Shown here piece by piece: positions 1 through 53,405 of a DNA stretch of 53,405 bases; the stretch's first letter is position 1; each line of letters starts with the position of its first letter. The notes beneath the pieces were generated by a model. It worked only from the letters and a program-made list of their open reading frames with translations. It searched no databases and was not told where the DNA came from. Both the position numbers and the translations under genes were made by a program. Origin of the DNA: Azovibrio restrictus (GTDB lineage: Bacteria; Bacteroidota; Bacteroidia; Chitinophagales; Chitinophagaceae); assembly GCA_029255605.1 (NCBI GenBank), contig JANLJF010000060.1:1-53405 (forward strand). Reading direction: 5' to 3'.

Positions 1-1
1 G

Positions 2-1339
2 TTTATCATCTATAACATAAAATTCAAATCGGCCGAGGCCCTATGGGGACAGCTGGATTTTATGCAGCAATTTCCACGGGTATACTTACAAGGCATATAC
101 CGTTTTGCCAGCAACGCCAATTATAGTTATACCTCGCTAAGGCTACCGTCCTTCATTGTTTTTTCATTGGCCATCCTATTTGCTTACAGGCTTTCTTCCC
201 GCATATTCCACAAGAATATTATCCGGCAATGTTTTTGGGTATTATGCCTCATATCTTTCAAGTCATCGTTAGAATACTTTGTGCAGATAAAGCAATATTC
301 TATGGAGATTGCGCTATCTGTAGTAGCCATCTGGCAATTAATTGAAATGACGCAATTGCTCAAAGAAGGAAAAAAATCAACCTTTGTTTATATACTATTG
401 TGCATCAGTTTATTTGCAGCCCCGTTATTCAGCTATACCTACTCCATAGCGATAGTGCCTGCTATTGCCGTAGTGCTTTACAGCCTTTATTATCATCAAC
501 ATGACAGGGCTGTTACAGCGCTGCCTGTTATATGCAGCATTGCGGGGATAGCATTAGTGTATGCTATTGATGTGCGGCATGTAATGCAAGACAGTGGTAT
601 GCAGGATTATTGGAAGGATCATTTATTTACCCATCAAACAGGCCTATCGACCACACTGAATAATGTATTCCTGCTATTTGCCAACCTGGGTTCAGGCGAT
701 CTGTTCATTATTATATTCGGCATCCTGGGTATTGCTGCCTTTATTTACAGCAACATTATATGCTTCAAGGCATTGAAAAATGGTACTACCGACAGCATTT
801 TACTGTACAGCACATTACTAATATGGGGAGTGCTCGCCCTTTACTTTGCAGGCAAGTTACCACTTGGCGCCCATAGGTTCAATGCGTTTGCAGTGCCTTC
901 TTTAGGCATACTTATCCTAACACTCTTTCAGGCTATCGCTGCTGCAAACAAGAAGGCGGTTGTGCCGGTAAATATTTTTACCATACTATTGACTATAGCA
1001 TTTGCGGGCAACATTATATCGTCATCTATTAACAATATAACAGGCGACGATAATAATCGAAAACTATTGATTTACCGCAATACGCGTAAAGCAATTGAAC
1101 TATCTAAAAGCAACCAACATATACCCATCTACACGACATCAGACATTGCCTATCCTACACAAGAAAAAGTGACAGGCGAATGGATATTAAAAACCCATCC
1201 TGCCTATCACCTTAAAGACAGCATTCATGTTTATGCTACAAAAAACATAGAGGATGCCCATCTGCAATTAGCGTCTGAACCCAACTTTAACCGCGCCATA
1301 TTTTTCAATGCAGATACATCCTATGTGTTTGAAAAATAG
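2..1339 (+). CDS. Membrane glycosyltransferase (GT-C/PMT-like), 5' partial
   Basis: The reading frame is open to the left edge, so the true start lies upstream; the first in-frame ATG in the window is at 62. The visible protein is strongly hydrophobic, with about eight membrane segments and a hydrophilic tail of about 100 residues. The segment near residue 50 (RLPSFIVFSL) resembles the RLP-plus-helix pattern that follows the catalytic first loop of dolichyl-phosphate-mannose mannosyltransferase-like (GT39/GT83) proteins. The acidic catalytic motif would be upstream and cannot be seen. Such enzymes transfer sugar from a polyprenyl-phosphate donor on the periplasmic side. It converges on the M1 peptidase gene with only 12 bases between the stops. 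Family assignment is moderate; substrate unknown. Confidence 0.6.
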   Translation, partial: FIIYNIKFKSAEALWGQLDFMQQFPRVYLQGIYRFASNANYSYTSLRLPSFIVFSLAILFAYRLSSRIFHKNIIRQCFWVLCLISFKSSLEYFVQIKQYSMEIALSVVAIWQLIEMTQLLKEGKKSTFVYILLCISLFAAPLFSYTYSIAIVPAIAVVLYSLYYHQHDRAVTALPVICSIAGIALVYAIDVRHVMQDSGMQDYWKDHLFTHQTGLSTTLNNVFLLFANLGSGDLFIIIFGILGIAAFIYSNIICFKALKNGTTDSILLYSTLLIWGVLALYFAGKLPLGAHRFNAFAVPSLGILILTLFQAIAAANKKAVVPVNIFTILLTIAFAGNIISSSINNITGDDNNRKLLIYRNTRKAIELSKSNQHIPIYTTSDIAYPTQEKVTGEWILKTHPAYHLKDSIHVYATKNIEDAHLQLASEPNFNRAIFFNADTSYVFEK

Positions 1340-1351
1340 CATGCATCGACA

Positions 1352-4300
1352 TTAGAACGTCCTGTTGATACCTATCACATACCTGAAGTTGGCATACTGC
1401 GGGTTGGCGTATGGTGGCCTGTTGAGGAAGAAAGGCATATCGAAACGCAGGGTCAATGGCTTCGCTTTATCGAATGGCCCCCATTTCTTGATGGTGCAGG
1501 CAAAACCAAGGCCGGCATCTACGCGCAGGTCGCTCCACATGGTAGTAGGCGTGGTTTCCCAGTAGGTGCTGAGGTTTGCATTGCTCAGTTCTATCATGCC
1601 AGCATCAGCAAAGAGATATGCATCTATGTGCAGGTAGTCTTTTATGAACTTAGGCTTCAGCTTGATGTATTCATCAAAATCTACCTCGATGTTGCCGGCA
1701 ATACCACTGCGGCCTTTGTAGCCTATCATATTAACACCATTCCTTTCATCGGCGACAAAATAGCCTGCATAGCCGCGCAGGTTTAGCCCGCCACCCTGCT
1801 GAAAGTGATTGGTTTCGTAGCGCGATATATCTCTCCAGTCGGTAGGCATCAGGCCTATGCTGCGGGTATATTTATTTTCCATCAGCTCTTCAGGATTGGC
1901 ACCTGCCAGCCACAGGGCACTTTCATACGGTATATTGCTGCCGGTACCATAGCGTCCAAACAAACGCGTGCGTATTTCAAACTTATCCAGCTTGTTAGTG
2001 TTGGTCGCTTCCATTTGCAGGTAAGCATAATCGAAGGCCTTAGCATTATTGCCGGTGAGGAATGGGGCACGCAGGCTTACTTTATACGTACCATTACCAC
2101 GCAGGTAGCTGTAATTATGTGTCCATGCAGCATTGATGGATGCATTAGGTAATGCCCTGGCACTGCTCCATTCGTTTTGATAGATGAGATAATCTTTGTC
2201 ATACACCAGCGGGCGCCACATGGTTTGTGTATAAAGTGCTATGGTATTGTTACCATTCATCAGCCAGTTGAAACCACCGCGATGATACCACAGGCCATCG
2301 AGCAGGCGGCTGTTTATCTGCAATTGAAGCTTTGGTTTAAACCTGCTAAGGGGCGAAGTATAATTCAATGTATAGTTGATAGGCGTGTACTTATCGTACC
2401 AGCCCTGGCTCTTCGTGCTTTGGTAATCGTATGTCTGGAAGAAGTGCGTGTTTACCCATATGGTAGCATCTATCTTGTGCATGCTATACAGATAATCGCC
2501 TTCCAGGTGTGCACCCAACTTAATACCATCTACGGGATTGTACCAGACATCGGGACGCACATAAGCACGGTTGTGACGGCGGTCCCACGGCGCGCTTACA
2601 CCACCATCCAGTTTCAACGCCAGCGCCTTTGGCGAGAATGGCAGGCCACGCGACTTGTAGTTGTCCATGATATAGATATCGGCCAGGCGGAAGCTGGTAT
2701 CTATCTGCACATTGCGTATGCCTTTAGGCACGGTAACCGTTGCGGTATAGGTGCTATGCAGGTTATCCCAGCCGTACCATTTTGGCAGTACGGTAGCGTG
2801 TGTCTTTTTCTCAAACCATGTGTTAGGAATATGGAAATCGTGCTTCGCGCCATCCTTATCCGTCACTGTAAAATCGATAGGCATTTGCATCTGCCCCCTG
2901 CGGCGAAACTTGATATCGTACCTACCCACACCGCGCTTGCGGATGCCGGTGATGCCGTAGTCTATGGTCTTGGTAGTTTCCAGCCATTGGTCGAAGAACC
3001 AGTTGAGATCTACATGGGTAAATTGTATAATTGAATTACGGAAATCTTCAAAATACGGGTGCGCAAAACGCCATTGGTTGAAGTAATGCTGCATGGCAGC
3101 CAGAAATAAAGAATCGCCCAGCACATATTGCATATTGTAGAGCATAGTAGCTGTTTTGTAATACACACCACGGTAACCCCCTTCATGGCCCAGCGCATTA
3201 TGAAAGTCGTTGGAGTGTGTATTTAGCTGCACTTCATCCTGGTTCAGTGCATCGTACAGGTAGGCATTGTACACGCGCCTGTCTACCACTACTTCCGGCT
3301 CGCTGAAGAGGCCTTTATAGCCTTTTACCTTATCGGCCACCAGCGTATCGCCATCTATTTTACGCAGCCCCCATGCGGTGAGGAACTGGGTAAAGCCTTC
3401 ATCCAATGCAGCGCGATAGGTTTCATTATTACCTACCTGGCCATAAAACCAGTTGTGCGCTATTTCGTGCACCAGCAGGCCACGGTAACCGGGGTCGCCG
3501 CCACCGTCCAGTGTCAGCATAGGATACTCCATACCATCGGCAGCATCGGCAGCTACCATTTTGGGATATTGATACATACCTATGTCTTCAGAGAAGGTCC
3601 TGATAATCTTAGCCACGTATTCAGCACTGTTCTGCCATTTGGCTGCATGCGGTTCCTGTGCCAATCCTACACACTCCACGCCATTCCAATAGGTGGTAGC
3701 TATGCGGTAAGACGGATCGGCCGTGAAGGCAAAGTCATGCACGTTATTTGCCTTGAAGCGCCATATTTTACGCTCGCCTTTTTTATACGGTATTATCTCC
3801 GATGGCTTTTCATTCCACTTTTTATTTGCAAAGTTTTTGATGTCGAGCTTTTCACGAAGCGTATCGGGCAGCATCTCTTTGCGGTTCATCAGTTCACCCG
3901 TTGCTTCCACTATATAGTTGGAAGGAAAATCGAGCGATACATTGTAAGAACCAAAGTCGGCATAAAACTCTTTGTTCAGGTGCTGGTGTGTGTCCCAGCC
4001 AAACTTGCGGTCGTACACACATATTTTGGGAAACCACTGCACACCATTGTAATGTTTGAAGCCCCATGCATCGTACATCTTCATACGGCGGCGTGTAGCA
4101 CCATTATCATAATAGGTTTTGAAGTCCATTACAAAGCGCACCTTAGAGCCGGGGTATAATGGCCGGGGCAAATACACTTTCATAAGGGTGTTATCCAGCT
4201 CCGTTTTTACCTCTGCCCCATCAACCGTCAGTTTTTCTACTACCGTGCCCAGCCCTTCTTTCTCATACCTGCCTAATCGGATTTTAGTATTGCTTGCTTT

Positions 4301-4603
4301 CTCTAAATCGTGCAGGTGCGAGCCTTTCACAAAAGCATTCTGCCACAGGTGAAAGAATACGAAGTGCAGCGTATCGGGAGAATTGTTCCAGTACTCCAGT
4401 GTTTCCGCCGCTTCTATTATGTGTTTTTCTTCGTCTATCCGTGCATCTATATCATAATGCACATCCTGCTGCCAGTAAGCGGCATCGGGCATACGGTTCT
4501 TCCAATAGAGTGAATTGCCGGGGCTTCTGAATGCTCCGTTTTGCGCTGATGCATAATAGGTTGCACACGACAGTAAAACCATCGCCAGTAAAAATTTCTT
4601 CAT
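1352..4603 (-). CDS. M1 family metallopeptidase fused to an Omp85-like C-terminal beta-barrel
   Basis: Starting at the ATG at 4603 gives a clean signal peptide (MKKFLLAMVLL...ASAQ); an upstream in-frame ATG at 4633 only adds ten residues before it. The gluzincin zinc motif HEIAH is near residue 380, with NETYRAALDE supplying the downstream glutamate ligand. GMEYP near residue 355 stands where M1 enzymes have GAMEN. An Ig-like stretch follows to about residue 680. The last ~390 residues are rich in alternating aromatic beta-strands, contain GGGLNLRGY near residue 940 and later FADAG, and end in the aromatic pattern YVIGINRTF; LRGY and a terminal Phe are hallmarks of Omp85-type outer-membrane barrels. 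I infer an outer-membrane-anchored aminopeptidase. The peptidase call is firm; the barrel call is from pattern only. Confidence 0.9.
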   Translation of the reverse strand: MKKFLLAMVLLSCATYYASAQNGAFRSPGNSLYWKNRMPDAAYWQQDVHYDIDARIDEEKHIIEAAETLEYWNNSPDTLHFVFFHLWQNAFVKGSHLHDLEKASNTKIRLGRYEKEGLGTVVEKLTVDGAEVKTELDNTLMKVYLPRPLYPGSKVRFVMDFKTYYDNGATRRRMKMYDAWGFKHYNGVQWFPKICVYDRKFGWDTHQHLNKEFYADFGSYNVSLDFPSNYIVEATGELMNRKEMLPDTLREKLDIKNFANKKWNEKPSEIIPYKKGERKIWRFKANNVHDFAFTADPSYRIATTYWNGVECVGLAQEPHAAKWQNSAEYVAKIIRTFSEDIGMYQYPKMVAADAADGMEYPMLTLDGGGDPGYRGLLVHEIAHNWFYGQVGNNETYRAALDEGFTQFLTAWGLRKIDGDTLVADKVKGYKGLFSEPEVVVDRRVYNAYLYDALNQDEVQLNTHSNDFHNALGHEGGYRGVYYKTATMLYNMQYVLGDSLFLAAMQHYFNQWRFAHPYFEDFRNSIIQFTHVDLNWFFDQWLETTKTIDYGITGIRKRGVGRYDIKFRRRGQMQMPIDFTVTDKDGAKHDFHIPNTWFEKKTHATVLPKWYGWDNLHSTYTATVTVPKGIRNVQIDTSFRLADIYIMDNYKSRGLPFSPKALALKLDGGVSAPWDRRHNRAYVRPDVWYNPVDGIKLGAHLEGDYLYSMHKIDATIWVNTHFFQTYDYQSTKSQGWYDKYTPINYTLNYTSPLSRFKPKLQLQINSRLLDGLWYHRGGFNWLMNGNNTIALYTQTMWRPLVYDKDYLIYQNEWSSARALPNASINAAWTHNYSYLRGNGTYKVSLRAPFLTGNNAKAFDYAYLQMEATNTNKLDKFEIRTRLFGRYGTGSNIPYESALWLAGANPEELMENKYTRSIGLMPTDWRDISRYETNHFQQGGGLNLRGYAGYFVADERNGVNMIGYKGRSGIAGNIEVDFDEYIKLKPKFIKDYLHIDAYLFADAGMIELSNANLSTYWETTPTTMWSDLRVDAGLGFACTIKKWGPFDKAKPLTLRFDMPFFLNRPPYANPQYANFRYVIGINRTF

Positions 4604-4711
4604 ATCAATGCTAAATGCGGCCTGAAAATACAAAACGAAACCATAGCAAACAGGGGAATATAAAAGGGGAAGCCTTACATAAGCATTGGCGTTAATTTAA
4701 AAAAAATGTTA

Positions 4712-4719
4712 TACCTTTG
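4712..4719 (+). promoter_or_regulatory. Bacteroidota-type -7 box TACCTTTG
   Basis: TACCTTTG matches the TAnnTTTG -7 consensus exactly, with TTG at 4686-4688 as a possible -33 element. It points rightwards, away from any plus-strand coding gene, into the stretch ending in the hairpin at 4825-4850. Confidence 0.45.
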
Positions 4720-4725
4720 TGTGCA

Positions 4726-4850
4726 GAGATAAGGAAATGTGGCGCTGATCTTCTGGCAGCCCCTGTAATTACACCAATCACTCATATTCCACTCATTACC
4801 CCACAATATAAACCTATTGGAAAGACCGCCTTCATGGCGGTTCTTTTATT
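4726..4850 (+). ncRNA. Candidate small RNA (promoter plus terminator, no ORF)
   Basis: An exact TAnnTTTG box ends 6 bases upstream. The stretch has no convincing plus-strand ORF and ends in a 6-bp GC hairpin (ACCGCC, loop TTCAT, GGCGGT, 4825-4841) followed by TCTTTTATTTAT. That would give a transcript of about 125 nt. The 3' part overlaps, antisense, the last ~23 codons of the minus-strand hydrolase gene. I do not recognise an Rfam family; 4.5S RNA, TPP and SAM elements do not fit by eye. Inference only. Confidence 0.3.
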
Positions 4851-5771
4851 TATACCGGAAAGAAAACCGCCCACACTTTTCTGCCATTTATTATGATACT
4901 TTTTCAAGTAATCTTCATGGCCGGCTTGGGGGAATAACAACAACTCCTTAGGACCGGCCAGGTTATTGTAAATAGCGTCCGTTTCTGCACGTGTTACCCT
5001 ATTATCCTTTTCACCGTACATCAGCAAAGCGGGGCACGATACAGACTTTGCATATATTTCCGGATTGTGACCATATGCCCAAAAGCCATTTTCTGCACCA
5101 CCCCAAAACATGAGCAGGTGTGCCATAGGGAAAGCAGGTATGCCCATCATCTTAAAACGTATGGCCACAGCCCCATACATGGTACCAAAAGGGCATTCTA
5201 TGATAATGCCTTTGGGCGAAACATAGTGCTGGTGGATGGCCCGTAATATAGCTGCAGCACCCATAGATGTACCCATCAGGTATATATTCTGCTCACCTTT
5301 GGCAGACCAGTAGTCTGTACAAACCTTTATATCCTCCGCTTCTTTATATCCCAATGTTACCTGGTTGCCGGATGATGCGCCGCTACCAACGAAATCTACC
5401 AGCATTACCCTGTAGCCCAATTGATGCAGTACTTCAGCCTTGCCTATCATCCCGGATTTTTCACCAGAGAAACCGTGAAACACCAGTATAGTGCCTTTCG
5501 CAGCATCCCTGTTGAGCACCCAGCAATCTATCTTGCCCCGCCCATTCAATACAACGTGTTGGTAAGGTACATGTGGCGTTTTTATATTGGCGGGTTTGGG
5601 ATTACTAATGCCGGTAAATAAGATAATAAGCTTTTCCCCCATGGTTAATGAACGGGCTTCTGTACGCTCTTGTGTATCTAATGAAAAGTGGGTGAACTTG
5701 TAGGTATGCAGTGCAGCTATGACATTAAGGAAAAGGAAAAAAGCGCATAGGGTGTAGGCTAGTTTTTTCAT
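4782..5771 (-). CDS. Alpha/beta hydrolase, exported or membrane-anchored
   Basis: Serine hydrolase of the alpha/beta fold. The nucleophile elbow is GTSMG, preceded by an oxyanion-region HGFSGE; the acid is likely the D of YGEKDNRV and the base the H of AGHEDYL, in the expected order. The start at 5771 gives MKKLAYTLCAFFLFLNVIAAL, a signal peptide or N-terminal anchor; an ATG at 5795 adds eight residues. It resembles the YqkD/FrsA-like hydrolases, with unknown substrate. The last ~23 residues read through a terminator-like hairpin (4825-4841), so the natural C-terminus may once have been shorter. It lies downstream of the DNA glycosylase and UbiA genes on the same strand. Confidence 0.85.
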   Translation of the reverse strand: MKKLAYTLCAFFLFLNVIAALHTYKFTHFSLDTQERTEARSLTMGEKLIILFTGISNPKPANIKTPHVPYQHVVLNGRGKIDCWVLNRDAAKGTILVFHGFSGEKSGMIGKAEVLHQLGYRVMLVDFVGSGASSGNQVTLGYKEAEDIKVCTDYWSAKGEQNIYLMGTSMGAAAILRAIHQHYVSPKGIIIECPFGTMYGAVAIRFKMMGIPAFPMAHLLMFWGGAENGFWAYGHNPEIYAKSVSCPALLMYGEKDNRVTRAETDAIYNNLAGPKELLLFPQAGHEDYLKKYHNKWQKSVGGFLSGINKRTAMKAVFPIGLYCGVMSGI

Positions 5772-5843
5772 GATAGTAAGATAAGTAACACACAATTATC
5801 CTATGCAGAGCCACCTGTTAATATTACTATAATCATTGCTTAC

Positions 5844-6542
5844 CTACCCGGCTACCGAACGAAAGGCATTTACATATTTATCAATGTATGACTGTATGCT
5901 TTTACTCTTGTATTGCACAATGAAACGGGGGTGCTCTAAAGGGATGATGGTATCGAAGAAATGATGTTCTTTATTCAGCTTTTGCAGGAAAGCAATATTC
6001 TTACCCAGCCCGAGGCAGAAGCAAACACCCGGTATGGTGCCTATGGCTATTTGCTTGCGGATGTTCTCTATGATATAATCCTTCACGGCAGCGATGAGTG
6101 CGGGACTGTCATAATAATTATAGTTCTTTTCCTTGCCGGCTGCATCTACACTGGTGAAGCCTAAAGGGCAAAGGGAATTGATATAGAACTTTTGATAAAA
6201 GGCCGCTACGCCGCCAAAGGCATGTATCATTTCATACACAAAAACAGAAGAAGGTTCGTGCGTGAGCTTGCCGTGATACGGGATGTTGCATTCACTTATC
6301 AGCCGCTTGGGGTCTGTAAAGGGTACACCTGTAAGCCCGGCACCAAAGCGGCCGGGGTTGATGCCAAGGATAAGGTGCCGCGGCTGCATATCACTATAAT
6401 ACTTTTTATAGAAAGCAGAGGAAACCTGCAGCGCTTCGGGATTTTCTATAAATGGGTTCATGACGCGGATGCCAGCCGGCAATAGTGCACCGGTATATTG
6501 CAATTGCTTATTGAAACGGATGACCTTATCTGCGAACGTCAT
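5844..6542 (-). CDS. SMUG2-type uracil-DNA glycosylase family protein (DUF4918)
   Basis: The glycosylase signature ILGINPGRFGAGLTGVPF near residues 57-74 matches the SMUG pattern G-x-NPG-x-FG...TGVPFG, whose Asn positions the catalytic water. The second motif LEHPRFIVQY near residue 208 matches the HPR(F) of SMUG2 (the H-P-S-P loop of UDG families). At 232 residues its length is normal. The family excises damaged or deaminated bases in base excision repair; the exact substrate is not decided by sequence. Cytoplasmic, no signal peptide. It follows the UbiA gene by 22 bases, so the two are probably co-transcribed, though a functional link is not obvious. Confidence 0.85.
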   Translation of the reverse strand: MTFADKVIRFNKQLQYTGALLPAGIRVMNPFIENPEALQVSSAFYKKYYSDMQPRHLILGINPGRFGAGLTGVPFTDPKRLISECNIPYHGKLTHEPSSVFVYEMIHAFGGVAAFYQKFYINSLCPLGFTSVDAAGKEKNYNYYDSPALIAAVKDYIIENIRKQIAIGTIPGVCFCLGLGKNIAFLQKLNKEHHFFDTIIPLEHPRFIVQYKSKSIQSYIDKYVNAFRSVAG

Positions 6543-6564
6543 GATGCAAATGTAAGGTATGCTG

Positions 6565-7467
6565 CTACAAACGGTCTTTGAGCATAATGATGGCGAAACA
6601 AATAATCATACACGCAGCAGATATTTTGTTCATAAGCATGGCGTACTTATAACGTGCTTCGGCAGGGTCTTTCAGGATGCGGGAAAACCACCAGTTAAAA
6701 TAAATGATGAGCGGCGACAGGCAGGCAACGAAAATAAAGAAATCGGTCAGCGTGCGCCAGGTGGTGAAGTAGTGATAACAAACGATGGCCGTTAGCGCGA
6801 AGAAGATACCCGAGAAAATGAAGGTACCCTTTACACCCAGCTTGTAGCTAATGGTATAGTCGCCACGCTCACCATCCTCTTCGTGCTGATATACCTGCGT
6901 GAGTGGATACGAGCCCCCCAGCATCAGCGATGCGATAAGCATACCTTCCAGGTTGGCAGTGGTGAACCAAGACATATCTACCTGCCGCTGTGCTGTCATA
7001 CTACTGAGCATGAAGGTATAACCGCCCTGGAAAAACATGACACTGAGCCATCCCCAAAGCGGGTATTTTTTAAGGCGGATACCATCCCAGCTATACGATT
7101 TTGAAAAGGATATATAGCCTGCAACCAGCAGCACATTTTTCCAACCTGTAAGTGCGCATAGCAGCAGCCCTGCCACATCTACAATAATGCTGGTATAGTA
7201 CATACTGCGCTTTATCGGTGGCGGGTGTTCGAGTCCGCCGATGCTGCCCGTGTCTTTATCCATATAGCTATTATACAGGTTGCTGGCAGGATAGATAAAC
7301 AAATGAAGCACAATGCCTACAATTAAAACATCTATGGCATGAATATTTAAGGATTGACTGATACCGAACCAGAATACGGGGAAGAGGTAGATGGAAAACG
7401 GTATCCGAAGATGCAGGATCGTATCCTTATCGAATAACTGACGGGTGTATGATATAGACTGGTTCAA
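6565..7467 (-). CDS. UbiA-like prenyltransferase
   Basis: A 300-residue polytopic protein with about eight or nine membrane helices. The first aspartate-rich motif is N-LYNSYMDKD (about residues 63-72), a variant of NDxxDxxxD; the second is EEDGERGD near residue 197, matching DxxxxxGD-like motifs of UbiA enzymes, which bind Mg-diphosphate. The family attaches prenyl chains to aromatic acceptors in the membrane. The start is a TTG at 7467: upstream in frame there is no ATG before a stop, and no internal ATG precedes the first motif. It is divergent from the type III polyketide synthase, whose GTG/ATG start lies 2-26 bases away, suggesting that the prenyltransferase acts on the polyketide. That link is inference. 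Confidence 0.75.
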   Translation of the reverse strand: MNQSISYTRQLFDKDTILHLRIPFSIYLFPVFWFGISQSLNIHAIDVLIVGIVLHLFIYPASNLYNSYMDKDTGSIGGLEHPPPIKRSMYYTSIIVDVAGLLLCALTGWKNVLLVAGYISFSKSYSWDGIRLKKYPLWGWLSVMFFQGGYTFMLSSMTAQRQVDMSWFTTANLEGMLIASLMLGGSYPLTQVYQHEEDGERGDYTISYKLGVKGTFIFSGIFFALTAIVCYHYFTTWRTLTDFFIFVACLSPLIIYFNWWFSRILKDPAEARYKYAMLMNKISAACMIICFAIIMLKDRL

Positions 7468-7493
7468 AAGTGAAACGCATTTTAAATGATAAG

Positions 7494-8612
7494 ATGATGA
7501 GCCCTACTATACAAGCCATTGGCACTGCGGTACCTGTAAATAAAATATGCCAACAGGACCATTATGATATATTAGAATCGGCAAACGGGCTGAACCGCGC
7601 GGAAAGACTGACACTGCGACAGATATACAGCAAGAGCGGCATTGCATACCGGCATAGTGTGCTGAGTGAATTTGGGGCGGAAGATGCAGCAGAAAATCAA
7701 CTATTTCACCCGTCGGGCAGGTACCCGCAAACGGATATAGCGCAACGCATGCAGATATATGAACAGCATGCCGGCGACCTGTGTGCTGAGGCTTGTCGCG
7801 ATGCCTTTGCACAGCTAGACCTGCTGAAGAAAGAAGAGGTGACGCATGTGGTAACCTTTAGCTGCACGGGCATGCACGCACCGGGGCTGGATATAGAAAT
7901 GACAGAAAAGTTGGGGCTGCCCAGGAATGTAGAGCGTACCTGCATCAATTTTATGGGTTGCTATGCGGCCATCAATGCATTGAAGTATGCCTATCACATT
8001 GTGCGTTCGGAGCCAGACGCTGTGGTATTGCTAGCCGGTGTGGAGCTATGCTCACTGCACTACCAGAAAAGCAATGAAACCAACCAGATGGTAGCCAATG
8101 CCCTGTTTAGCGATGGGGCTGCAGCCGCCGTTGTATCCGCAAAGAAGCTTAGCAGCGATGCGAACCACCTGACCTATGCGTTGAAAAGCTTTTATGCGGA
8201 GTTTGAGCAAAGTGCCAGTAATGAAATGGTGTGGCGCATCGGCAACCTGGGTTTCGACCTGCGGCTGACACCTGAAGTACCGAAAGTGGTGAAAGGCAAC
8301 ATTAACATGCTGGTGCAAAAGCTGCTGCACAAAGCAGGCATCCGGCAGGATGATATAGCTTACTATGCCATACACCCGGGTGGTATCAAGATACTGGAAG
8401 CCTGCGAAACTGCATTAGGCATCAGCAAAGAAGACAACAAAGTTTCTTATAGCGTGTTGAATGACTTTGGTAATATGTCATCGGTGACAGTGCTGTTTGT
8501 GCTGAAGCGTTATCTACAACAACTGACGAAAGCAGATAAAGGGAAGAAAGTATTATCGTGTGCTTTTGGGCCGGGCATTACCGTAGAATCTTTAATAGCT
8601 GAAATAGCATAA
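7494..8612 (+). CDS. Type III polyketide synthase (chalcone/stilbene synthase family)
   Basis: Catalytic triad visible with the right spacing: Cys156 (FMGCYAA), His294 (AIHPGG) and Asn327 (FGNMSS), against 164/303/336 in plant chalcone synthase. The C-terminal FGPG loop (CAFGPGITVESL) is present. The ATG pair at 7494/7497 fits the family start (SPTIQAIGTAVP); an in-frame GTG at 7470 would add eight residues. The enzyme condenses malonyl-CoA units onto a starter and cyclises them to pyrones, resorcinols or phloroglucinol-type products; I cannot tell which. Its stop is 2 bases before the methyltransferase ATG, so the three plus-strand genes look like one operon with the divergent UbiA gene as partner. 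Confidence 0.92.
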   Translation: MMSPTIQAIGTAVPVNKICQQDHYDILESANGLNRAERLTLRQIYSKSGIAYRHSVLSEFGAEDAAENQLFHPSGRYPQTDIAQRMQIYEQHAGDLCAEACRDAFAQLDLLKKEEVTHVVTFSCTGMHAPGLDIEMTEKLGLPRNVERTCINFMGCYAAINALKYAYHIVRSEPDAVVLLAGVELCSLHYQKSNETNQMVANALFSDGAAAAVVSAKKLSSDANHLTYALKSFYAEFEQSASNEMVWRIGNLGFDLRLTPEVPKVVKGNINMLVQKLLHKAGIRQDDIAYYAIHPGGIKILEACETALGISKEDNKVSYSVLNDFGNMSSVTVLFVLKRYLQQLTKADKGKKVLSCAFGPGITVESLIAEIA

Positions 8613-8614
8613 CT

Positions 8615-9316
8615 ATGCCCGACCTGAGCGTACGCAGCCACGAAGCAGAGATAATGGACGACCTGGCATCGCCCGAAAATGAACTGCGGCAGAACCTGCG
8701 CGAGTTGGAGGTAATTAATAAACTACTGGGTGGCTATAGTGTGGTATTGAATGCACTGGATAAACTGGACCTACCGAAAGACAAACCCACCAGTATAATA
8801 GACATAGGCAGCGGCGGCGGCGATATGCTGCGCGAGATAGCAGGGTGGGCACAGCAACGCAAAAAGGAAGTGGTACTAACAGGTATAGACTATAACCGTG
8901 TAATGATACATTATGCCATGGAGCATTCCGCAGACTATGACAACATCAGCTATAAGCAGATGAGCGTGTGGGATGAACAGATGTGGCAGGAACGTGCAGA
9001 TGTGGTGCTGTGCAATTTATTTTGCCACCACTTTACAGATGCAGAACTGGTGCCGTTGCTGCGGATGTTTTATAACATTAGTAATAAAGCCGTTATTATC
9101 AACGACCTGCACCGGCATTGGTTTGCCTATCATGCTATTGCTGTGCTTACATCACTGTTCTCTAAAACCTACATGGTGAAGCATGATGCGAAGCTATCTG
9201 TAGCACGGGCATTTACACGAAAGGAACTGGAACTGCTACTGCATGATGCAGGCATCACTAACTATACTATAAAATGGCGGTGGGCTTGGCGGTGGGAAGT
9301 CATTATAAAGAAGTAA
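8615..9316 (+). CDS. SAM-dependent class I methyltransferase
   Basis: Rossmann-type methyltransferase of 233 residues. Motif I is IIDIGSGGGDML (residues 61-72), and motif II-like GIDYN follows about 24 residues later; VVLCNLFCHHF corresponds to motif IV. It sits between the polyketide synthase (2-base gap) and the FAD oxidoreductase (7-base gap), so O- or C-methylation of the polyketide ring is the natural guess, as UbiE/COQ5-like enzymes do in quinone pathways. A long hydrophobic stretch near residues 165-185 could dock to membrane or lipid substrate. Family firm; substrate inferred. Confidence 0.88.
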   Translation: MPDLSVRSHEAEIMDDLASPENELRQNLRELEVINKLLGGYSVVLNALDKLDLPKDKPTSIIDIGSGGGDMLREIAGWAQQRKKEVVLTGIDYNRVMIHYAMEHSADYDNISYKQMSVWDEQMWQERADVVLCNLFCHHFTDAELVPLLRMFYNISNKAVIINDLHRHWFAYHAIAVLTSLFSKTYMVKHDAKLSVARAFTRKELELLLHDAGITNYTIKWRWAWRWEVIIKK

Positions 9317-9323
9317 CAACACG

Positions 9324-10463
9324 ATGCATACAGACTACGACGTTATCATAGCAGGTGGTGGATTGGCAGGCTTAGTTTCTGCCATAGAGCTATCGGCTGC
9401 GGGTAGTCATGTATTGCTGCTGGAAAAGAAAACATATCCTTATCATAAAGTATGCGGCGAATACATCAGCAATGAAGTGCTGGGATATCTGCAATCGCTG
9501 GGGTTTGACCCGTTTGCACTGAGGGCATCACGCATTAGCAAGCTGCGCATCTCTACACCGCAGGGAAAGAACATACATACAAAATTAGACCTGGGTGGCT
9601 TTGGCATCAGCAGGTACACGACGGACCACGCCTTATCGCTACTGGCCATAAAGAATGGTGCAGAGGTATTGACTGATACTAAAGTAAATGACATGCGATT
9701 TACCGACGATGTATTTACCGTAGATGCCGGTGCGAAAAGCTATACCTCCAAACTGGTGATAGGCAGCTATGGCAAGCGCGAGATGCTGGATAAGAAACTG
9801 AACCGTGCCTTTATGCAGCAGCATACAGGCTACACAGCCGTGAAATATCATGTGCGGCTGGACTACCCGAAAGATGAAATAGGGCTGGACAATTTTGCCG
9901 ATGGGTATTGCGGTATATCGAGGATAGAAGATGATAAGTATTGCATGTGCTACCTGTACAGGCGCGGTAAAAACTATCATTATAAATCGATACCCGAATT
10001 TGAAGCGGCGGTTCTGCATAAGAACCCGGTGCTGAAAAAGCATTTCTCTATTGCAGAACAGTTATACGATGCGCCACTGGCTATCAATGAAATTAACTTC
10101 TCGCCCAAGACACTGATACAAGACCATATACTGATGTGTGGTGATACGGCAGGATTGATAACACCCCTATGCGGCAATGGCATGTCGATGGCGATAGCGG
10201 GAGCGAAGATGCTGACGGCGCTTATCAAGCAAAGTAAATTATTAGACAAAGAAGCGATACCGTTGCAAGACAGGCTACAACTGGAGCATGCCTACCAGCA
10301 GCAATGGGACAAAGCCTTTAAGCAGCGACTGGCATGGGGACGGGCTATACAAAACTGGTTTGGCAACCCTACCCTTACGGGCATCTTCCTGCGCACTGTA
10401 CACAGCATACCACCACTGGAAAAGAAACTGATACGCGCTACACATGGCAGCCCATTGGTGTAA
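9324..10463 (+). CDS. FAD-dependent oxidoreductase (geranylgeranyl reductase-like)
   Basis: The FAD-binding motif GGGLAG is at residues 11-16, with the ribose-binding acid in LLLEKK. KVCGEYIS resembles the CGE/CGG loop of geranylgeranyl reductase and related group A flavin monooxygenases. The second FAD motif, MCGDTAGLITPLCGNGM, lies near residue 275. It could hydroxylate the polyketide ring or reduce a prenyl chain; the presence of a UbiA homologue next door makes either credible. The gene ends 2 bases from the convergent GNAT gene and no terminator hairpin is visible there. Confidence 0.85.
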   Translation: MHTDYDVIIAGGGLAGLVSAIELSAAGSHVLLLEKKTYPYHKVCGEYISNEVLGYLQSLGFDPFALRASRISKLRISTPQGKNIHTKLDLGGFGISRYTTDHALSLLAIKNGAEVLTDTKVNDMRFTDDVFTVDAGAKSYTSKLVIGSYGKREMLDKKLNRAFMQQHTGYTAVKYHVRLDYPKDEIGLDNFADGYCGISRIEDDKYCMCYLYRRGKNYHYKSIPEFEAAVLHKNPVLKKHFSIAEQLYDAPLAINEINFSPKTLIQDHILMCGDTAGLITPLCGNGMSMAIAGAKMLTALIKQSKLLDKEAIPLQDRLQLEHAYQQQWDKAFKQRLAWGRAIQNWFGNPTLTGIFLRTVHSIPPLEKKLIRATHGSPLV

Positions 10464-10465
10464 TG

Positions 10466-11026
10466 CTATTCAGGTTCCATTAGTGTATAAATGCAAGCAT
10501 CTACGTATTTGCCGTTATGATATTTATAATCCTTGAACATAGCAGCACGTGTAAAACCTGCTTTTTCCAGCAAGAGATAAGATGCTTTGTTATCCGGATT
10601 CACCATAGCTTCTATAACATGCAGCTTCATCTCGCTGAATCCATAATCCAGCACAGCTTTGAGCGCTTCCATGGTATAACCCATACGTTGATAATTGGCA
10701 TTCATAACGAAACCAACCTCTGCACGGTGGCTGCTTTCATTGATATTCAAATAGCCAATCGTACCTATCTGCCGGTTTTCCCCTTTCAGCGTGATGGCCC
10801 AGTTGATGCCGGTTTTAGTGGCGATGAGGTTATCTATGATATCTATAACAGCCAGTATATCTGCATGGGAAGTTGCCAGCGGGCGTAGTATATAGTGCAT
10901 CACATCTGGATTGGAGCGGATAGCGAAAAAATCCTCCACATCGCTCCGCACTACACGGCGCAGCACAAGGCGTTCGGTTTCCAATACGGGAAAAGGAGAG
11001 AAGTTTATCGGTAGCCGGCGTTTCAT
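10466..11026 (-). CDS. GNAT N-acetyltransferase, RimJ/RimL type
   Basis: 186 residues with the RimJ/RimL/SpeG-like opening ETERLVLRRV and DVEDFFAIRSNPDVMHYI, the central beta-strand IGTIGYLNI, and VGFVMNANYQRMGYTMEAL, where acetyl-CoA binds the Q/RxxGxG/A-like loop (here QRMGYT). The C-terminal half ends with NKASYLLLEKAGFTRA, typical of the family. It acetylates an amine, possibly a ribosomal-protein or drug amine; target unknown. Just downstream, on the same strand, of another GNAT gene (14-base gap), likely co-transcribed. Confidence 0.9.
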   Translation of the reverse strand: MKRRLPINFSPFPVLETERLVLRRVVRSDVEDFFAIRSNPDVMHYILRPLATSHADILAVIDIIDNLIATKTGINWAITLKGENRQIGTIGYLNINESSHRAEVGFVMNANYQRMGYTMEALKAVLDYGFSEMKLHVIEAMVNPDNKASYLLLEKAGFTRAAMFKDYKYHNGKYVDACIYTLMEPE

Positions 11027-11040
11027 TATTACAATATATC

Positions 11041-11676
11041 TTACTTATCGCCGGGTATTACGGCGGTAGTATAAAATGAATATAATTCCCAACCCATTTT
11101 TTCATACAGCAGTTTGCCTTGTTCAGTGGCTACCAATATGCCTTTGGTAATGCCCTCATCTAAGGCAATGCGTTCCAGTGTGTGCATGATAAAACTTGCG
11201 AGTCCGCGGCGGCGATGAGCAGCATGCGTTTCTATACGGTCGTAAATAGCATATCCATCTACAAATACGATACGGCCAATGGCAATAGTTTCTTCACCCA
11301 TTGTTATCCTCACCACAGTTACTGCATCTTCGTGTGAAACCTGCAATTCATACTCATCGGGCAGTGCGAATTTACTTTGAGCCATGGGCCTGTTGCATAC
11401 CATCATGTATCGCTGTTGTTGAATAACCCAACGGGATGGCAAAAGCGTAGCTACCTGTTCCGGTGCGATACACACTTTGAGAAATACCCAAGGTTCTGTT
11501 ACTGTATTCGCCAGCAACTTAAAACCATCGCCAGGTGCAGCAAATACATACCGCTGCAATTGCTGCGGCCACCCCACATCTACCCCATAGCCATCGTATT
11601 CGGCAATAGGCGCAGATACGCCTCGTGTGATGGCCCAGCCCGTTATCCAGGCTTTCAGTATGTGGTCAGCTACCAT
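11041..11676 (-). CDS. GNAT N-acetyltransferase
   Basis: The C-terminal GNAT domain shows IAIGRIVFVDGYAIYDRIETHAAHRRRGLASFIM, in pieces matching the strand-4/acetyl-CoA loop (RRRGLA), and ends with LLYEKMGWELY. The N-terminal ~90 residues do not resemble a known domain to me. I chose the ATG at 11676 because the longer start at 11730 would run to the edge of the -7 box (11731-11738) of the divergent gene and adds a poorly conserved-looking leader; 11730 remains possible. Substrate unknown. Confidence 0.8.
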   Translation of the reverse strand: MVADHILKAWITGWAITRGVSAPIAEYDGYGVDVGWPQQLQRYVFAAPGDGFKLLANTVTEPWVFLKVCIAPEQVATLLPSRWVIQQQRYMMVCNRPMAQSKFALPDEYELQVSHEDAVTVVRITMGEETIAIGRIVFVDGYAIYDRIETHAAHRRRGLASFIMHTLERIALDEGITKGILVATEQGKLLYEKMGWELYSFYTTAVIPGDK

Positions 11677-11730
11677 TGCAGTTATGAAATTAGTAGTTTT
11701 TACCGCAGCCGCGAAGTGCAGAATATGCAA

Positions 11731-11738
11731 TACTTTTG
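11731..11738 (+). promoter_or_regulatory. -7 box TACTTTTG upstream of the radical SAM gene
   Basis: Exact TAnnTTTG match, 12 bases before the ATG at 11751. If used, the mRNA leader would be only about 5-7 nt, nearly leaderless. No clear -33 TTG is seen. Confidence 0.4.
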
Positions 11739-11750
11739 CAGCTAATCTGA

Positions 11751-13955
11751 ATGGCTATTGTGAGTGCACCTGTATTATTAATAACACCACCGTTTACACA
11801 GCTAAATACGCCCTACCCGGCTACGGCTTACCTGAAGGGCTTCCTGAATACGCGGCAGATACCTGCGGTGCAGGCCGATATGGGTATCGAGGTAACGATC
11901 GCTCTGTTCTCGAAAGCAGGGTTGGAAAGGTTGTTTGCGCAGGTAGATACTAGGAAAGAATGGAGTGAGAATGTAAAGCGCATCCTTACGCTGAAAGATG
12001 ATTATATAAACACAGTGGATGCAGTCATCCGTTTTTTGCAGGGGCATACGCCTACCATGGCGCACCTGATATGCAAACGCAACTACCTGCCAGAAGCCAG
12101 CCGCTTTGCGCAGCTGGACGACCTGAACCAGGCATTTGGCAGTATGGGCACACAGGACAAGGCCAAGCACCTGGCCACCATGTACCTGGAAGACCTGAGC
12201 GACCTGATACAGGAATGCGTGGATAGCCATTTTGGTTTCAGCAGGTATGCGGAAAGGTTGGGGCGTTCGGCCAATAGCTTTGATGAACTGTATGCTGCAC
12301 TGCAGGCACCGCTAACGCTGGTAGATAGTCTGCTGATAGAAATACTGCAACAACGTATGCAGGATGTGCAGCCCATGATGGTAGCGCTATCGGTTCCCTT
12401 TCCGGGAAACCTATATGCAGCCTTCCGCTGTGCGCAGTGGATAAAACAGCACTATCCCAATGTAAAGTTGGTGATGGGTGGCGGCTTCCCGAATACAGAG
12501 TTGCGTTCTTTATCGGATGCGCGGGTGTTTGAATTCTTCGATTTTATAACGCTGGATGATGGCGAAGCACCAATTGAAGCACTGGTGCAATACATATATG
12601 GCAGGCGTGCATTGGAAGAACTGAAACGCACCTTCACGCTACAGGATGGCAAGGTGGTATTCTTTGACAATCCATCGTGCAGTGATTATAAACAAGGACA
12701 GGTAGGCACACCTGACTATAGCGATTTTTTGCTGGATAAATATATTTCTGCTATAGAAGTAGTAAACCCCATGCATAGCCTGTGGAGCGATGGCCGCTGG
12801 AACAAGCTGACCATGGCGCATGGCTGCTACTGGGGTAAATGCACCTTCTGCGATATATCGTTGCCTTATATAAAACAGTACGAACCCATCACCGCGCAGC
12901 TACTGTGCGATAGGATGGAAGAAATAATAGCCCAGACAGGCGAAACCGGCTTTCACTTTGTAGATGAGGCTGCACCACCGGCACTGATGCGGGCACTGGC
13001 GCTGGAAATCATTCGCCGGAAGCTGAATGTGAGCTGGTGGACCAATATCCGCTTTGAGAAAAGTTTTACGCGCGACCTGTGTATGCTGCTGAAAGAATCG
13101 GGCTGCATAGCGGTATCGGGGGGGCTGGAAGTAGCATCGGATAGATTGCTGGCTTTGATACAGAAAGGCATTACCGTAGCGCAAGTGGCGAGGGTGAACA
13201 AACACTTTACCGAAGCGGGCATCATGGTGCATGCCTACCTGATGTATGGCTTCCCAACGCAGACGGCGCAGGAAACCATCGATTCGCTGGAGATGGTAAG
13301 GCAGATGTTTGAAGCAGGCATATTGCAGTCGGCCTTCTGGCATCAGTTTGCCATGACTGCACACAGCCCTGTAGGATTGGAACCGGATAAGTATAAAGTG
13401 AAGAAAGAAACAGAAGCCATCGGCAGCTTTGCCAATAATGATATTGTGCATACAGATCCAACCGGTGCCGACCACGATAGCTTTAGCTACGGATTGAAAA
13501 AATCATTGCTGAACTATATGCACGGGGCGTGCTTTGATTATCCGTTGCAAAAATGGTTTGAGTTTAAAGTACCGAAGACCACCGTACCGCCTGACTATAT
13601 TGTAAAAGCATTGGAAGCCGATGAACTGGCAAGTGCCAAGCCTACTGCCAAAGTAGTGTGGCTGGGCAAAAAGCCGGAAGTAGAAACGGTGATAAAATCG
13701 AAAAAGGGGAACCAGTGGGAATTATCTTCCCTTACTTTTCAGAGCAGGCAGGATACACTTAACATTAAAGTAGATAAAGAACAAGGCCTGTGGCTGGCAG
13801 AGATGCTGTCAACTTTATCTGCAAACAATACAAAGAACTACACACTACAAGAAATAAAAGATAGCTACGAAGCAGCGGGGCTGGAAGATTTTGAACTCTT
13901 CTGGGATAATAAACCGGTGAATGGGCTTTATAAATACGGGCTGCTTACTTTATAA
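11751..13955 (+). CDS. B12-binding domain radical SAM protein
   Basis: 734 residues. The N-terminal region (PVLLITPPFTQLNTPYPATAYL, in parts) and the later VKLVMGGGFPNTEL segment fit a cobalamin-binding Rossmann domain, without an obvious DxHxxG motif. The radical SAM cluster motif is GCYWGKCTFC near residues 357-366: CX4CX2C rather than CX3CX2C, as in the CPWxxCxFC subset of B12-radical SAM proteins. HFVDEAAPP and GCIAVSGGLEVASDRLL are typical of the TIM barrel. The C-terminal ~200 residues are extra. Reaction unknown; candidates are methylations or ring rearrangements. It stands alone, with a terminator right after it. Confidence 0.85.
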   Translation: MAIVSAPVLLITPPFTQLNTPYPATAYLKGFLNTRQIPAVQADMGIEVTIALFSKAGLERLFAQVDTRKEWSENVKRILTLKDDYINTVDAVIRFLQGHTPTMAHLICKRNYLPEASRFAQLDDLNQAFGSMGTQDKAKHLATMYLEDLSDLIQECVDSHFGFSRYAERLGRSANSFDELYAALQAPLTLVDSLLIEILQQRMQDVQPMMVALSVPFPGNLYAAFRCAQWIKQHYPNVKLVMGGGFPNTELRSLSDARVFEFFDFITLDDGEAPIEALVQYIYGRRALEELKRTFTLQDGKVVFFDNPSCSDYKQGQVGTPDYSDFLLDKYISAIEVVNPMHSLWSDGRWNKLTMAHGCYWGKCTFCDISLPYIKQYEPITAQLLCDRMEEIIAQTGETGFHFVDEAAPPALMRALALEIIRRKLNVSWWTNIRFEKSFTRDLCMLLKESGCIAVSGGLEVASDRLLALIQKGITVAQVARVNKHFTEAGIMVHAYLMYGFPTQTAQETIDSLEMVRQMFEAGILQSAFWHQFAMTAHSPVGLEPDKYKVKKETEAIGSFANNDIVHTDPTGADHDSFSYGLKKSLLNYMHGACFDYPLQKWFEFKVPKTTVPPDYIVKALEADELASAKPTAKVVWLGKKPEVETVIKSKKGNQWELSSLTFQSRQDTLNIKVDKEQGLWLAEMLSTLSANNTKNYTLQEIKDSYEAAGLEDFELFWDNKPVNGLYKYGLLTL

Positions 13956-13992
13956 AAAAAGAGCGAACTGTTTGAAACGGTTCGCTCTTTTA
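13954..13992. terminator. Bidirectional hairpin terminator
   Basis: GAGCGAAC (13961-13968) pairs with GTTCGCTC (13980-13987), flanked by A-run and T-run, so it can end both the radical SAM gene (+) and the small acidic gene (-). Confidence 0.8.
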
Positions 13993-13998
13993 ATTAGC

Positions 13999-14196
13999 TC
14001 ATGCTGCACCGCCATCGCCGGCAGCACCGCCATCGCTACCAGAGCCTGCATCGTAGAGGTCGTCTTCTTCATCATCTTCTTCTGTCAGGTCCTCATCGTT
14101 CAGGCTGTCTGCTTCCTGCGGGATGGATGGGTGCAGTTGCTCATCCAGCTCTTGTTGCTGTCCCGGAGTCTGGCCGGGTTGATTTACTTGTGTCAT
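13999..14196 (-). CDS. Small acidic low-complexity protein, unknown
   Basis: 65 residues starting MTQVNQPGQTPGQQQ, then an aspartate/glutamate-rich centre (DLTEEDDEEDD) and a glycine/alanine tail (GGAAGDGGAA). It is probably disordered; no signal peptide or helix. The opposite strand has an overlapping ORF of Arg/His composition that looks like an antisense artefact. Support for reality: it sits between a terminator and a 230-base upstream gap, fills its space, and has an ATG. I know of no assigned function; small acidic proteins of this style are common in the phylum as hypotheticals. Confidence 0.6.
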   Translation of the reverse strand: MTQVNQPGQTPGQQQELDEQLHPSIPQEADSLNDEDLTEEDDEEDDLYDAGSGSDGGAAGDGGAA

Positions 14197-14356
14197 AACA
14201 AACGTTTTTTATAGTTTAAAACATATACTGCGGAATGTTTTCAAATAACTATGCCAGCACCACGTGCCGGAGCCGTTTATGACAGAACCTTAACATTGCC
14301 CGGAAAAAACCTGAAATACTGTGAAAAACACCGGTGTTTTTTACAAGAACGCGTAA

Positions 14357-14364
14357 TACTTTTG
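14357..14364 (+). promoter_or_regulatory. Possible -7 box TACTTTTG pointing antisense to the response regulator
   Basis: Exact TAnnTTTG match on the plus strand in the gap 14197-14428. No plus-strand gene follows; transcription would run into the 3' end of the response regulator. No -33 TTG is evident. Low support. Confidence 0.2.
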
Positions 14365-14428
14365 CACTGTTTGTTTGTTTGACCCTGTAAACCCTTTTTT
14401 TCTTTCTCTCCCGGTCTTACAATACATA

Positions 14429-15085
14429 CTATGCAATCGGTTCAACACCTATTTGGAAGGCAAATACTGCCAGGCCTGTGCGTGTTTTTATCTTTAGCTT
14501 TTCAAACAGGCGGTCGCGATACCAATCGATGGTACGGAAGCTGAGGCCCATTTTTTCGGCTATCTCTTTGTAGGTATAATCGCTGCAGCAATAGGCTAGA
14601 AATTCCAGTTCGGCTTTGGTGAATTTCTGCGATTTGGCGAGGCTGGCATCCGATGCCTGTGCTACTGTTTTTTCAGATACCAGGTCGGAATAGTAGATGG
14701 CACCATTAATAATAGATGTCAGTGCCTCTTCCAGCTCTACAGGGCCGGTTTCTTTAGGCAGGTAGCCCGATGCACCGCTGCGCAGCATTTTGATAACGCT
14801 AAACTCGTTGTGGTGCATGGACAAGGCCAGTACGCCGATGTTGGGCCACATCTTTTTCAGTTCTTTGGTAGTATCATAGCCATTCATGCCGGGCATGTTC
14901 ACATCCATAATACATACATCGGGTTTGCGTTTGGCATCCGCTATTTTATCCAGCAGCTCATCGCCGCTACCGGCTTCTATGTCTACATGAAAATCGGGGA
15001 AAGAATTGATGATGAATATCAATCCCGTTCGGAGAATGGAGTGGTCATCGGCCAATGCTACGCTATACTTTTTTTCCTTTTTCAT
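14429..15085 (-). CDS. Response regulator, NarL/FixJ family
   Basis: Receiver domain with acidic pocket D13/D14, phosphoacceptor D61 (IMDVNMPG), S89 in ALSM and K111 in LPKETG. The C-terminal LuxR-type helix-turn-helix covers about residues 150-210 (YKEIAEKMGLSFRTIDWYRDRLFEKL). It would bind DNA when phosphorylated by the kinase encoded upstream, which it overlaps by 4 bases (ATGA), implying translational coupling. Target genes unknown; the operon itself is a usual first guess. Confidence 0.93.
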   Translation of the reverse strand: MKKEKKYSVALADDHSILRTGLIFIINSFPDFHVDIEAGSGDELLDKIADAKRKPDVCIMDVNMPGMNGYDTTKELKKMWPNIGVLALSMHHNEFSVIKMLRSGASGYLPKETGPVELEEALTSIINGAIYYSDLVSEKTVAQASDASLAKSQKFTKAELEFLAYCCSDYTYKEIAEKMGLSFRTIDWYRDRLFEKLKIKTRTGLAVFAFQIGVEPIA

Positions 15086-15876
15086 TTGGTGGTAGTAGTG
15101 TTTACGGATAATATTACCTCTGTACCCGAACCGCTGGCAGAGCGTATATGAAGCGTGCCATTTATGAAACGGGCCCTGTTTTGCATGTTCATCAACCCGA
15201 TACCCGAGCTTTCACCGGCTGGGGCTGTTGTGTTAAAGCCTTTGCCGTTATCAGTTATCGTTACTGTAAAATGTTCAGGTTCATAGTGCATCTTCACATC
15301 CATGTGTGTAGCACCGGCGTGTTTCACCACATTTGCTATCGATTCCTGCACCATGCGGAAGACGATTAACTCTTTCTCATCATCCAGGCTGTAATAGTCG
15401 CCGGTAACCAGCACCTCGCAATGCATACCTGTTGCCTTGCATATGTAATCTACTTCTTTTTTTACAGATGCTACCAATCCTTTGGTAATAACATACTGGC
15501 TATTAAGGGTATGGCTGATGCTGCGCGCATCTTTTATTACCTCTTCCAGCAGCGATACCGCCTGGGTGCGCAGCATATCTGCCGTTTCTACAGGCACAGG
15601 TGTATTGGCAGCTATCAGGTTGCGCATCACAGCCGTAAGGCGGCCGCCAATGTTATCATGTAGCTCGCCTGAAATTTTATCCAGCGCATGTTGCTGCACT
15701 TCGAGGCCTGTTTTCAGTATCTCGCTTTTGTAGGCAAATTCCAGCTGCTCCTTTTCCCAGCGAAAACGGTTTTGCTTACGCTTCTGCACCTGCATGTACA
15801 TAATAAAGAAGAATGCAAAAAGCATAAGCAACATGGTGCCAGCAATAAATAGCACCAATACATAATTACTGTTCAT
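15082..15876 (-). CDS. Sensor histidine kinase (HisKA_3, NarX/DesK type)
   Basis: One N-terminal membrane helix (residues 5-27), then a coiled linker, the phosphoacceptor box SGELHDNIGGRL with His73, and a HATPase domain whose ATP-lid pieces are ITDNGKGF and GIGLMNMQNRA. There is no periplasmic or PAS sensor domain: after the helix the kinase core begins almost at once. The signal must therefore come from a partner, most likely the membrane protein or lipoprotein encoded just upstream; it overlaps the former by 11 bases. The partner regulator is the next gene. Confidence 0.92.
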   Translation of the reverse strand: MNSNYVLVLFIAGTMLLMLFAFFFIMYMQVQKRKQNRFRWEKEQLEFAYKSEILKTGLEVQQHALDKISGELHDNIGGRLTAVMRNLIAANTPVPVETADMLRTQAVSLLEEVIKDARSISHTLNSQYVITKGLVASVKKEVDYICKATGMHCEVLVTGDYYSLDDEKELIVFRMVQESIANVVKHAGATHMDVKMHYEPEHFTVTITDNGKGFNTTAPAGESSGIGLMNMQNRARFINGTLHIRSASGSGTEVILSVNTTTTK

Positions 15877-16525
15877 TTGCCGTTTTCATTTTTGGGTATA
15901 AGAGAAAAACAGTACCGAAGCCGATGTATGTAATCACGTTGATAAGAATTAGTGAGAGGTGAAGTAATCCTGCATTTACTTTTATTTGTTCAATCAAAAA
16001 GTCGTAGAGACCCCAGAATAAAAACGTAGCTGTCCAAAAAAATAAAAATATGGCGGTGAACCAGAAATGCGGGTTGTTCCTTAAGCGCATATCGTTATCG
16101 CTTTGCAGCATATTATAGAAAGCAATTAAACTCATGGCCACAACAATAATACTTTCAGCAAGTAAAAAATAGGTGTTCATTTTGGCGGGTGATTGCACAA
16201 TGTAATAATTGACAAACCCTAGAATACATCCCGCAATACCTATATATATGCCTATCTTATTCGATTTAAAAAATGGTATACTGTAATTAAAATATAGTGC
16301 TATGATCAATAACTGGATGGGATTGAATACACCATAGGCTATAAAATTATTCCCTCCATTATGAGCATAATAATCCGCTACTCTTTCATTAATTAAGGTT
16401 ATTAACATTAACCATGCTAACACCCGTGTCGGTTTGTCAAATTGCTTGTATTTGAACAGAGCGCAAATAACGGCGTACCCTAATATAACTAATCCTATTA
16501 TTACGCTCTGTTCATAACTTAACAT
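15866..16525 (-). CDS. Seven-helix membrane protein, possible sensor
   Basis: 219 residues with about seven hydrophobic segments (roughly 8-25, 36-50, 64-82, 90-108, 118-138, 152-172, 182-205) and short loops. I do not recognise a named domain; the layout resembles small seven-helix sensory modules. Hydrophilic ends carry no catalytic motif. It starts 2 bases after the lipoprotein stop and overlaps the kinase start, so its role as a membrane sensor or adaptor for the sensor-less kinase is a reasonable inference. Confidence 0.65.
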   Translation of the reverse strand: MLSYEQSVIIGLVILGYAVICALFKYKQFDKPTRVLAWLMLITLINERVADYYAHNGGNNFIAYGVFNPIQLLIIALYFNYSIPFFKSNKIGIYIGIAGCILGFVNYYIVQSPAKMNTYFLLAESIIVVAMSLIAFYNMLQSDNDMRLRNNPHFWFTAIFLFFWTATFLFWGLYDFLIEQIKVNAGLLHLSLILINVITYIGFGTVFLLYPKMKTANEQ

Positions 16526-16527
16526 AA

Positions 16528-17037
16528 TTACTGTAAAGTATTATTTGCGGCTGTACCAGATGAAGGACAGTTATGCGGACATGGTGTCATGTTATCCATC
16601 ACCTGCCCCTTGTCGTTGTAAATATAATTATCACTCGCATCAAATCCGACCAGTATTGCTGTAAGTGCATTTTTACTAAAGCCTGCATTTTGCCCACCCT
16701 TGCCTGCATTAATATAACTTAATTTATGTGCGAACATTATCTTTACATGTTTTATATTCGTGTTGTAGAGATATGCCCTAAGGCTGTCTGCATTTATAAT
16801 AAGGGAAGTTAAATTGCTATCATTAGAAGTACTGCCAATGCTATTCAGGTAACTGGAGATCATCCTATTGGCTGAATCGGGGGAAATAAAAACGGGGCCA
16901 CTGGCGGTGAATGCATTCAGCATTGCCTGGTTGGCACTATCCTCTGCCTCTTCGCGGGAACCCTTTTCCTTCGTTTGGCAGGCGGCTAAAACGGTAAGGG
17001 AAAAAAGGGACGCGATCAAAAATTTGTTGGTTATCAT
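16528..17037 (-). CDS. Lipoprotein, unknown, first gene of the two-component operon
   Basis: Signal peptide with lipobox LAAC (Cys19), followed by a charged linker and about 140 residues without a domain I recognise. It contains a KLSYINAGKGGQNAG stretch and a C-terminal CPHNC pair of cysteines that could form a disulfide or bind metal. As the first gene of a tightly packed operon with membrane protein, kinase and regulator, it may be the ligand-sensing component or an effector. No clear promoter was found in the 232 bases upstream. Confidence 0.65.
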   Translation of the reverse strand: MITNKFLIASLFSLTVLAACQTKEKGSREEAEDSANQAMLNAFTASGPVFISPDSANRMISSYLNSIGSTSNDSNLTSLIINADSLRAYLYNTNIKHVKIMFAHKLSYINAGKGGQNAGFSKNALTAILVGFDASDNYIYNDKGQVMDNMTPCPHNCPSSGTAANNTLQ

Positions 17038-17269
17038 ATAGAAGAAAATTTTTGAAAAATACCGCTATGCCCTATCCTAAAAAACTGGTGTTTTCACGGG
17101 GGTTTATAATATGTCGGCTGAAACCCTTTACCAGCAATACAAATATTTTTACGAATAATACATAACGTTCGTGGAAACTTATCAAAAGCATAAAATAACC
17201 GTAGCCCTTACAACAGCTTTTCTGCTCCAAAAGCATGACTTTTGTATATTATTAATCCAAAACAAGTAA

Positions 17270-18691
17270 ATGCTACATAAAACAAAGATCATTGCTACCG
17301 TAGGCCCGGCATGTAATACGTACGAAAAACTGCTGGAACTGGTAGAAGCCGGTGTCAATGTGTTCAGGTTAAACTTTTCGCACGGCACGCACGATCAGCA
17401 CAAAGAAGTGATAGACCATATACAACGCATCAATAAAGATTTCCCTTTTAACATAGCCATACTGGCCGATCTGCAAGGTCCCAAGCTGCGCGTAGGCGAC
17501 CTGAAAGACGGCATGCTGGACCTGCCGTTGGGCGAAGAGTTTTACTTTACGAATGAAAAACGCATAGGCGATAAAGATGGGGTATATATTTCTTACCCTT
17601 CCTTCCATACCGATGTGCGCATAGGTGAAAAGATATTGCTGGATGATGGCAAGATAGAAGTGCTGGTGGTAGAAATAACTGCCGACAACCGTGTGAAGGT
17701 GAAAGCTGTAACAGCCGGTACACTGCTGCCAAAGAAAGGTGTGAACCTGCCGGATACGAAAATCTCATTACCCTCCTTATCTGAAAAAGACCTAGCCGAC
17801 CTCGACTTCATCATCAGCCAGAATATAGATTGGGTAGCGCTATCCTTTGTACGCAAGCCCGATGATATACACGACCTGCGCCGCATACTGAAAGAGAAGA
17901 ACAGTAATGCCAAAATAATTGCCAAGATAGAAAAACCGGAAGCGCTGGAGCACCTGCGTGAAATCATACTGGCGTCAGACGCGGTAATGGTAGCCCGCGG
18001 CGACCTGGGGGTAGAACTGCCACTGGAGCAGATACCCATGATACAGAAGAACATCATACGCAAGTGCATACACCGTGCTAAGCCGGTAATAATAGCCACG
18101 CAGATGATGGAAAGTATGATAGACCGCCCGCGCCCCAACCGTAGCGAAATAACCGACGTGGCCAACGCCGTGCTGGAAGGTGCCGATGCGGTAATGCTGA
18201 GCGGCGAAACCGCGATGGGTAACTATCCTGCACTGGTTATTAAAACCATGGTGAGCATTATAGGCGAGGTGGAAAAAGAAGAAATAGTATATAACCGCAA
18301 CCTGGTGCCCCAGGCACACTCGCCATCGTTCCTGAGCGATGCGCTGTGCTATAATGCCTGCGAGATAGCCAAAGACATTAACGCGAATGCGCTGATAGGC
18401 ATGACTCAATCGGGCTATACGGGCTTTATGCTTTCCAGCTTCCGTCCGCGTTCACCGCTGTATATTTTTACCAAGACACAAACACTGGTAAACCAGCTGA
18501 GCCTTAGCTGGGGTGTGCAGGCTTTCTTCTATGCACACGAGGAAAGCATTGATAAAATCTTTTCCGACCAGATGGCCATACTAAAAGAAAAAGGCCTGCT
18601 GAAAGCCGGTGATGTAGCTGTTAACACAGGTAGTACGCCGATAGCAGAACACGGCCCTACCAATATGCTGAAGATAACGAAGGTTAGTTGA
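17270..18691 (+). CDS. pyk: Pyruvate kinase
   Basis: 473 residues matching pyruvate kinase from end to end: KTKIIATVGPA at the N-terminus, RLNFSHG (substrate/Mg region), the B domain with GVNLPDTKISLP, the signature KIEKPEALEHL, VMVARGDLGVELP, and ATQMMESMI, then the C-terminal allosteric domain. It converts phosphoenolpyruvate and ADP to pyruvate and ATP. Start ATG at 17270; a near-match promoter box GACTTTTG lies at about 17239. A strong terminator follows. Confidence 0.98.
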   Translation: MLHKTKIIATVGPACNTYEKLLELVEAGVNVFRLNFSHGTHDQHKEVIDHIQRINKDFPFNIAILADLQGPKLRVGDLKDGMLDLPLGEEFYFTNEKRIGDKDGVYISYPSFHTDVRIGEKILLDDGKIEVLVVEITADNRVKVKAVTAGTLLPKKGVNLPDTKISLPSLSEKDLADLDFIISQNIDWVALSFVRKPDDIHDLRRILKEKNSNAKIIAKIEKPEALEHLREIILASDAVMVARGDLGVELPLEQIPMIQKNIIRKCIHRAKPVIIATQMMESMIDRPRPNRSEITDVANAVLEGADAVMLSGETAMGNYPALVIKTMVSIIGEVEKEEIVYNRNLVPQAHSPSFLSDALCYNACEIAKDINANALIGMTQSGYTGFMLSSFRPRSPLYIFTKTQTLVNQLSLSWGVQAFFYAHEESIDKIFSDQMAILKEKGLLKAGDVAVNTGSTPIAEHGPTNMLKITKVS

Positions 18692-18740
18692 TTGGTTGAT
18701 TAGTCAATAGGTAGCTAGGTTAACTGGCAGATATTAAGTT

Positions 18741-18778
18741 AAGGGGATAACACATGGTGTTATCCCCTTCTTTTTTGT
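18741..18778 (+). terminator. Intrinsic terminator of pyk
   Basis: Perfect 13-bp stem AAGGGGATAACAC / GTGTTATCCCCTT with a 3-base loop, then CTTTTTTG. An outer 11-bp inverted repeat (18689-18699 with 18806-18816) flanks it. Confidence 0.92.
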
Positions 18779-18911
18779 GTTTCATTTACCACACTATTCA
18801 ACAAGTCAACCAATCACCGCCAATGTTATCTTTTTTGCGCAGGGCAAAACTTAACATAACAAAACCATAACACAGGCGTAATTTTAAAATAACACTTAAA
18901 ACACGTCAGCC

Positions 18912-20015
18912 ATGCGTCTGTTCATATCTATTCTTAGCATTGCGTTGTTAGCCGTTTCGTGCAAAAAAGAAGACGCAATAAAACCACAGGCCACTGTTCC
19001 TACTTATTATCAGTATAGCGGAAAAATAGCGCCGGGAGCAGGCTCCAGCATTATACTGCAGGATGGCAAGCTGCTGCACTGCGGCACATCTGCAGCGCAG
19101 AAACTACTGGTTGTAAAGACCGACCAGCAAGGCAATACCATATGGCAAAAGGTATATGCAAACGATAACCATGCTATCATAGCATCGGCCATAGAAACAG
19201 CGAACGGTGATATACTGGTATGTGGTAGTGATGATGCAGGCAAGCTGCTTATGAAGCTGGATGCAAATGGCAATGTACTGTTCAGAAAAACAATACAACA
19301 AGGCAAGGCATATAAAATAATCAGGAGCCGGGATGATAACTTTTATGTGCTGGGCACGCACCATGCAAGTGCTATGGTACTGAAGATAAATGCCGATGGC
19401 GACAGCTTGTGGCAGGGCAATACAGACTTTAATACCGGTGGTGGTGATAACCCGATAGATATTGTAGCATGCGCCAGTGGCGATGTGCTGGTGATGGGTA
19501 CCGTAAGCAACCCATCGCAGGTGGTATTGGCAAAAACAAATGATTATGGCGGGCCGCAGTTTCAGACAACGGTATCTACCAGCAACGAGATATATGATAA
19601 TACCTACCCATCGCAAAGCGTAGAGCTGGCAGAGGGTGCATTCATTACCTGCATCACTACGCAGACACCCGTTGCACAAAGCTTCATAGTGAAGCACAAC
19701 ATACTGGGGCAGGAAGCATGGCGGAAAGACCTGCCATATAACTACGAAACACCGGGGCAGTATATGGCGATGACAGTTAATAGCGATGGCGGCTTTACTG
19801 TAGCAGGAAGTACGGATGGGAGTAAATTATTTGCTGTGCGCTATAATGCCAATGGCAACATCATGTGGCAACAGCAGTATAACGATGAACGCAGCAAAGA
19901 AGTGCGCACCCTTTTATACGATGCACGCAGCAATGCCTATATCATTACCGGCAACATTGGTGCAGCCCAGTTCTTTACCTTCAGGATACATCCTGCTACG
20001 GGCAAGCCGATGTAA
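18912..20015 (+). CDS. Lipoprotein with beta-propeller-like repeats
   Basis: Signal peptide with lipobox AVSC (Cys17, then KKED) and a body of six or seven similar repeats of the form T/D-x-x-G-N-x-x-W-x-K, e.g. KTDQQGNTIWQKVY, KLDANGNVLFRK, RYNANGNIMWQQQY, alternating with G-DILVCGS-type strands. This is the delta-60/SBBP-like propeller pattern frequent in Bacteroidota envelope proteins. It is likely tethered to the outer membrane. No enzymatic residues seen; function unknown. It converges with the GNAT gene 2 bases away. Confidence 0.8.
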   Translation: MRLFISILSIALLAVSCKKEDAIKPQATVPTYYQYSGKIAPGAGSSIILQDGKLLHCGTSAAQKLLVVKTDQQGNTIWQKVYANDNHAIIASAIETANGDILVCGSDDAGKLLMKLDANGNVLFRKTIQQGKAYKIIRSRDDNFYVLGTHHASAMVLKINADGDSLWQGNTDFNTGGGDNPIDIVACASGDVLVMGTVSNPSQVVLAKTNDYGGPQFQTTVSTSNEIYDNTYPSQSVELAEGAFITCITTQTPVAQSFIVKHNILGQEAWRKDLPYNYETPGQYMAMTVNSDGGFTVAGSTDGSKLFAVRYNANGNIMWQQQYNDERSKEVRTLLYDARSNAYIITGNIGAAQFFTFRIHPATGKPM

Positions 20016-20017
20016 AG

Positions 20018-20479
20018 CTACACCTCCGTCCACACCCTCAGCATATCGGTTTTATAGCCCAGGCTTTTGTAAAAGGCTCTGGCCGCTTCATTCAAATCGC
20101 GCACGGTAAGATCTATGCGATGTAGGTTGCGTTGTTGTGCCGCTTCTTTTACCGTTTGCATCAACAATGTAGCAGCACCGCTACGGCGGTGTGTGGCATC
20201 TACCATTAGCTGGTGCACATGCAGCGAATGCTGTGCATAGCCGAAAGCATTTTCAGGCTTCTGTATGATTTGCGCCTGTACATAACCTATGGGCGTTTCG
20301 CTTTTATATGCTGCCCAATGCAGGTAGCTATCATCGGCCAGACAGGTAAGAAAATAATCGGTTACAGCCGCTTCATCGTATGGCTTATAGATACCGGGAT
20401 AATGCTGCACATGCAATTCTTGCAAAGGCTTGTTGAGCTTTGCCAGCAGTTGTGCATCATATATGGGCCGTATATCCAT
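20018..20479 (-). CDS. GNAT N-acetyltransferase
   Basis: A compact 153-residue GNAT domain. The acetyl-CoA loop is RRSGAA (in VDATHRRSGAATLLM, near residue 97), preceded by the strand HSLHVHQLMV, and the C-terminal signature is LNEAARAFYKSLGY. Typical length for a stand-alone GNAT enzyme. Its ATG follows the panC stop by 2 bases, so the two share a transcript, though no pantothenate-related role is known. Acceptor substrate unknown. Confidence 0.9.
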   Translation of the reverse strand: MDIRPIYDAQLLAKLNKPLQELHVQHYPGIYKPYDEAAVTDYFLTCLADDSYLHWAAYKSETPIGYVQAQIIQKPENAFGYAQHSLHVHQLMVDATHRRSGAATLLMQTVKEAAQQRNLHRIDLTVRDLNEAARAFYKSLGYKTDMLRVWTEV

Positions 20480-20481
20480 CT

Positions 20482-21333
20482 TTAGCCATTTACGGGCATA
20501 TTATCTATCAGGCGTATATCGCCCAGCCATGCGGCTATAAGGGCTACCGTTTTGCGGTTGTTATCGTAGTTATCCAGCAGTTCCAGCGTATCGGCATCTG
20601 CCAGCGCTATGTATTCGGGCTTAAACCCTTTATCTACCAGCAGGTCTTCACATTCTTTCTGCACTATTTTAAAATCGCCCCCTTGCTGCCCTTTGGCCTG
20701 TATAGATACCAGGCACTGATATATGATGCCTGCCAGCGCACGCTGTGGCTCTGTAAGGCGGCGGTTGCGGCTGCTCATGGCCAGGCCGTCGGCCTCGCGC
20801 ACGGTGGGGTTAATGATCATTTCAGCATGGCTGCCAGTTTGCTGCAGCAGGCTTTTTACTACCATACATTGCTGGTAGTCCTTCTGGCCCATGTATAGTT
20901 TATCGGGCTTTACAATATCCAGCAGGCGGGCTACTACCTGCCCCACGCCTTTAAAATGGCCGGGGCGGCGGGCACCTTCCAGCACGGTATCGAGGTAGCC
21001 GAATTCATAAACGGGCATGCTGTCCGTACCTTGCGGATACACCTCATCTACCGGGGGCAGAAACAGCACATCGCAGCCGGTGGCGGTCAGCATGGCTATA
21101 TCGGCATCTACCGATGTAGGGTATTTCTGAAAATCAGCCTTATCGTTGAACTGCGTAGGGTTTACAAAGATGCTGGCAACAGTCATGTGCCCATCCCTTT
21201 TAGCTGCTGCTACCAGGGCGGTGTGGCCACTGTGCAGGGCACCCATAGTAGGTATGAAGGCAACCGTACGGCCTGCCGCCCTGCCCTGCAATATAAATGA
21301 CTGTATATCAACAACTTTCTTAAATATTACCAT
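20482..21333 (-). CDS. panC: Pantoate--beta-alanine ligase
   Basis: 283 residues, the family's usual length. The ATP-binding signature FIPTMGALHSGH (residues 26-37) includes the HxGH nucleotidyl-transferase motif; FVNPTQF, GQKDYQQ and SSRNRRL are the conserved pantoate- and ATP-site motifs. It makes pantothenate from pantoate and beta-alanine via a pantoyl-adenylate, the last step of vitamin B5 synthesis. Divergent from the GT5-like gene, as commonly seen in this phylum. Confidence 0.98.
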   Translation of the reverse strand: MVIFKKVVDIQSFILQGRAAGRTVAFIPTMGALHSGHTALVAAAKRDGHMTVASIFVNPTQFNDKADFQKYPTSVDADIAMLTATGCDVLFLPPVDEVYPQGTDSMPVYEFGYLDTVLEGARRPGHFKGVGQVVARLLDIVKPDKLYMGQKDYQQCMVVKSLLQQTGSHAEMIINPTVREADGLAMSSRNRRLTEPQRALAGIIYQCLVSIQAKGQQGGDFKIVQKECEDLLVDKGFKPEYIALADADTLELLDNYDNNRKTVALIAAWLGDIRLIDNMPVNG

Positions 21334-21385
21334 GATATTGTTTTACACCATTGTACGAAACAGCGGTTTGAATTTAATATTTTCG

Positions 21386-21393
21386 TAATTTTG
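21386..21393 (+). promoter_or_regulatory. -7 box TAATTTTG upstream of the GT5-like gene
   Basis: Exact TAnnTTTG match with TTTG at 21367-21370 upstream. A start near 21400 gives a leader of about 50 nt and would drive the GT5-like, DUF4270 and glmS genes. Confidence 0.55.
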
Positions 21394-21449
21394 CAGACAA
21401 TTTCCCGACAAGTTTATATTTTTTTCTTGTTTTAATCTAACACTAAAGC

Positions 21450-22274
21450 ATGTCTGTAGACAAAAAACGTGTTCTAATAGTAGCCAACGAACTTTCACCT
21501 TACATTGAATTTACCGACTTTGCTCATATCCTGAACAAGCTGGCCGTAAAAACATTCGATTCCGGATTAGAAGTCCGCGTTATCATGCCCCGCTTTGGCA
21601 CCATTAACGAACGCCGCCACCGCCTGCACGAGGTAGTGCGCCTGTCCGGTATCAACGTAATAATAGATAAAGACGATTACCCGCTTATAATAAAGGTAGC
21701 ATCGCTACCAAATGCCCGCCTGCAGGTTTACTTCATGGATAATGATGACTACTTCAAGCGCAAGACCCTTTTCCGCGATGAGCAGGAAAAATTCTACGAT
21801 GACAATGCAGAACGCATGATATTCTTCTGCAAAAGTGCGCTGGAAACCGTTAAGAAATTCGGATGGCCTCCGCATGTTATACATTGTCACGGGTGGATGA
21901 CATCGCTGATACCTGCTTACCTGAAGACGGCTTATAAAAAAGAGCCTGTATTCGGCTATTCAAAAGTGGTGTATACGGCACAAAACGCACAGTTTGACGA
22001 GGTGCTGAACCCATCTTTTGTAAAAAAAGCACTGATAAGCGCCGACATTAAAGAGAAAGACCTGGAAGCTTACAAGGAAGGTACGGCTGATGCCCTAACA
22101 CTGGGTGCCAGCAAGTATGCCGATGTAGTGATACATGGCAGCGATGACCTGAGCCAAAAACTGGTGGATGAAATAAAGCCCAGCCGCTACAAAAAAGTAG
22201 TGAAATATGACGAAGCATGGAAAGAGGATGTAAGCCAGCTGCTGGACCTTTATAAAAGCTTAACAGAGTCTTAG
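21450..22274 (+). CDS. Glycogen/starch synthase-like protein, N-terminal GT5 domain only
   Basis: 274 residues that align with the N-terminal Rossmann domain of glycogen synthases: RVLIVANELSP at the start, VRVIMPRFG, VIHCHGWMTSLIPAYLK, KVVYTAQNAQFD. The ADP-glucose motif KTGGLAD is replaced by EFTDFAH, and the whole C-terminal GT1 domain with its catalytic motifs is absent. The protein is full at both ends (next gene follows), so this is a natural short form, known widely in Bacteroidota as a conserved neighbour of panC and glmS. It is unlikely to be a normal glycogen synthase. True role unknown, perhaps sugar-nucleotide binding or regulation. Confidence 0.85.
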   Translation: MSVDKKRVLIVANELSPYIEFTDFAHILNKLAVKTFDSGLEVRVIMPRFGTINERRHRLHEVVRLSGINVIIDKDDYPLIIKVASLPNARLQVYFMDNDDYFKRKTLFRDEQEKFYDDNAERMIFFCKSALETVKKFGWPPHVIHCHGWMTSLIPAYLKTAYKKEPVFGYSKVVYTAQNAQFDEVLNPSFVKKALISADIKEKDLEAYKEGTADALTLGASKYADVVIHGSDDLSQKLVDEIKPSRYKKVVKYDEAWKEDVSQLLDLYKSLTES

Positions 22275-22311
22275 TATTTCTTTTATCACTTTCGCTGAAA
22301 ATAACCTCCAG

Positions 22312-23715
22312 TTGAAAAAACAGTTTTTTAACCTCGTATCTGCATTGACGGTAACAAGCCTTGCTATCTTCAATACCGGGTGCAAAGAGGATACTATTAT
22401 AAAGGCCAATATAGCGCCTGTTGCCGATGATATTTATTCAAACGTCATTGGTGATACCCTAACGCTGATAACCAAAACCGTAATAGACGATTCTATCGTT
22501 ACCAGCTTTAGCTCCAGCAGCACACCGGTGATACACGGGCTGGGCACGGTGAACGACCCGTTATTCGGCCGCAGCAACTGGGGTATCTATACACAGTTTT
22601 TGCCAACGGCAAATAACCTGTCGATACCTACGCCGGATTCTGCCGTGCTGATACTCCCTTATTATGGCGTTAGCTGGGGCGATACGCTGAGCAGCAGTGC
22701 ACCTTCTATGCAAAGCTTTACCGTGTACCGGGTAACGGAAACCATGAGTAAAGACAGCACCTACTACAGCAAATCTTATAAAAACATAGACTGGAACAAC
22801 CCGGTTAGTGACCCTACTTCGGTTAATGTTCTTGGCCTGAAGTACGATACACTGAAAATAGCAGGCTCAGTACGCAGCCCGCACCTGCGCATAAAACTGA
22901 AAGCATCATTTGCTGCCGAACTGGTAGCTGCTGCCGCCAGCGCCAACAATAGCGCGGATTTCCTGGATAAGATAAAAGGTATTTATATAGGCCCGTCAGA
23001 CACCAGCAATGGTAGCCTGCGTACGGTGCCCTACTTTTACCTGAACGGCAATTCTGATTACAACAGGGCATCTATAGCGCTGTATTATTCAGAAAACGGC
23101 AATACCAAACCCGACAGTGTAAAAACGGCCTTCCTGAACTTTGTATATACCGACTGTGCGCACTTTAACCGCATCACGCGCAACTATACTGGTTCGTGGG
23201 CCAATAACTATATACAATCTACCGCCGTATCTGATTCCATCATACTGGTGCAGAATGAGCCGGGTGCATCGCTGGATATACGCATACCGTATATCAAAAA
23301 CCTGCCGAACGCCATTATTAACAAGGCACAACTGGTCATCACGCAGATAAAAATGAATGATGAGTCGGACAAATTTACTGCGCCATCGCGCCTGTACCCT
23401 GTGGGTGTAGATGCTACAGGTGCAGCTTATACCATTAAAGACCGTGAACCCGTTGAAAGTTCAGGACCGCTCGATTTTATAGACGGTACCCGCAGAGATG
23501 TAACCTTACCGGATGGCACACAGGCTTCTCAATATTATATTAATATACCACGTGAGGTTCAAAAAGCTATTTTGAACAAAGCAGATGAATTACATTTGCG
23601 TATAAACGGTACGGTGACTTACCCCGGTGCATACAGGCTGATAGCAGGTGGAAAGAAACATAGTAACAGCATGTACCGTATAAGGCTCAATATATCATAC
23701 TCCAAAATCAATTAA
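22312..23715 (+). CDS. DUF4270 lipoprotein
   Basis: 467 residues beginning at a TTG codon (22312); no ATG exists in frame between the preceding stop (22261) and this point, and the TTG gives a proper lipoprotein signal, KKQFFNLVSALTVTSLAI...TGC with Cys24. The body is beta-rich with the DUF4270 pattern: GTVNDPLFGRSNWGIYTQF, a long middle with Ser/Asn linkers, and NKAQLVI-type strands. The family is an outer-membrane lipoprotein of unknown function, found next to glmS across the phylum. It follows the GT5-like gene by 37 bases and precedes glmS by 14, so the three are probably co-transcribed. Confidence 0.88.
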   Translation: MKKQFFNLVSALTVTSLAIFNTGCKEDTIIKANIAPVADDIYSNVIGDTLTLITKTVIDDSIVTSFSSSSTPVIHGLGTVNDPLFGRSNWGIYTQFLPTANNLSIPTPDSAVLILPYYGVSWGDTLSSSAPSMQSFTVYRVTETMSKDSTYYSKSYKNIDWNNPVSDPTSVNVLGLKYDTLKIAGSVRSPHLRIKLKASFAAELVAAAASANNSADFLDKIKGIYIGPSDTSNGSLRTVPYFYLNGNSDYNRASIALYYSENGNTKPDSVKTAFLNFVYTDCAHFNRITRNYTGSWANNYIQSTAVSDSIILVQNEPGASLDIRIPYIKNLPNAIINKAQLVITQIKMNDESDKFTAPSRLYPVGVDATGAAYTIKDREPVESSGPLDFIDGTRRDVTLPDGTQASQYYINIPREVQKAILNKADELHLRINGTVTYPGAYRLIAGGKKHSNSMYRIRLNISYSKIN

Positions 23716-23729
23716 ACTCATAATACACT

Positions 23730-25568
23730 ATGTGCGGTATTGTTGGTTACATCGGTAAGAAAGAAGCATTTCCCATACTACTGAAAGGACTGAAACGTTT
23801 GGAATACCGCGGCTACGACAGCGCCGGTATTGCATTGCTGAATGGCGACCTGAGCGTTTATAAAAAAGCAGGCAAGGTAAGCGAGCTGGAAAAAGTAACC
23901 GATGGTGCGCACGTAAGTGCCAACATAGGTATAGGCCATACCCGCTGGGCTACGCATGGCGAGCCTAACGATATGAACGCCCACCCGCATCTTTCCCAAT
24001 CGGGCAACCTGGCTATTATACACAATGGCATTATTGAAAACTACGCATCTATAAAATCGGAACTGCAAAAGCGTGGTTACGTTTTTCATTCAGATACCGA
24101 TACCGAGGTACTGGTAAACCTGATAGAAGAAGTATGGAGGCAGGACAAAACGACACTGGAAGATGCCGTGCGTGTAGCGCTGAACGAAGTAGTAGGAGCC
24201 TACGCCATCGTAGTATTGGATAAAAACAACCCCAACCAGCTGATAGCCGCCCGCAAAGGCAGCCCGCTGGTAATAGGTGTGGGCGAAGATGAATTTTACA
24301 TCGCATCGGACGCATCGCCGATAATAGAATATACCAAGAACGTAGTGTACCTGGACGACCAGGAGTATGGCGTGGTAAACCGCGATGGTAGCTTTACCAT
24401 CAAAACACTGGGCAATGTAACCAAATCGCCGGCTGTGAAAACGCTGGAGATGAGCCTGGAAGCGATAGAGAAAGGTGGCTTTGAACACTTCATGCTGAAA
24501 GAGATATACGAGCAGCCCAAGGCGATAGAAGATAGCCTGCGCGGCCGTATGAATGCGCAGGAAGGCTGGATAAAAATGGGTGGCCTCAGTGAATACCTGA
24601 GCCGCATAGACAAAGCAGACCGCTTTATTGTTACCGCCTGCGGCACATCGTGGCACAGCGGCCTGATAGGCGAATACCTGATAGAAGACCTGGCACGTGT
24701 GCCGGTAGAAGTAGAATATGCTTCGGAATTCCGTTACCGAAACCCGATAATAGGTGAAAAAGATGTAGTGCTGGCCATATCGCAATCGGGCGAAACGGCA
24801 GATACACTGGCTGCTATAGAACTGGCCAAAGAACGCCAGGCGCTGATATACGGCATCTGCAATGTGATAGGCTCATCCATAGCCCGCACATCGCATGCAG
24901 GTTCTTATACACACGCAGGGCCTGAAATTGGTGTGGCGTCTACCAAAGCCTTTTCTACACAGATATGTATGCTGACGCTGATTGCCCTGCAAATAGCGCA
25001 GCAAAAAGGCACCATTCCTACCTCTAAACTGCGTGCGATACTGTACGAGCTGGAGAACATACCTAAAAAGATAGAAGAAACACTGAAGCTGGATGCACAG
25101 ATAAAAGAACTGGCAGCCATCTATAAAGATGCTACCAACTTCCTGTACCTGGGCAGGGGCTATAACTTTCCTGTGGCGCTGGAAGGTGCGCTGAAACTGA
25201 AAGAAATATCTTACATACACGCTGAGGGCTACCCTGCTGCTGAAATGAAGCACGGCCCTATAGCGCTGATAGATGAGGAAATGCCCGTGGTATTCCTGGC
25301 TACGAACCAGAGTGCGTATGAGAAAATAGTATCGAACGTGCAGGAGGTGAAGGCAAGGAAAGGCAAGATAATAGCGGTGGTGAACAAAGGTGATACACAA
25401 ATACGTGCATTGGCCGACCATATCATAGAAGTGCCGGAAACAGAAGAAGTATTATCTCCGCTGGTAACGATAGTGCCGCTGCAACTACTGGCCTACCACA
25501 TCGCCATTATGCGTGGCTGCAATGTAGACCAGCCGCGAAACCTAGCGAAATCAGTAACGGTAGAATAA
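23730..25568 (+). CDS. glmS: Glutamine--fructose-6-phosphate aminotransferase (isomerizing)
   Basis: 612 residues, standard for GlmS. The N-terminal nucleophile Cys2 is in MCGIVGYIG; RLEYRGYDSAGIA and HTRWATHG are the glutaminase motifs. Two SIS sugar-isomerase domains follow (ACGTSWHSG, AISQSGETADTL, GRGYNFPVALEGALKLKEIS), ending with the conserved NLAKSVTVE. It makes glucosamine-6-phosphate for peptidoglycan and LPS. No glmS ribozyme is visible upstream (14-base gap). Confidence 0.98.
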   Translation: MCGIVGYIGKKEAFPILLKGLKRLEYRGYDSAGIALLNGDLSVYKKAGKVSELEKVTDGAHVSANIGIGHTRWATHGEPNDMNAHPHLSQSGNLAIIHNGIIENYASIKSELQKRGYVFHSDTDTEVLVNLIEEVWRQDKTTLEDAVRVALNEVVGAYAIVVLDKNNPNQLIAARKGSPLVIGVGEDEFYIASDASPIIEYTKNVVYLDDQEYGVVNRDGSFTIKTLGNVTKSPAVKTLEMSLEAIEKGGFEHFMLKEIYEQPKAIEDSLRGRMNAQEGWIKMGGLSEYLSRIDKADRFIVTACGTSWHSGLIGEYLIEDLARVPVEVEYASEFRYRNPIIGEKDVVLAISQSGETADTLAAIELAKERQALIYGICNVIGSSIARTSHAGSYTHAGPEIGVASTKAFSTQICMLTLIALQIAQQKGTIPTSKLRAILYELENIPKKIEETLKLDAQIKELAAIYKDATNFLYLGRGYNFPVALEGALKLKEISYIHAEGYPAAEMKHGPIALIDEEMPVVFLATNQSAYEKIVSNVQEVKARKGKIIAVVNKGDTQIRALADHIIEVPETEEVLSPLVTIVPLQLLAYHIAIMRGCNVDQPRNLAKSVTVE

Positions 25569-25590
25569 CCATACTTAAAACACAAAAAAG

Positions 25591-25625
25591 AAGCCGCAAT
25601 TATTTATATTGCGGTTTCTCCAATT
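25591..25625. terminator. Hairpin between glmS and metK
   Basis: A stem of about 10 bp (AAGCCGCAAT / ATTGCGGTTT, 25591-25617) with a TATTTAT-type loop. The plus-strand tail is poor (CTCCAATTAT), the minus-strand tail better, so read-through into metK is possible. Confidence 0.45.
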
Positions 25626-25652
25626 ATAGTTCAACATAAATACAAAGATTAA

Positions 25653-26966
25653 ATGCCTTATTTATTCACTTCAGAGTCTGTATCAGAAGGACATCCTGAT
25701 AAAGTAGCAGACCAGATTTCAGATGCACTTGTAGACAATTTCCTGGCTTGGGACCCAAATTCTAAAATAGCCTGCGAAACGCTGGTAACTACCGGGCAGG
25801 TAGTATTGGCGGGCGAAGTAAAATGCAATACATACATAGACGTACAAACCATTGCACGTGAGGTGATAGCTAAAATAGGCTATACCAAGAGCGAATATAT
25901 GTTTGAAGCACACTCTTGCGGTGTACTGTCTGCCATACACGAGCAGTCTCCTGACATCAACCAGGGTGTAGATAAAAAGAAGAAAGAAGACCAGGGTGCA
26001 GGTGACCAAGGTATGATGTTTGGCTATGCTACTAATGAGACAGCCAACTATATGCCACTGGCTCTGGATATGGCACACCTGCTGCTGCGCGAGCTTTCTG
26101 CCATCCGCCGCGAAGGTAAACAAATGAAATACCTGCGCCCCGATGCTAAAAGCCAGGTAACACTGGAATACAGTGATGATAATAAACCTGTGCGCATAGA
26201 TGCCATCGTTATCTCTACACAGCACGATGATTTTGCAGATGAGAAGAAGATGCAGGAGACTATTACAAGGGATGTAAAGAATATACTGATACCACGTGTT
26301 ATCAAAGTATATCCTCAATACAAGCATCTGTTCAATAACAAGATTGCTTACCACATCAACCCAACGGGTAAGTTCGTGATTGGTGGCCCGCACGGCGATA
26401 CCGGTTTAACTGGCCGTAAGATCATCGTAGATACATATGGTGGTAAAGGTGCACACGGCGGTGGAGCCTTCAGCGGTAAAGACCCGAGCAAGGTAGACCG
26501 TAGCGCTGCCTACGCTACCCGCCACATAGCTAAAAACCTGGTAGCTGCCGGTGTATGCGATGAGGTGCTGGTACAGGTATCGTACGCTATAGGCGTGGCT
26601 AAGCCAATGGGTATATATGTAAATACGCATGGCACTGCTAAGGTGAATATGAACGATGGCGAGATAGCCAGGATAGTGGAGCAAGTGTTTGACATGCGCC
26701 CTTACTTTATAGAGCAGCGCCTGAAACTGCGCCAGCCTATGTATAGCGAATGTGCTGCGTATGGCCACATGGGCCGCGAACCACAAACAGTAACTAAAAC
26801 ATTCAGGTCGGCCGATGGTAAGAGCAAAAATGTGAAGGTAGAACTGTTTACCTGGGAGAAGCTGGACTATGTAGATAAAGTAAAGAAAGCCTTCAACATA
26901 GGTAAGATAAAAGCTACCAATGGCGCAGTAGTAAAAACAAAAAAGAAAGCTGCTGTAATGGCTTAG
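25653..26966 (+). CDS. metK: S-adenosylmethionine synthase
   Basis: 437 residues, full-length. Conserved motifs: [21 protein letters not shown] in parts at the N-terminus (His and Asp at the ATP site), [33 protein letters not shown] and [12 protein letters not shown], including the P-loop-like lysines. It makes SAM from methionine and ATP, supplying among others the methyltransferase and radical SAM enzymes. The C-terminal Lys/Ala tail ([12 protein letters not shown]) is an extra stretch. No SAM riboswitch is visible in the 84 bases upstream. Confidence 0.98.
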
Positions 26967-26987
26967 GCTTTTGAAGGATATAAGACT

Positions 26988-27018
26988 AAAAATCCCTTGC
27001 ACAAGCGAGGGATTTTTT
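26988..27018 (+). terminator. Intrinsic terminator of metK
   Basis: A long stem, AAAAATCCCTTGC / GCGAGGGATTTTT, with an ACAA loop and a T-run ending in TTTTTTAT. Confidence 0.9.
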
Positions 27019-27249
27019 ATTTAGGTAATATGCCGTTAACATCTTCTTTGAAGGCATATACTTATATTTATATTACCAATTACCTAAAAGCGCTAAACCA
27101 TGAGACCATTGCACACTACTGCTGCTGCAGCTTATTGCAACATCTTTATATTTCCCCTTTTCTCTTATTGTTGCCTGCATCTTTACCGAAAGCAGTAACC
27201 CTTTTTTACAGCTACGCATTTCTTTTTTCACCTTTAAATACTCACAAAC

Positions 27250-28785
27250 ATGAGACAACTATTGTTGTTGGCTGCTATGGCAGCGAGCGTGCATGTATCT
27301 GCACAGAAGTATTCACCCGTAACCGGCACTACTTGCGGGGTTGATTATGCAAGGCCATGTAGTGGCGGCATGATCCCGGACGGCTATTCTTACACAGACT
27401 ATGGATCTGGAACTTATTATTTACAAGATCCATTCCCTATGGACGTGCATGGTACTGATGGAACTACCCGAAATGAAATTTACAGCGTTGGGATTGAAAA
27501 TGGGGTAACTCCTAATCGGTCTTATTTTATTCGCCGAAACGCAACCACTGGACAAATTACACAAATAATACAGTGGTCTAACTTTGGACAGCAGGCCGGA
27601 ACGAGATCCGTAACGTATGATAATACAAACGATCGGTTATTCATTGCGGGCGTGGAAGCAACATCAAATATATCAGGAAGCTATAATGGATATTTTAAAA
27701 GTTTCAGCTATACTTTCAATCTCTTTAATAATACCTATTATTTGCCACTTGCTAGTGCAGTGCCTGTTGACATCTTAGTAGATGCCGCTGGTGATGTTTA
27801 TGTGCTGTGCCATAGAAATGGTTTGAACAGTGGATTTATAGTTTACAAGTATACATTTAATGGGATATTGCTAGGTACACTTTCTTCTGCATCAAGTATC
27901 ACTGGCTTTTCAACCGCTTCTCCTTGGAGCATGGAATACGACAATAGTTACAATAATATTTATATATGTGGCAGGCTTGGCAACGCGGGTTTTATTTGTG
28001 GTATAGATCAAAGCCTTTCTGTGCTTGGTACGGGCACAGATATTAGTAGCTCTGCAGGCTATACAAGCATTGACATGGATAACAATGGCAATTTATTTGC
28101 TGTAGGTAGTGCCTCTTCTCCCGGTGGTAATTACGCAAGCTGGGCTCAATGGGATATAAGCACAAGTACATATAGCATAAACTATACTGGCAGCGAACCA
28201 ACTGCTGGTATTATTGCTGATATATTAATAGATCCTAACAATCGTCATACAGTATTAGTAAATGATAAAATCACTGAAATAACTTCATCTAACACTTTAG
28301 ACATGATAACGAATGCTGGAACTTTACCAACAAGCGTAGGTTCTTACCTCGGTCATTTGCATAGGAATGTGACAGATGGTAGCTATGTAGTAAGTGGCTT
28401 AGGGCTAGGATTTGGTGCCGGTCCCAATTGGCCAACGGAATACGTTGCTAAATTTAACTATCCTGGTGGCCCTACAGGTTCTTTAGGTGCTAATCCGTGG
28501 ATAGGTTACGAAAATAAAAGCACTACTACTATAAGCTCGTTAGAAAAAGATAATAGCATCGTATTACATCCTAATCCTGCCACTAACAGGCTGTCTATTG
28601 ACCTGAAGGGTAATGATGCGGATAACTATCGTATCATCAATAATATGGGCCAGATGGTAAGCAGAGGGTATATGCTTGCACCGAGAGCTACTATTGATGT
28701 GAGCATGTTGCAACCGGGGCAATATTACCTGCAATTGCTGAACAATACGCAAACGGTCAATACACAAACATTTACCAAGCAATAG
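27250..28785 (+). CDS. T9SS-exported propeller-like protein with C-terminal sorting domain
   Basis: 511 residues: signal peptide (MRQLLLLAAMAASVHVSAQ), then a beta-rich body with repeats resembling a propeller (NDRLFIAGVEA, GDVYVLCHRNG, NNIYICGRLG, GNLFAVGSAS at regular spacing), and a T9SS type A sorting domain in the last ~80 residues (LHPNPATNRLSIDL ... QPGQYYLQLLNN ... QTFTKQ). The signal and tail predict Sec export followed by T9SS transport across the outer membrane, with cleavage of the tail and release or anchoring. No catalytic motif seen. A terminator shared with the convergent gene follows. Confidence 0.88.
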   Translation: MRQLLLLAAMAASVHVSAQKYSPVTGTTCGVDYARPCSGGMIPDGYSYTDYGSGTYYLQDPFPMDVHGTDGTTRNEIYSVGIENGVTPNRSYFIRRNATTGQITQIIQWSNFGQQAGTRSVTYDNTNDRLFIAGVEATSNISGSYNGYFKSFSYTFNLFNNTYYLPLASAVPVDILVDAAGDVYVLCHRNGLNSGFIVYKYTFNGILLGTLSSASSITGFSTASPWSMEYDNSYNNIYICGRLGNAGFICGIDQSLSVLGTGTDISSSAGYTSIDMDNNGNLFAVGSASSPGGNYASWAQWDISTSTYSINYTGSEPTAGIIADILIDPNNRHTVLVNDKITEITSSNTLDMITNAGTLPTSVGSYLGHLHRNVTDGSYVVSGLGLGFGAGPNWPTEYVAKFNYPGGPTGSLGANPWIGYENKSTTTISSLEKDNSIVLHPNPATNRLSIDLKGNDADNYRIINNMGQMVSRGYMLAPRATIDVSMLQPGQYYLQLLNNTQTVNTQTFTKQ

Positions 28786-28811
28786 GCTTTTAAGCATCTT
28801 GCTAAAAACAA

Positions 28812-28840
28812 ATAAAGGCTGCATTTCTGCAGCCTTTATC
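28812..28840. terminator. Bidirectional terminator between convergent T9SS genes
   Basis: A 12-bp stem, ATAAAGGCTGCA / TGCAGCCTTTAT, with TTTC loop, A-rich on the left and T-rich on the right side. Confidence 0.88.
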
Positions 28841-28864
28841 ATTATTAGTCATGAAGATTGTACA

Positions 28865-30415
28865 TTACTGTTTCGAGACGTGGATGACGTCGGTATGGGC
28901 ATCATCGGCATATTTGATGATGTAGGTGCCTGCCGGTTTTCCTGAAAGGTTCAGCTCCAGTACTTCTTTTTCCATTTCGGCAGTGGTTACTACCTTACCG
29001 GTGATGTCTGTTACTATCACTTTGGCTTTACCTGTGCGGATGCCGTTTGCCAGTTCCAGCGTTACTACATCTTTAACAGGGTTTGGATAGGCTATGATGC
29101 CAAACTCTTTGCCTGTTACTTGCGGCACAGCTGTAGGCGGCTGTGTAAGGAATGAATCTACCGACCATTCAGATGTAGGCGTTGGGCTGCAATAAGCACG
29201 CAGGAAGAAATACCACATACGGCCGGGTTGCAGACCATTAATAGGCACACCTGTACTGAAGGTCATGTTACCAGGTTTCGAGCCAGATGGCGGTACGGTA
29301 TCCATACTTACCAGGTATTCATATTTATATACAGATGGTACCGGTGTCCAACTGGCTATGGCAGTGGTGCTGGTAACGTTTGTTATCGTCACCTCAGGCG
29401 TGTAGCAGCATGGTGGTGTAGTTACAGAATCGATCCTCCAAGGGGAAGTTGCCCAGTCGTTCTGGTTCAGGCCGGCCGTATCGCAAATGGTACGTGTGTA
29501 GATGTAGTATTTTTTATCGCACTCTATGGCAGGGTAATTTGCATTGGGGAAGCTAACAGCAGAATCCGCTGTCAGGTTCCAGCCATTAGGCGGCGTATTG
29601 GTATGCAATGTGTCAGATATGAAGTATTCATACATTTCTGCATTTGCCCTCCTATTCCAGCGTGTCCTGAAACCGTTGAACTTAACATTATCAATATTAA
29701 CGGGGTTCATCAAGCAGGGGTTTACGATATACACATCGTAATCTTCTACTTCACCATTTCTATGGCCGTCTGCAGATGTGCCTGAATTACAAGGATGCGT
29801 ATTAGCACCAACTGTAGGAGCTTTTATACCAGAATTATCATTTACCCCAGCCCTGATTCGCATACGTGTCCAACCTTCTTTTGCAGAAGCAGGAATGGTT
29901 AACTGTCCGCCAACTGTTGGCCCGGTAAAATATTGTCCTCCAGACTTACAATAGTCTGCAGTCACAGAGGTGAAAAATAATTCACCTGTTTTTGTAGTGT
30001 TGTTATACAAAGTATTATCAAACACATTCTGTGACGCGCCTTTCCTATCCCAATCCAGCCAAATAGCTATCCTGTTCCAATAATTATTAAGACATGCAGC
30101 ATTGGTGATTTTAACAGAACACACAACCGTTGCCCCAGCATTAGCTATAAGGGTATTGCCGGTACCGGTATACCTGGTATATCCCGTTGAGGAATTACAG
30201 GAATTATTGGCATTATTGATATTAGTAGTACCACCAGTAGTTTTAACTTCTATAATCTGAATATTCTCACCTGTTGGTGTTGTACAAGGCCCTAATACAA
30301 ATTGAGGATCACAATAGGGTGTAGCTGCTTGACCATTAGCCGCAATACTGCCTAAGGTAAATACAGTCGCTGCTAACAACCCTTTTTTAAGCATCGGGTA
30401 GAGTTTTATGCGCAT
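28865..30415 (-). CDS. T9SS-exported GEVED/FN3 protein
   Basis: 516 residues. The signal peptide starts at 30415 or at the internal ATG at 30394 (LKKGLLAATVFTLGSIAANGQA). An N-terminal ~230-residue domain ends with DGHRNGEVEDYDVYI, the GEVED signature of Bacteroidota surface proteins. Two FN3-like modules follow (TRWNRRANAEMYEYFI; ATITNVTSTTAIASWTPV-like), each closed by a DWA/EWSVDSF-type strand. The last ~80 residues are a T9SS type A sorting domain (AYPNPVKDVVTLEL ... AGTYIIKYAD ... VSKQ). Likely cell-surface or secreted; possibly adhesive. The FN3 units resemble those of the next three genes. Confidence 0.88.
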   Translation of the reverse strand: MRIKLYPMLKKGLLAATVFTLGSIAANGQAATPYCDPQFVLGPCTTPTGENIQIIEVKTTGGTTNINNANNSCNSSTGYTRYTGTGNTLIANAGATVVCSVKITNAACLNNYWNRIAIWLDWDRKGASQNVFDNTLYNNTTKTGELFFTSVTADYCKSGGQYFTGPTVGGQLTIPASAKEGWTRMRIRAGVNDNSGIKAPTVGANTHPCNSGTSADGHRNGEVEDYDVYIVNPCLMNPVNIDNVKFNGFRTRWNRRANAEMYEYFISDTLHTNTPPNGWNLTADSAVSFPNANYPAIECDKKYYIYTRTICDTAGLNQNDWATSPWRIDSVTTPPCCYTPEVTITNVTSTTAIASWTPVPSVYKYEYLVSMDTVPPSGSKPGNMTFSTGVPINGLQPGRMWYFFLRAYCSPTPTSEWSVDSFLTQPPTAVPQVTGKEFGIIAYPNPVKDVVTLELANGIRTGKAKVIVTDITGKVVTTAEMEKEVLELNLSGKPAGTYIIKYADDAHTDVIHVSKQ

Positions 30416-30617
30416 GAGTATATTGATTTATGCTTATTATAATAAAGTTAACACTTGTAGCAATGATAATAAAAAAAAATCAGACGTAAAAGCATCGCTA
30501 CGCCCCTTTTTTCATTATATACGGATACACGCTAAAAATAGCTTTCCGCCTGTATTATAGACATTGTCAGTTTATATTTTGTTAGGGTTTTAACCACATT
30601 TTAATATGATTTAAAAC

Positions 30618-30647
30618 AAATACGCCACCCATCAGGGTGGCGTATCG
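30618..30647 (-). terminator. Terminator of the beta-helix gene
   Basis: A perfect 10-bp stem, TACGCCACCC / GGGTGGCGTA, with a 4-base loop; the minus-strand tail is TTTGTTTT. The rest of 30416-30665 is AT-rich and holds nothing else I can name. Confidence 0.88.
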
Positions 30648-30665
30648 TTTAGAAATTATACTTAC

Positions 30666-33600
30666 TTATTGCTTGTTTATTTTGATAACATCTATGTGAG
30701 AACGGTCTGTGTATTTCAGCTGGTACATACCAGGTGCTACACCATTCATATCCAGTTCCACTTTCGTATCTGTAACGCTTACCTGTTTGATGGTTTTGCC
30801 GGTTACATCTGTCAGTGTCAGCGTAGCGGTGCCATCTATTTTGTTGTACAGTTTCACATTCAGGATGTCTTTCACAGGGTTAGGATATGCTTCCAGCCCT
30901 ATGCTGTTGATGTTTACATTGCCAACAGATGTCGGGAATGTTTCAAATGCTGCATTACCCCAGTCAGACTCTGTATACATCGTGTTGCAATAAGCGCGTA
31001 CGTGTACCCAGTATTTCTGGCCCGGTTGCAGTGGCACTTGTATCTGGTTGGTATAGATAGTAGTACCGAAAGCAGGTGGTGCCGGTGAGTTGGTTACTGC
31101 ATACTCATATTTGTAAGATGTCAGTACGGGATCCCAGTAAGCGATAGCCCTGGAATTTGTAAGTGCAGTGATCTTAACATCCGGTTTATGACAAGTGATG
31201 AGTGTACGGAAAGAATCTACCGCCCAGTCTGATGTATCTTTTGAACCGCATATGGTACGTATATAAACGTAGTACATAGTGTTTTCCAACAGGCCGGTAA
31301 GCGTAGTGCTGGCGGTGGTTACAAACATGGCACCTGCACCGCTTGTAGGTGTGCCTTTAGATGTTGTGTATATCAGTTGATACCCGATAGGGTTGAAAAC
31401 AGTATCCCAGCTCATATCGGCAGCAAATGCGGTCACATTATCATGTTCAATATTGCTTGGCGGCACTACGCAACGGATACCGATGCGGGCATTCAGCACA
31501 CCTGAGTAGCTACCAATGCTATCCATCTCAGTTTTAGAGGTCAGGATGTTCCTTACCGAATCTGTAATACCATTTGAGAAGTTGTAACCCTGCCACAGGC
31601 CACCATTGCTCGATTTGGCAATTTTGGCAGCTGTTTCGTTAGGTATGGTTCCCAATTGCGGGTCTTTATAATATACCATTGGTGTATGCGGGAACACATG
31701 TGCACCGCCTGCATCCATAGTGGTGTAGAAGTACATACGGTCTACCGTGCCGGGTACTACCGGTGCCTGCACGCCGCTATATTGCCTTACTACTATGCCC
31801 GATGGAGCAGAAACACCCCATTTGATAGCCTGAACCGTATCCTGGCCAAAAGTGAATACTTGTGTGCCACCCGGTGCCGGTGTAGCCGGTGTAGCTATGG
31901 CAGCCGGTGGTGTGCTGGTAGGCGTAAATTCGTAGGCACCCAGATCAGGAACACCCTGTGTTGCATTGCGCGGACGTGGTGTCATTGTAACATCCAGCGT
32001 ATCGCCGGCTATGTGCCTGCCACGGCCATGTGCTGCCCATGCATTGGGGTTGGCCGGATCAGGACGGAAATCCCTGTTGGCAGCATCGCGATAACCGGGA
32101 TCGTAGATCAGCGAGTTCAGGTCGCGCTTTGTATTATTCCTCCATGCCTGCAGCGATGAAGTATTGATAGCCGAACCGGAAGTCCGTTGCAGGTTTACGG
32201 TGCCCGGTGTGTAGTACAGGTTGTAGTCTGCTATCCAGTAAGTAGTATCTGCTATATATACAGCAGGGTTGGTGCTGGTAGCGTTGCTCCTAGAAAAGAT
32301 GTTGTTATAAACAAAACCTTTACCATTGTAGCTGCTGCTATTGCCGCTCCTGTACACCAGGTAGTTGGTGCTACCGGTAGAGTTGCTATGGAAGGTATTA
32401 TTTACCAGTTGCACATCTGCATAATAACCGTTTGGCTCATACAGCATGTATGTAGAACCCGCAGTTTTTGCAGTAAATACGTTTCCGAAGAATTTTTCGC
32501 CACCTGATAAATAACCACCAAATGCATAAATAGTACCTGTATTACTGTTTAGGTTCCATGTATTGCCTATATAGTTGGCAGAATAGCTGGTGCCGCCATA
32601 GGCATGATAACCATATATAGTACCTGTTGTAGATGTACAGTTTATCTTATTGCTATATAATTTACCACCATAGCTATACCATGGATACTCAGCGTAAATA
32701 GTACCGCTGGTTGTGTTTACATTCAGCGTGTTGTTACGGTTCACACCATTTACATAATACTGGTAGGTATAGTAAGTGGCGCTGGTAAGGTTGAAATTTT
32801 GTGTATTGTTTTCAACTGTATCCTGGGTACCACTACCGCTATGATAATCGGCAAACCCATAGTTATATATAGTACCACCGGTAGCTGTTATATTCATGGT
32901 GTTGTTCCTGTATTTAGCTCCGTCGCTATACGCAATGCCGTATGGGTACCAATAAGTGGAAGACGAATTTGCTGTGCCGGTGTAAGTATTATTTTCTATG
33001 ACCGCGCCGATGCAATAATAGTTGTACCCCAAATAAGAATAATACGAAACATCTGAATTTATGGTATTATTCTTTATTTCAGCTGTACTGGTTTGTGCTG
33101 AATAATTGATAAAATAATTGTAAAACGGATAGTTGTAATATGTAGATGAGCTGGTTGTATTGTTTGTAATGCGGTTACCATTGCTTTGGAAAGTAGAGCT
33201 GGTATTATAATAGTTAGTATAATAATTATAAATACCATAGGTATAATAGCCCGATCCGCTACTGGAATTGGTAATCGTATTGTTACTTACTTCAGCATAA
33301 GCATTGGCTATATTATAGTTGTTGAAGTAGTTATTGATACCATAAACATAACCATAGCCAGTGTTTGTACCAGTTATGGTGTTATTGTTCACGACAAAAT
33401 TCTCATTAAAGTAGTATAGATATACACCATAATTATCGCCTGCACTGGAAGTGGTAGTGATGGTATTATTCGTAAACCTTACTCTTTTATTGTAATAGTA
33501 AGCATAAATACCATAGGTATAACCACCGCTTGTAGTGGCAGTAATGGTGTTGTTAGATACCAGCAGGTCATTATTTGCACTGCTATTATTACAGTATGTA

Positions 33601-34436
33601 TTGTATACACCATATACATCGCCACTACCCGATGTGGTGATGGTGTTACCCGTCATGGTATAACCATTTTGCGAATAAGGAACGTAAAAGCCATAGTGCG
33701 TACCTACGCCTGATGCAGAACAAATGTTGCCTGTTATGGTAGCATTGCTCAGCGTGCGGGCATACAGGTATGCCTCACGGCTGCCGGATATTACGTTGTT
33801 GCTGAAAGTATGTGTAACTGAATTGGTAGATGGCGACCACCAATAAATACCGTGCGAACCATTCTGAATGGTATCGGCCTTGATAACGTTTGATATCATG
33901 CTGCCGGTATTATTGGCATATATCACCGCCCTGTCGTTACTGTTGGAAGTAGTAGAAACACCCGTCAGGCGGCAGCGAACGATACTATCGTAAGATGCTG
34001 AACCGGCCAGCTCTACTACCCTGCCGTAAGATGTACCGCTGTTTACGAGCACCAGGTTTTTTATATCAACGTAGGAAGCGCCATCCAGTTTTATCACATA
34101 GTTGGCGGTATTGGTACCTGCTACATTGATAGTAACGGTGCCGGGGGTTTGTGCCTGGAAGGTAATCCTGTTTGTAGCACTGGCACCGCTCACTGCACCT
34201 ACTATTACCTGCCAGTCGGCAGCTGTAGTATAGGTGCCGGGCAGTATATTGAAAGTAACAGCACCTGTAATGGTAGAGCTGTTAAGATCCGTCACCGCCG
34301 CGGCGAGGGTGGCATAGGTACCTCCGGTACCAACAGTATATGTACCACTGGTAACTGCAGCAGATGCACCGCCAGAGGCAGCGCAGATAGCGAGTACCGG
34401 TAGACATAACTTCTTAAAAATGTTGAATTGTTTCAT
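30666..34436 (-). CDS. Giant T9SS-exported Tyr/Asn-rich beta-helix protein with FN3 modules
   Basis: 1256 residues. Signal peptide about 1-26 (ends ASGGASA). Residues ~27-800 read as a right-handed parallel beta-helix: repeated NNTI(T/N) turns roughly every 25-45 residues, with unusually many Tyr and Asn (e.g. YNYYTNYYN, YGYVYGINNYF). A PDLGAYEF stretch near residue 845 closes the helix, as in many Bacteroidota right-handed helix proteins. Then comes a beta-sandwich part (residues ~860-1010), two FN3-like modules (MSWDTVFNPIGYQLIY, IAYWDPVLTSYKYEYA) and a T9SS type A tail (AYPNPVKDILNVKLYN ... INKQ). No pectate-lyase catalytic residues stand out. Likely a surface adhesin or matrix protein, perhaps glycan-binding. 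Confidence 0.9.
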   Translation of the reverse strand: MKQFNIFKKLCLPVLAICAASGGASAAVTSGTYTVGTGGTYATLAAAVTDLNSSTITGAVTFNILPGTYTTAADWQVIVGAVSGASATNRITFQAQTPGTVTINVAGTNTANYVIKLDGASYVDIKNLVLVNSGTSYGRVVELAGSASYDSIVRCRLTGVSTTSNSNDRAVIYANNTGSMISNVIKADTIQNGSHGIYWWSPSTNSVTHTFSNNVISGSREAYLYARTLSNATITGNICSASGVGTHYGFYVPYSQNGYTMTGNTITTSGSGDVYGVYNTYCNNSSANNDLLVSNNTITATTSGGYTYGIYAYYYNKRVRFTNNTITTTSSAGDNYGVYLYYFNENFVVNNNTITGTNTGYGYVYGINNYFNNYNIANAYAEVSNNTITNSSSGSGYYTYGIYNYYTNYYNTSSTFQSNGNRITNNTTSSSTYYNYPFYNYFINYSAQTSTAEIKNNTINSDVSYYSYLGYNYYCIGAVIENNTYTGTANSSSTYWYPYGIAYSDGAKYRNNTMNITATGGTIYNYGFADYHSGSGTQDTVENNTQNFNLTSATYYTYQYYVNGVNRNNTLNVNTTSGTIYAEYPWYSYGGKLYSNKINCTSTTGTIYGYHAYGGTSYSANYIGNTWNLNSNTGTIYAFGGYLSGGEKFFGNVFTAKTAGSTYMLYEPNGYYADVQLVNNTFHSNSTGSTNYLVYRSGNSSSYNGKGFVYNNIFSRSNATSTNPAVYIADTTYWIADYNLYYTPGTVNLQRTSGSAINTSSLQAWRNNTKRDLNSLIYDPGYRDAANRDFRPDPANPNAWAAHGRGRHIAGDTLDVTMTPRPRNATQGVPDLGAYEFTPTSTPPAAIATPATPAPGGTQVFTFGQDTVQAIKWGVSAPSGIVVRQYSGVQAPVVPGTVDRMYFYTTMDAGGAHVFPHTPMVYYKDPQLGTIPNETAAKIAKSSNGGLWQGYNFSNGITDSVRNILTSKTEMDSIGSYSGVLNARIGIRCVVPPSNIEHDNVTAFAADMSWDTVFNPIGYQLIYTTSKGTPTSGAGAMFVTTASTTLTGLLENTMYYVYIRTICGSKDTSDWAVDSFRTLITCHKPDVKITALTNSRAIAYWDPVLTSYKYEYAVTNSPAPPAFGTTIYTNQIQVPLQPGQKYWVHVRAYCNTMYTESDWGNAAFETFPTSVGNVNINSIGLEAYPNPVKDILNVKLYNKIDGTATLTLTDVTGKTIKQVSVTDTKVELDMNGVAPGMYQLKYTDRSHIDVIKINKQ

Positions 34437-34856
34437 CTATACTTTTATTTAAGAGGTTTTTGTTTTGTTATATTTCATTTTTTTAACAACCTGTTTATGG
34501 GCAGTTTATAATTTACGTGTTACAATTTAACCTATAAAGCATATTAGGTGTTTAACAAAAACATTAAAATCCCATTAATATCCCGTGTTTTTCTCAGTAA
34601 AAAATAAAATATATCATTTATACACATGCATAATGGGCATAGTTATAGTTATTACACAACAGTAAACAAAAGGTAGGATGCCGCTATAGTAGCAGGCAGA
34701 GAGTGGCAGTTTGCTTCTTAATACAAAGACATGCTCTGTAACAAGAAAACGAAAATTAAAAAACATAATTTATATAAAGAAACATTTTCCGGCATTTTTT
34801 TTAACAAAAAAGCGCAGGCATTGCTGCCCGCGCTTTTCATTGTTTTATTAAAGCTT
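34437..34856. other. AT-rich intergenic gap upstream of the beta-helix gene
   Basis: 420 bases. It contains TTAAC at 34483, 34527 and 34552, a near-consensus promoter-like TACCTTTT on the minus strand near 34675, and the terminator hairpin at 34807-34836. No supported ORF or RNA was found; the plus-strand ORF starting at 34731 runs antisense through the next gene and is a shadow. Confidence 0.5.
34807..34837 (-). terminator. Terminator of the FN3 protein gene (34857-36650)
   Basis: AAAAGCGC / GCGCTTTT with an inner GGCA / TGCC stem around TTGC; the minus-strand tail TTTTTTGTTAAAAAAAAT is T-rich at first. Confidence 0.8.
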
Positions 34857-36650
34857 TTACTGTTTCGATACTTTCACAGAAATTGTTTTATCGCCTTCCG
34901 TATAATTCAGCATATAGCTGCCAGCCGGCAGATGGCCGATGTTCAGCGATATGATATTTGTTTCAGCGGTAGCAGTCAGCAATACTTTTCCTGTCATGTC
35001 GGCTATGGTAATGTTACCCTTATTTACCGTACCCGGAATGCTTACGTTTATATATCCAGATGTGGGGTTGGGGTAAACAGCCAATGCTGCATCACTACCC
35101 GGCACATTACTGATGCCGGTAGCAAATGGTGTGGTAAACTTCAGCTGTGCCCATGCAGATTTGGTATCTACATTATAATATTCGCAGTTGCACCTTACAA
35201 ATACATTGTAGGTAGTGCCACCGGTAAGGAATGGTGTTTGCAAAGCATTTTGCCGTATGACCATACCATATGCGGGTATCGTATCTGCAGTGCTTACCAG
35301 GTATTCGTAAGCGGTGGCCGTGTAGACAGGGTCCCACGATATAACAGAATTATCGGGCCTCAGCTCTACCAGCTTCAAAGCGGGCATACGGCATGGCACC
35401 GGTATGCGGAAGGAGTCAAGGGCCCATGCAGAGCTATCATCACCGGCACATAGCGAACGGTAATGCACATAGTATAGCGCTCCTTCGGTAAGGCCTGTAA
35501 GGCTTACTGCCGTGCCCGACTGGCCTATGGCCGTACCGGCTGCGGGGTCGGCCTTGTTTTGGTCTACCAGGTATTCGTAACTAACAGCTACCGGTATGGC
35601 CGGCCACTGAAAGGATACGGAGCTGGAATCGATATACCCTACTACGATGCGGCCGGGTTTTGCACAATCGGGCCTTGTTTCAAACGAAACGGTATCCCAT
35701 TTAGAATAGCTTACGGCGCTGCACTTGCTGCGTACGTGTATATAGTAGCGTGTGGCAGGTGTAAGGCCTGCCTGCGATGCTGTTGTTGTGGTAGCAGTAT
35801 TGATGGTAGTAGTAGCGCCGGGCCCTTTATCAGGATTGGTATCTACTGCCCATTCATAACCTACGGCGCCGGTGGCGGCACCCCAGTTGAAGTCTACGGC
35901 AGTGGAGTTATAATTGCTCACAGTTATAGGCAATATGCCGGGGCATGGCGGTGGCGGATCCCAACGGTATAGCTGGCCGGTAGCAGGCTTGGTATTGATA
36001 TTGGTAGTAAATGTGGTAGAACTGGCAGTTGGTGTAGCCGTTGAATTGTTCAAAGTTTGATAATCGGTACTGCTTTTCATGATACCAATGGTAGCGCTTG
36101 GCGAACCGTTTATCGGGTCGGCTTCCTGGCGGTACACATACTCTATGCGGCCAGTAGCTTCATACAGCTTTACCTGGAAAGATATAACGATGGGTATCGG
36201 CGTGGTGTTTTTGTAATACCAGGTCCAGTTGAGCCATTCTACTGTAAATACCTGGCTGCCCGGCGTGCCCGATGTGAGGTGTGATACCACACCCGACTGG
36301 CCGGAAATGTCATCCCACAATGGCATGATAGCAGGATATATGGCCGAGCCGGTGCTATTGGATGTAGATGTGAGCGATACATTGCCGAAAGATATCCAGC
36401 CATTGGTACATATGCTGACTTCGGTATAAGGTACGCCGCAAAACTCGAAGGTGAAACCTATCGGCACATTCTGTACCGTACCATCATCCAGGCTGGAAAA
36501 GGTAAGGGCCGTGCCCCCGGATAGTGGTGTAAATGTGCCCGCAGCGGATGAAAAACTGTAGGCCGAAGCAGGAAACTGTGCCATTGCGTGCCGGTTGCAA
36601 GCCAATAGCATTAAAGCGCATAGCGCTGCCCTTTTGATAAAGTGTAGCAT
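34857..36650 (-). CDS. T9SS-exported FN3 protein, paralog A
   Basis: 597 residues: signal peptide (LCALMLLACNRHAMA), an N-terminal ~210-residue beta-sandwich with FEFCGVPYTEVSICTNGWISFG and DDISG, resembling the nidogen-like domain at the start of many Bacteroidota surface proteins, then three FN3-like modules (VDFNWGAATGAVGYEWAV; VSFQWPAIPVAVSYEYLV; ISWDPVYTATAYEYLV) with paired cysteines, and a T9SS type A sorting domain (VYPNPTSGYINVSI ... AGSYMLNYTEG ... VSKQ). It is clearly paralogous to the next gene upstream (36864-38699), domain for domain. Probable surface adhesin. Confidence 0.88.
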   Translation of the reverse strand: MLHFIKRAALCALMLLACNRHAMAQFPASAYSFSSAAGTFTPLSGGTALTFSSLDDGTVQNVPIGFTFEFCGVPYTEVSICTNGWISFGNVSLTSTSNSTGSAIYPAIMPLWDDISGQSGVVSHLTSGTPGSQVFTVEWLNWTWYYKNTTPIPIVISFQVKLYEATGRIEYVYRQEADPINGSPSATIGIMKSSTDYQTLNNSTATPTASSTTFTTNINTKPATGQLYRWDPPPPCPGILPITVSNYNSTAVDFNWGAATGAVGYEWAVDTNPDKGPGATTTINTATTTTASQAGLTPATRYYIHVRSKCSAVSYSKWDTVSFETRPDCAKPGRIVVGYIDSSSVSFQWPAIPVAVSYEYLVDQNKADPAAGTAIGQSGTAVSLTGLTEGALYYVHYRSLCAGDDSSAWALDSFRIPVPCRMPALKLVELRPDNSVISWDPVYTATAYEYLVSTADTIPAYGMVIRQNALQTPFLTGGTTYNVFVRCNCEYYNVDTKSAWAQLKFTTPFATGISNVPGSDAALAVYPNPTSGYINVSIPGTVNKGNITIADMTGKVLLTATAETNIISLNIGHLPAGSYMLNYTEGDKTISVKVSKQ

Positions 36651-36808
36651 CGTTTCAATAATTAATCTGTTTATGTAAGATGTGGGGTAGGAAATGCGGT
36701 TTAAAGTTACGCCCTTTTACCGCGGAGCCCTTGCTGTGCCGTTATTTTAACTTATTAAACAGGCGCCTATATACCTATCACAGATCATCAACGAGGTATA
36801 CAAAAAAA

Positions 36809-36837
36809 ATTAGCCACTCCTTTAAGAAGTGGCTAAA
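36809..36837 (-). terminator. Terminator of paralog B
   Basis: TTAGCCACT / AGTGGCTAA stem with a 9-base loop; the minus-strand tail is TTTTTTTTG. Confidence 0.88.
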
Positions 36838-36863
36838 GAAATTGATAATATCAGACAGAAATA

Positions 36864-38699
36864 TTACTCCTTCACCAGCTTTATTATATCCTGGTTGTTA
36901 TCGTTTTTATACTTTAAGAAATAAGTGCCTGCTGCCATACCTTTCATATCTACCGTAATGCTCTGTGCAGTTACGGCTATCGTTTTTACGATCCTGCCCG
37001 TCACATCGGTAATGCTGATATTGCTGCCTTCGTACCTGCCCGATACAGTTATATTCAGTACATCGTGCACGGGATTAGGGTATACAGCTACCGCATTATC
37101 CTTTACTGTATTGCCAATGCTGAGCGGGAATGGTGTCATGAATTCCAGTTGCGCCCAGTCTGAAGTGGTTTTCATTTTATAGTAATCGCATTTGCACCTT
37201 ACGAATGCATTGTATTGAGTGGCACTGTTGAGATAAGGCACCTGGAAACTGTGGGCCTTAACAGGCGTACCGAATGGTGGCGGAGATGCCAGCTTGCCCA
37301 GGTAGTATTCATATTCTACTGCAGTAGGTACCTCATCCCAGTAAATAATGGCATTGGTAGGTGTAAGGTTCGTAAGGCTCAAAACAGGCTTGCGGCAAGG
37401 TATAGGTATACGGAAAGAATCGAGCGACCATGCGGAGCTATCGTCTCCATCGCAAAGGGAACGGTAGTGCACATAGTAGAGCTCGCCTGATACAAGGCCG
37501 GCCAGGCTTACAAAGGTGCCGGGCTGTGTAACGGCACCGCTTGCCGATGCGGGCGTAGAACGGTCCTGATCTATGATATACTGATATTCTAAGGCCGACG
37601 TAACTGCAGGCCATTGAAAGTCGATGGAAGTAGAGTCTATCCGGCTAATAATAATGGGCTTAGGATCGCTGCAAGCAGGCCTGGTTTCTACCCTTATTAC
37701 TTCCCATTTAGAATAATTGGTAGCACCGCATTGATTGCGCACATGTATGTAATAAACAGTGCTGGGCTTAAGGCTGCCTATGTATGCCGAATTTGTTGTA
37801 GTGGTTACTTTGGGTGTAGCAGTACCAGGTGCCGGCGTACTTGTAAAATCCACAGCATACTCATAACCCAAACTGCCCGACACTGCTGTCCAATCGAATG
37901 TTATGCTGGTAGAATTGTAGTTAGAAACAGTTATTGGTGCTACTGTAGGGCAAGGAGGACCCGGGTCCCACATGTAGCTTTGGCCGGTAGCCGGTACGGA
38001 TGACAGGTTGATTGTCCATGTACTGGATGATGACGCAGGGCTTGCACCTACACCATCCAGCACCTGCCAGTCGCTGGTAGAATTGGCTATGCCTATGGTA
38101 GCACCACCGCTGGAATTCAGCATTACTGCGCCGGGCTCCTGCTTATACAGCACTTCTATGATGCCGGTGGCCTCATATAGTTTTACCTGGAATGATACGG
38201 AAGGCGTGGGCGCATCAAAATCCCATTTCCAATCCCTGCATTCCCATGTAAATACCTTACTGCCTGCAGCACCGGTTACATCGTAATGAGAGGAACCACC
38301 TACACCGCTTACATCCTCATACAGTGCAAATACTGCAGGAGCAATACCATCGCCACCTGTGATGTGATTATAGTTCCAGTTAGCACTGCTGCCTACTGTA
38401 GCACCGAATATGAGCCAGCCATTGGAGCATACAGTAACATCAGTATAATCCACCCCACAGAATGTAAACGTAAAGCCTAACGAGATGGTAGTATATCCAT
38501 CATCTACCTCTATAGTGGGGATACCCGTTCCACCGGTAAGATAGCTGAATGTTTTGCTATGGGCAGAAAAAGCATAACCGGCTGCCGTGATAGATTGCGC
38601 CGATGCTTTGAAGCTAAAACCTGCCAGTAATAATAACGTGAAGCAAAGCTTAACAAAAGCGGGGAATTTTTGTGTACGAGGGTTCGTGTTCATTTTCAT
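36864..38699 (-). CDS. T9SS-exported FN3 protein, paralog B
   Basis: 611 residues with the same architecture as paralog A: signal peptide (FTLLLLAGFSFKASA), N-terminal FTFCGVDYTDVTVCSNGWLIFGA sandwich domain (in parts), three FN3-like modules (ITFDWTAVSGSLGYEYAV; IDFQWPAVTSALEYQYII; IIYWDEVPTAVEYEYYL), and the T9SS type A tail (VYPNPVHDVLNITV ... AGTYFLKYKND ... LVKE). Matching motif order and near-identical linker phrases (RSLCDGDDSSAW against RSLCAGDDSSAW) show a tandem duplication. ATGs at 38699 and 38693 are both possible starts. Confidence 0.88.
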   Translation of the reverse strand: MKMNTNPRTQKFPAFVKLCFTLLLLAGFSFKASAQSITAAGYAFSAHSKTFSYLTGGTGIPTIEVDDGYTTISLGFTFTFCGVDYTDVTVCSNGWLIFGATVGSSANWNYNHITGGDGIAPAVFALYEDVSGVGGSSHYDVTGAAGSKVFTWECRDWKWDFDAPTPSVSFQVKLYEATGIIEVLYKQEPGAVMLNSSGGATIGIANSTSDWQVLDGVGASPASSSSTWTINLSSVPATGQSYMWDPGPPCPTVAPITVSNYNSTSITFDWTAVSGSLGYEYAVDFTSTPAPGTATPKVTTTTNSAYIGSLKPSTVYYIHVRNQCGATNYSKWEVIRVETRPACSDPKPIIISRIDSTSIDFQWPAVTSALEYQYIIDQDRSTPASASGAVTQPGTFVSLAGLVSGELYYVHYRSLCDGDDSSAWSLDSFRIPIPCRKPVLSLTNLTPTNAIIYWDEVPTAVEYEYYLGKLASPPPFGTPVKAHSFQVPYLNSATQYNAFVRCKCDYYKMKTTSDWAQLEFMTPFPLSIGNTVKDNAVAVYPNPVHDVLNITVSGRYEGSNISITDVTGRIVKTIAVTAQSITVDMKGMAAGTYFLKYKNDNNQDIIKLVKE

Positions 38700-38928
38700 A
38701 TGCAGTTGAGTAAGGTGAAAAAAAACAGGCTTTTTAAATCAGCCTCAAATATTCTTTGCGTATCGAAAGGATATATGAAGCCAAAATTAATTAATTATAA
38801 AACCCATTTATTCTCTGTATAATCAGACGTTAATAATCGGGCTTTCGTTGGGATGTATCCGCCTTTATTTCAGGACTATTCAATTTTTCAAAGCTTTGCA
38901 AATCAAACGATTAAGAAAAACATCATAA

Positions 38929-38960
38929 AAAAAGCCGCATCCTATGATGCAGCTTTTTAA
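38929..38960 (-). terminator. Terminator of the aldolase gene
   Basis: AAAAAGC-C-GCATC / GATGC-A-GCTTTTT around CTAT, with T-run on the minus strand. The gap 38700-38983 holds nothing else I can identify. Confidence 0.85.
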
Positions 38961-38983
38961 TATAAATTTAATCTACTTGTACT

Positions 38984-40042
38984 TTAAGCGATGGTTACAT
39001 CTTTATCCAGGTACACATCCTGTATGGTGTTCAGCAGTTCCACGCCTTCTTTCATTGGTTTCTGGAAGGCTTTACGGCCACTGATAAGGCCCATACCACC
39101 GGCACGTTTGTTCACAACCGCAGTCATTACCGCTTCTGCCATATCTGATGCGCCTTTAGATTCGCCACCGGAGTTGATAAGACCGGCACGGCCCATGTAG
39201 CAGTTAGCTACCTGGTAGCGGCACAGGTCGATCGGGTGGTCTGTAGTCAGCTCTTCGTACACTTTCTTATGTGTTTTACCGAAGCTCAGTGCAGTGTAAC
39301 CACCATTGTTGGTAGGCAGTTTTTGCTTGATGATATCCGCTTGTATGGTTACACCCAGGTGGTTTGCCTGTGCAGTAAGGTCTGCAGCAGTATGGTAGTC
39401 CACACCATCTTTCTTGAAGGCACTGTTGCGCAGGTAGCACCACAGTACGGTAGCCATACCCAGCTCGTGTGCATATTCAAAAGCCTTAGCTACTTCCACT
39501 ATCTGGCGTGCGCTTTCATCGCTACCGAAGTAAATGGTAGCACCTACAGCCGTAGCACCCATGTTCCATGCATCGCGGATGCTGCCGAACATGATCTGGT
39601 CGAACTTATTAGGATAAGAGATGAACTCGTTGTGGTTGATCTTAACGATGAAAGGTATTTTGTGTGCATATTTGCGCGCTACAGCACCCAGCACACCGTA
39701 AGTAGAAGCAACGGCGTTGCAACCACCTTCCATAGCCAGTTTCACGATATTTTCAGGATCGAAATAAATAGGGTTCGGAGCGAAAGACGCACCAGCGCTG
39801 TGCTCGATACCCTGGTCTACCGGCAGGATAGATACATAACCTGTGTTTGCAAGACGGCCATTACCCATCAGCGCCTGAATGCTTTTCAGGGTTTGGATGT
39901 TGCGGTTTGACATAGCCCATACATCATCTACCACGTTGCCGGAAGGCAGGTGCAGTGCAGATTTATCGATGGTTTTGCAAGTGTGGTCCAGGTAAAATCC
40001 GGCCTGGTCGCCCAAGAGGTCCTGTATTTTTTTCGATGCCAT
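38984..40042 (-). CDS. fbaB: Class I fructose-bisphosphate aldolase
   Basis: 352 residues, the length of E. coli FbaB, of the archaeal-type/DhnA class I group. The Schiff-base lysine is expected in [12 protein letters not shown] near residue 235. Other conserved pieces are [14 protein letters not shown], the KINHNEF loop, [11 protein letters not shown] and NSGGESKG, the phosphate-binding loop. It cleaves fructose-1,6-bisphosphate to DHAP and glyceraldehyde-3-phosphate and needs no metal. An exact TATCTTTG -7 box lies just upstream. Confidence 0.95.
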
Positions 40043-40071
40043 ATATTATAGTGTTGTTATTAAAAAGTGTG

Positions 40072-40079
40072 CAAAGATA
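40072..40079 (-). promoter_or_regulatory. -7 box TATCTTTG of the aldolase gene
   Basis: Exact TAnnTTTG match on the minus strand, 29 bases before the ATG; predicted start near 40066. Confidence 0.6.
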
Positions 40080-40169
40080 ATTATTAAACGAATAGGATGG
40101 ATGGGGGCGCCGTTATTTGGTGGTTAATGGATTGGAAAGTAATTTGACTAACCTTGAACGAAACTCAAA

Positions 40170-40478
40170 ATGTTGGAAAACAAACAAAAATTTCATATAT
40201 ATACTACCGTACTCAGATTTTTAGCATTTAAAATCACTAGAAACCTACAACGCATTTACCTAGACATTGATGTAAATACTAATGAACTATTATTAACAGC
40301 ATACTATCTGGAACAGCCTTCTGAATTGGAGTTGGAATTACTGGATGACATTGAAACAAACAGCGATGCACATATACCAGACTATTCAGTAACAAGCGTT
40401 ATACGACTAACAAAAGACATGGTTGCAGATGAACGACATGAGTATACAATATTTGCCATGTTTGATGAAAAGTTGTAA
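40170..40478 (+). CDS. Small orphan protein, unknown
   Basis: 102 residues, no signal peptide. It opens KFHIYTTVLRFLAFKITRNLQRIYLDIDVN and continues with acidic ELELLDDIETNSDAHIPDYSV and ends in an alternating beta pattern. The style (LRxLxxxITxNLRxIxLD, then ExxDDxExxxDxxIPDY) resembles a family of small stand-alone proteins found widely as hypotheticals, sometimes beside toxins; no toxin is adjacent here. A near-match -7 box TAACCTTG lies at about 40149. It converges with the glycosyltransferase gene 6 bases away. Confidence 0.65.
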   Translation: MLENKQKFHIYTTVLRFLAFKITRNLQRIYLDIDVNTNELLLTAYYLEQPSELELELLDDIETNSDAHIPDYSVTSVIRLTKDMVADERHEYTIFAMFDEKL

Positions 40479-40483
40479 GAATA

Positions 40484-42067
40484 TTATAATTCAAAAATTA
40501 ATATCCCTCTTATTTTACCACCACTCACTTCTTTAAAACTAATGCCGTTTGCATCTTTCAATTGGAATGATTGCGCACTTACCGCATCGGGGTAGAAATA
40601 GTAATAGTACTGAATACCATACCTGCGCATTTCCCGCAGTAATTCAGCAGCCGGTACATCGGCAAAAGGCATATTATAATACTGGCTGCCTGCGAAATAG
40701 GCGATACGTTGCGAACGCACCAATGCCTCGTTGCCAAACACAGCATTGGAGGTGAAACTACCCGTGATGCCCAATTGCTGTAGTTGCTGTGCCGCTGCAT
40801 GGTCATCGCGGCCATCGTGTACCATCTTCTGCATCTCCCACACGGGGGTAACAAGATAGCTGATTGCAAAGACAATAACAATGAATGTACCAAACACACG
40901 CTGCCCGTTCAGCAGCCTCAAGCCTGTTTGAAATACCAGTGCACCTATCAGCATACTGAGCGGCAGCATATACCACACATAGCGCGGCTCGAAATTGATA
41001 AGCAGGAAAGCCACAGGGAAAAGCAGGAACGACAACACGGGCAGCATCACCTTATTATGACTGAAGAAACAACGCAGCTTGCGCGATAACAACATCCCCA
41101 CGGCCATCAGCCATATAAAGGCAAAGAACACAGAAAGTTCACTTGTGCATTTCAGGAACTTGATAGCATTCTGCCCTACCCTTACCATTTGCAGCGCAAA
41201 CAGCTTTGCCGAACTGTAAAAATGCGGTGTAGCGCCATTTACCATCCACGGGTCATCCCAGTACGATACACCATCGGGATAAGGGGGTGGCAGTAAATGC
41301 AGGATGCCTTCTTTATAAAACGGGTGGCCTACAAGATACCACGACAGGTTGAGCGTACCGGCAGTGGATGTTTTCCAGCCACCGTATTTGGTATGCAGCG
41401 CATATAGCCACGGGCTGCTGACGATGGCCATGGTGAGTATCATCACCCCGCTAACCGATAGCCAGTGCACCACATTGCGCCGGTTCCACGCACGGGTGAG
41501 GTAGAATACACAGCAAAGGGTATTGAGTATGAAAAACGGGAAGGCGTAAGCCTTGGCAAAGTATGCCAGGGCACCGATGGCACCGGCGGCTATCCACAGT
41601 TGCGGACTGTATTTGAACCTGTCGGAAACTACCAGCCGTAGCGCTGCCAGCAGGAAGAAACATTCCCAGAGGTCGGCGAAGGACTGGGCATATACCGCGT
41701 AACACAGGAAACCCGCCATAACCAGGCTCATAGCCCACTGCAGGCGGCTGATGATGTTGTATTTAAGAAAGAACGACTGGGTGATGTATAGCAACCCCAC
41801 TGCGCCAAGCGTATTGGCCACGATAGCAGCTTTAAACGGCAGCAACCCGCCCTTCATAAACAGAACCGTAAGCCAGCAGCTCCACGGGCTCCAGTAGCCG
41901 TTTATGGCTTTGGCATATTCGCCGGCAGCGTAATATTTTACTACGGTAAGGTAGCCCGTAGCATCGGGGTCTACATAGTATTGAAACAAAGGATAGACCG
42001 CGCATATGGCACAGCACAACACCAGTGCTGCCACCCAGAATGGACCGTATGTACGCAAAGACCGCAA
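40484..42067 (-). CDS. Membrane glycosyltransferase (GT-C/PMT-like)
   Basis: 527 residues with about ten to twelve helices. The first periplasmic loop holds YYVDPDATGY, where acidic residues (DPD) fit the catalytic position of GT-C enzymes; a second loop has WSPWSCW. The C-terminal ~110 residues form a soluble periplasmic domain. Such enzymes use polyprenyl-phosphate sugars to decorate lipids, polysaccharide or protein. It follows the next glycosyltransferase gene by 3 bases in one operon, so the two likely serve one pathway. Substrate unknown. Confidence 0.78.
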   Translation of the reverse strand: MRSLRTYGPFWVAALVLCCAICAVYPLFQYYVDPDATGYLTVVKYYAAGEYAKAINGYWSPWSCWLTVLFMKGGLLPFKAAIVANTLGAVGLLYITQSFFLKYNIISRLQWAMSLVMAGFLCYAVYAQSFADLWECFFLLAALRLVVSDRFKYSPQLWIAAGAIGALAYFAKAYAFPFFILNTLCCVFYLTRAWNRRNVVHWLSVSGVMILTMAIVSSPWLYALHTKYGGWKTSTAGTLNLSWYLVGHPFYKEGILHLLPPPYPDGVSYWDDPWMVNGATPHFYSSAKLFALQMVRVGQNAIKFLKCTSELSVFFAFIWLMAVGMLLSRKLRCFFSHNKVMLPVLSFLLFPVAFLLINFEPRYVWYMLPLSMLIGALVFQTGLRLLNGQRVFGTFIVIVFAISYLVTPVWEMQKMVHDGRDDHAAAQQLQQLGITGSFTSNAVFGNEALVRSQRIAYFAGSQYYNMPFADVPAAELLREMRRYGIQYYYYFYPDAVSAQSFQLKDANGISFKEVSGGKIRGILIFEL

Positions 42068-42070
42068 TGC

Positions 42071-43447
42071 TTAATGATAACTCTCCTGCCTTTCCAGCCC
42101 TGCAATAATAGCCTTATTCTTCAGCCTTTGCAATACACGCTGGTAACCTATGGCCGCAATGCCCATAGACAGCAGGGATACGGGCATAAAATAGCGCGTA
42201 TTGGCTATAGGGCCTGTTATCATTACAAAATAGGTTATGAGCAGGAACATGAACAGGCGCAGGCGGTAATTGGTTTGTTTATTGAAGAAATAGAGCAACA
42301 TGCCTATGGTGCGCAGTACGTTGAAGACCATCACCATGAAGGCGATGGGCAGGCTGGGGTTGCGGGCCACATAAGCTTCCAGCCCATCGATACCGCGGGT
42401 GCGGTAGGTATCGTAAAAGCCTTCGGTATTATGTACGTCGTAGAGCGTGCCAAGGGTGAGCCTGCCTGTAAACAGGTCTATTTCGCCCTTGCCGGGGTCT
42501 ATCAGCAGGCGCAGGCTGTGCTTGATATGATAGCCCATATAGCTGCCGAAATTTTGCAGCAACAGTTCGCGCCCACGTTTATTGGCATAGTCATACCGCT
42601 CTGCAAAGGTGGGCATGGTGGCTATTTTAGCCCGCTCTTCCTGCAGGAAGGCTTCTGCCTTATCCACCCCTTCGGTATCTTTATAGTAATTGTAATAATA
42701 GAAAATGGCATTGAACGACTGCATGCTGGAAAAATGCACCTTGCCGGTGCGTGCATAGTTGACATAGCCATAGGCTACTACCAGCAACAACGGCAGCATA
42801 GCTGCTACAAACGAACGCAGCAGCGCCTTATACACATATATACCTGCCAGCATCATCAGCAGGGCATGCACGTATATAATGGGGTGTACCACAGGCTTCA
42901 GCATTACCCCGGCACAAAGGGCTATGCCCATACCCACCGCAAAACGCATGCGGCGCTGGCGCAGCAGGCGGATGAAATTGTAGGCATAGGCTAATATGGT
43001 GGTTTGCAGCAGCAGGTCGGGCGCTATGATATTGGCATTGATGCACTGCGACGGATAGAGCAGCACAAAGGCCAGCAGCACCCAATCATATTTGCGGGAA
43101 TAGTTTATCATACGCATGATGTGGCGCATGAAGTATACATTGGCAATAGAAATAAGGGTTTGTATCACCAGCACTACCCAGTTGTTGAGCGTAAACAGGT
43201 ATATGCCTGCCAGGAAGAGGGGGTAGCCTGGCGGGCGCAGGGTCATATATTCGGGCTGAATAGGTAACGCAGGGTTGCCGGCGTAAAACCATCCTTTATC
43301 GAGGATATTGGTAGCCATATAGATATACTCATAAGAGTCTCCATTATAGATGCGCTTGTAGTGCACAGCTATAGCAAAATAGACCGCATGTACCACCAGC
43401 AGTGCCACTAAAAACCGGATATCAGCCCTGCTAAGGTTTTTGAACAT
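42071..43447 (-). CDS. Membrane glycosyltransferase (GT39-like)
   Basis: 458 residues with about ten helices. First loop: YNGDSYEYIYMA near residue 34 (GDSxxY acid motif) and MTLRPPGYPLFLAGIYLF, the RPPGYP pattern typical of PMT_2/GT39 bacterial homologues. Lead gene of a two-gene operon. An exact TATATTTG box 23 bases upstream fits its promoter. Envelope glycan synthesis is the likely role. Confidence 0.82.
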   Translation of the reverse strand: MFKNLSRADIRFLVALLVVHAVYFAIAVHYKRIYNGDSYEYIYMATNILDKGWFYAGNPALPIQPEYMTLRPPGYPLFLAGIYLFTLNNWVVLVIQTLISIANVYFMRHIMRMINYSRKYDWVLLAFVLLYPSQCINANIIAPDLLLQTTILAYAYNFIRLLRQRRMRFAVGMGIALCAGVMLKPVVHPIIYVHALLMMLAGIYVYKALLRSFVAAMLPLLLVVAYGYVNYARTGKVHFSSMQSFNAIFYYYNYYKDTEGVDKAEAFLQEERAKIATMPTFAERYDYANKRGRELLLQNFGSYMGYHIKHSLRLLIDPGKGEIDLFTGRLTLGTLYDVHNTEGFYDTYRTRGIDGLEAYVARNPSLPIAFMVMVFNVLRTIGMLLYFFNKQTNYRLRLFMFLLITYFVMITGPIANTRYFMPVSLLSMGIAAIGYQRVLQRLKNKAIIAGLERQESYH

Positions 43448-43469
43448 GGAAAACAGATATGTGTATTAA

Positions 43470-43477
43470 CAAATATA
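43470..43477 (-). promoter_or_regulatory. -7 box TATATTTG of the glycosyltransferase operon
   Basis: Exact TAnnTTTG match on the minus strand; start near 43463 gives a leader of about 17 nt. Confidence 0.5.
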
Positions 43478-43555
43478 ACGGGCTTATGCAAACATTTGAC
43501 ATGCAGGGATAAAAAATAGCAATGAGATAAACGCATATGGTACGTGTGAAAAGCT

Positions 43556-43563
43556 TACCTTTG
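43556..43563 (+). promoter_or_regulatory. -7 box TACCTTTG of the desaturase gene
   Basis: Exact TAnnTTTG match; start near 43570 gives a leader of about 35 nt. Confidence 0.55.
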
Positions 43564-43604
43564 CGCGTCGAAAAGCCCGTCCCCTTTTTTTATTAATTGA
43601 AGTA

Positions 43605-44360
43605 ATGGCTATACTCATTTTCTTTGTAGCGCATTGGTATTTGTCGCTCTTTGCCCAAACATTTTTTCAGCACCGTTATGCTGCCCATGGCTCTTTTACC
43701 ATGAGTAAAGGATGGGAACGTTTCTGGTTCATTTTCACGTTCATCATGCAGGGTTCTTCTTACCTCAGCACCCGCACGTATGCACTGATGCACCGTATGC
43801 ACCACGCCTTTGCCGATACGGAAAAAGACCCGCATTCGCCCAAATACCACAAGAATGTTTTTACAATGATGTGGCATACCAAAAAGGTATATACCAGCAT
43901 TTACGATGAAGCATTCCCGATAGAGGAGCGTTTTAAAAAGAATGTGCCTGAATGGCGTTCGTTCGACAAGTTTGCACATGGCTGGGCACCACGTTTATTC
44001 TGGGCAGCATTGTACACCGGTTATTATGTTTATTTCGCTACATCGTGGTGGATGTTCCTGCTGCTGCCGGTGCACTATATGAGCGGACCGGTACACGGTG
44101 CTATCATCAACTGGTATGCCCATAAGTTCGGCTACAAGAACTTCCAGATGAAGAACACGGCCGACAACCTGTTTCACGTAGACCTGCTAATGCTGGGCGA
44201 ATCGTACCACAACAATCACCATATGCGCGCATCTAATGCCAACTTTGGTGTACGCTGGCACGAGATAGACCCGGTGTATGGCGTGATAAAACTGATGAAT
44301 TTTGCAGGCATCATAAAGCTGAAACAGCCAAAGCCTAACCCGGTAGAGACGGATTTTTAA
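43605..44360 (+). CDS. Acyl-CoA/fatty acid desaturase
   Basis: 251 residues with the three histidine clusters of the membrane di-iron desaturases: HRYAAH (residues 23-28), HRMHH (63-67) and HNNHH near 205, plus hydrophobic helices between them. It introduces a double bond into acyl chains, adjusting membrane fluidity. Shorter than typical ~300-residue members because the N-terminal helix pair is reduced: the first histidine box comes only 22 residues after the ATG. I see no upstream in-frame extension that would restore it. A perfect terminator follows. Confidence 0.92.
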   Translation: MAILIFFVAHWYLSLFAQTFFQHRYAAHGSFTMSKGWERFWFIFTFIMQGSSYLSTRTYALMHRMHHAFADTEKDPHSPKYHKNVFTMMWHTKKVYTSIYDEAFPIEERFKKNVPEWRSFDKFAHGWAPRLFWAALYTGYYVYFATSWWMFLLLPVHYMSGPVHGAIINWYAHKFGYKNFQMKNTADNLFHVDLLMLGESYHNNHHMRASNANFGVRWHEIDPVYGVIKLMNFAGIIKLKQPKPNPVETDF

Positions 44361-44380
44361 GCTATGCCTTAAATGACATA

Positions 44381-44418
44381 ACAAAAGCCGCAACATGTGT
44401 TGCGGCTTTTGTTTTATT
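44381..44418 (+). terminator. Intrinsic terminator of the desaturase gene
   Basis: A perfect 14-bp stem, ACAAAAGCCGCAAC / GTTGCGGCTTTTGT, with a 4-base loop, then TTTATTG. Confidence 0.92.
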
Positions 44419-44444
44419 GCTAATTTTAGTAAAAATGCACTGGT

Positions 44445-44777
44445 ATGATAATAGGTGTAGCTGGCCCCTACTCTGCCCCCACTGCCGAAGAAAGGCAAGC
44501 CAACCTGGATGCTATGAATAAAGCTGCTGCACAGCTACTGGAAATGGGACACATCCCTATCATAGGTATGAATGCAGCATTACCAGTAGTGGATAAGGCT
44601 ACTGTACCTGACAGATATAAAGCCATCATGGAAATATCGATGGCTGTGATAGACAAGTGCGAAGCTATATTACTGATAGCTGAAAGTCCCGGCGCCAACC
44701 GCGAACGTGACCATGTAGCGGCAAAAGGACTACCTGTGTATTATAGACTTGAAGATGTACCAAATCCTAATAACTAA
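44445..44777 (+). CDS. DUF4406 protein (nucleoside deoxyribosyltransferase-like fold)
   Basis: 110 residues opening with GVAGPYSAPTAEERQANLD, the AGPY...R/N signature of DUF4406, related to nucleoside 2-deoxyribosyltransferases. The later CEAILLIAESPGANRERDHVAAKGLPVYY matches the conserved SxGxxxE-like loop, here SPGANRERD. Family members may act on nucleosides or nucleotides, but most have no proved activity. It is cytoplasmic and appears to be transcribed alone between the desaturase terminator and convergent YCII gene. Confidence 0.8.
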   Translation: MIIGVAGPYSAPTAEERQANLDAMNKAAAQLLEMGHIPIIGMNAALPVVDKATVPDRYKAIMEISMAVIDKCEAILLIAESPGANRERDHVAAKGLPVYYRLEDVPNPNN

Positions 44778-44796
44778 TTCCCAAAATTCCAATCAA

Positions 44797-45129
44797 CTAA
44801 TACTCCCTTACCTCCGCATAGCCGCCAAATTGATACACGGGGCATGAGGATACGATATGGGCTGCTTCGTCGAGGCTACCGGCTTTCAGCAGCAGGAAAC
44901 CACCTACTATTTCGGTACCTACATAATGGATGCTATCGGATATATGGCCATCGGGGCCTTTTATTATTTTGCCCTGCAGGGTCAGGCTATTGCCACCTGC
45001 TATTTTGCCTTCGGCCATATACTTTTCCATCCACTGCTGCCATGCCTGCTGGTGGTTGGTTATCTCTACATCTGTACGCACATCGTTGCGCCCCTCGGGC
45101 TCACGAAACAGGACCAGAAAGTTTTTCAT
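44797..45129 (-). CDS. YCII-related domain protein
   Basis: 110 residues: FLVLFREPEG at the start, WMEKYMAEGKIAGGNSL in the middle and GGFLLLKAGSLDEAAHIVSSCPVYQFGGYAEVREY in pieces at the end match the YCII/DGPF fold (ferredoxin-like, with a conserved His/Asp pair in some members). Often encoded near ECF sigma factors or VOC proteins; here it follows a VOC gene by 15 bases. Function unknown. Confidence 0.88.
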   Translation of the reverse strand: MKNFLVLFREPEGRNDVRTDVEITNHQQAWQQWMEKYMAEGKIAGGNSLTLQGKIIKGPDGHISDSIHYVGTEIVGGFLLLKAGSLDEAAHIVSSCPVYQFGGYAEVREY

Positions 45130-45144
45130 ACGCAGATGGTTTAG

Positions 45145-45513
45145 TTATAGCTTGAAATGCGGGTTGTATATGATACCAAAGGGATTGCCCCATGGGTCGC
45201 TAACGGAAGCTACCACAATATCGCCACCCACATCATTCGGTTCTTCCAGCGATGTAGCGCCTGCGGCTATCAGCCTGTCGTATTCTTTCCGCACATCGGC
45301 CACACCCCAGTAGGTAACGGCGGCATTGCCACGCACCACATTGCCCTCGTAGGGCTGCAGGCCCAGCTCGTAGCCGGCTACATTGAAGCCTACATAAAAG
45401 TGCTCATCAAAATAAGGTTCCACACCTAAAACATCCGTGTACCATTTCTTAGCTTCCTGCAAATCGGGCACTTTATAACCCAGTGTGCGCAGGCCCTGGA
45501 ATTGTGTTGACAT
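45145..45513 (-). CDS. VOC family protein (glyoxalase/dioxygenase superfamily)
   Basis: About 122 residues from the ATG at 45513 (45525 is an alternative four codons upstream). The beta-alpha-beta-beta-beta pattern is seen: LRTLGYKVPDLQEAKKWYTDVLGVEPYF in pieces, then VTYWGVADVRKEYDRLIAAGA and VSDPWGNPFGIIYNP. It lacks an obvious complete metal-ligand set (HxE) because the position of the first His is a Tyr/Lys. A detoxification or binding role is possible. Same strand as the YCII gene and the small membrane peptide. Confidence 0.9.
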   Translation of the reverse strand: MSTQFQGLRTLGYKVPDLQEAKKWYTDVLGVEPYFDEHFYVGFNVAGYELGLQPYEGNVVRGNAAVTYWGVADVRKEYDRLIAAGATSLEEPNDVGGDIVVASVSDPWGNPFGIIYNPHFKL

Positions 45514-45540
45514 AACAGATAACATGTTTTGAAAAGAGTG

Positions 45541-45654
45541 TTACGGCTCCCGGTCTTCCCTGCGCTTATCCAGCCAGCGCATGATGGCTTTTGCTACGGA
45601 GTACAGCAGCACTACCACCGTAAGAAATATGACACCGGTAAGTAACGGACTCAT
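45541..45654 (-). CDS. 37-residue single-helix membrane peptide
   Basis: An ATG-to-stop frame encoding MSPLLTGVIFLTVVVLLYSV then AKAIMRWLDKRREDREP: one hydrophobic helix followed by a basic/acidic tail, a normal layout for a small inner-membrane protein. It ends 27 bases before the VOC start, on the same strand, suggesting one operon with VOC and YCII genes. No homologue recalled. Confidence 0.45.
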   Translation of the reverse strand: MSPLLTGVIFLTVVVLLYSVAKAIMRWLDKRREDREP

Positions 45655-45748
45655 GTGAAAAGATTTGTACAGTAAGATACGAATAAAAATAACGTGCCCA
45701 TGGCATATAATTTTCATTTAGTACCTTCAATATCCCATATTCATACCC

Positions 45749-46228
45749 ATGCAACAGACTGCACAACACCTGCTGGATACGCTGGACAAGGCGCTGCCAC
45801 TGCTGAAAAAAATAAGCAATGAAGCTGCATCGGTAAGGCCTAAGCACGGGAAATGGTCTTATAAGGAAATAATAGGCCACCTGGTAGATTCGGCTGCCAA
45901 TAACCACCAGAAGTTTGTACGTACCATACAGGAAGACGGGCTGAAATTTCCGCCCTATGAGCAGGATGCGTGGGTACGCATACAGCAGTATAATGAAGGG
46001 GACTGGCACCAGTTGCTGCAACTGTGGGATGTATATAACCGGCACCTGGCACACATCATAGGCAGGATACCCGATGCCGCACTGCCCAACCAGATAGCGA
46101 TAGGAAAGAGTGAACCCTTTTCGCTCGATTTCATTGTGCGCGATTACCCGGAACACCTGAAGCACCACCTGCGTGCCATACTGCCCGATGCCGATTTTTC
46201 GCAGAACAATTTTAAGATGGTGTACTAA
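45749..46228 (+). CDS. DinB family protein
   Basis: 159 residues forming the four-helix DinB/YfiT-like fold. The metal-ligand histidines are probably in GHLVDSAANNHQKF (His near residue 49) and HLKHH near residue 138. W-S-Y-KEIIGHLVDS is the typical first motif (HGKWSYKEII). The family includes thiol-dependent metalloenzymes (bacillithiol, mycothiol transferases) and damage-inducible proteins; role here unknown. The last codon overlaps by 4 bases with the convergent small gene. Confidence 0.88.
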   Translation: MQQTAQHLLDTLDKALPLLKKISNEAASVRPKHGKWSYKEIIGHLVDSAANNHQKFVRTIQEDGLKFPPYEQDAWVRIQQYNEGDWHQLLQLWDVYNRHLAHIIGRIPDAALPNQIAIGKSEPFSLDFIVRDYPEHLKHHLRAILPDADFSQNNFKMVY

Positions 46229-46386
46229 CGCTTTTTAGCACCTACGCGTGTATAATGATATACCACACGCGGGCCTACCATTTTCACCTCCACCTCTACT
46301 ATATACGGGCGAAAGGGGTTAAAGCGCAATACATAGTCGCGCAGCTTTATTGCGAAGGAAAAATACTTTTCGGGATACCGTTTCAT
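46225..46386 (-). CDS. 53-residue protein, paralog of the upstream small gene
   Basis: From the ATG at 46386: MKRYPEKYFSFAIKLRDYVL then RFNPFRPYIVEVEVKMVG and a PRVVYHYTRVGAKKR end; an in-frame ATG at 46407 would add seven residues. Against the 55-residue product of 46520-46687 it shares NPFR...VEVE-K-VG-R--Y-YT-V. Basic, beta-rich, no signal peptide. The matching start of the paralog (MKHPQQF) supports 46386. Function unknown; could be a DNA- or RNA-binding or regulatory peptide, but nothing shows this. Confidence 0.6.
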   Translation of the reverse strand: MKRYPEKYFSFAIKLRDYVLRFNPFRPYIVEVEVKMVGPRVVYHYTRVGAKKR

Positions 46387-46519
46387 ATGGCCCTGTTTGT
46401 TTTGCATTAAAAAATATGCTTGTCATAGGCTGTATCCCTAAGTTCGGCTATTACAAGTGGCACATCCTTTTAAATGTGGTGTACCCATATTTTTTGTACG
46501 TGTATGCAGGCAACAGGGC

Positions 46520-46687
46520 TTAGTATGTATCGCGCACTTTGGTATAAGTATAGATAATGCGCTTACCCACCACCTTCATTTCCACTTCAACCAGCTCTCC
46601 GCGAAAAGGATTGAGACGAAAGATGTAGTCGAAGAACTTACCATTGAATAGTTTTTGTTTCGGGCGAAATTGTTGAGGGTGTTTCAT
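46520..46687 (-). CDS. 55-residue protein, paralog of the downstream small gene
   Basis: ATG at 46687, stop at 46520: MKHPQQFRPKQKLFNGKFF, then IFRLNPFRGELVEVEMKVVG and KRIIYTYTKVRDTY. Shares the NPFR...VEVE-K-VG-R--Y-YT-V core with the next gene (133-base gap). It has a long CA-rich leader on the same strand. Two related reading frames conserved at protein but not DNA level argue that both are real genes. No function assigned. Confidence 0.6.
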   Translation of the reverse strand: MKHPQQFRPKQKLFNGKFFDYIFRLNPFRGELVEVEMKVVGKRIIYTYTKVRDTY

Positions 46688-46941
46688 GTTGTGTTTATTT
46701 TATTTTTGTTATTGAAATTATTGCGTCTGAGTAGTGATGGGTGAATGTTTGGTGTGCGTTTTTATTTTTTGTGTACTGTTTTGAAAGGCCTATAGTTGGG
46801 GTTGCGCATTGCAGTTGCATGTTTTTTTCTGTGCTATGCTTCGGAAGGTTGATGATGATAAGTGTTGTTTCATTAGTGTGTGTTGATAATTGTGGTGCAA
46901 ATATGAGGCGGTAACAAAGGTTTTAAAAATTTACGCGCCTG

Positions 46942-46988
46942 CTTAACGCCGCCTTTGCAACCGGTTAACCACCGTTTAACATATGGCC
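46942..46988. repeat. TTAAC-triplet element, copy 1
   Basis: TTAAC at 46943, 46965 and 46976: spacing 22 and 11 bp, i.e. the same face of the helix. 35 of 47 bases match copy 2 (48684-48730). A shared GCAAATATG lies 38 bases to the left. Confidence 0.5.
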
Positions 46989-46997
46989 AAAAAAGAA

Positions 46998-47030
46998 AGA
47001 GCAGGATGTATCTCATCCTGCTCTTCATAA
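46998..47030 (-). terminator. Terminator of the serine hydrolase gene
   Basis: A perfect 11-bp stem, AGAGCAGGATG / CATCCTGCTCT, with a 5-base loop; the minus-strand tail is TTCTTTTTTGG. Confidence 0.9.
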
Positions 47031-47044
47031 AATGCTATTCGCTG

Positions 47045-48397
47045 TTACTTCTTTATGCCGGGCAATACCCTGCCGTTCTGGTGCAGCATCAGTTTTATTA
47101 TCTTGTTATTCTCATCGCGTATAAAGCCTATCTGCGCATCTACCACTTTCAGGAAAAAGAAATCTTTACGCTCTGCAAACAACTGGAAAGGGTTTTGATT
47201 GGTAGCCTGCGCCATCAGTTTTTCACCCTCCATAAATACTTTAATTTCAAAAGTGGGTGCCAGCTGATATACACCTATGTATTCTTTCAGCGTAGCTGCG
47301 GGTAGTTTCACCTCCACCTTCACTTCAGGTATTTCATACGCTTTTTCGTACAGGATGGCTGCCAGGTCGCGGCGGATGGTGCCGAGGTCGCTGGTCATAT
47401 TGTTTGACAGTAGGATGATAGCTACCGAATCCTGCGATATCATAAACAGGTTGGAAAGAAAGCCGTGAATACCACCATTGTGGCCCAGGCTTTTTTTGCC
47501 ATATATATCGCCGCTCATCCAGCCATAGCCATAGTTTTCTTTATTGGGTTTGGTAGCCATTATCCAGTCTACCGGGCGCAGCAGTTTTTGCGCCATCACG
47601 GCCTGCGCCCATTTATCCAAGTCGCCTACGGTGCTATAGATAGCCCCCGCGGCATACGATACCGATGAATCTACTACCGGCGCTGCTGCCCCCATATCGC
47701 CATCTATGGCAAAGTAGCCCGTAGCCTTGTTGGGGCTTTGCAGGCCGGCAAAGTTGGTACCCGTATTTTTCATACCCAGTGGTGCCAGTATCATATCGCG
47801 CAGCGCCTGGTGATAGGTTTTGCCCGTCAGGTCTTCTATAATATAGCCCAGCAGCATGTAGTTAGAATTGCTGTAGCTAAATGCTTCGCCGGGGGCATTG
47901 GCAGGCATCTTGTCTTTAAACAGCGCTATCATGTCCTCGCGGCTCTGATGCTTCATCATACCGCTGCGCTCAAAAAGGGTATCTTCTGTATAGTTGTATA
48001 TGCCCGATGTATGGGTAAGCAGGTGCTCTATGGTTATTTTATCACCATCGGGAAAGGTGGGGAAATACTTGGATAGCTTATCTTTTACATTCAGCTTTTC
48101 CTGCTCCTGCAGCAGCAGTATCATGGTAGATGTAAAGGTTTTGGTTACCGACCCTATCTGGTAGATGGTATTGGCATCGTCCTTTGTTTTCCGTGCGGTA
48201 TTTTTATAGCCATAGCTTTTTTGATATACTGTTTTGCCGCCTTTGGTTATCAGTGCCGTGCCGGTAAAGCGGCCTAGTTTATGATAAGCTATCAGCAGCG
48301 AATCCATCGATTTGGTTTTATTGGCAGTCTGGGCGTGCAGCTGTGCTATGGGTAATAATGCTACCAGTAAAAATGCAAGGCGGTACAATTTCATCAT
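47045..48397 (-). CDS. Serine hydrolase (class C beta-lactamase / DD-peptidase-like)
   Basis: 450 residues with a signal peptide (LAFLLVALLPIAQLHAQ). Catalytic SxxK is Ser83-Val-Thr-Lys86, YSN is Tyr175-Ser176-Asn177, and HNGGIHGF near residue 320 stands for the third motif (KTG/HxG). The last ~100 residues form a separate C-terminal domain (beta-barrel-like, DUF3471-type). Family members include esterases, D-aminopeptidases and beta-lactamases; a true beta-lactamase is not implied. Start is either of two adjacent ATGs (48397/48394). Flanked on both sides by the TTAAC elements. Confidence 0.9.
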   Translation of the reverse strand: MMKLYRLAFLLVALLPIAQLHAQTANKTKSMDSLLIAYHKLGRFTGTALITKGGKTVYQKSYGYKNTARKTKDDANTIYQIGSVTKTFTSTMILLLQEQEKLNVKDKLSKYFPTFPDGDKITIEHLLTHTSGIYNYTEDTLFERSGMMKHQSREDMIALFKDKMPANAPGEAFSYSNSNYMLLGYIIEDLTGKTYHQALRDMILAPLGMKNTGTNFAGLQSPNKATGYFAIDGDMGAAAPVVDSSVSYAAGAIYSTVGDLDKWAQAVMAQKLLRPVDWIMATKPNKENYGYGWMSGDIYGKKSLGHNGGIHGFLSNLFMISQDSVAIILLSNNMTSDLGTIRRDLAAILYEKAYEIPEVKVEVKLPAATLKEYIGVYQLAPTFEIKVFMEGEKLMAQATNQNPFQLFAERKDFFFLKVVDAQIGFIRDENNKIIKLMLHQNGRVLPGIKK

Positions 48398-48504
48398 CTT
48401 ATAGAGTAATTGACGGCAGGGCCGTGTGTGCTAAAGACCAAAAATAACAGGAAATAGTTGGAACTTAATGAATAACGGGCTGCAGTTTTAACACATTGCC
48501 ATAA

Positions 48505-48636
48505 AAACAAAAGAGGCACCCTGTGGAAAGGAGCCTCTATTTCAGGATAAGAAAGTTGCGGCAGTGGAAACTAGCCTCCCCATATCCCAATTATACCTCT
48601 ATATGTGACAGGTTAACTACATAACGTGTCAACGCT
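48505..48636 (-). ncRNA. Candidate minus-strand leader or small RNA with terminator
   Basis: Transcription from CATATTTGC (48637-48645, minus) would reach a hairpin AGAGGC ... GCCTCT (48512-48538) followed by TTTGTTTTT, giving about 130 nt. It contains a 13-codon ORF (MGRLVSTAATFLS) just upstream of the hairpin. The serine hydrolase gene starts ~110 bases further on, so the hairpin could be an attenuator rather than the end of a stand-alone RNA. No Rfam match recalled. Confidence 0.3.
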
Positions 48637-48683
48637 GCAAATATGCAAAGTATACATGCACCCGTACAAGCCCGGCACTACCC

Positions 48684-48730
48684 GTTAACAACCGGTTTGC
48701 AAACGGTTAACGAGCGCTTAACAAATGGCA
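48684..48730. repeat. TTAAC-triplet element, copy 2
   Basis: TTAAC at 48685, 48707 and 48718 (spacing 22 and 11), with an inner near-palindrome AACCGG-TTTGCAAACGGTT. 35 of 47 bases match copy 1; GCAAATATG is 40 bases to the left, against 38 in copy 1. Confidence 0.5.
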
Positions 48731-48837
48731 GTTATTCAGACATCTAATTATTTAAGGGTTATTTAATAATTACTTAATAATATTTATATTTATACGCTAA
48801 ATCAGTGTATTATTAACCCCTTAAATATGTTTTGCTT

Positions 48838-50331
48838 ATGAAATCTGTCTTACTCGGTACTGCATTGCTGGCGGGTAGTTTTTGTGCACAGGCACAGGCT
48901 ACCCTGGTAAGCAATATCAACCTTAGTGGCGATTCTTATCCGTCGTGGATTACCATCTTCAAAAACAAAGTGGTATTTGCCGCCAGCAACGATACTTCGG
49001 GGCACGAACTCTTTTGGCTGGATAACGATACTGCCAAGCTGCTGTATGATATGAACCCCATGGGCGATGCCCTGCTATACAGCAACAATGCAAAGCTGGC
49101 AGTTTCAGGCGATTATGCTTACTTCCCTGCCGATAACGGCATCACCGGTACAGAACTGTACCGCTGGGATGGTACGGCTGCGCCTTCCCTGGTGCTGGAC
49201 CTGTACCCCGGTGGCATCAGCAGCGGTATAGAAGAAGTGGTAGCCCACAACGGCCTGCTGTATTTTGGCGGCCTGGGCGATGCTTATGGCAATGAACTGT
49301 GGTCTTACAACCCGGCCAGTGGGTACAAGCAGCGTGTTACCGATGTTTCACCCGGCGGCCTCAACAGCTTTCCGCGCTTTATAACCGCTTATAAAAACAA
49401 GCTATACTTTACGGCCACTACACTGGGCGGTGCCGATATGTATGTGTACAACCCGATGACGAACAGTACAATGCTAATGAGCGATGCCGTGCCTTCCTTT
49501 GCAGGCAGCAATGCAGACGGGTACACTGTTATAAACGATAAGCTATACTTCGTAGCAGAAGAAGGCGCTACCGGCCGCGAACTGTATGTATATGACGGCG
49601 TAGAAGTGAAACGCCTTACCGATATAAACAGTGGCAGCGGCGATGGTATCTACAACCCCTTCAGCACGCGCAACCCATTGTTTGGCCACGATGGCAAAAT
49701 ATACTTTGCCGGCGATAACGGTATGACGGGTGTGCAGTTATATGCTTACAACCCTGCCAACGGCACTGCGGCTGTGGTATTTATCCTCAACCCATCGGGC
49801 GATGGCAACCCGGCCAACTTTACTGCTTATGCAGGCAAGATGTACTTTACGGCAGAGGACGGCGTTAACGGCTATGAACTGTGGGCTTACGAAGGTACAG
49901 GCATACCTGTGATGAAGGCCGATGTAGAAACCGGTGCGGGCAGCAGCTACCCATCTAACCTGACACGCCTGAACAGCGAACTGTATTTCAGCGCATACAG
50001 CAACACTACGGGTGTGGAGCTATACAAATTCAGTGACTCTGCTGCACTGGGTGTGCAAAATGTACGCTTTGCAGCCGATGTAAAAGTATATCCCAACCCT
50101 GCTACAGAAGCAGCTACCGTATCGGTATCGCTGAAAAAGGCACAGGCAATGGGCATATGCCTGGTAGATATGACAGGTAAAACAGTGTACAGCACACCGG
50201 CGCAGCCATACAGTGCAGGCACACAACTGCTGCAAGTGCCTATGGCACAGCTACCGGCGGCTACTTATGCCTACCGTATATACGATAATGCAGGCACTAC
50301 CCTGTATACCGGCCGCATACAGAAACAATAA
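48838..50331 (+). CDS. T9SS-exported ELWxxDGT propeller protein 1
   Basis: About 497 residues from the ATG at 48838 (a TTG at 48832 is also in frame). Signal peptide KSVLLGTALLAGSFCAQAQA. The body repeats the ELWxxDG unit: GHELFWLDN, GTELYRWDG, GNELWSYNP, GRELYVYDG, GYELWAYEG, GVELYKFSD, each preceded by a KLYFxA-type strand; a beta-propeller is likely. The T9SS type A tail (VYPNPATEAATVSVSL ... YAYRIYDNAG ... IQKQ) predicts export to the surface. Function unknown. First of three tandem paralogs. Confidence 0.88.
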   Translation: MKSVLLGTALLAGSFCAQAQATLVSNINLSGDSYPSWITIFKNKVVFAASNDTSGHELFWLDNDTAKLLYDMNPMGDALLYSNNAKLAVSGDYAYFPADNGITGTELYRWDGTAAPSLVLDLYPGGISSGIEEVVAHNGLLYFGGLGDAYGNELWSYNPASGYKQRVTDVSPGGLNSFPRFITAYKNKLYFTATTLGGADMYVYNPMTNSTMLMSDAVPSFAGSNADGYTVINDKLYFVAEEGATGRELYVYDGVEVKRLTDINSGSGDGIYNPFSTRNPLFGHDGKIYFAGDNGMTGVQLYAYNPANGTAAVVFILNPSGDGNPANFTAYAGKMYFTAEDGVNGYELWAYEGTGIPVMKADVETGAGSSYPSNLTRLNSELYFSAYSNTTGVELYKFSDSAALGVQNVRFAADVKVYPNPATEAATVSVSLKKAQAMGICLVDMTGKTVYSTPAQPYSAGTQLLQVPMAQLPAATYAYRIYDNAGTTLYTGRIQKQ

Positions 50332-50397
50332 TGCAACAATACACTTAACTATACACATTAAACATCGCTATTCTAAAAAAATCAAATCCAAACTGAT

Positions 50398-51894
50398 ATG
50401 AAACGTAGTTTACTCAGCTTATCGCTTTTAGCATCTATAGCAACAGCTACCGCGCAGCCGGCGCTTGTAAAAGATATTAACCCGGGATCTGCCAGCAGCT
50501 ACCCAAACCACCTTACTGTATTCGGAAAAAAACTGGTATTCTCTGCCTTTGATGCTACCAATGGTTTCGAACTGTGGTCGATGGACAGCGCAGGCACTAC
50601 CGGCCTGGCCTATAACATTAACCCGGGTAATTCGGGCAGTATCAATATGGGATACAACAGCCCGTTTGCCGTACTGGGCAAATACATATACTTCCCTGCC
50701 GACAATGGTACATCCGGCACTGAACTATACAAATGGGATGGCAGCAACCCACCATCACTGGCTGCTGAAATATACACAGGTGCAGGCAGTTCTTACATCA
50801 CTGAACTGGTGGTAATGAAAGGCAAGATATACTTCAATGCAGAAGACGGCATCAACGGCAGCGAGCTGTGGGTATATGATACCACATCCAACTCGGCCAT
50901 GCGCCTGAGTAATGTAAACCAGTTTGGCACCAGCGTCGTTAGCAACCTGGTAGCTTTTAAAGATAAAGTGTACTTCAGCGCATGGGAACCATCTACAGGT
51001 ATAGAACTGTATCACTACGACCCAATGACGAATAATACTACTATTGTAACAGACCTGGAACCAGGTGTGGATGGTTCTTATCCTCTGAACCTGGTAGTGA
51101 TAGGCGACAAACTGTACTTCACTGCACAAACATCGGCCAGCGGCCGCGAGGTGTATGTGTACGAAACATCTGTAGCACGCATCACCGATGTAAACGCAGG
51201 GCCTGCCAGCAGCGTGCCATTCACGCAAATCAATTCTAATCTCATTGCTATGCTGGGTGGTTACATCTACTTCTCAGGCAATGATGCTACTACCAGCGGC
51301 CACCTGTACAAGTTTGACCCGGCTAACGGTGTAGCTACGCTGGTATATAAAGTAAATGCTACGGGCGACGGTGAGATATCTAACCTGGTAAATTATGCCG
51401 GCAAACTGTACTTCACAGCCAATGACGGTGCTAATGGCAACGAAATATGGAAGTTTACAGGCTTTGGTGCACCTACCATGGTAGCAGATATCTACCCTGG
51501 TTTTGATGGCAGCTATGCAGCCAATTTCGTATTAATGAACAACAGCTTGTACTTCTCTGCTACAGATGATATAAATGGTACAGAGCTGTATAAACTGCAT
51601 GATTCTACTACCGGCGTACAAAATGTGCGTTTTGCTGCCGATGTAAAAGTGTACCCTAACCCAACTGCAAGCGAGGCTACCCTGCAGATGAACCTGCAAC
51701 AAGGTGCTACCCTGCAAGTGAAAATGGTGGATATGACAGGCCGCACGGTTTACACCATAGCAGCTACTACTTATGCTGTGGGTGAAACCAAGCTGAACCT
51801 GCCAATGGCAAACCTGGCTACCGGTACTTACGCTTACATCATCAGCGATGAGAACGGTAAGCTGATGCACAGCGGCCGCATACAAAAGCAATAG
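50398..51894 (+). CDS. T9SS-exported ELWxxDGT propeller protein 2
   Basis: 498 residues with signal peptide (LLSLSLLASIATATAQ), ELWxxDG-type repeats (GFELWSMDS, GTELYKWDG, GSELWVYDT, GIELYHYDP, GNEIWKFTG, GTELYKLHD) and a T9SS type A tail with the linker TGVQNVRFAADVKVYPNP, identical to that of protein 1 after its first residue. A stretch of 67 bases in the tail is almost identical to the tail of protein 3 (63 of 67). It is 66 bases after gene 1 and followed by a good terminator. Confidence 0.88.
   Translation: MKRSLLSLSLLASIATATAQPALVKDINPGSASSYPNHLTVFGKKLVFSAFDATNGFELWSMDSAGTTGLAYNINPGNSGSINMGYNSPFAVLGKYIYFPADNGTSGTELYKWDGSNPPSLAAEIYTGAGSSYITELVVMKGKIYFNAEDGINGSELWVYDTTSNSAMRLSNVNQFGTSVVSNLVAFKDKVYFSAWEPSTGIELYHYDPMTNNTTIVTDLEPGVDGSYPLNLVVIGDKLYFTAQTSASGREVYVYETSVARITDVNAGPASSVPFTQINSNLIAMLGGYIYFSGNDATTSGHLYKFDPANGVATLVYKVNATGDGEISNLVNYAGKLYFTANDGANGNEIWKFTGFGAPTMVADIYPGFDGSYAANFVLMNNSLYFSATDDINGTELYKLHDSTTGVQNVRFAADVKVYPNPTASEATLQMNLQQGATLQVKMVDMTGRTVYTIAATTYAVGETKLNLPMANLATGTYAYIISDENGKLMHSGRIQKQ
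51676..51742 (+). repeat. Near-identical sorting-domain DNA, copy in propeller gene 2
   Basis: Begins GCTACCCTGCAG; 63 of 67 bases match 53339-53405 in propeller gene 3, encoding LQMNLQ-x-x-ATLQVKMVDMTG in both. Confidence 0.85.
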
Positions 51895-51913
51895 TCCTTA
51901 CAGTTTTTGAATA

Positions 51914-51948
51914 GTAAAAAGGAGCGGTGATTGCCGCTCCTTTTGTTT
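51914..51948 (+). terminator. Intrinsic terminator after propeller gene 2
   Basis: AAAAGGAGCGG / CCGCTCCTTTT stem around TGATTG, followed by GTTTTG. Confidence 0.88.
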
Positions 51949-52024
51949 TGTGCCCATTAAATAGTTTTCTCAAAAAATGGGCGATCATATACATTTTTAT
52001 TAAATTACATATCAAATACTACCT

Positions 52025-53405
52025 ATGAAACACACTATGCTTTGTCTGGCACTGGCTGCATTGGCTATTAATGCATCCGCACAAACCATTCTTAACCATG
52101 ATTTGAACCCCGGTAGTGGACAAGACAGGTCATCGGCACCTGCAGCATATACACCATTCAACAACCAGTTATATTTTACAGCATGGTTAAAAGATACAGG
52201 GTATGAACTGTGGAGCCTGGATACCGCTGTTAAGCCTGTACTTACCCAAAACATACAACCAGGTCCGGACAATGGTGTGGTGAGGCCTAAAGCAAACTTC
52301 CCCGGCATGACGGTAGTAAAAGATGCAGAAGGCAAGGAACTGGCACTCTACTTTTTTGGCTACAATAAGCCGAATGTACCCGGCCAGCCTAAAAACCACA
52401 CCCTATTTAAGTACGACCTTACCGCTACACCTACACCCGTAATACCTGCATTGGGCACAGGCGAGGTAATGGCAGCTGATGAAATAGTAGCAGTAGGTAC
52501 CAACGTATACTTCCTTGTAAGCTCGCCCACCGATGGCACATATGTATATGAGTATGACCATAAAACAGGTGTACACGGCGCGATATTTAAAAACAACATA
52601 ACTGCCGCCGGCAACCTCACTGCATTCAATGGGAAATTGGTTTTTGCTGAAAAGGATGGTATGTACGAATTTGACCCGGCCACACGCAATACAGTACAGA
52701 TAACAACTTTTATATCCAGTGGCAGTGCGGGACCCGACCGGTTTACGGTGTTGGGGAATAAGCTATACCTATCGCATGCCAATAACATTATTGTATATGA
52801 CGGAACTTCAGCGCCGGTAAAGCTTTTTTCTTATAGTTATAATAACAGTAATAATCCTTTACTACACGGCCCATATTATACTAATGACAAACTGGCGCTG
52901 TATAAAAACAGGCTTTACCTAGCGGTATCCAACCCTTCTACAAGCATGCCGCAATTAACGGCCTATGACTTCAGTTCTAAAACCCTGAAAGCAGTGCCGG
53001 GACAGGCATACTTTGCAAGCAGGTTCGCAATAGCTAACAATACACTTTATTTTTGCGCATTCGACTCTACGCATGGCGTTGAACTGTGGAGCTACAATGG
53101 AACAAGCCCTGCCGCCATGATTGCGGATATTTGGCCCGGCAGAGTTAGTGGCTTCGGGTATAACATGACGTCCTTCAAAAATAAAATATACTGTACAGGC
53201 GTGGTACCCGATACAACCGGTGGGCTTGGCGATACGGAATTGCTGGAACTCATTCCAACTACTACCGGCACCATTATCAACAATGTCTTTTCAGCAATCA
53301 AAGAAGTAAAAACATATCCTAACCCGGCTACTACTGCCGCTACCCTGCAAATGAACCTGCAACACAGCGCTACCCTGCAAGTGAAAATGGTGGATATGAC
53401 AGGCC
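52025..53405 (+). CDS. T9SS-exported ELWxxDGT-like propeller protein 3, 3' partial
   Basis: An ATG at 52025 opens a frame that runs to the window's right edge with no stop (460 codons visible). Signal peptide KHTMLCLALAALAINASAQ; body with fewer clear repeats (GYELWSLDT, GVELWSYNG) and a partial T9SS tail beginning TYPNPATTAATLQMNLQ and VKMVDMTG at the edge. The missing end would be about 35 residues by comparison with protein 2. Paralog of the two preceding genes, more diverged in the body than in the tail. Confidence 0.85.
   Translation, partial: MKHTMLCLALAALAINASAQTILNHDLNPGSGQDRSSAPAAYTPFNNQLYFTAWLKDTGYELWSLDTAVKPVLTQNIQPGPDNGVVRPKANFPGMTVVKDAEGKELALYFFGYNKPNVPGQPKNHTLFKYDLTATPTPVIPALGTGEVMAADEIVAVGTNVYFLVSSPTDGTYVYEYDHKTGVHGAIFKNNITAAGNLTAFNGKLVFAEKDGMYEFDPATRNTVQITTFISSGSAGPDRFTVLGNKLYLSHANNIIVYDGTSAPVKLFSYSYNNSNNPLLHGPYYTNDKLALYKNRLYLAVSNPSTSMPQLTAYDFSSKTLKAVPGQAYFASRFAIANNTLYFCAFDSTHGVELWSYNGTSPAAMIADIWPGRVSGFGYNMTSFKNKIYCTGVVPDTTGGLGDTELLELIPTTTGTIINNVFSAIKEVKTYPNPATTAATLQMNLQHSATLQVKMVDMTG
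53339..53405 (+). repeat. Near-identical sorting-domain DNA, copy in propeller gene 3
   Basis: 63 of 67 bases match 51676-51742; the match may continue beyond the window edge. Confidence 0.85.

Follow-up and report, generated by a model that had tools for sequence, protein, structure and literature searches.

The window (the whole stretch of 53,405 nucleotides that was analysed) carries four intact neighbouring genes at positions 6565-10463, as delimited by open reading frame analysis:

6565..7467, minus strand: UbiA-superfamily membrane prenyltransferase (300 aa; TTG start; subfamily with NSYxDxD and QHxED motifs)
7497..8612, plus strand: type III polyketide synthase, PKS (371 aa; Chal_sti_synt domains; an earlier start, GTG, lies at 7470)
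8615..9316, plus strand: class I SAM-dependent methyltransferase, MT (233 aa; Pfam Methyltransf_31/25)
9324..10463, plus strand: FAD-dependent oxidoreductase (379 aa; FAD_binding_3; geranylgeranyl-reductase/halogenase-like branch)

Open reading frames and Pfam domains thus confirm the initial annotation, which had placed four gene families together as a plus-strand PKS-MT-FAD operon, with gaps of 2 bases (PKS to MT) and 7 bases (MT to FAD), and a divergent UbiA gene. The PKS probably starts at the ATG at 7497, giving 371 residues, rather than at the GTG at 7470, because its homologues align from ‘MSPTIQAIG’ onwards. Since the only start codon available to UbiA is the TTG at 7467, the divergent spacer comes to about 30 bases. 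When each of the four genes is compared with its counterpart in a close relative (amino-acid identity 92-97%), dN/dS comes to 0.05-0.08. In view of these values, and because the same four genes are found side by side repeatedly in Bacteroidota, their arrangement is not due to chance. The flanking genes (peptidase, hydrolase, UDG, GNAT and radical SAM) are shared with the closest relative only, one weak GNAT match aside, and were therefore excluded from the cluster. A promoter and terminator scan gave no excess over shuffled sequences.

The four-gene set is complete in 44 of 62 related loci that have at least 4 kb on either side of the PKS. Of 395 genomes of the phylum, 26 have a strongly scoring UbiA of this subfamily (286-454 bits), and these are exactly the 26 genomes with the strongest, window-type PKS matches (419 bits or more); none of the other 369 has one. 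The co-occurrence that the initial annotation had proposed to check therefore holds in this sample: the subfamily was not found in any genome without the PKS (26/26). Distant UbiA homologues of family f24 (112-151 bits) were left out of this count as not being of the same subfamily, because none of them adjoins the PKS and their scores are much lower. In the window's own family, seven genomes have both UbiA and PKS and seven have neither, a split that includes two species of one genus. UbiA adjoins the PKS in 20 of the 26 genomes and is unlinked in six. The PKS-MT-FAD operon was found with no UbiA in four Mucilaginibacter genomes (L036, L037, L041 and L054) and one Taibaiella MAG; given these and the six unlinked cases, prenylation would therefore not be obligatory. 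Within Mucilaginibacter, M. gossypii is an example with UbiA and M. lacusdianchii one without it. A YceI-domain (PF04264) gene, from a family that includes polyisoprenoid-binding proteins, heads the operon at about 26 Mucilaginibacter-type loci.

These distributions bear on whether UbiA belongs to the pathway at all. Conceivably, PKS-MT-FAD alone makes an unprenylated methoxylated alkylresorcinol or alkylquinone of the hierridin or Srs type, while UbiA serves another acceptor and the neighbourhood reflects a shared membrane or regulatory use. We regard this as unlikely, yet as a possibility to be taken seriously: in other phyla, as in the four Mucilaginibacter genomes, the three genes are found together but UbiA is missing, and at six Hymenobacter/Rufibacter-type loci the unlinked UbiA adjoins another methyltransferase-like ORF. 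However, the joint occurrence of UbiA and PKS (26/26 versus 0/369) and their adjacency in 20 of 26 genomes would be difficult to account for if the two were functionally unrelated. We infer that UbiA acts on the polyketide made by the PKS.

The PKS matches Chal_sti_synt_N/C in Pfam (90.5/89.4 bits). Its catalytic triad, which had been reported as intact from the letters of the sequence, is so: C164-H302-N335 aligns with C175-H313-N346 of PKS18 and does not vary among the 24 sequences aligned, and the AFGPG loop (GFGPG-type) is also present. Among solved structures, PKS18 (1ted) is the closest relative (E 1.2e-50, 32% identity), the other top match being a fungal PKS, entry 4b0n. Residues T144, A148 and C205 of the tunnel are kept between the PKS and PKS18, a long-chain enzyme. 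With a short or aromatic starter, the cluster would instead yield either a small aromatic compound bearing a prenyl group or an alternative isoprenoid quinone. The top NCBIfam model, DpgA, which uses malonyl-CoA only, points in that direction at 169 bits, far under its cut-off of 425, as does the similarity of a membrane prenyltransferase and a flavin hydroxylase to enzymes of quinone biosynthesis. This outcome nevertheless seems rather improbable in light of the two solved relatives and the kept tunnel residues, and the assayed PKS enzymes from planctomycetal and cyanobacterial MT-FAD-PKS operons, which are of the same kind, produce C15-C17 alkylresorcinols (pentadecyl- and heptadecylresorcinols).

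The methyltransferase has class I domains (Methyltransf_31/25) and scores 160.7 bits against NCBIfam PRK06202, under the cut-off of 243. Relatives of this enzyme are neighbours of a type III PKS in Roseomonas, Deinococcus and Psychrobacter; in Microbacterium the neighbouring relative is split. The FAD enzyme (FAD_binding_3, 40.9 bits; AlphaFold model with pLDDT 89.4) is probably a ring monooxygenase, as its modelled fold is that of aromatic monooxygenases and halogenases: the halogenases PltA and ChlB4 rank first in the fold comparison (Z about 38), followed by aromatic hydroxylases and squalene epoxidase (Z about 34-35). A role as reductase of the prenyl chain was raised by the geranylgeranyl reductase model TIGR02032 (103.7 bits, under the cut-off of 158.8). 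This role is disfavoured because halogenase and aromatic hydroxylase folds rank higher and because the same FAD family joins PKS-MT without this UbiA in Roseomonas/Legionella-type loci, the Roseomonas absence referring to a search of the plasmid only.

The UbiA protein belongs to its superfamily by profile (PF01040, 53.5 bits against a cut-off of 34.2) and by fold. Since a search of solved structures with the protein sequence or its profile found no match, structural kinship was sought by fold comparison; the AlphaFold model (pLDDT 94.7) lies closest to the A. fulgidus UbiA homologue 4tq4 (Z 23.6, 3.5 A across 273 residues). The canonical NxxxDxxxD and DxxxD motifs are absent, and NSYMDKDTG and QHEED stand in their place: the first has Asp at +4 and +6 with Gly for the +8 Asp, and the second has Gln for its first Asp. 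N66, D70, D72, Q194 and D198 are invariant in the subfamily. With the Asp motifs altered and the placement made through profile and fold, transferase activity is therefore less certain.

An ordinary role in menaquinone, heme or carotenoid synthesis, with the neighbourhood incidental, is very improbable for this protein and largely refuted. Membership of the UbiA superfamily would allow it, but a heme O synthase (TIGR01473, 264.8 against a cut-off of 210.3) and an MqnP/ubiA_other gene (268.2 against 180.8) are encoded separately elsewhere in the genome. The protein matches no MenA/MqnP or heme O synthase model over cut-off, and its NCBIfam matches to PRK12884, PRK13595 and BchG/ChlG are weak and all far under theirs. 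The orthology to a menaquinone or heme enzyme that could have overturned the initial annotation was thus not found. A carotenoid role is suggested by one distant UbiA relative that lies a few kb from a lycopene cyclase-like ORF, and by a CrtI-like ORF flanking the operon in two UbiA-less Mucilaginibacter (both judged by eye). We rejected this role for the subfamily itself, as distinct from the distant f24 relatives, since no evident carotenoid gene lies beside UbiA when the ORFs of ten unlinked Bacteroidia loci are inspected by eye. A tblastn search of plasmids with UbiA gave no match.

Taken together, we lean, by a little, towards reading the locus as the source of an alkylresorcinol- or alkylquinone-like phenolic lipid that carries a prenyl group, with all reactions, chain lengths and the order of steps predicted from the genes. 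The PKS would extend a long-chain acyl starter with malonyl-CoA to an alkylresorcinol (or alkylpyrone), and the SAM-dependent methyltransferase might then methylate the ring at O or C. Ring hydroxylation by the FAD enzyme could yield the hydroquinone or quinone. Finally, the divergent UbiA-type enzyme may add an isoprenoid tail, potentially drawn from the cell's prenyl diphosphate pool, to give a membrane-bound product.

The agqABCD cluster of Actinoplanes missouriensis and its alkyl-O-dihydrogeranyl-methoxyhydroquinones were reportedly described by Awakawa et al. 2011. Steps of that pathway are allotted among AgqB, AgqC and AgqD. According to secondary papers on agqABCD and these products, AgqA forms an alkylresorcinol, prenylation and hydroxylation follow, and the prenyltransferase acts on oxygen (PMC10896814, PMC7692728, PMC4044012). 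Matched by enzyme kind, both systems cluster a type III PKS, a methyltransferase, an oxidising enzyme and a membrane (UbiA-like) prenyltransferase. They differ in host (an actinobacterium versus Bacteroidota), and in the window UbiA is divergent rather than inside the operon and has altered Asp motifs, the flavoprotein falls in the geranylgeranyl-reductase/halogenase-like branch, and related Mucilaginibacter-type operons begin with the YceI gene. The initial annotation is therefore supported in part: its joint pathway to a prenylated, methylated and oxidised aromatic polyketide finds good support in the conservation and the UbiA-PKS co-occurrence, whereas its statement that no product could be named for such a gene set gives way to agqABCD as a direct precedent.

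Compared by gene kinds, hidABC of picocyanobacteria (hierridins) and the planctomycetal mtr-fdo-t3pks operons likewise have a small operon that combines a methyltransferase, an FAD oxidoreductase and a type III PKS that makes alkylresorcinols. Either MT or PKS comes first in those operons; the window, with PKS first, has the rarer hidC-hidA-hidB order rather than hidA-hidB-hidC (MT-oxidoreductase-PKS). They have no prenyltransferase, with one cyanobacterial exception, Raphidiopsis. By description, srsABC of Streptomyces griseus and FtpA of Myxococcus xanthus also oxidise an alkylresorcinol to an alkylquinone after a type III PKS, without a prenyltransferase. The srsABC order is PKS-MT-oxidase, and SrsB is an isoprenylcysteine-methyltransferase-like membrane protein, in contrast to the soluble class I enzyme in the window. 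By analogy, PKS-MT-FAD alone is a hierridin-type or alkylresorcinol operon, the three-gene core of the hid, planctomycetal and srs-type clusters.

A literature search, largely without subscription journals, returned no characterised Bacteroidota member of the cluster. The four enzyme kinds are already known for such a lipid in an actinobacterium; the Bacteroidota version is widely shared, with a predicted product. A bolder proposal, which we hold only tentatively and think unlikely, is that soil and freshwater Bacteroidota make their own class of prenylated alkylquinones by means of UbiA enzymes whose metal-binding motif departs from the canonical one, and that a YceI-type isoprenoid carrier handles these lipids, which would serve as an extra redox or protective membrane lipid beside menaquinone.

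If our interpretation is correct, many cultured soil and freshwater Bacteroidota, including Mucilaginibacter, Pedobacter, Daejeonella, Hymenobacter and Chitinophagales, would make a prenylated phenolic lipid that has apparently never been isolated. The UbiA proteins, whose metal-binding motifs are changed, would also form a new subfamily, and species that have the prenyltransferase could be set against those that lack it in a natural comparison. With culturable organisms and a set of four genes, the product would be directly testable.

The initial annotation placed four genes for a prenylated, methylated and oxidised aromatic polyketide here, and ORFs and Pfam matches bear out their positions, the start of the type III polyketide synthase (PKS) aside:

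6565-7467, minus strand, UbiA-superfamily protein of 300 aa (PF01040, 53.5 bits; cut-off 34.2)
from a probable ATG start at 7497, plus strand, type III PKS, first gene of the plus-strand run
8615-9316, plus strand, class I methyltransferase (MT), after a 2-base gap behind the PKS
9324-10463, plus strand, FAD-dependent oxidoreductase (FAD enzyme), after a 7-base gap behind the MT

For the PKS, the most probable start is ATG 7497, not GTG 7470, since the alignment of its homologues begins at the ATG. Its triad (C164, H302 and N335, by alignment to PKS18) is unchanged in 24 of 24 aligned sequences. Each gene has a dN/dS of 0.05-0.08 against the closest relative, L006, and we therefore consider all four to be maintained. 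Downstream lies a B12-binding-type radical SAM protein (11751-13955, plus strand), whose nearest NCBIfam models, the RiPP C-methyltransferase rSAM_ocin_1 and the PhpK family, all fall below cut-off; the related loci compared with the window do not share this gene.

The gene set that the annotation saw is real and conserved. A PKS-based scan of GTDB species genomes yielded 80 loci, almost all from Bacteroidota. The commonest layout (30 loci) is that of the window, a divergent UbiA gene and PKS-MT-FAD; a Mucilaginibacter-type layout (22 loci) has UbiA followed by YceI-PKS-FAD-MT. Where at least 4 kb flanks the PKS on each side (62 loci), it is accompanied by UbiA in 48, MT in 56, FAD in 54 and all three in 44. 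On a Microbacterium plasmid (L097), the match to the PKS is broken in two, and two annotated ORFs each cover part of the methyltransferase, so the set there may be frameshifted.

A profile of the window's UbiA subfamily, searched in a 395-genome phylum sample, gave 26 strong matches, at 286-454 bits, and 34 weak ones, at 112-151 bits; the weak ones all come from a single distant family. The 26 strong-UbiA genomes are the same 26 that top the PKS list (at least 419 bits), and the two genes are adjacent in 20 of them, being unlinked in G146, G190, G387, G072, G166 and G158. Fisher's test (26/0 versus 0/369) gives 3e-41, a value that is illustrative only, given the relatedness of the genomes and a threshold chosen post hoc. 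In the window's own family seven genomes have both genes and seven have neither, a split that includes two species of one genus; this suggests that UbiA and PKS are gained or lost jointly.

The window's genome holds four further PF01040 matches: a heme O synthase (TIGR01473, 264.8 bits) adjoining cytochrome oxidase subunit-like genes, an MqnP/ubiA_other-type menaquinone candidate, a DGGGP-synthase-like gene and an unnamed one. The cluster UbiA has no above-cut-off match to the heme O synthase, MqnP/ubiA_other or DGGGP-synthase families. In structure, its AlphaFold model (pLDDT 94.7) comes closest to UbiA homologues from archaea; the top match, 4tq4, has a Z of 23.6 and 3.5 A over 273 residues. 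Its motifs read NSYMDKDTG and QHEED, versus the usual NxxxDxxxD and DxxxD; N66, S67, D70, D72, Q194 and D198 are invariant in 22 subfamily sequences and E197 almost so. The acidic residues left would, judging from the motifs, suffice for metal-diphosphate binding.

In 10 of the 18 genomes whose PKS cluster has no adjoining UbiA, the same subfamily occurs elsewhere. In six Hymenobacter/Rufibacter-type loci (L101, L103, L118, L120, L121, L130) the unlinked UbiA immediately follows a further methyltransferase-like ORF with the same orientation. The subfamily was not found in the genomes of four operon-bearing Mucilaginibacter and one Taibaiella MAG, nor in three operon-bearing Gammaproteobacteria, including a Legionella-type MAG. 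Since the operon is kept without UbiA in these genomes, prenylation looks like a late, dispensable tailoring step. Among the four Mucilaginibacter, L036 and L041 carry a CrtI-like ORF immediately upstream, and L037 and L054 a HAD-type hydrolase-like ORF between FAD and MT.

The nearest sequence model to the FAD enzyme is the geranylgeranyl-reductase superfamily, below cut-off, and the nearest in profile searches are flavin halogenases. Its predicted fold (pLDDT 89.4) ranks the halogenases PltA and ChlB4 first (Z about 38); aromatic hydroxylases and squalene epoxidase come next, at Z about 34-35. The enzyme is most likely a ring hydroxylase, because the same FAD type accompanies PKS-MT, without this UbiA, in Roseomonas (plasmid searched) and Legionella-type loci. 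A different, UbiH/PRK08244-like flavoprotein occupies this operon position in the Balneola-like family f24 and Deinococcus relatives. In f24, the loci L104, L106 and L109 carry a related operon of PKS, MT and a UbiH-like flavoprotein, and in L104 and L109 a gene resembling a MATE-type exporter precedes the PKS.

The nearest solved structure to the PKS is the long-chain enzyme PKS18 (32% identity), whose residues T144, A148 and C205, which line the acyl tunnel, are kept. A YceI-domain gene (PF04264) heads the PKS operon in about 26 Mucilaginibacter-type loci, lying between UbiA and PKS (as in L017 and L020); five YceI genes occur in the window's genome, all of them outside the window. YceI proteins include polyisoprenoid binders, so this gene fits an isoprenoid or lipid product. 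We infer every reaction in the window's pathway: PKS action would be followed by methylation, hydroxylation and then prenylation.

Tested type III PKSs from planctomycetal three-gene operons produce pentadecyl- and heptadecylresorcinols; in Gimesia, the MT and FAD genes jointly added one methyl group, probably on carbon (PMC10896814). Actinoplanes missouriensis offers the direct four-gene precedent in agqABCD, described as making alkyl-O-dihydrogeranyl-methoxyhydroquinones (as cited in PMC10896814, PMC4044012 and PMC7692728). The initial annotation guessed the kind of cluster rightly, knew of no product for the set and missed this precedent. The literature searched yielded no characterised member from Bacteroidota. 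The window cluster is a variant of a characterised kind, widespread in that phylum.
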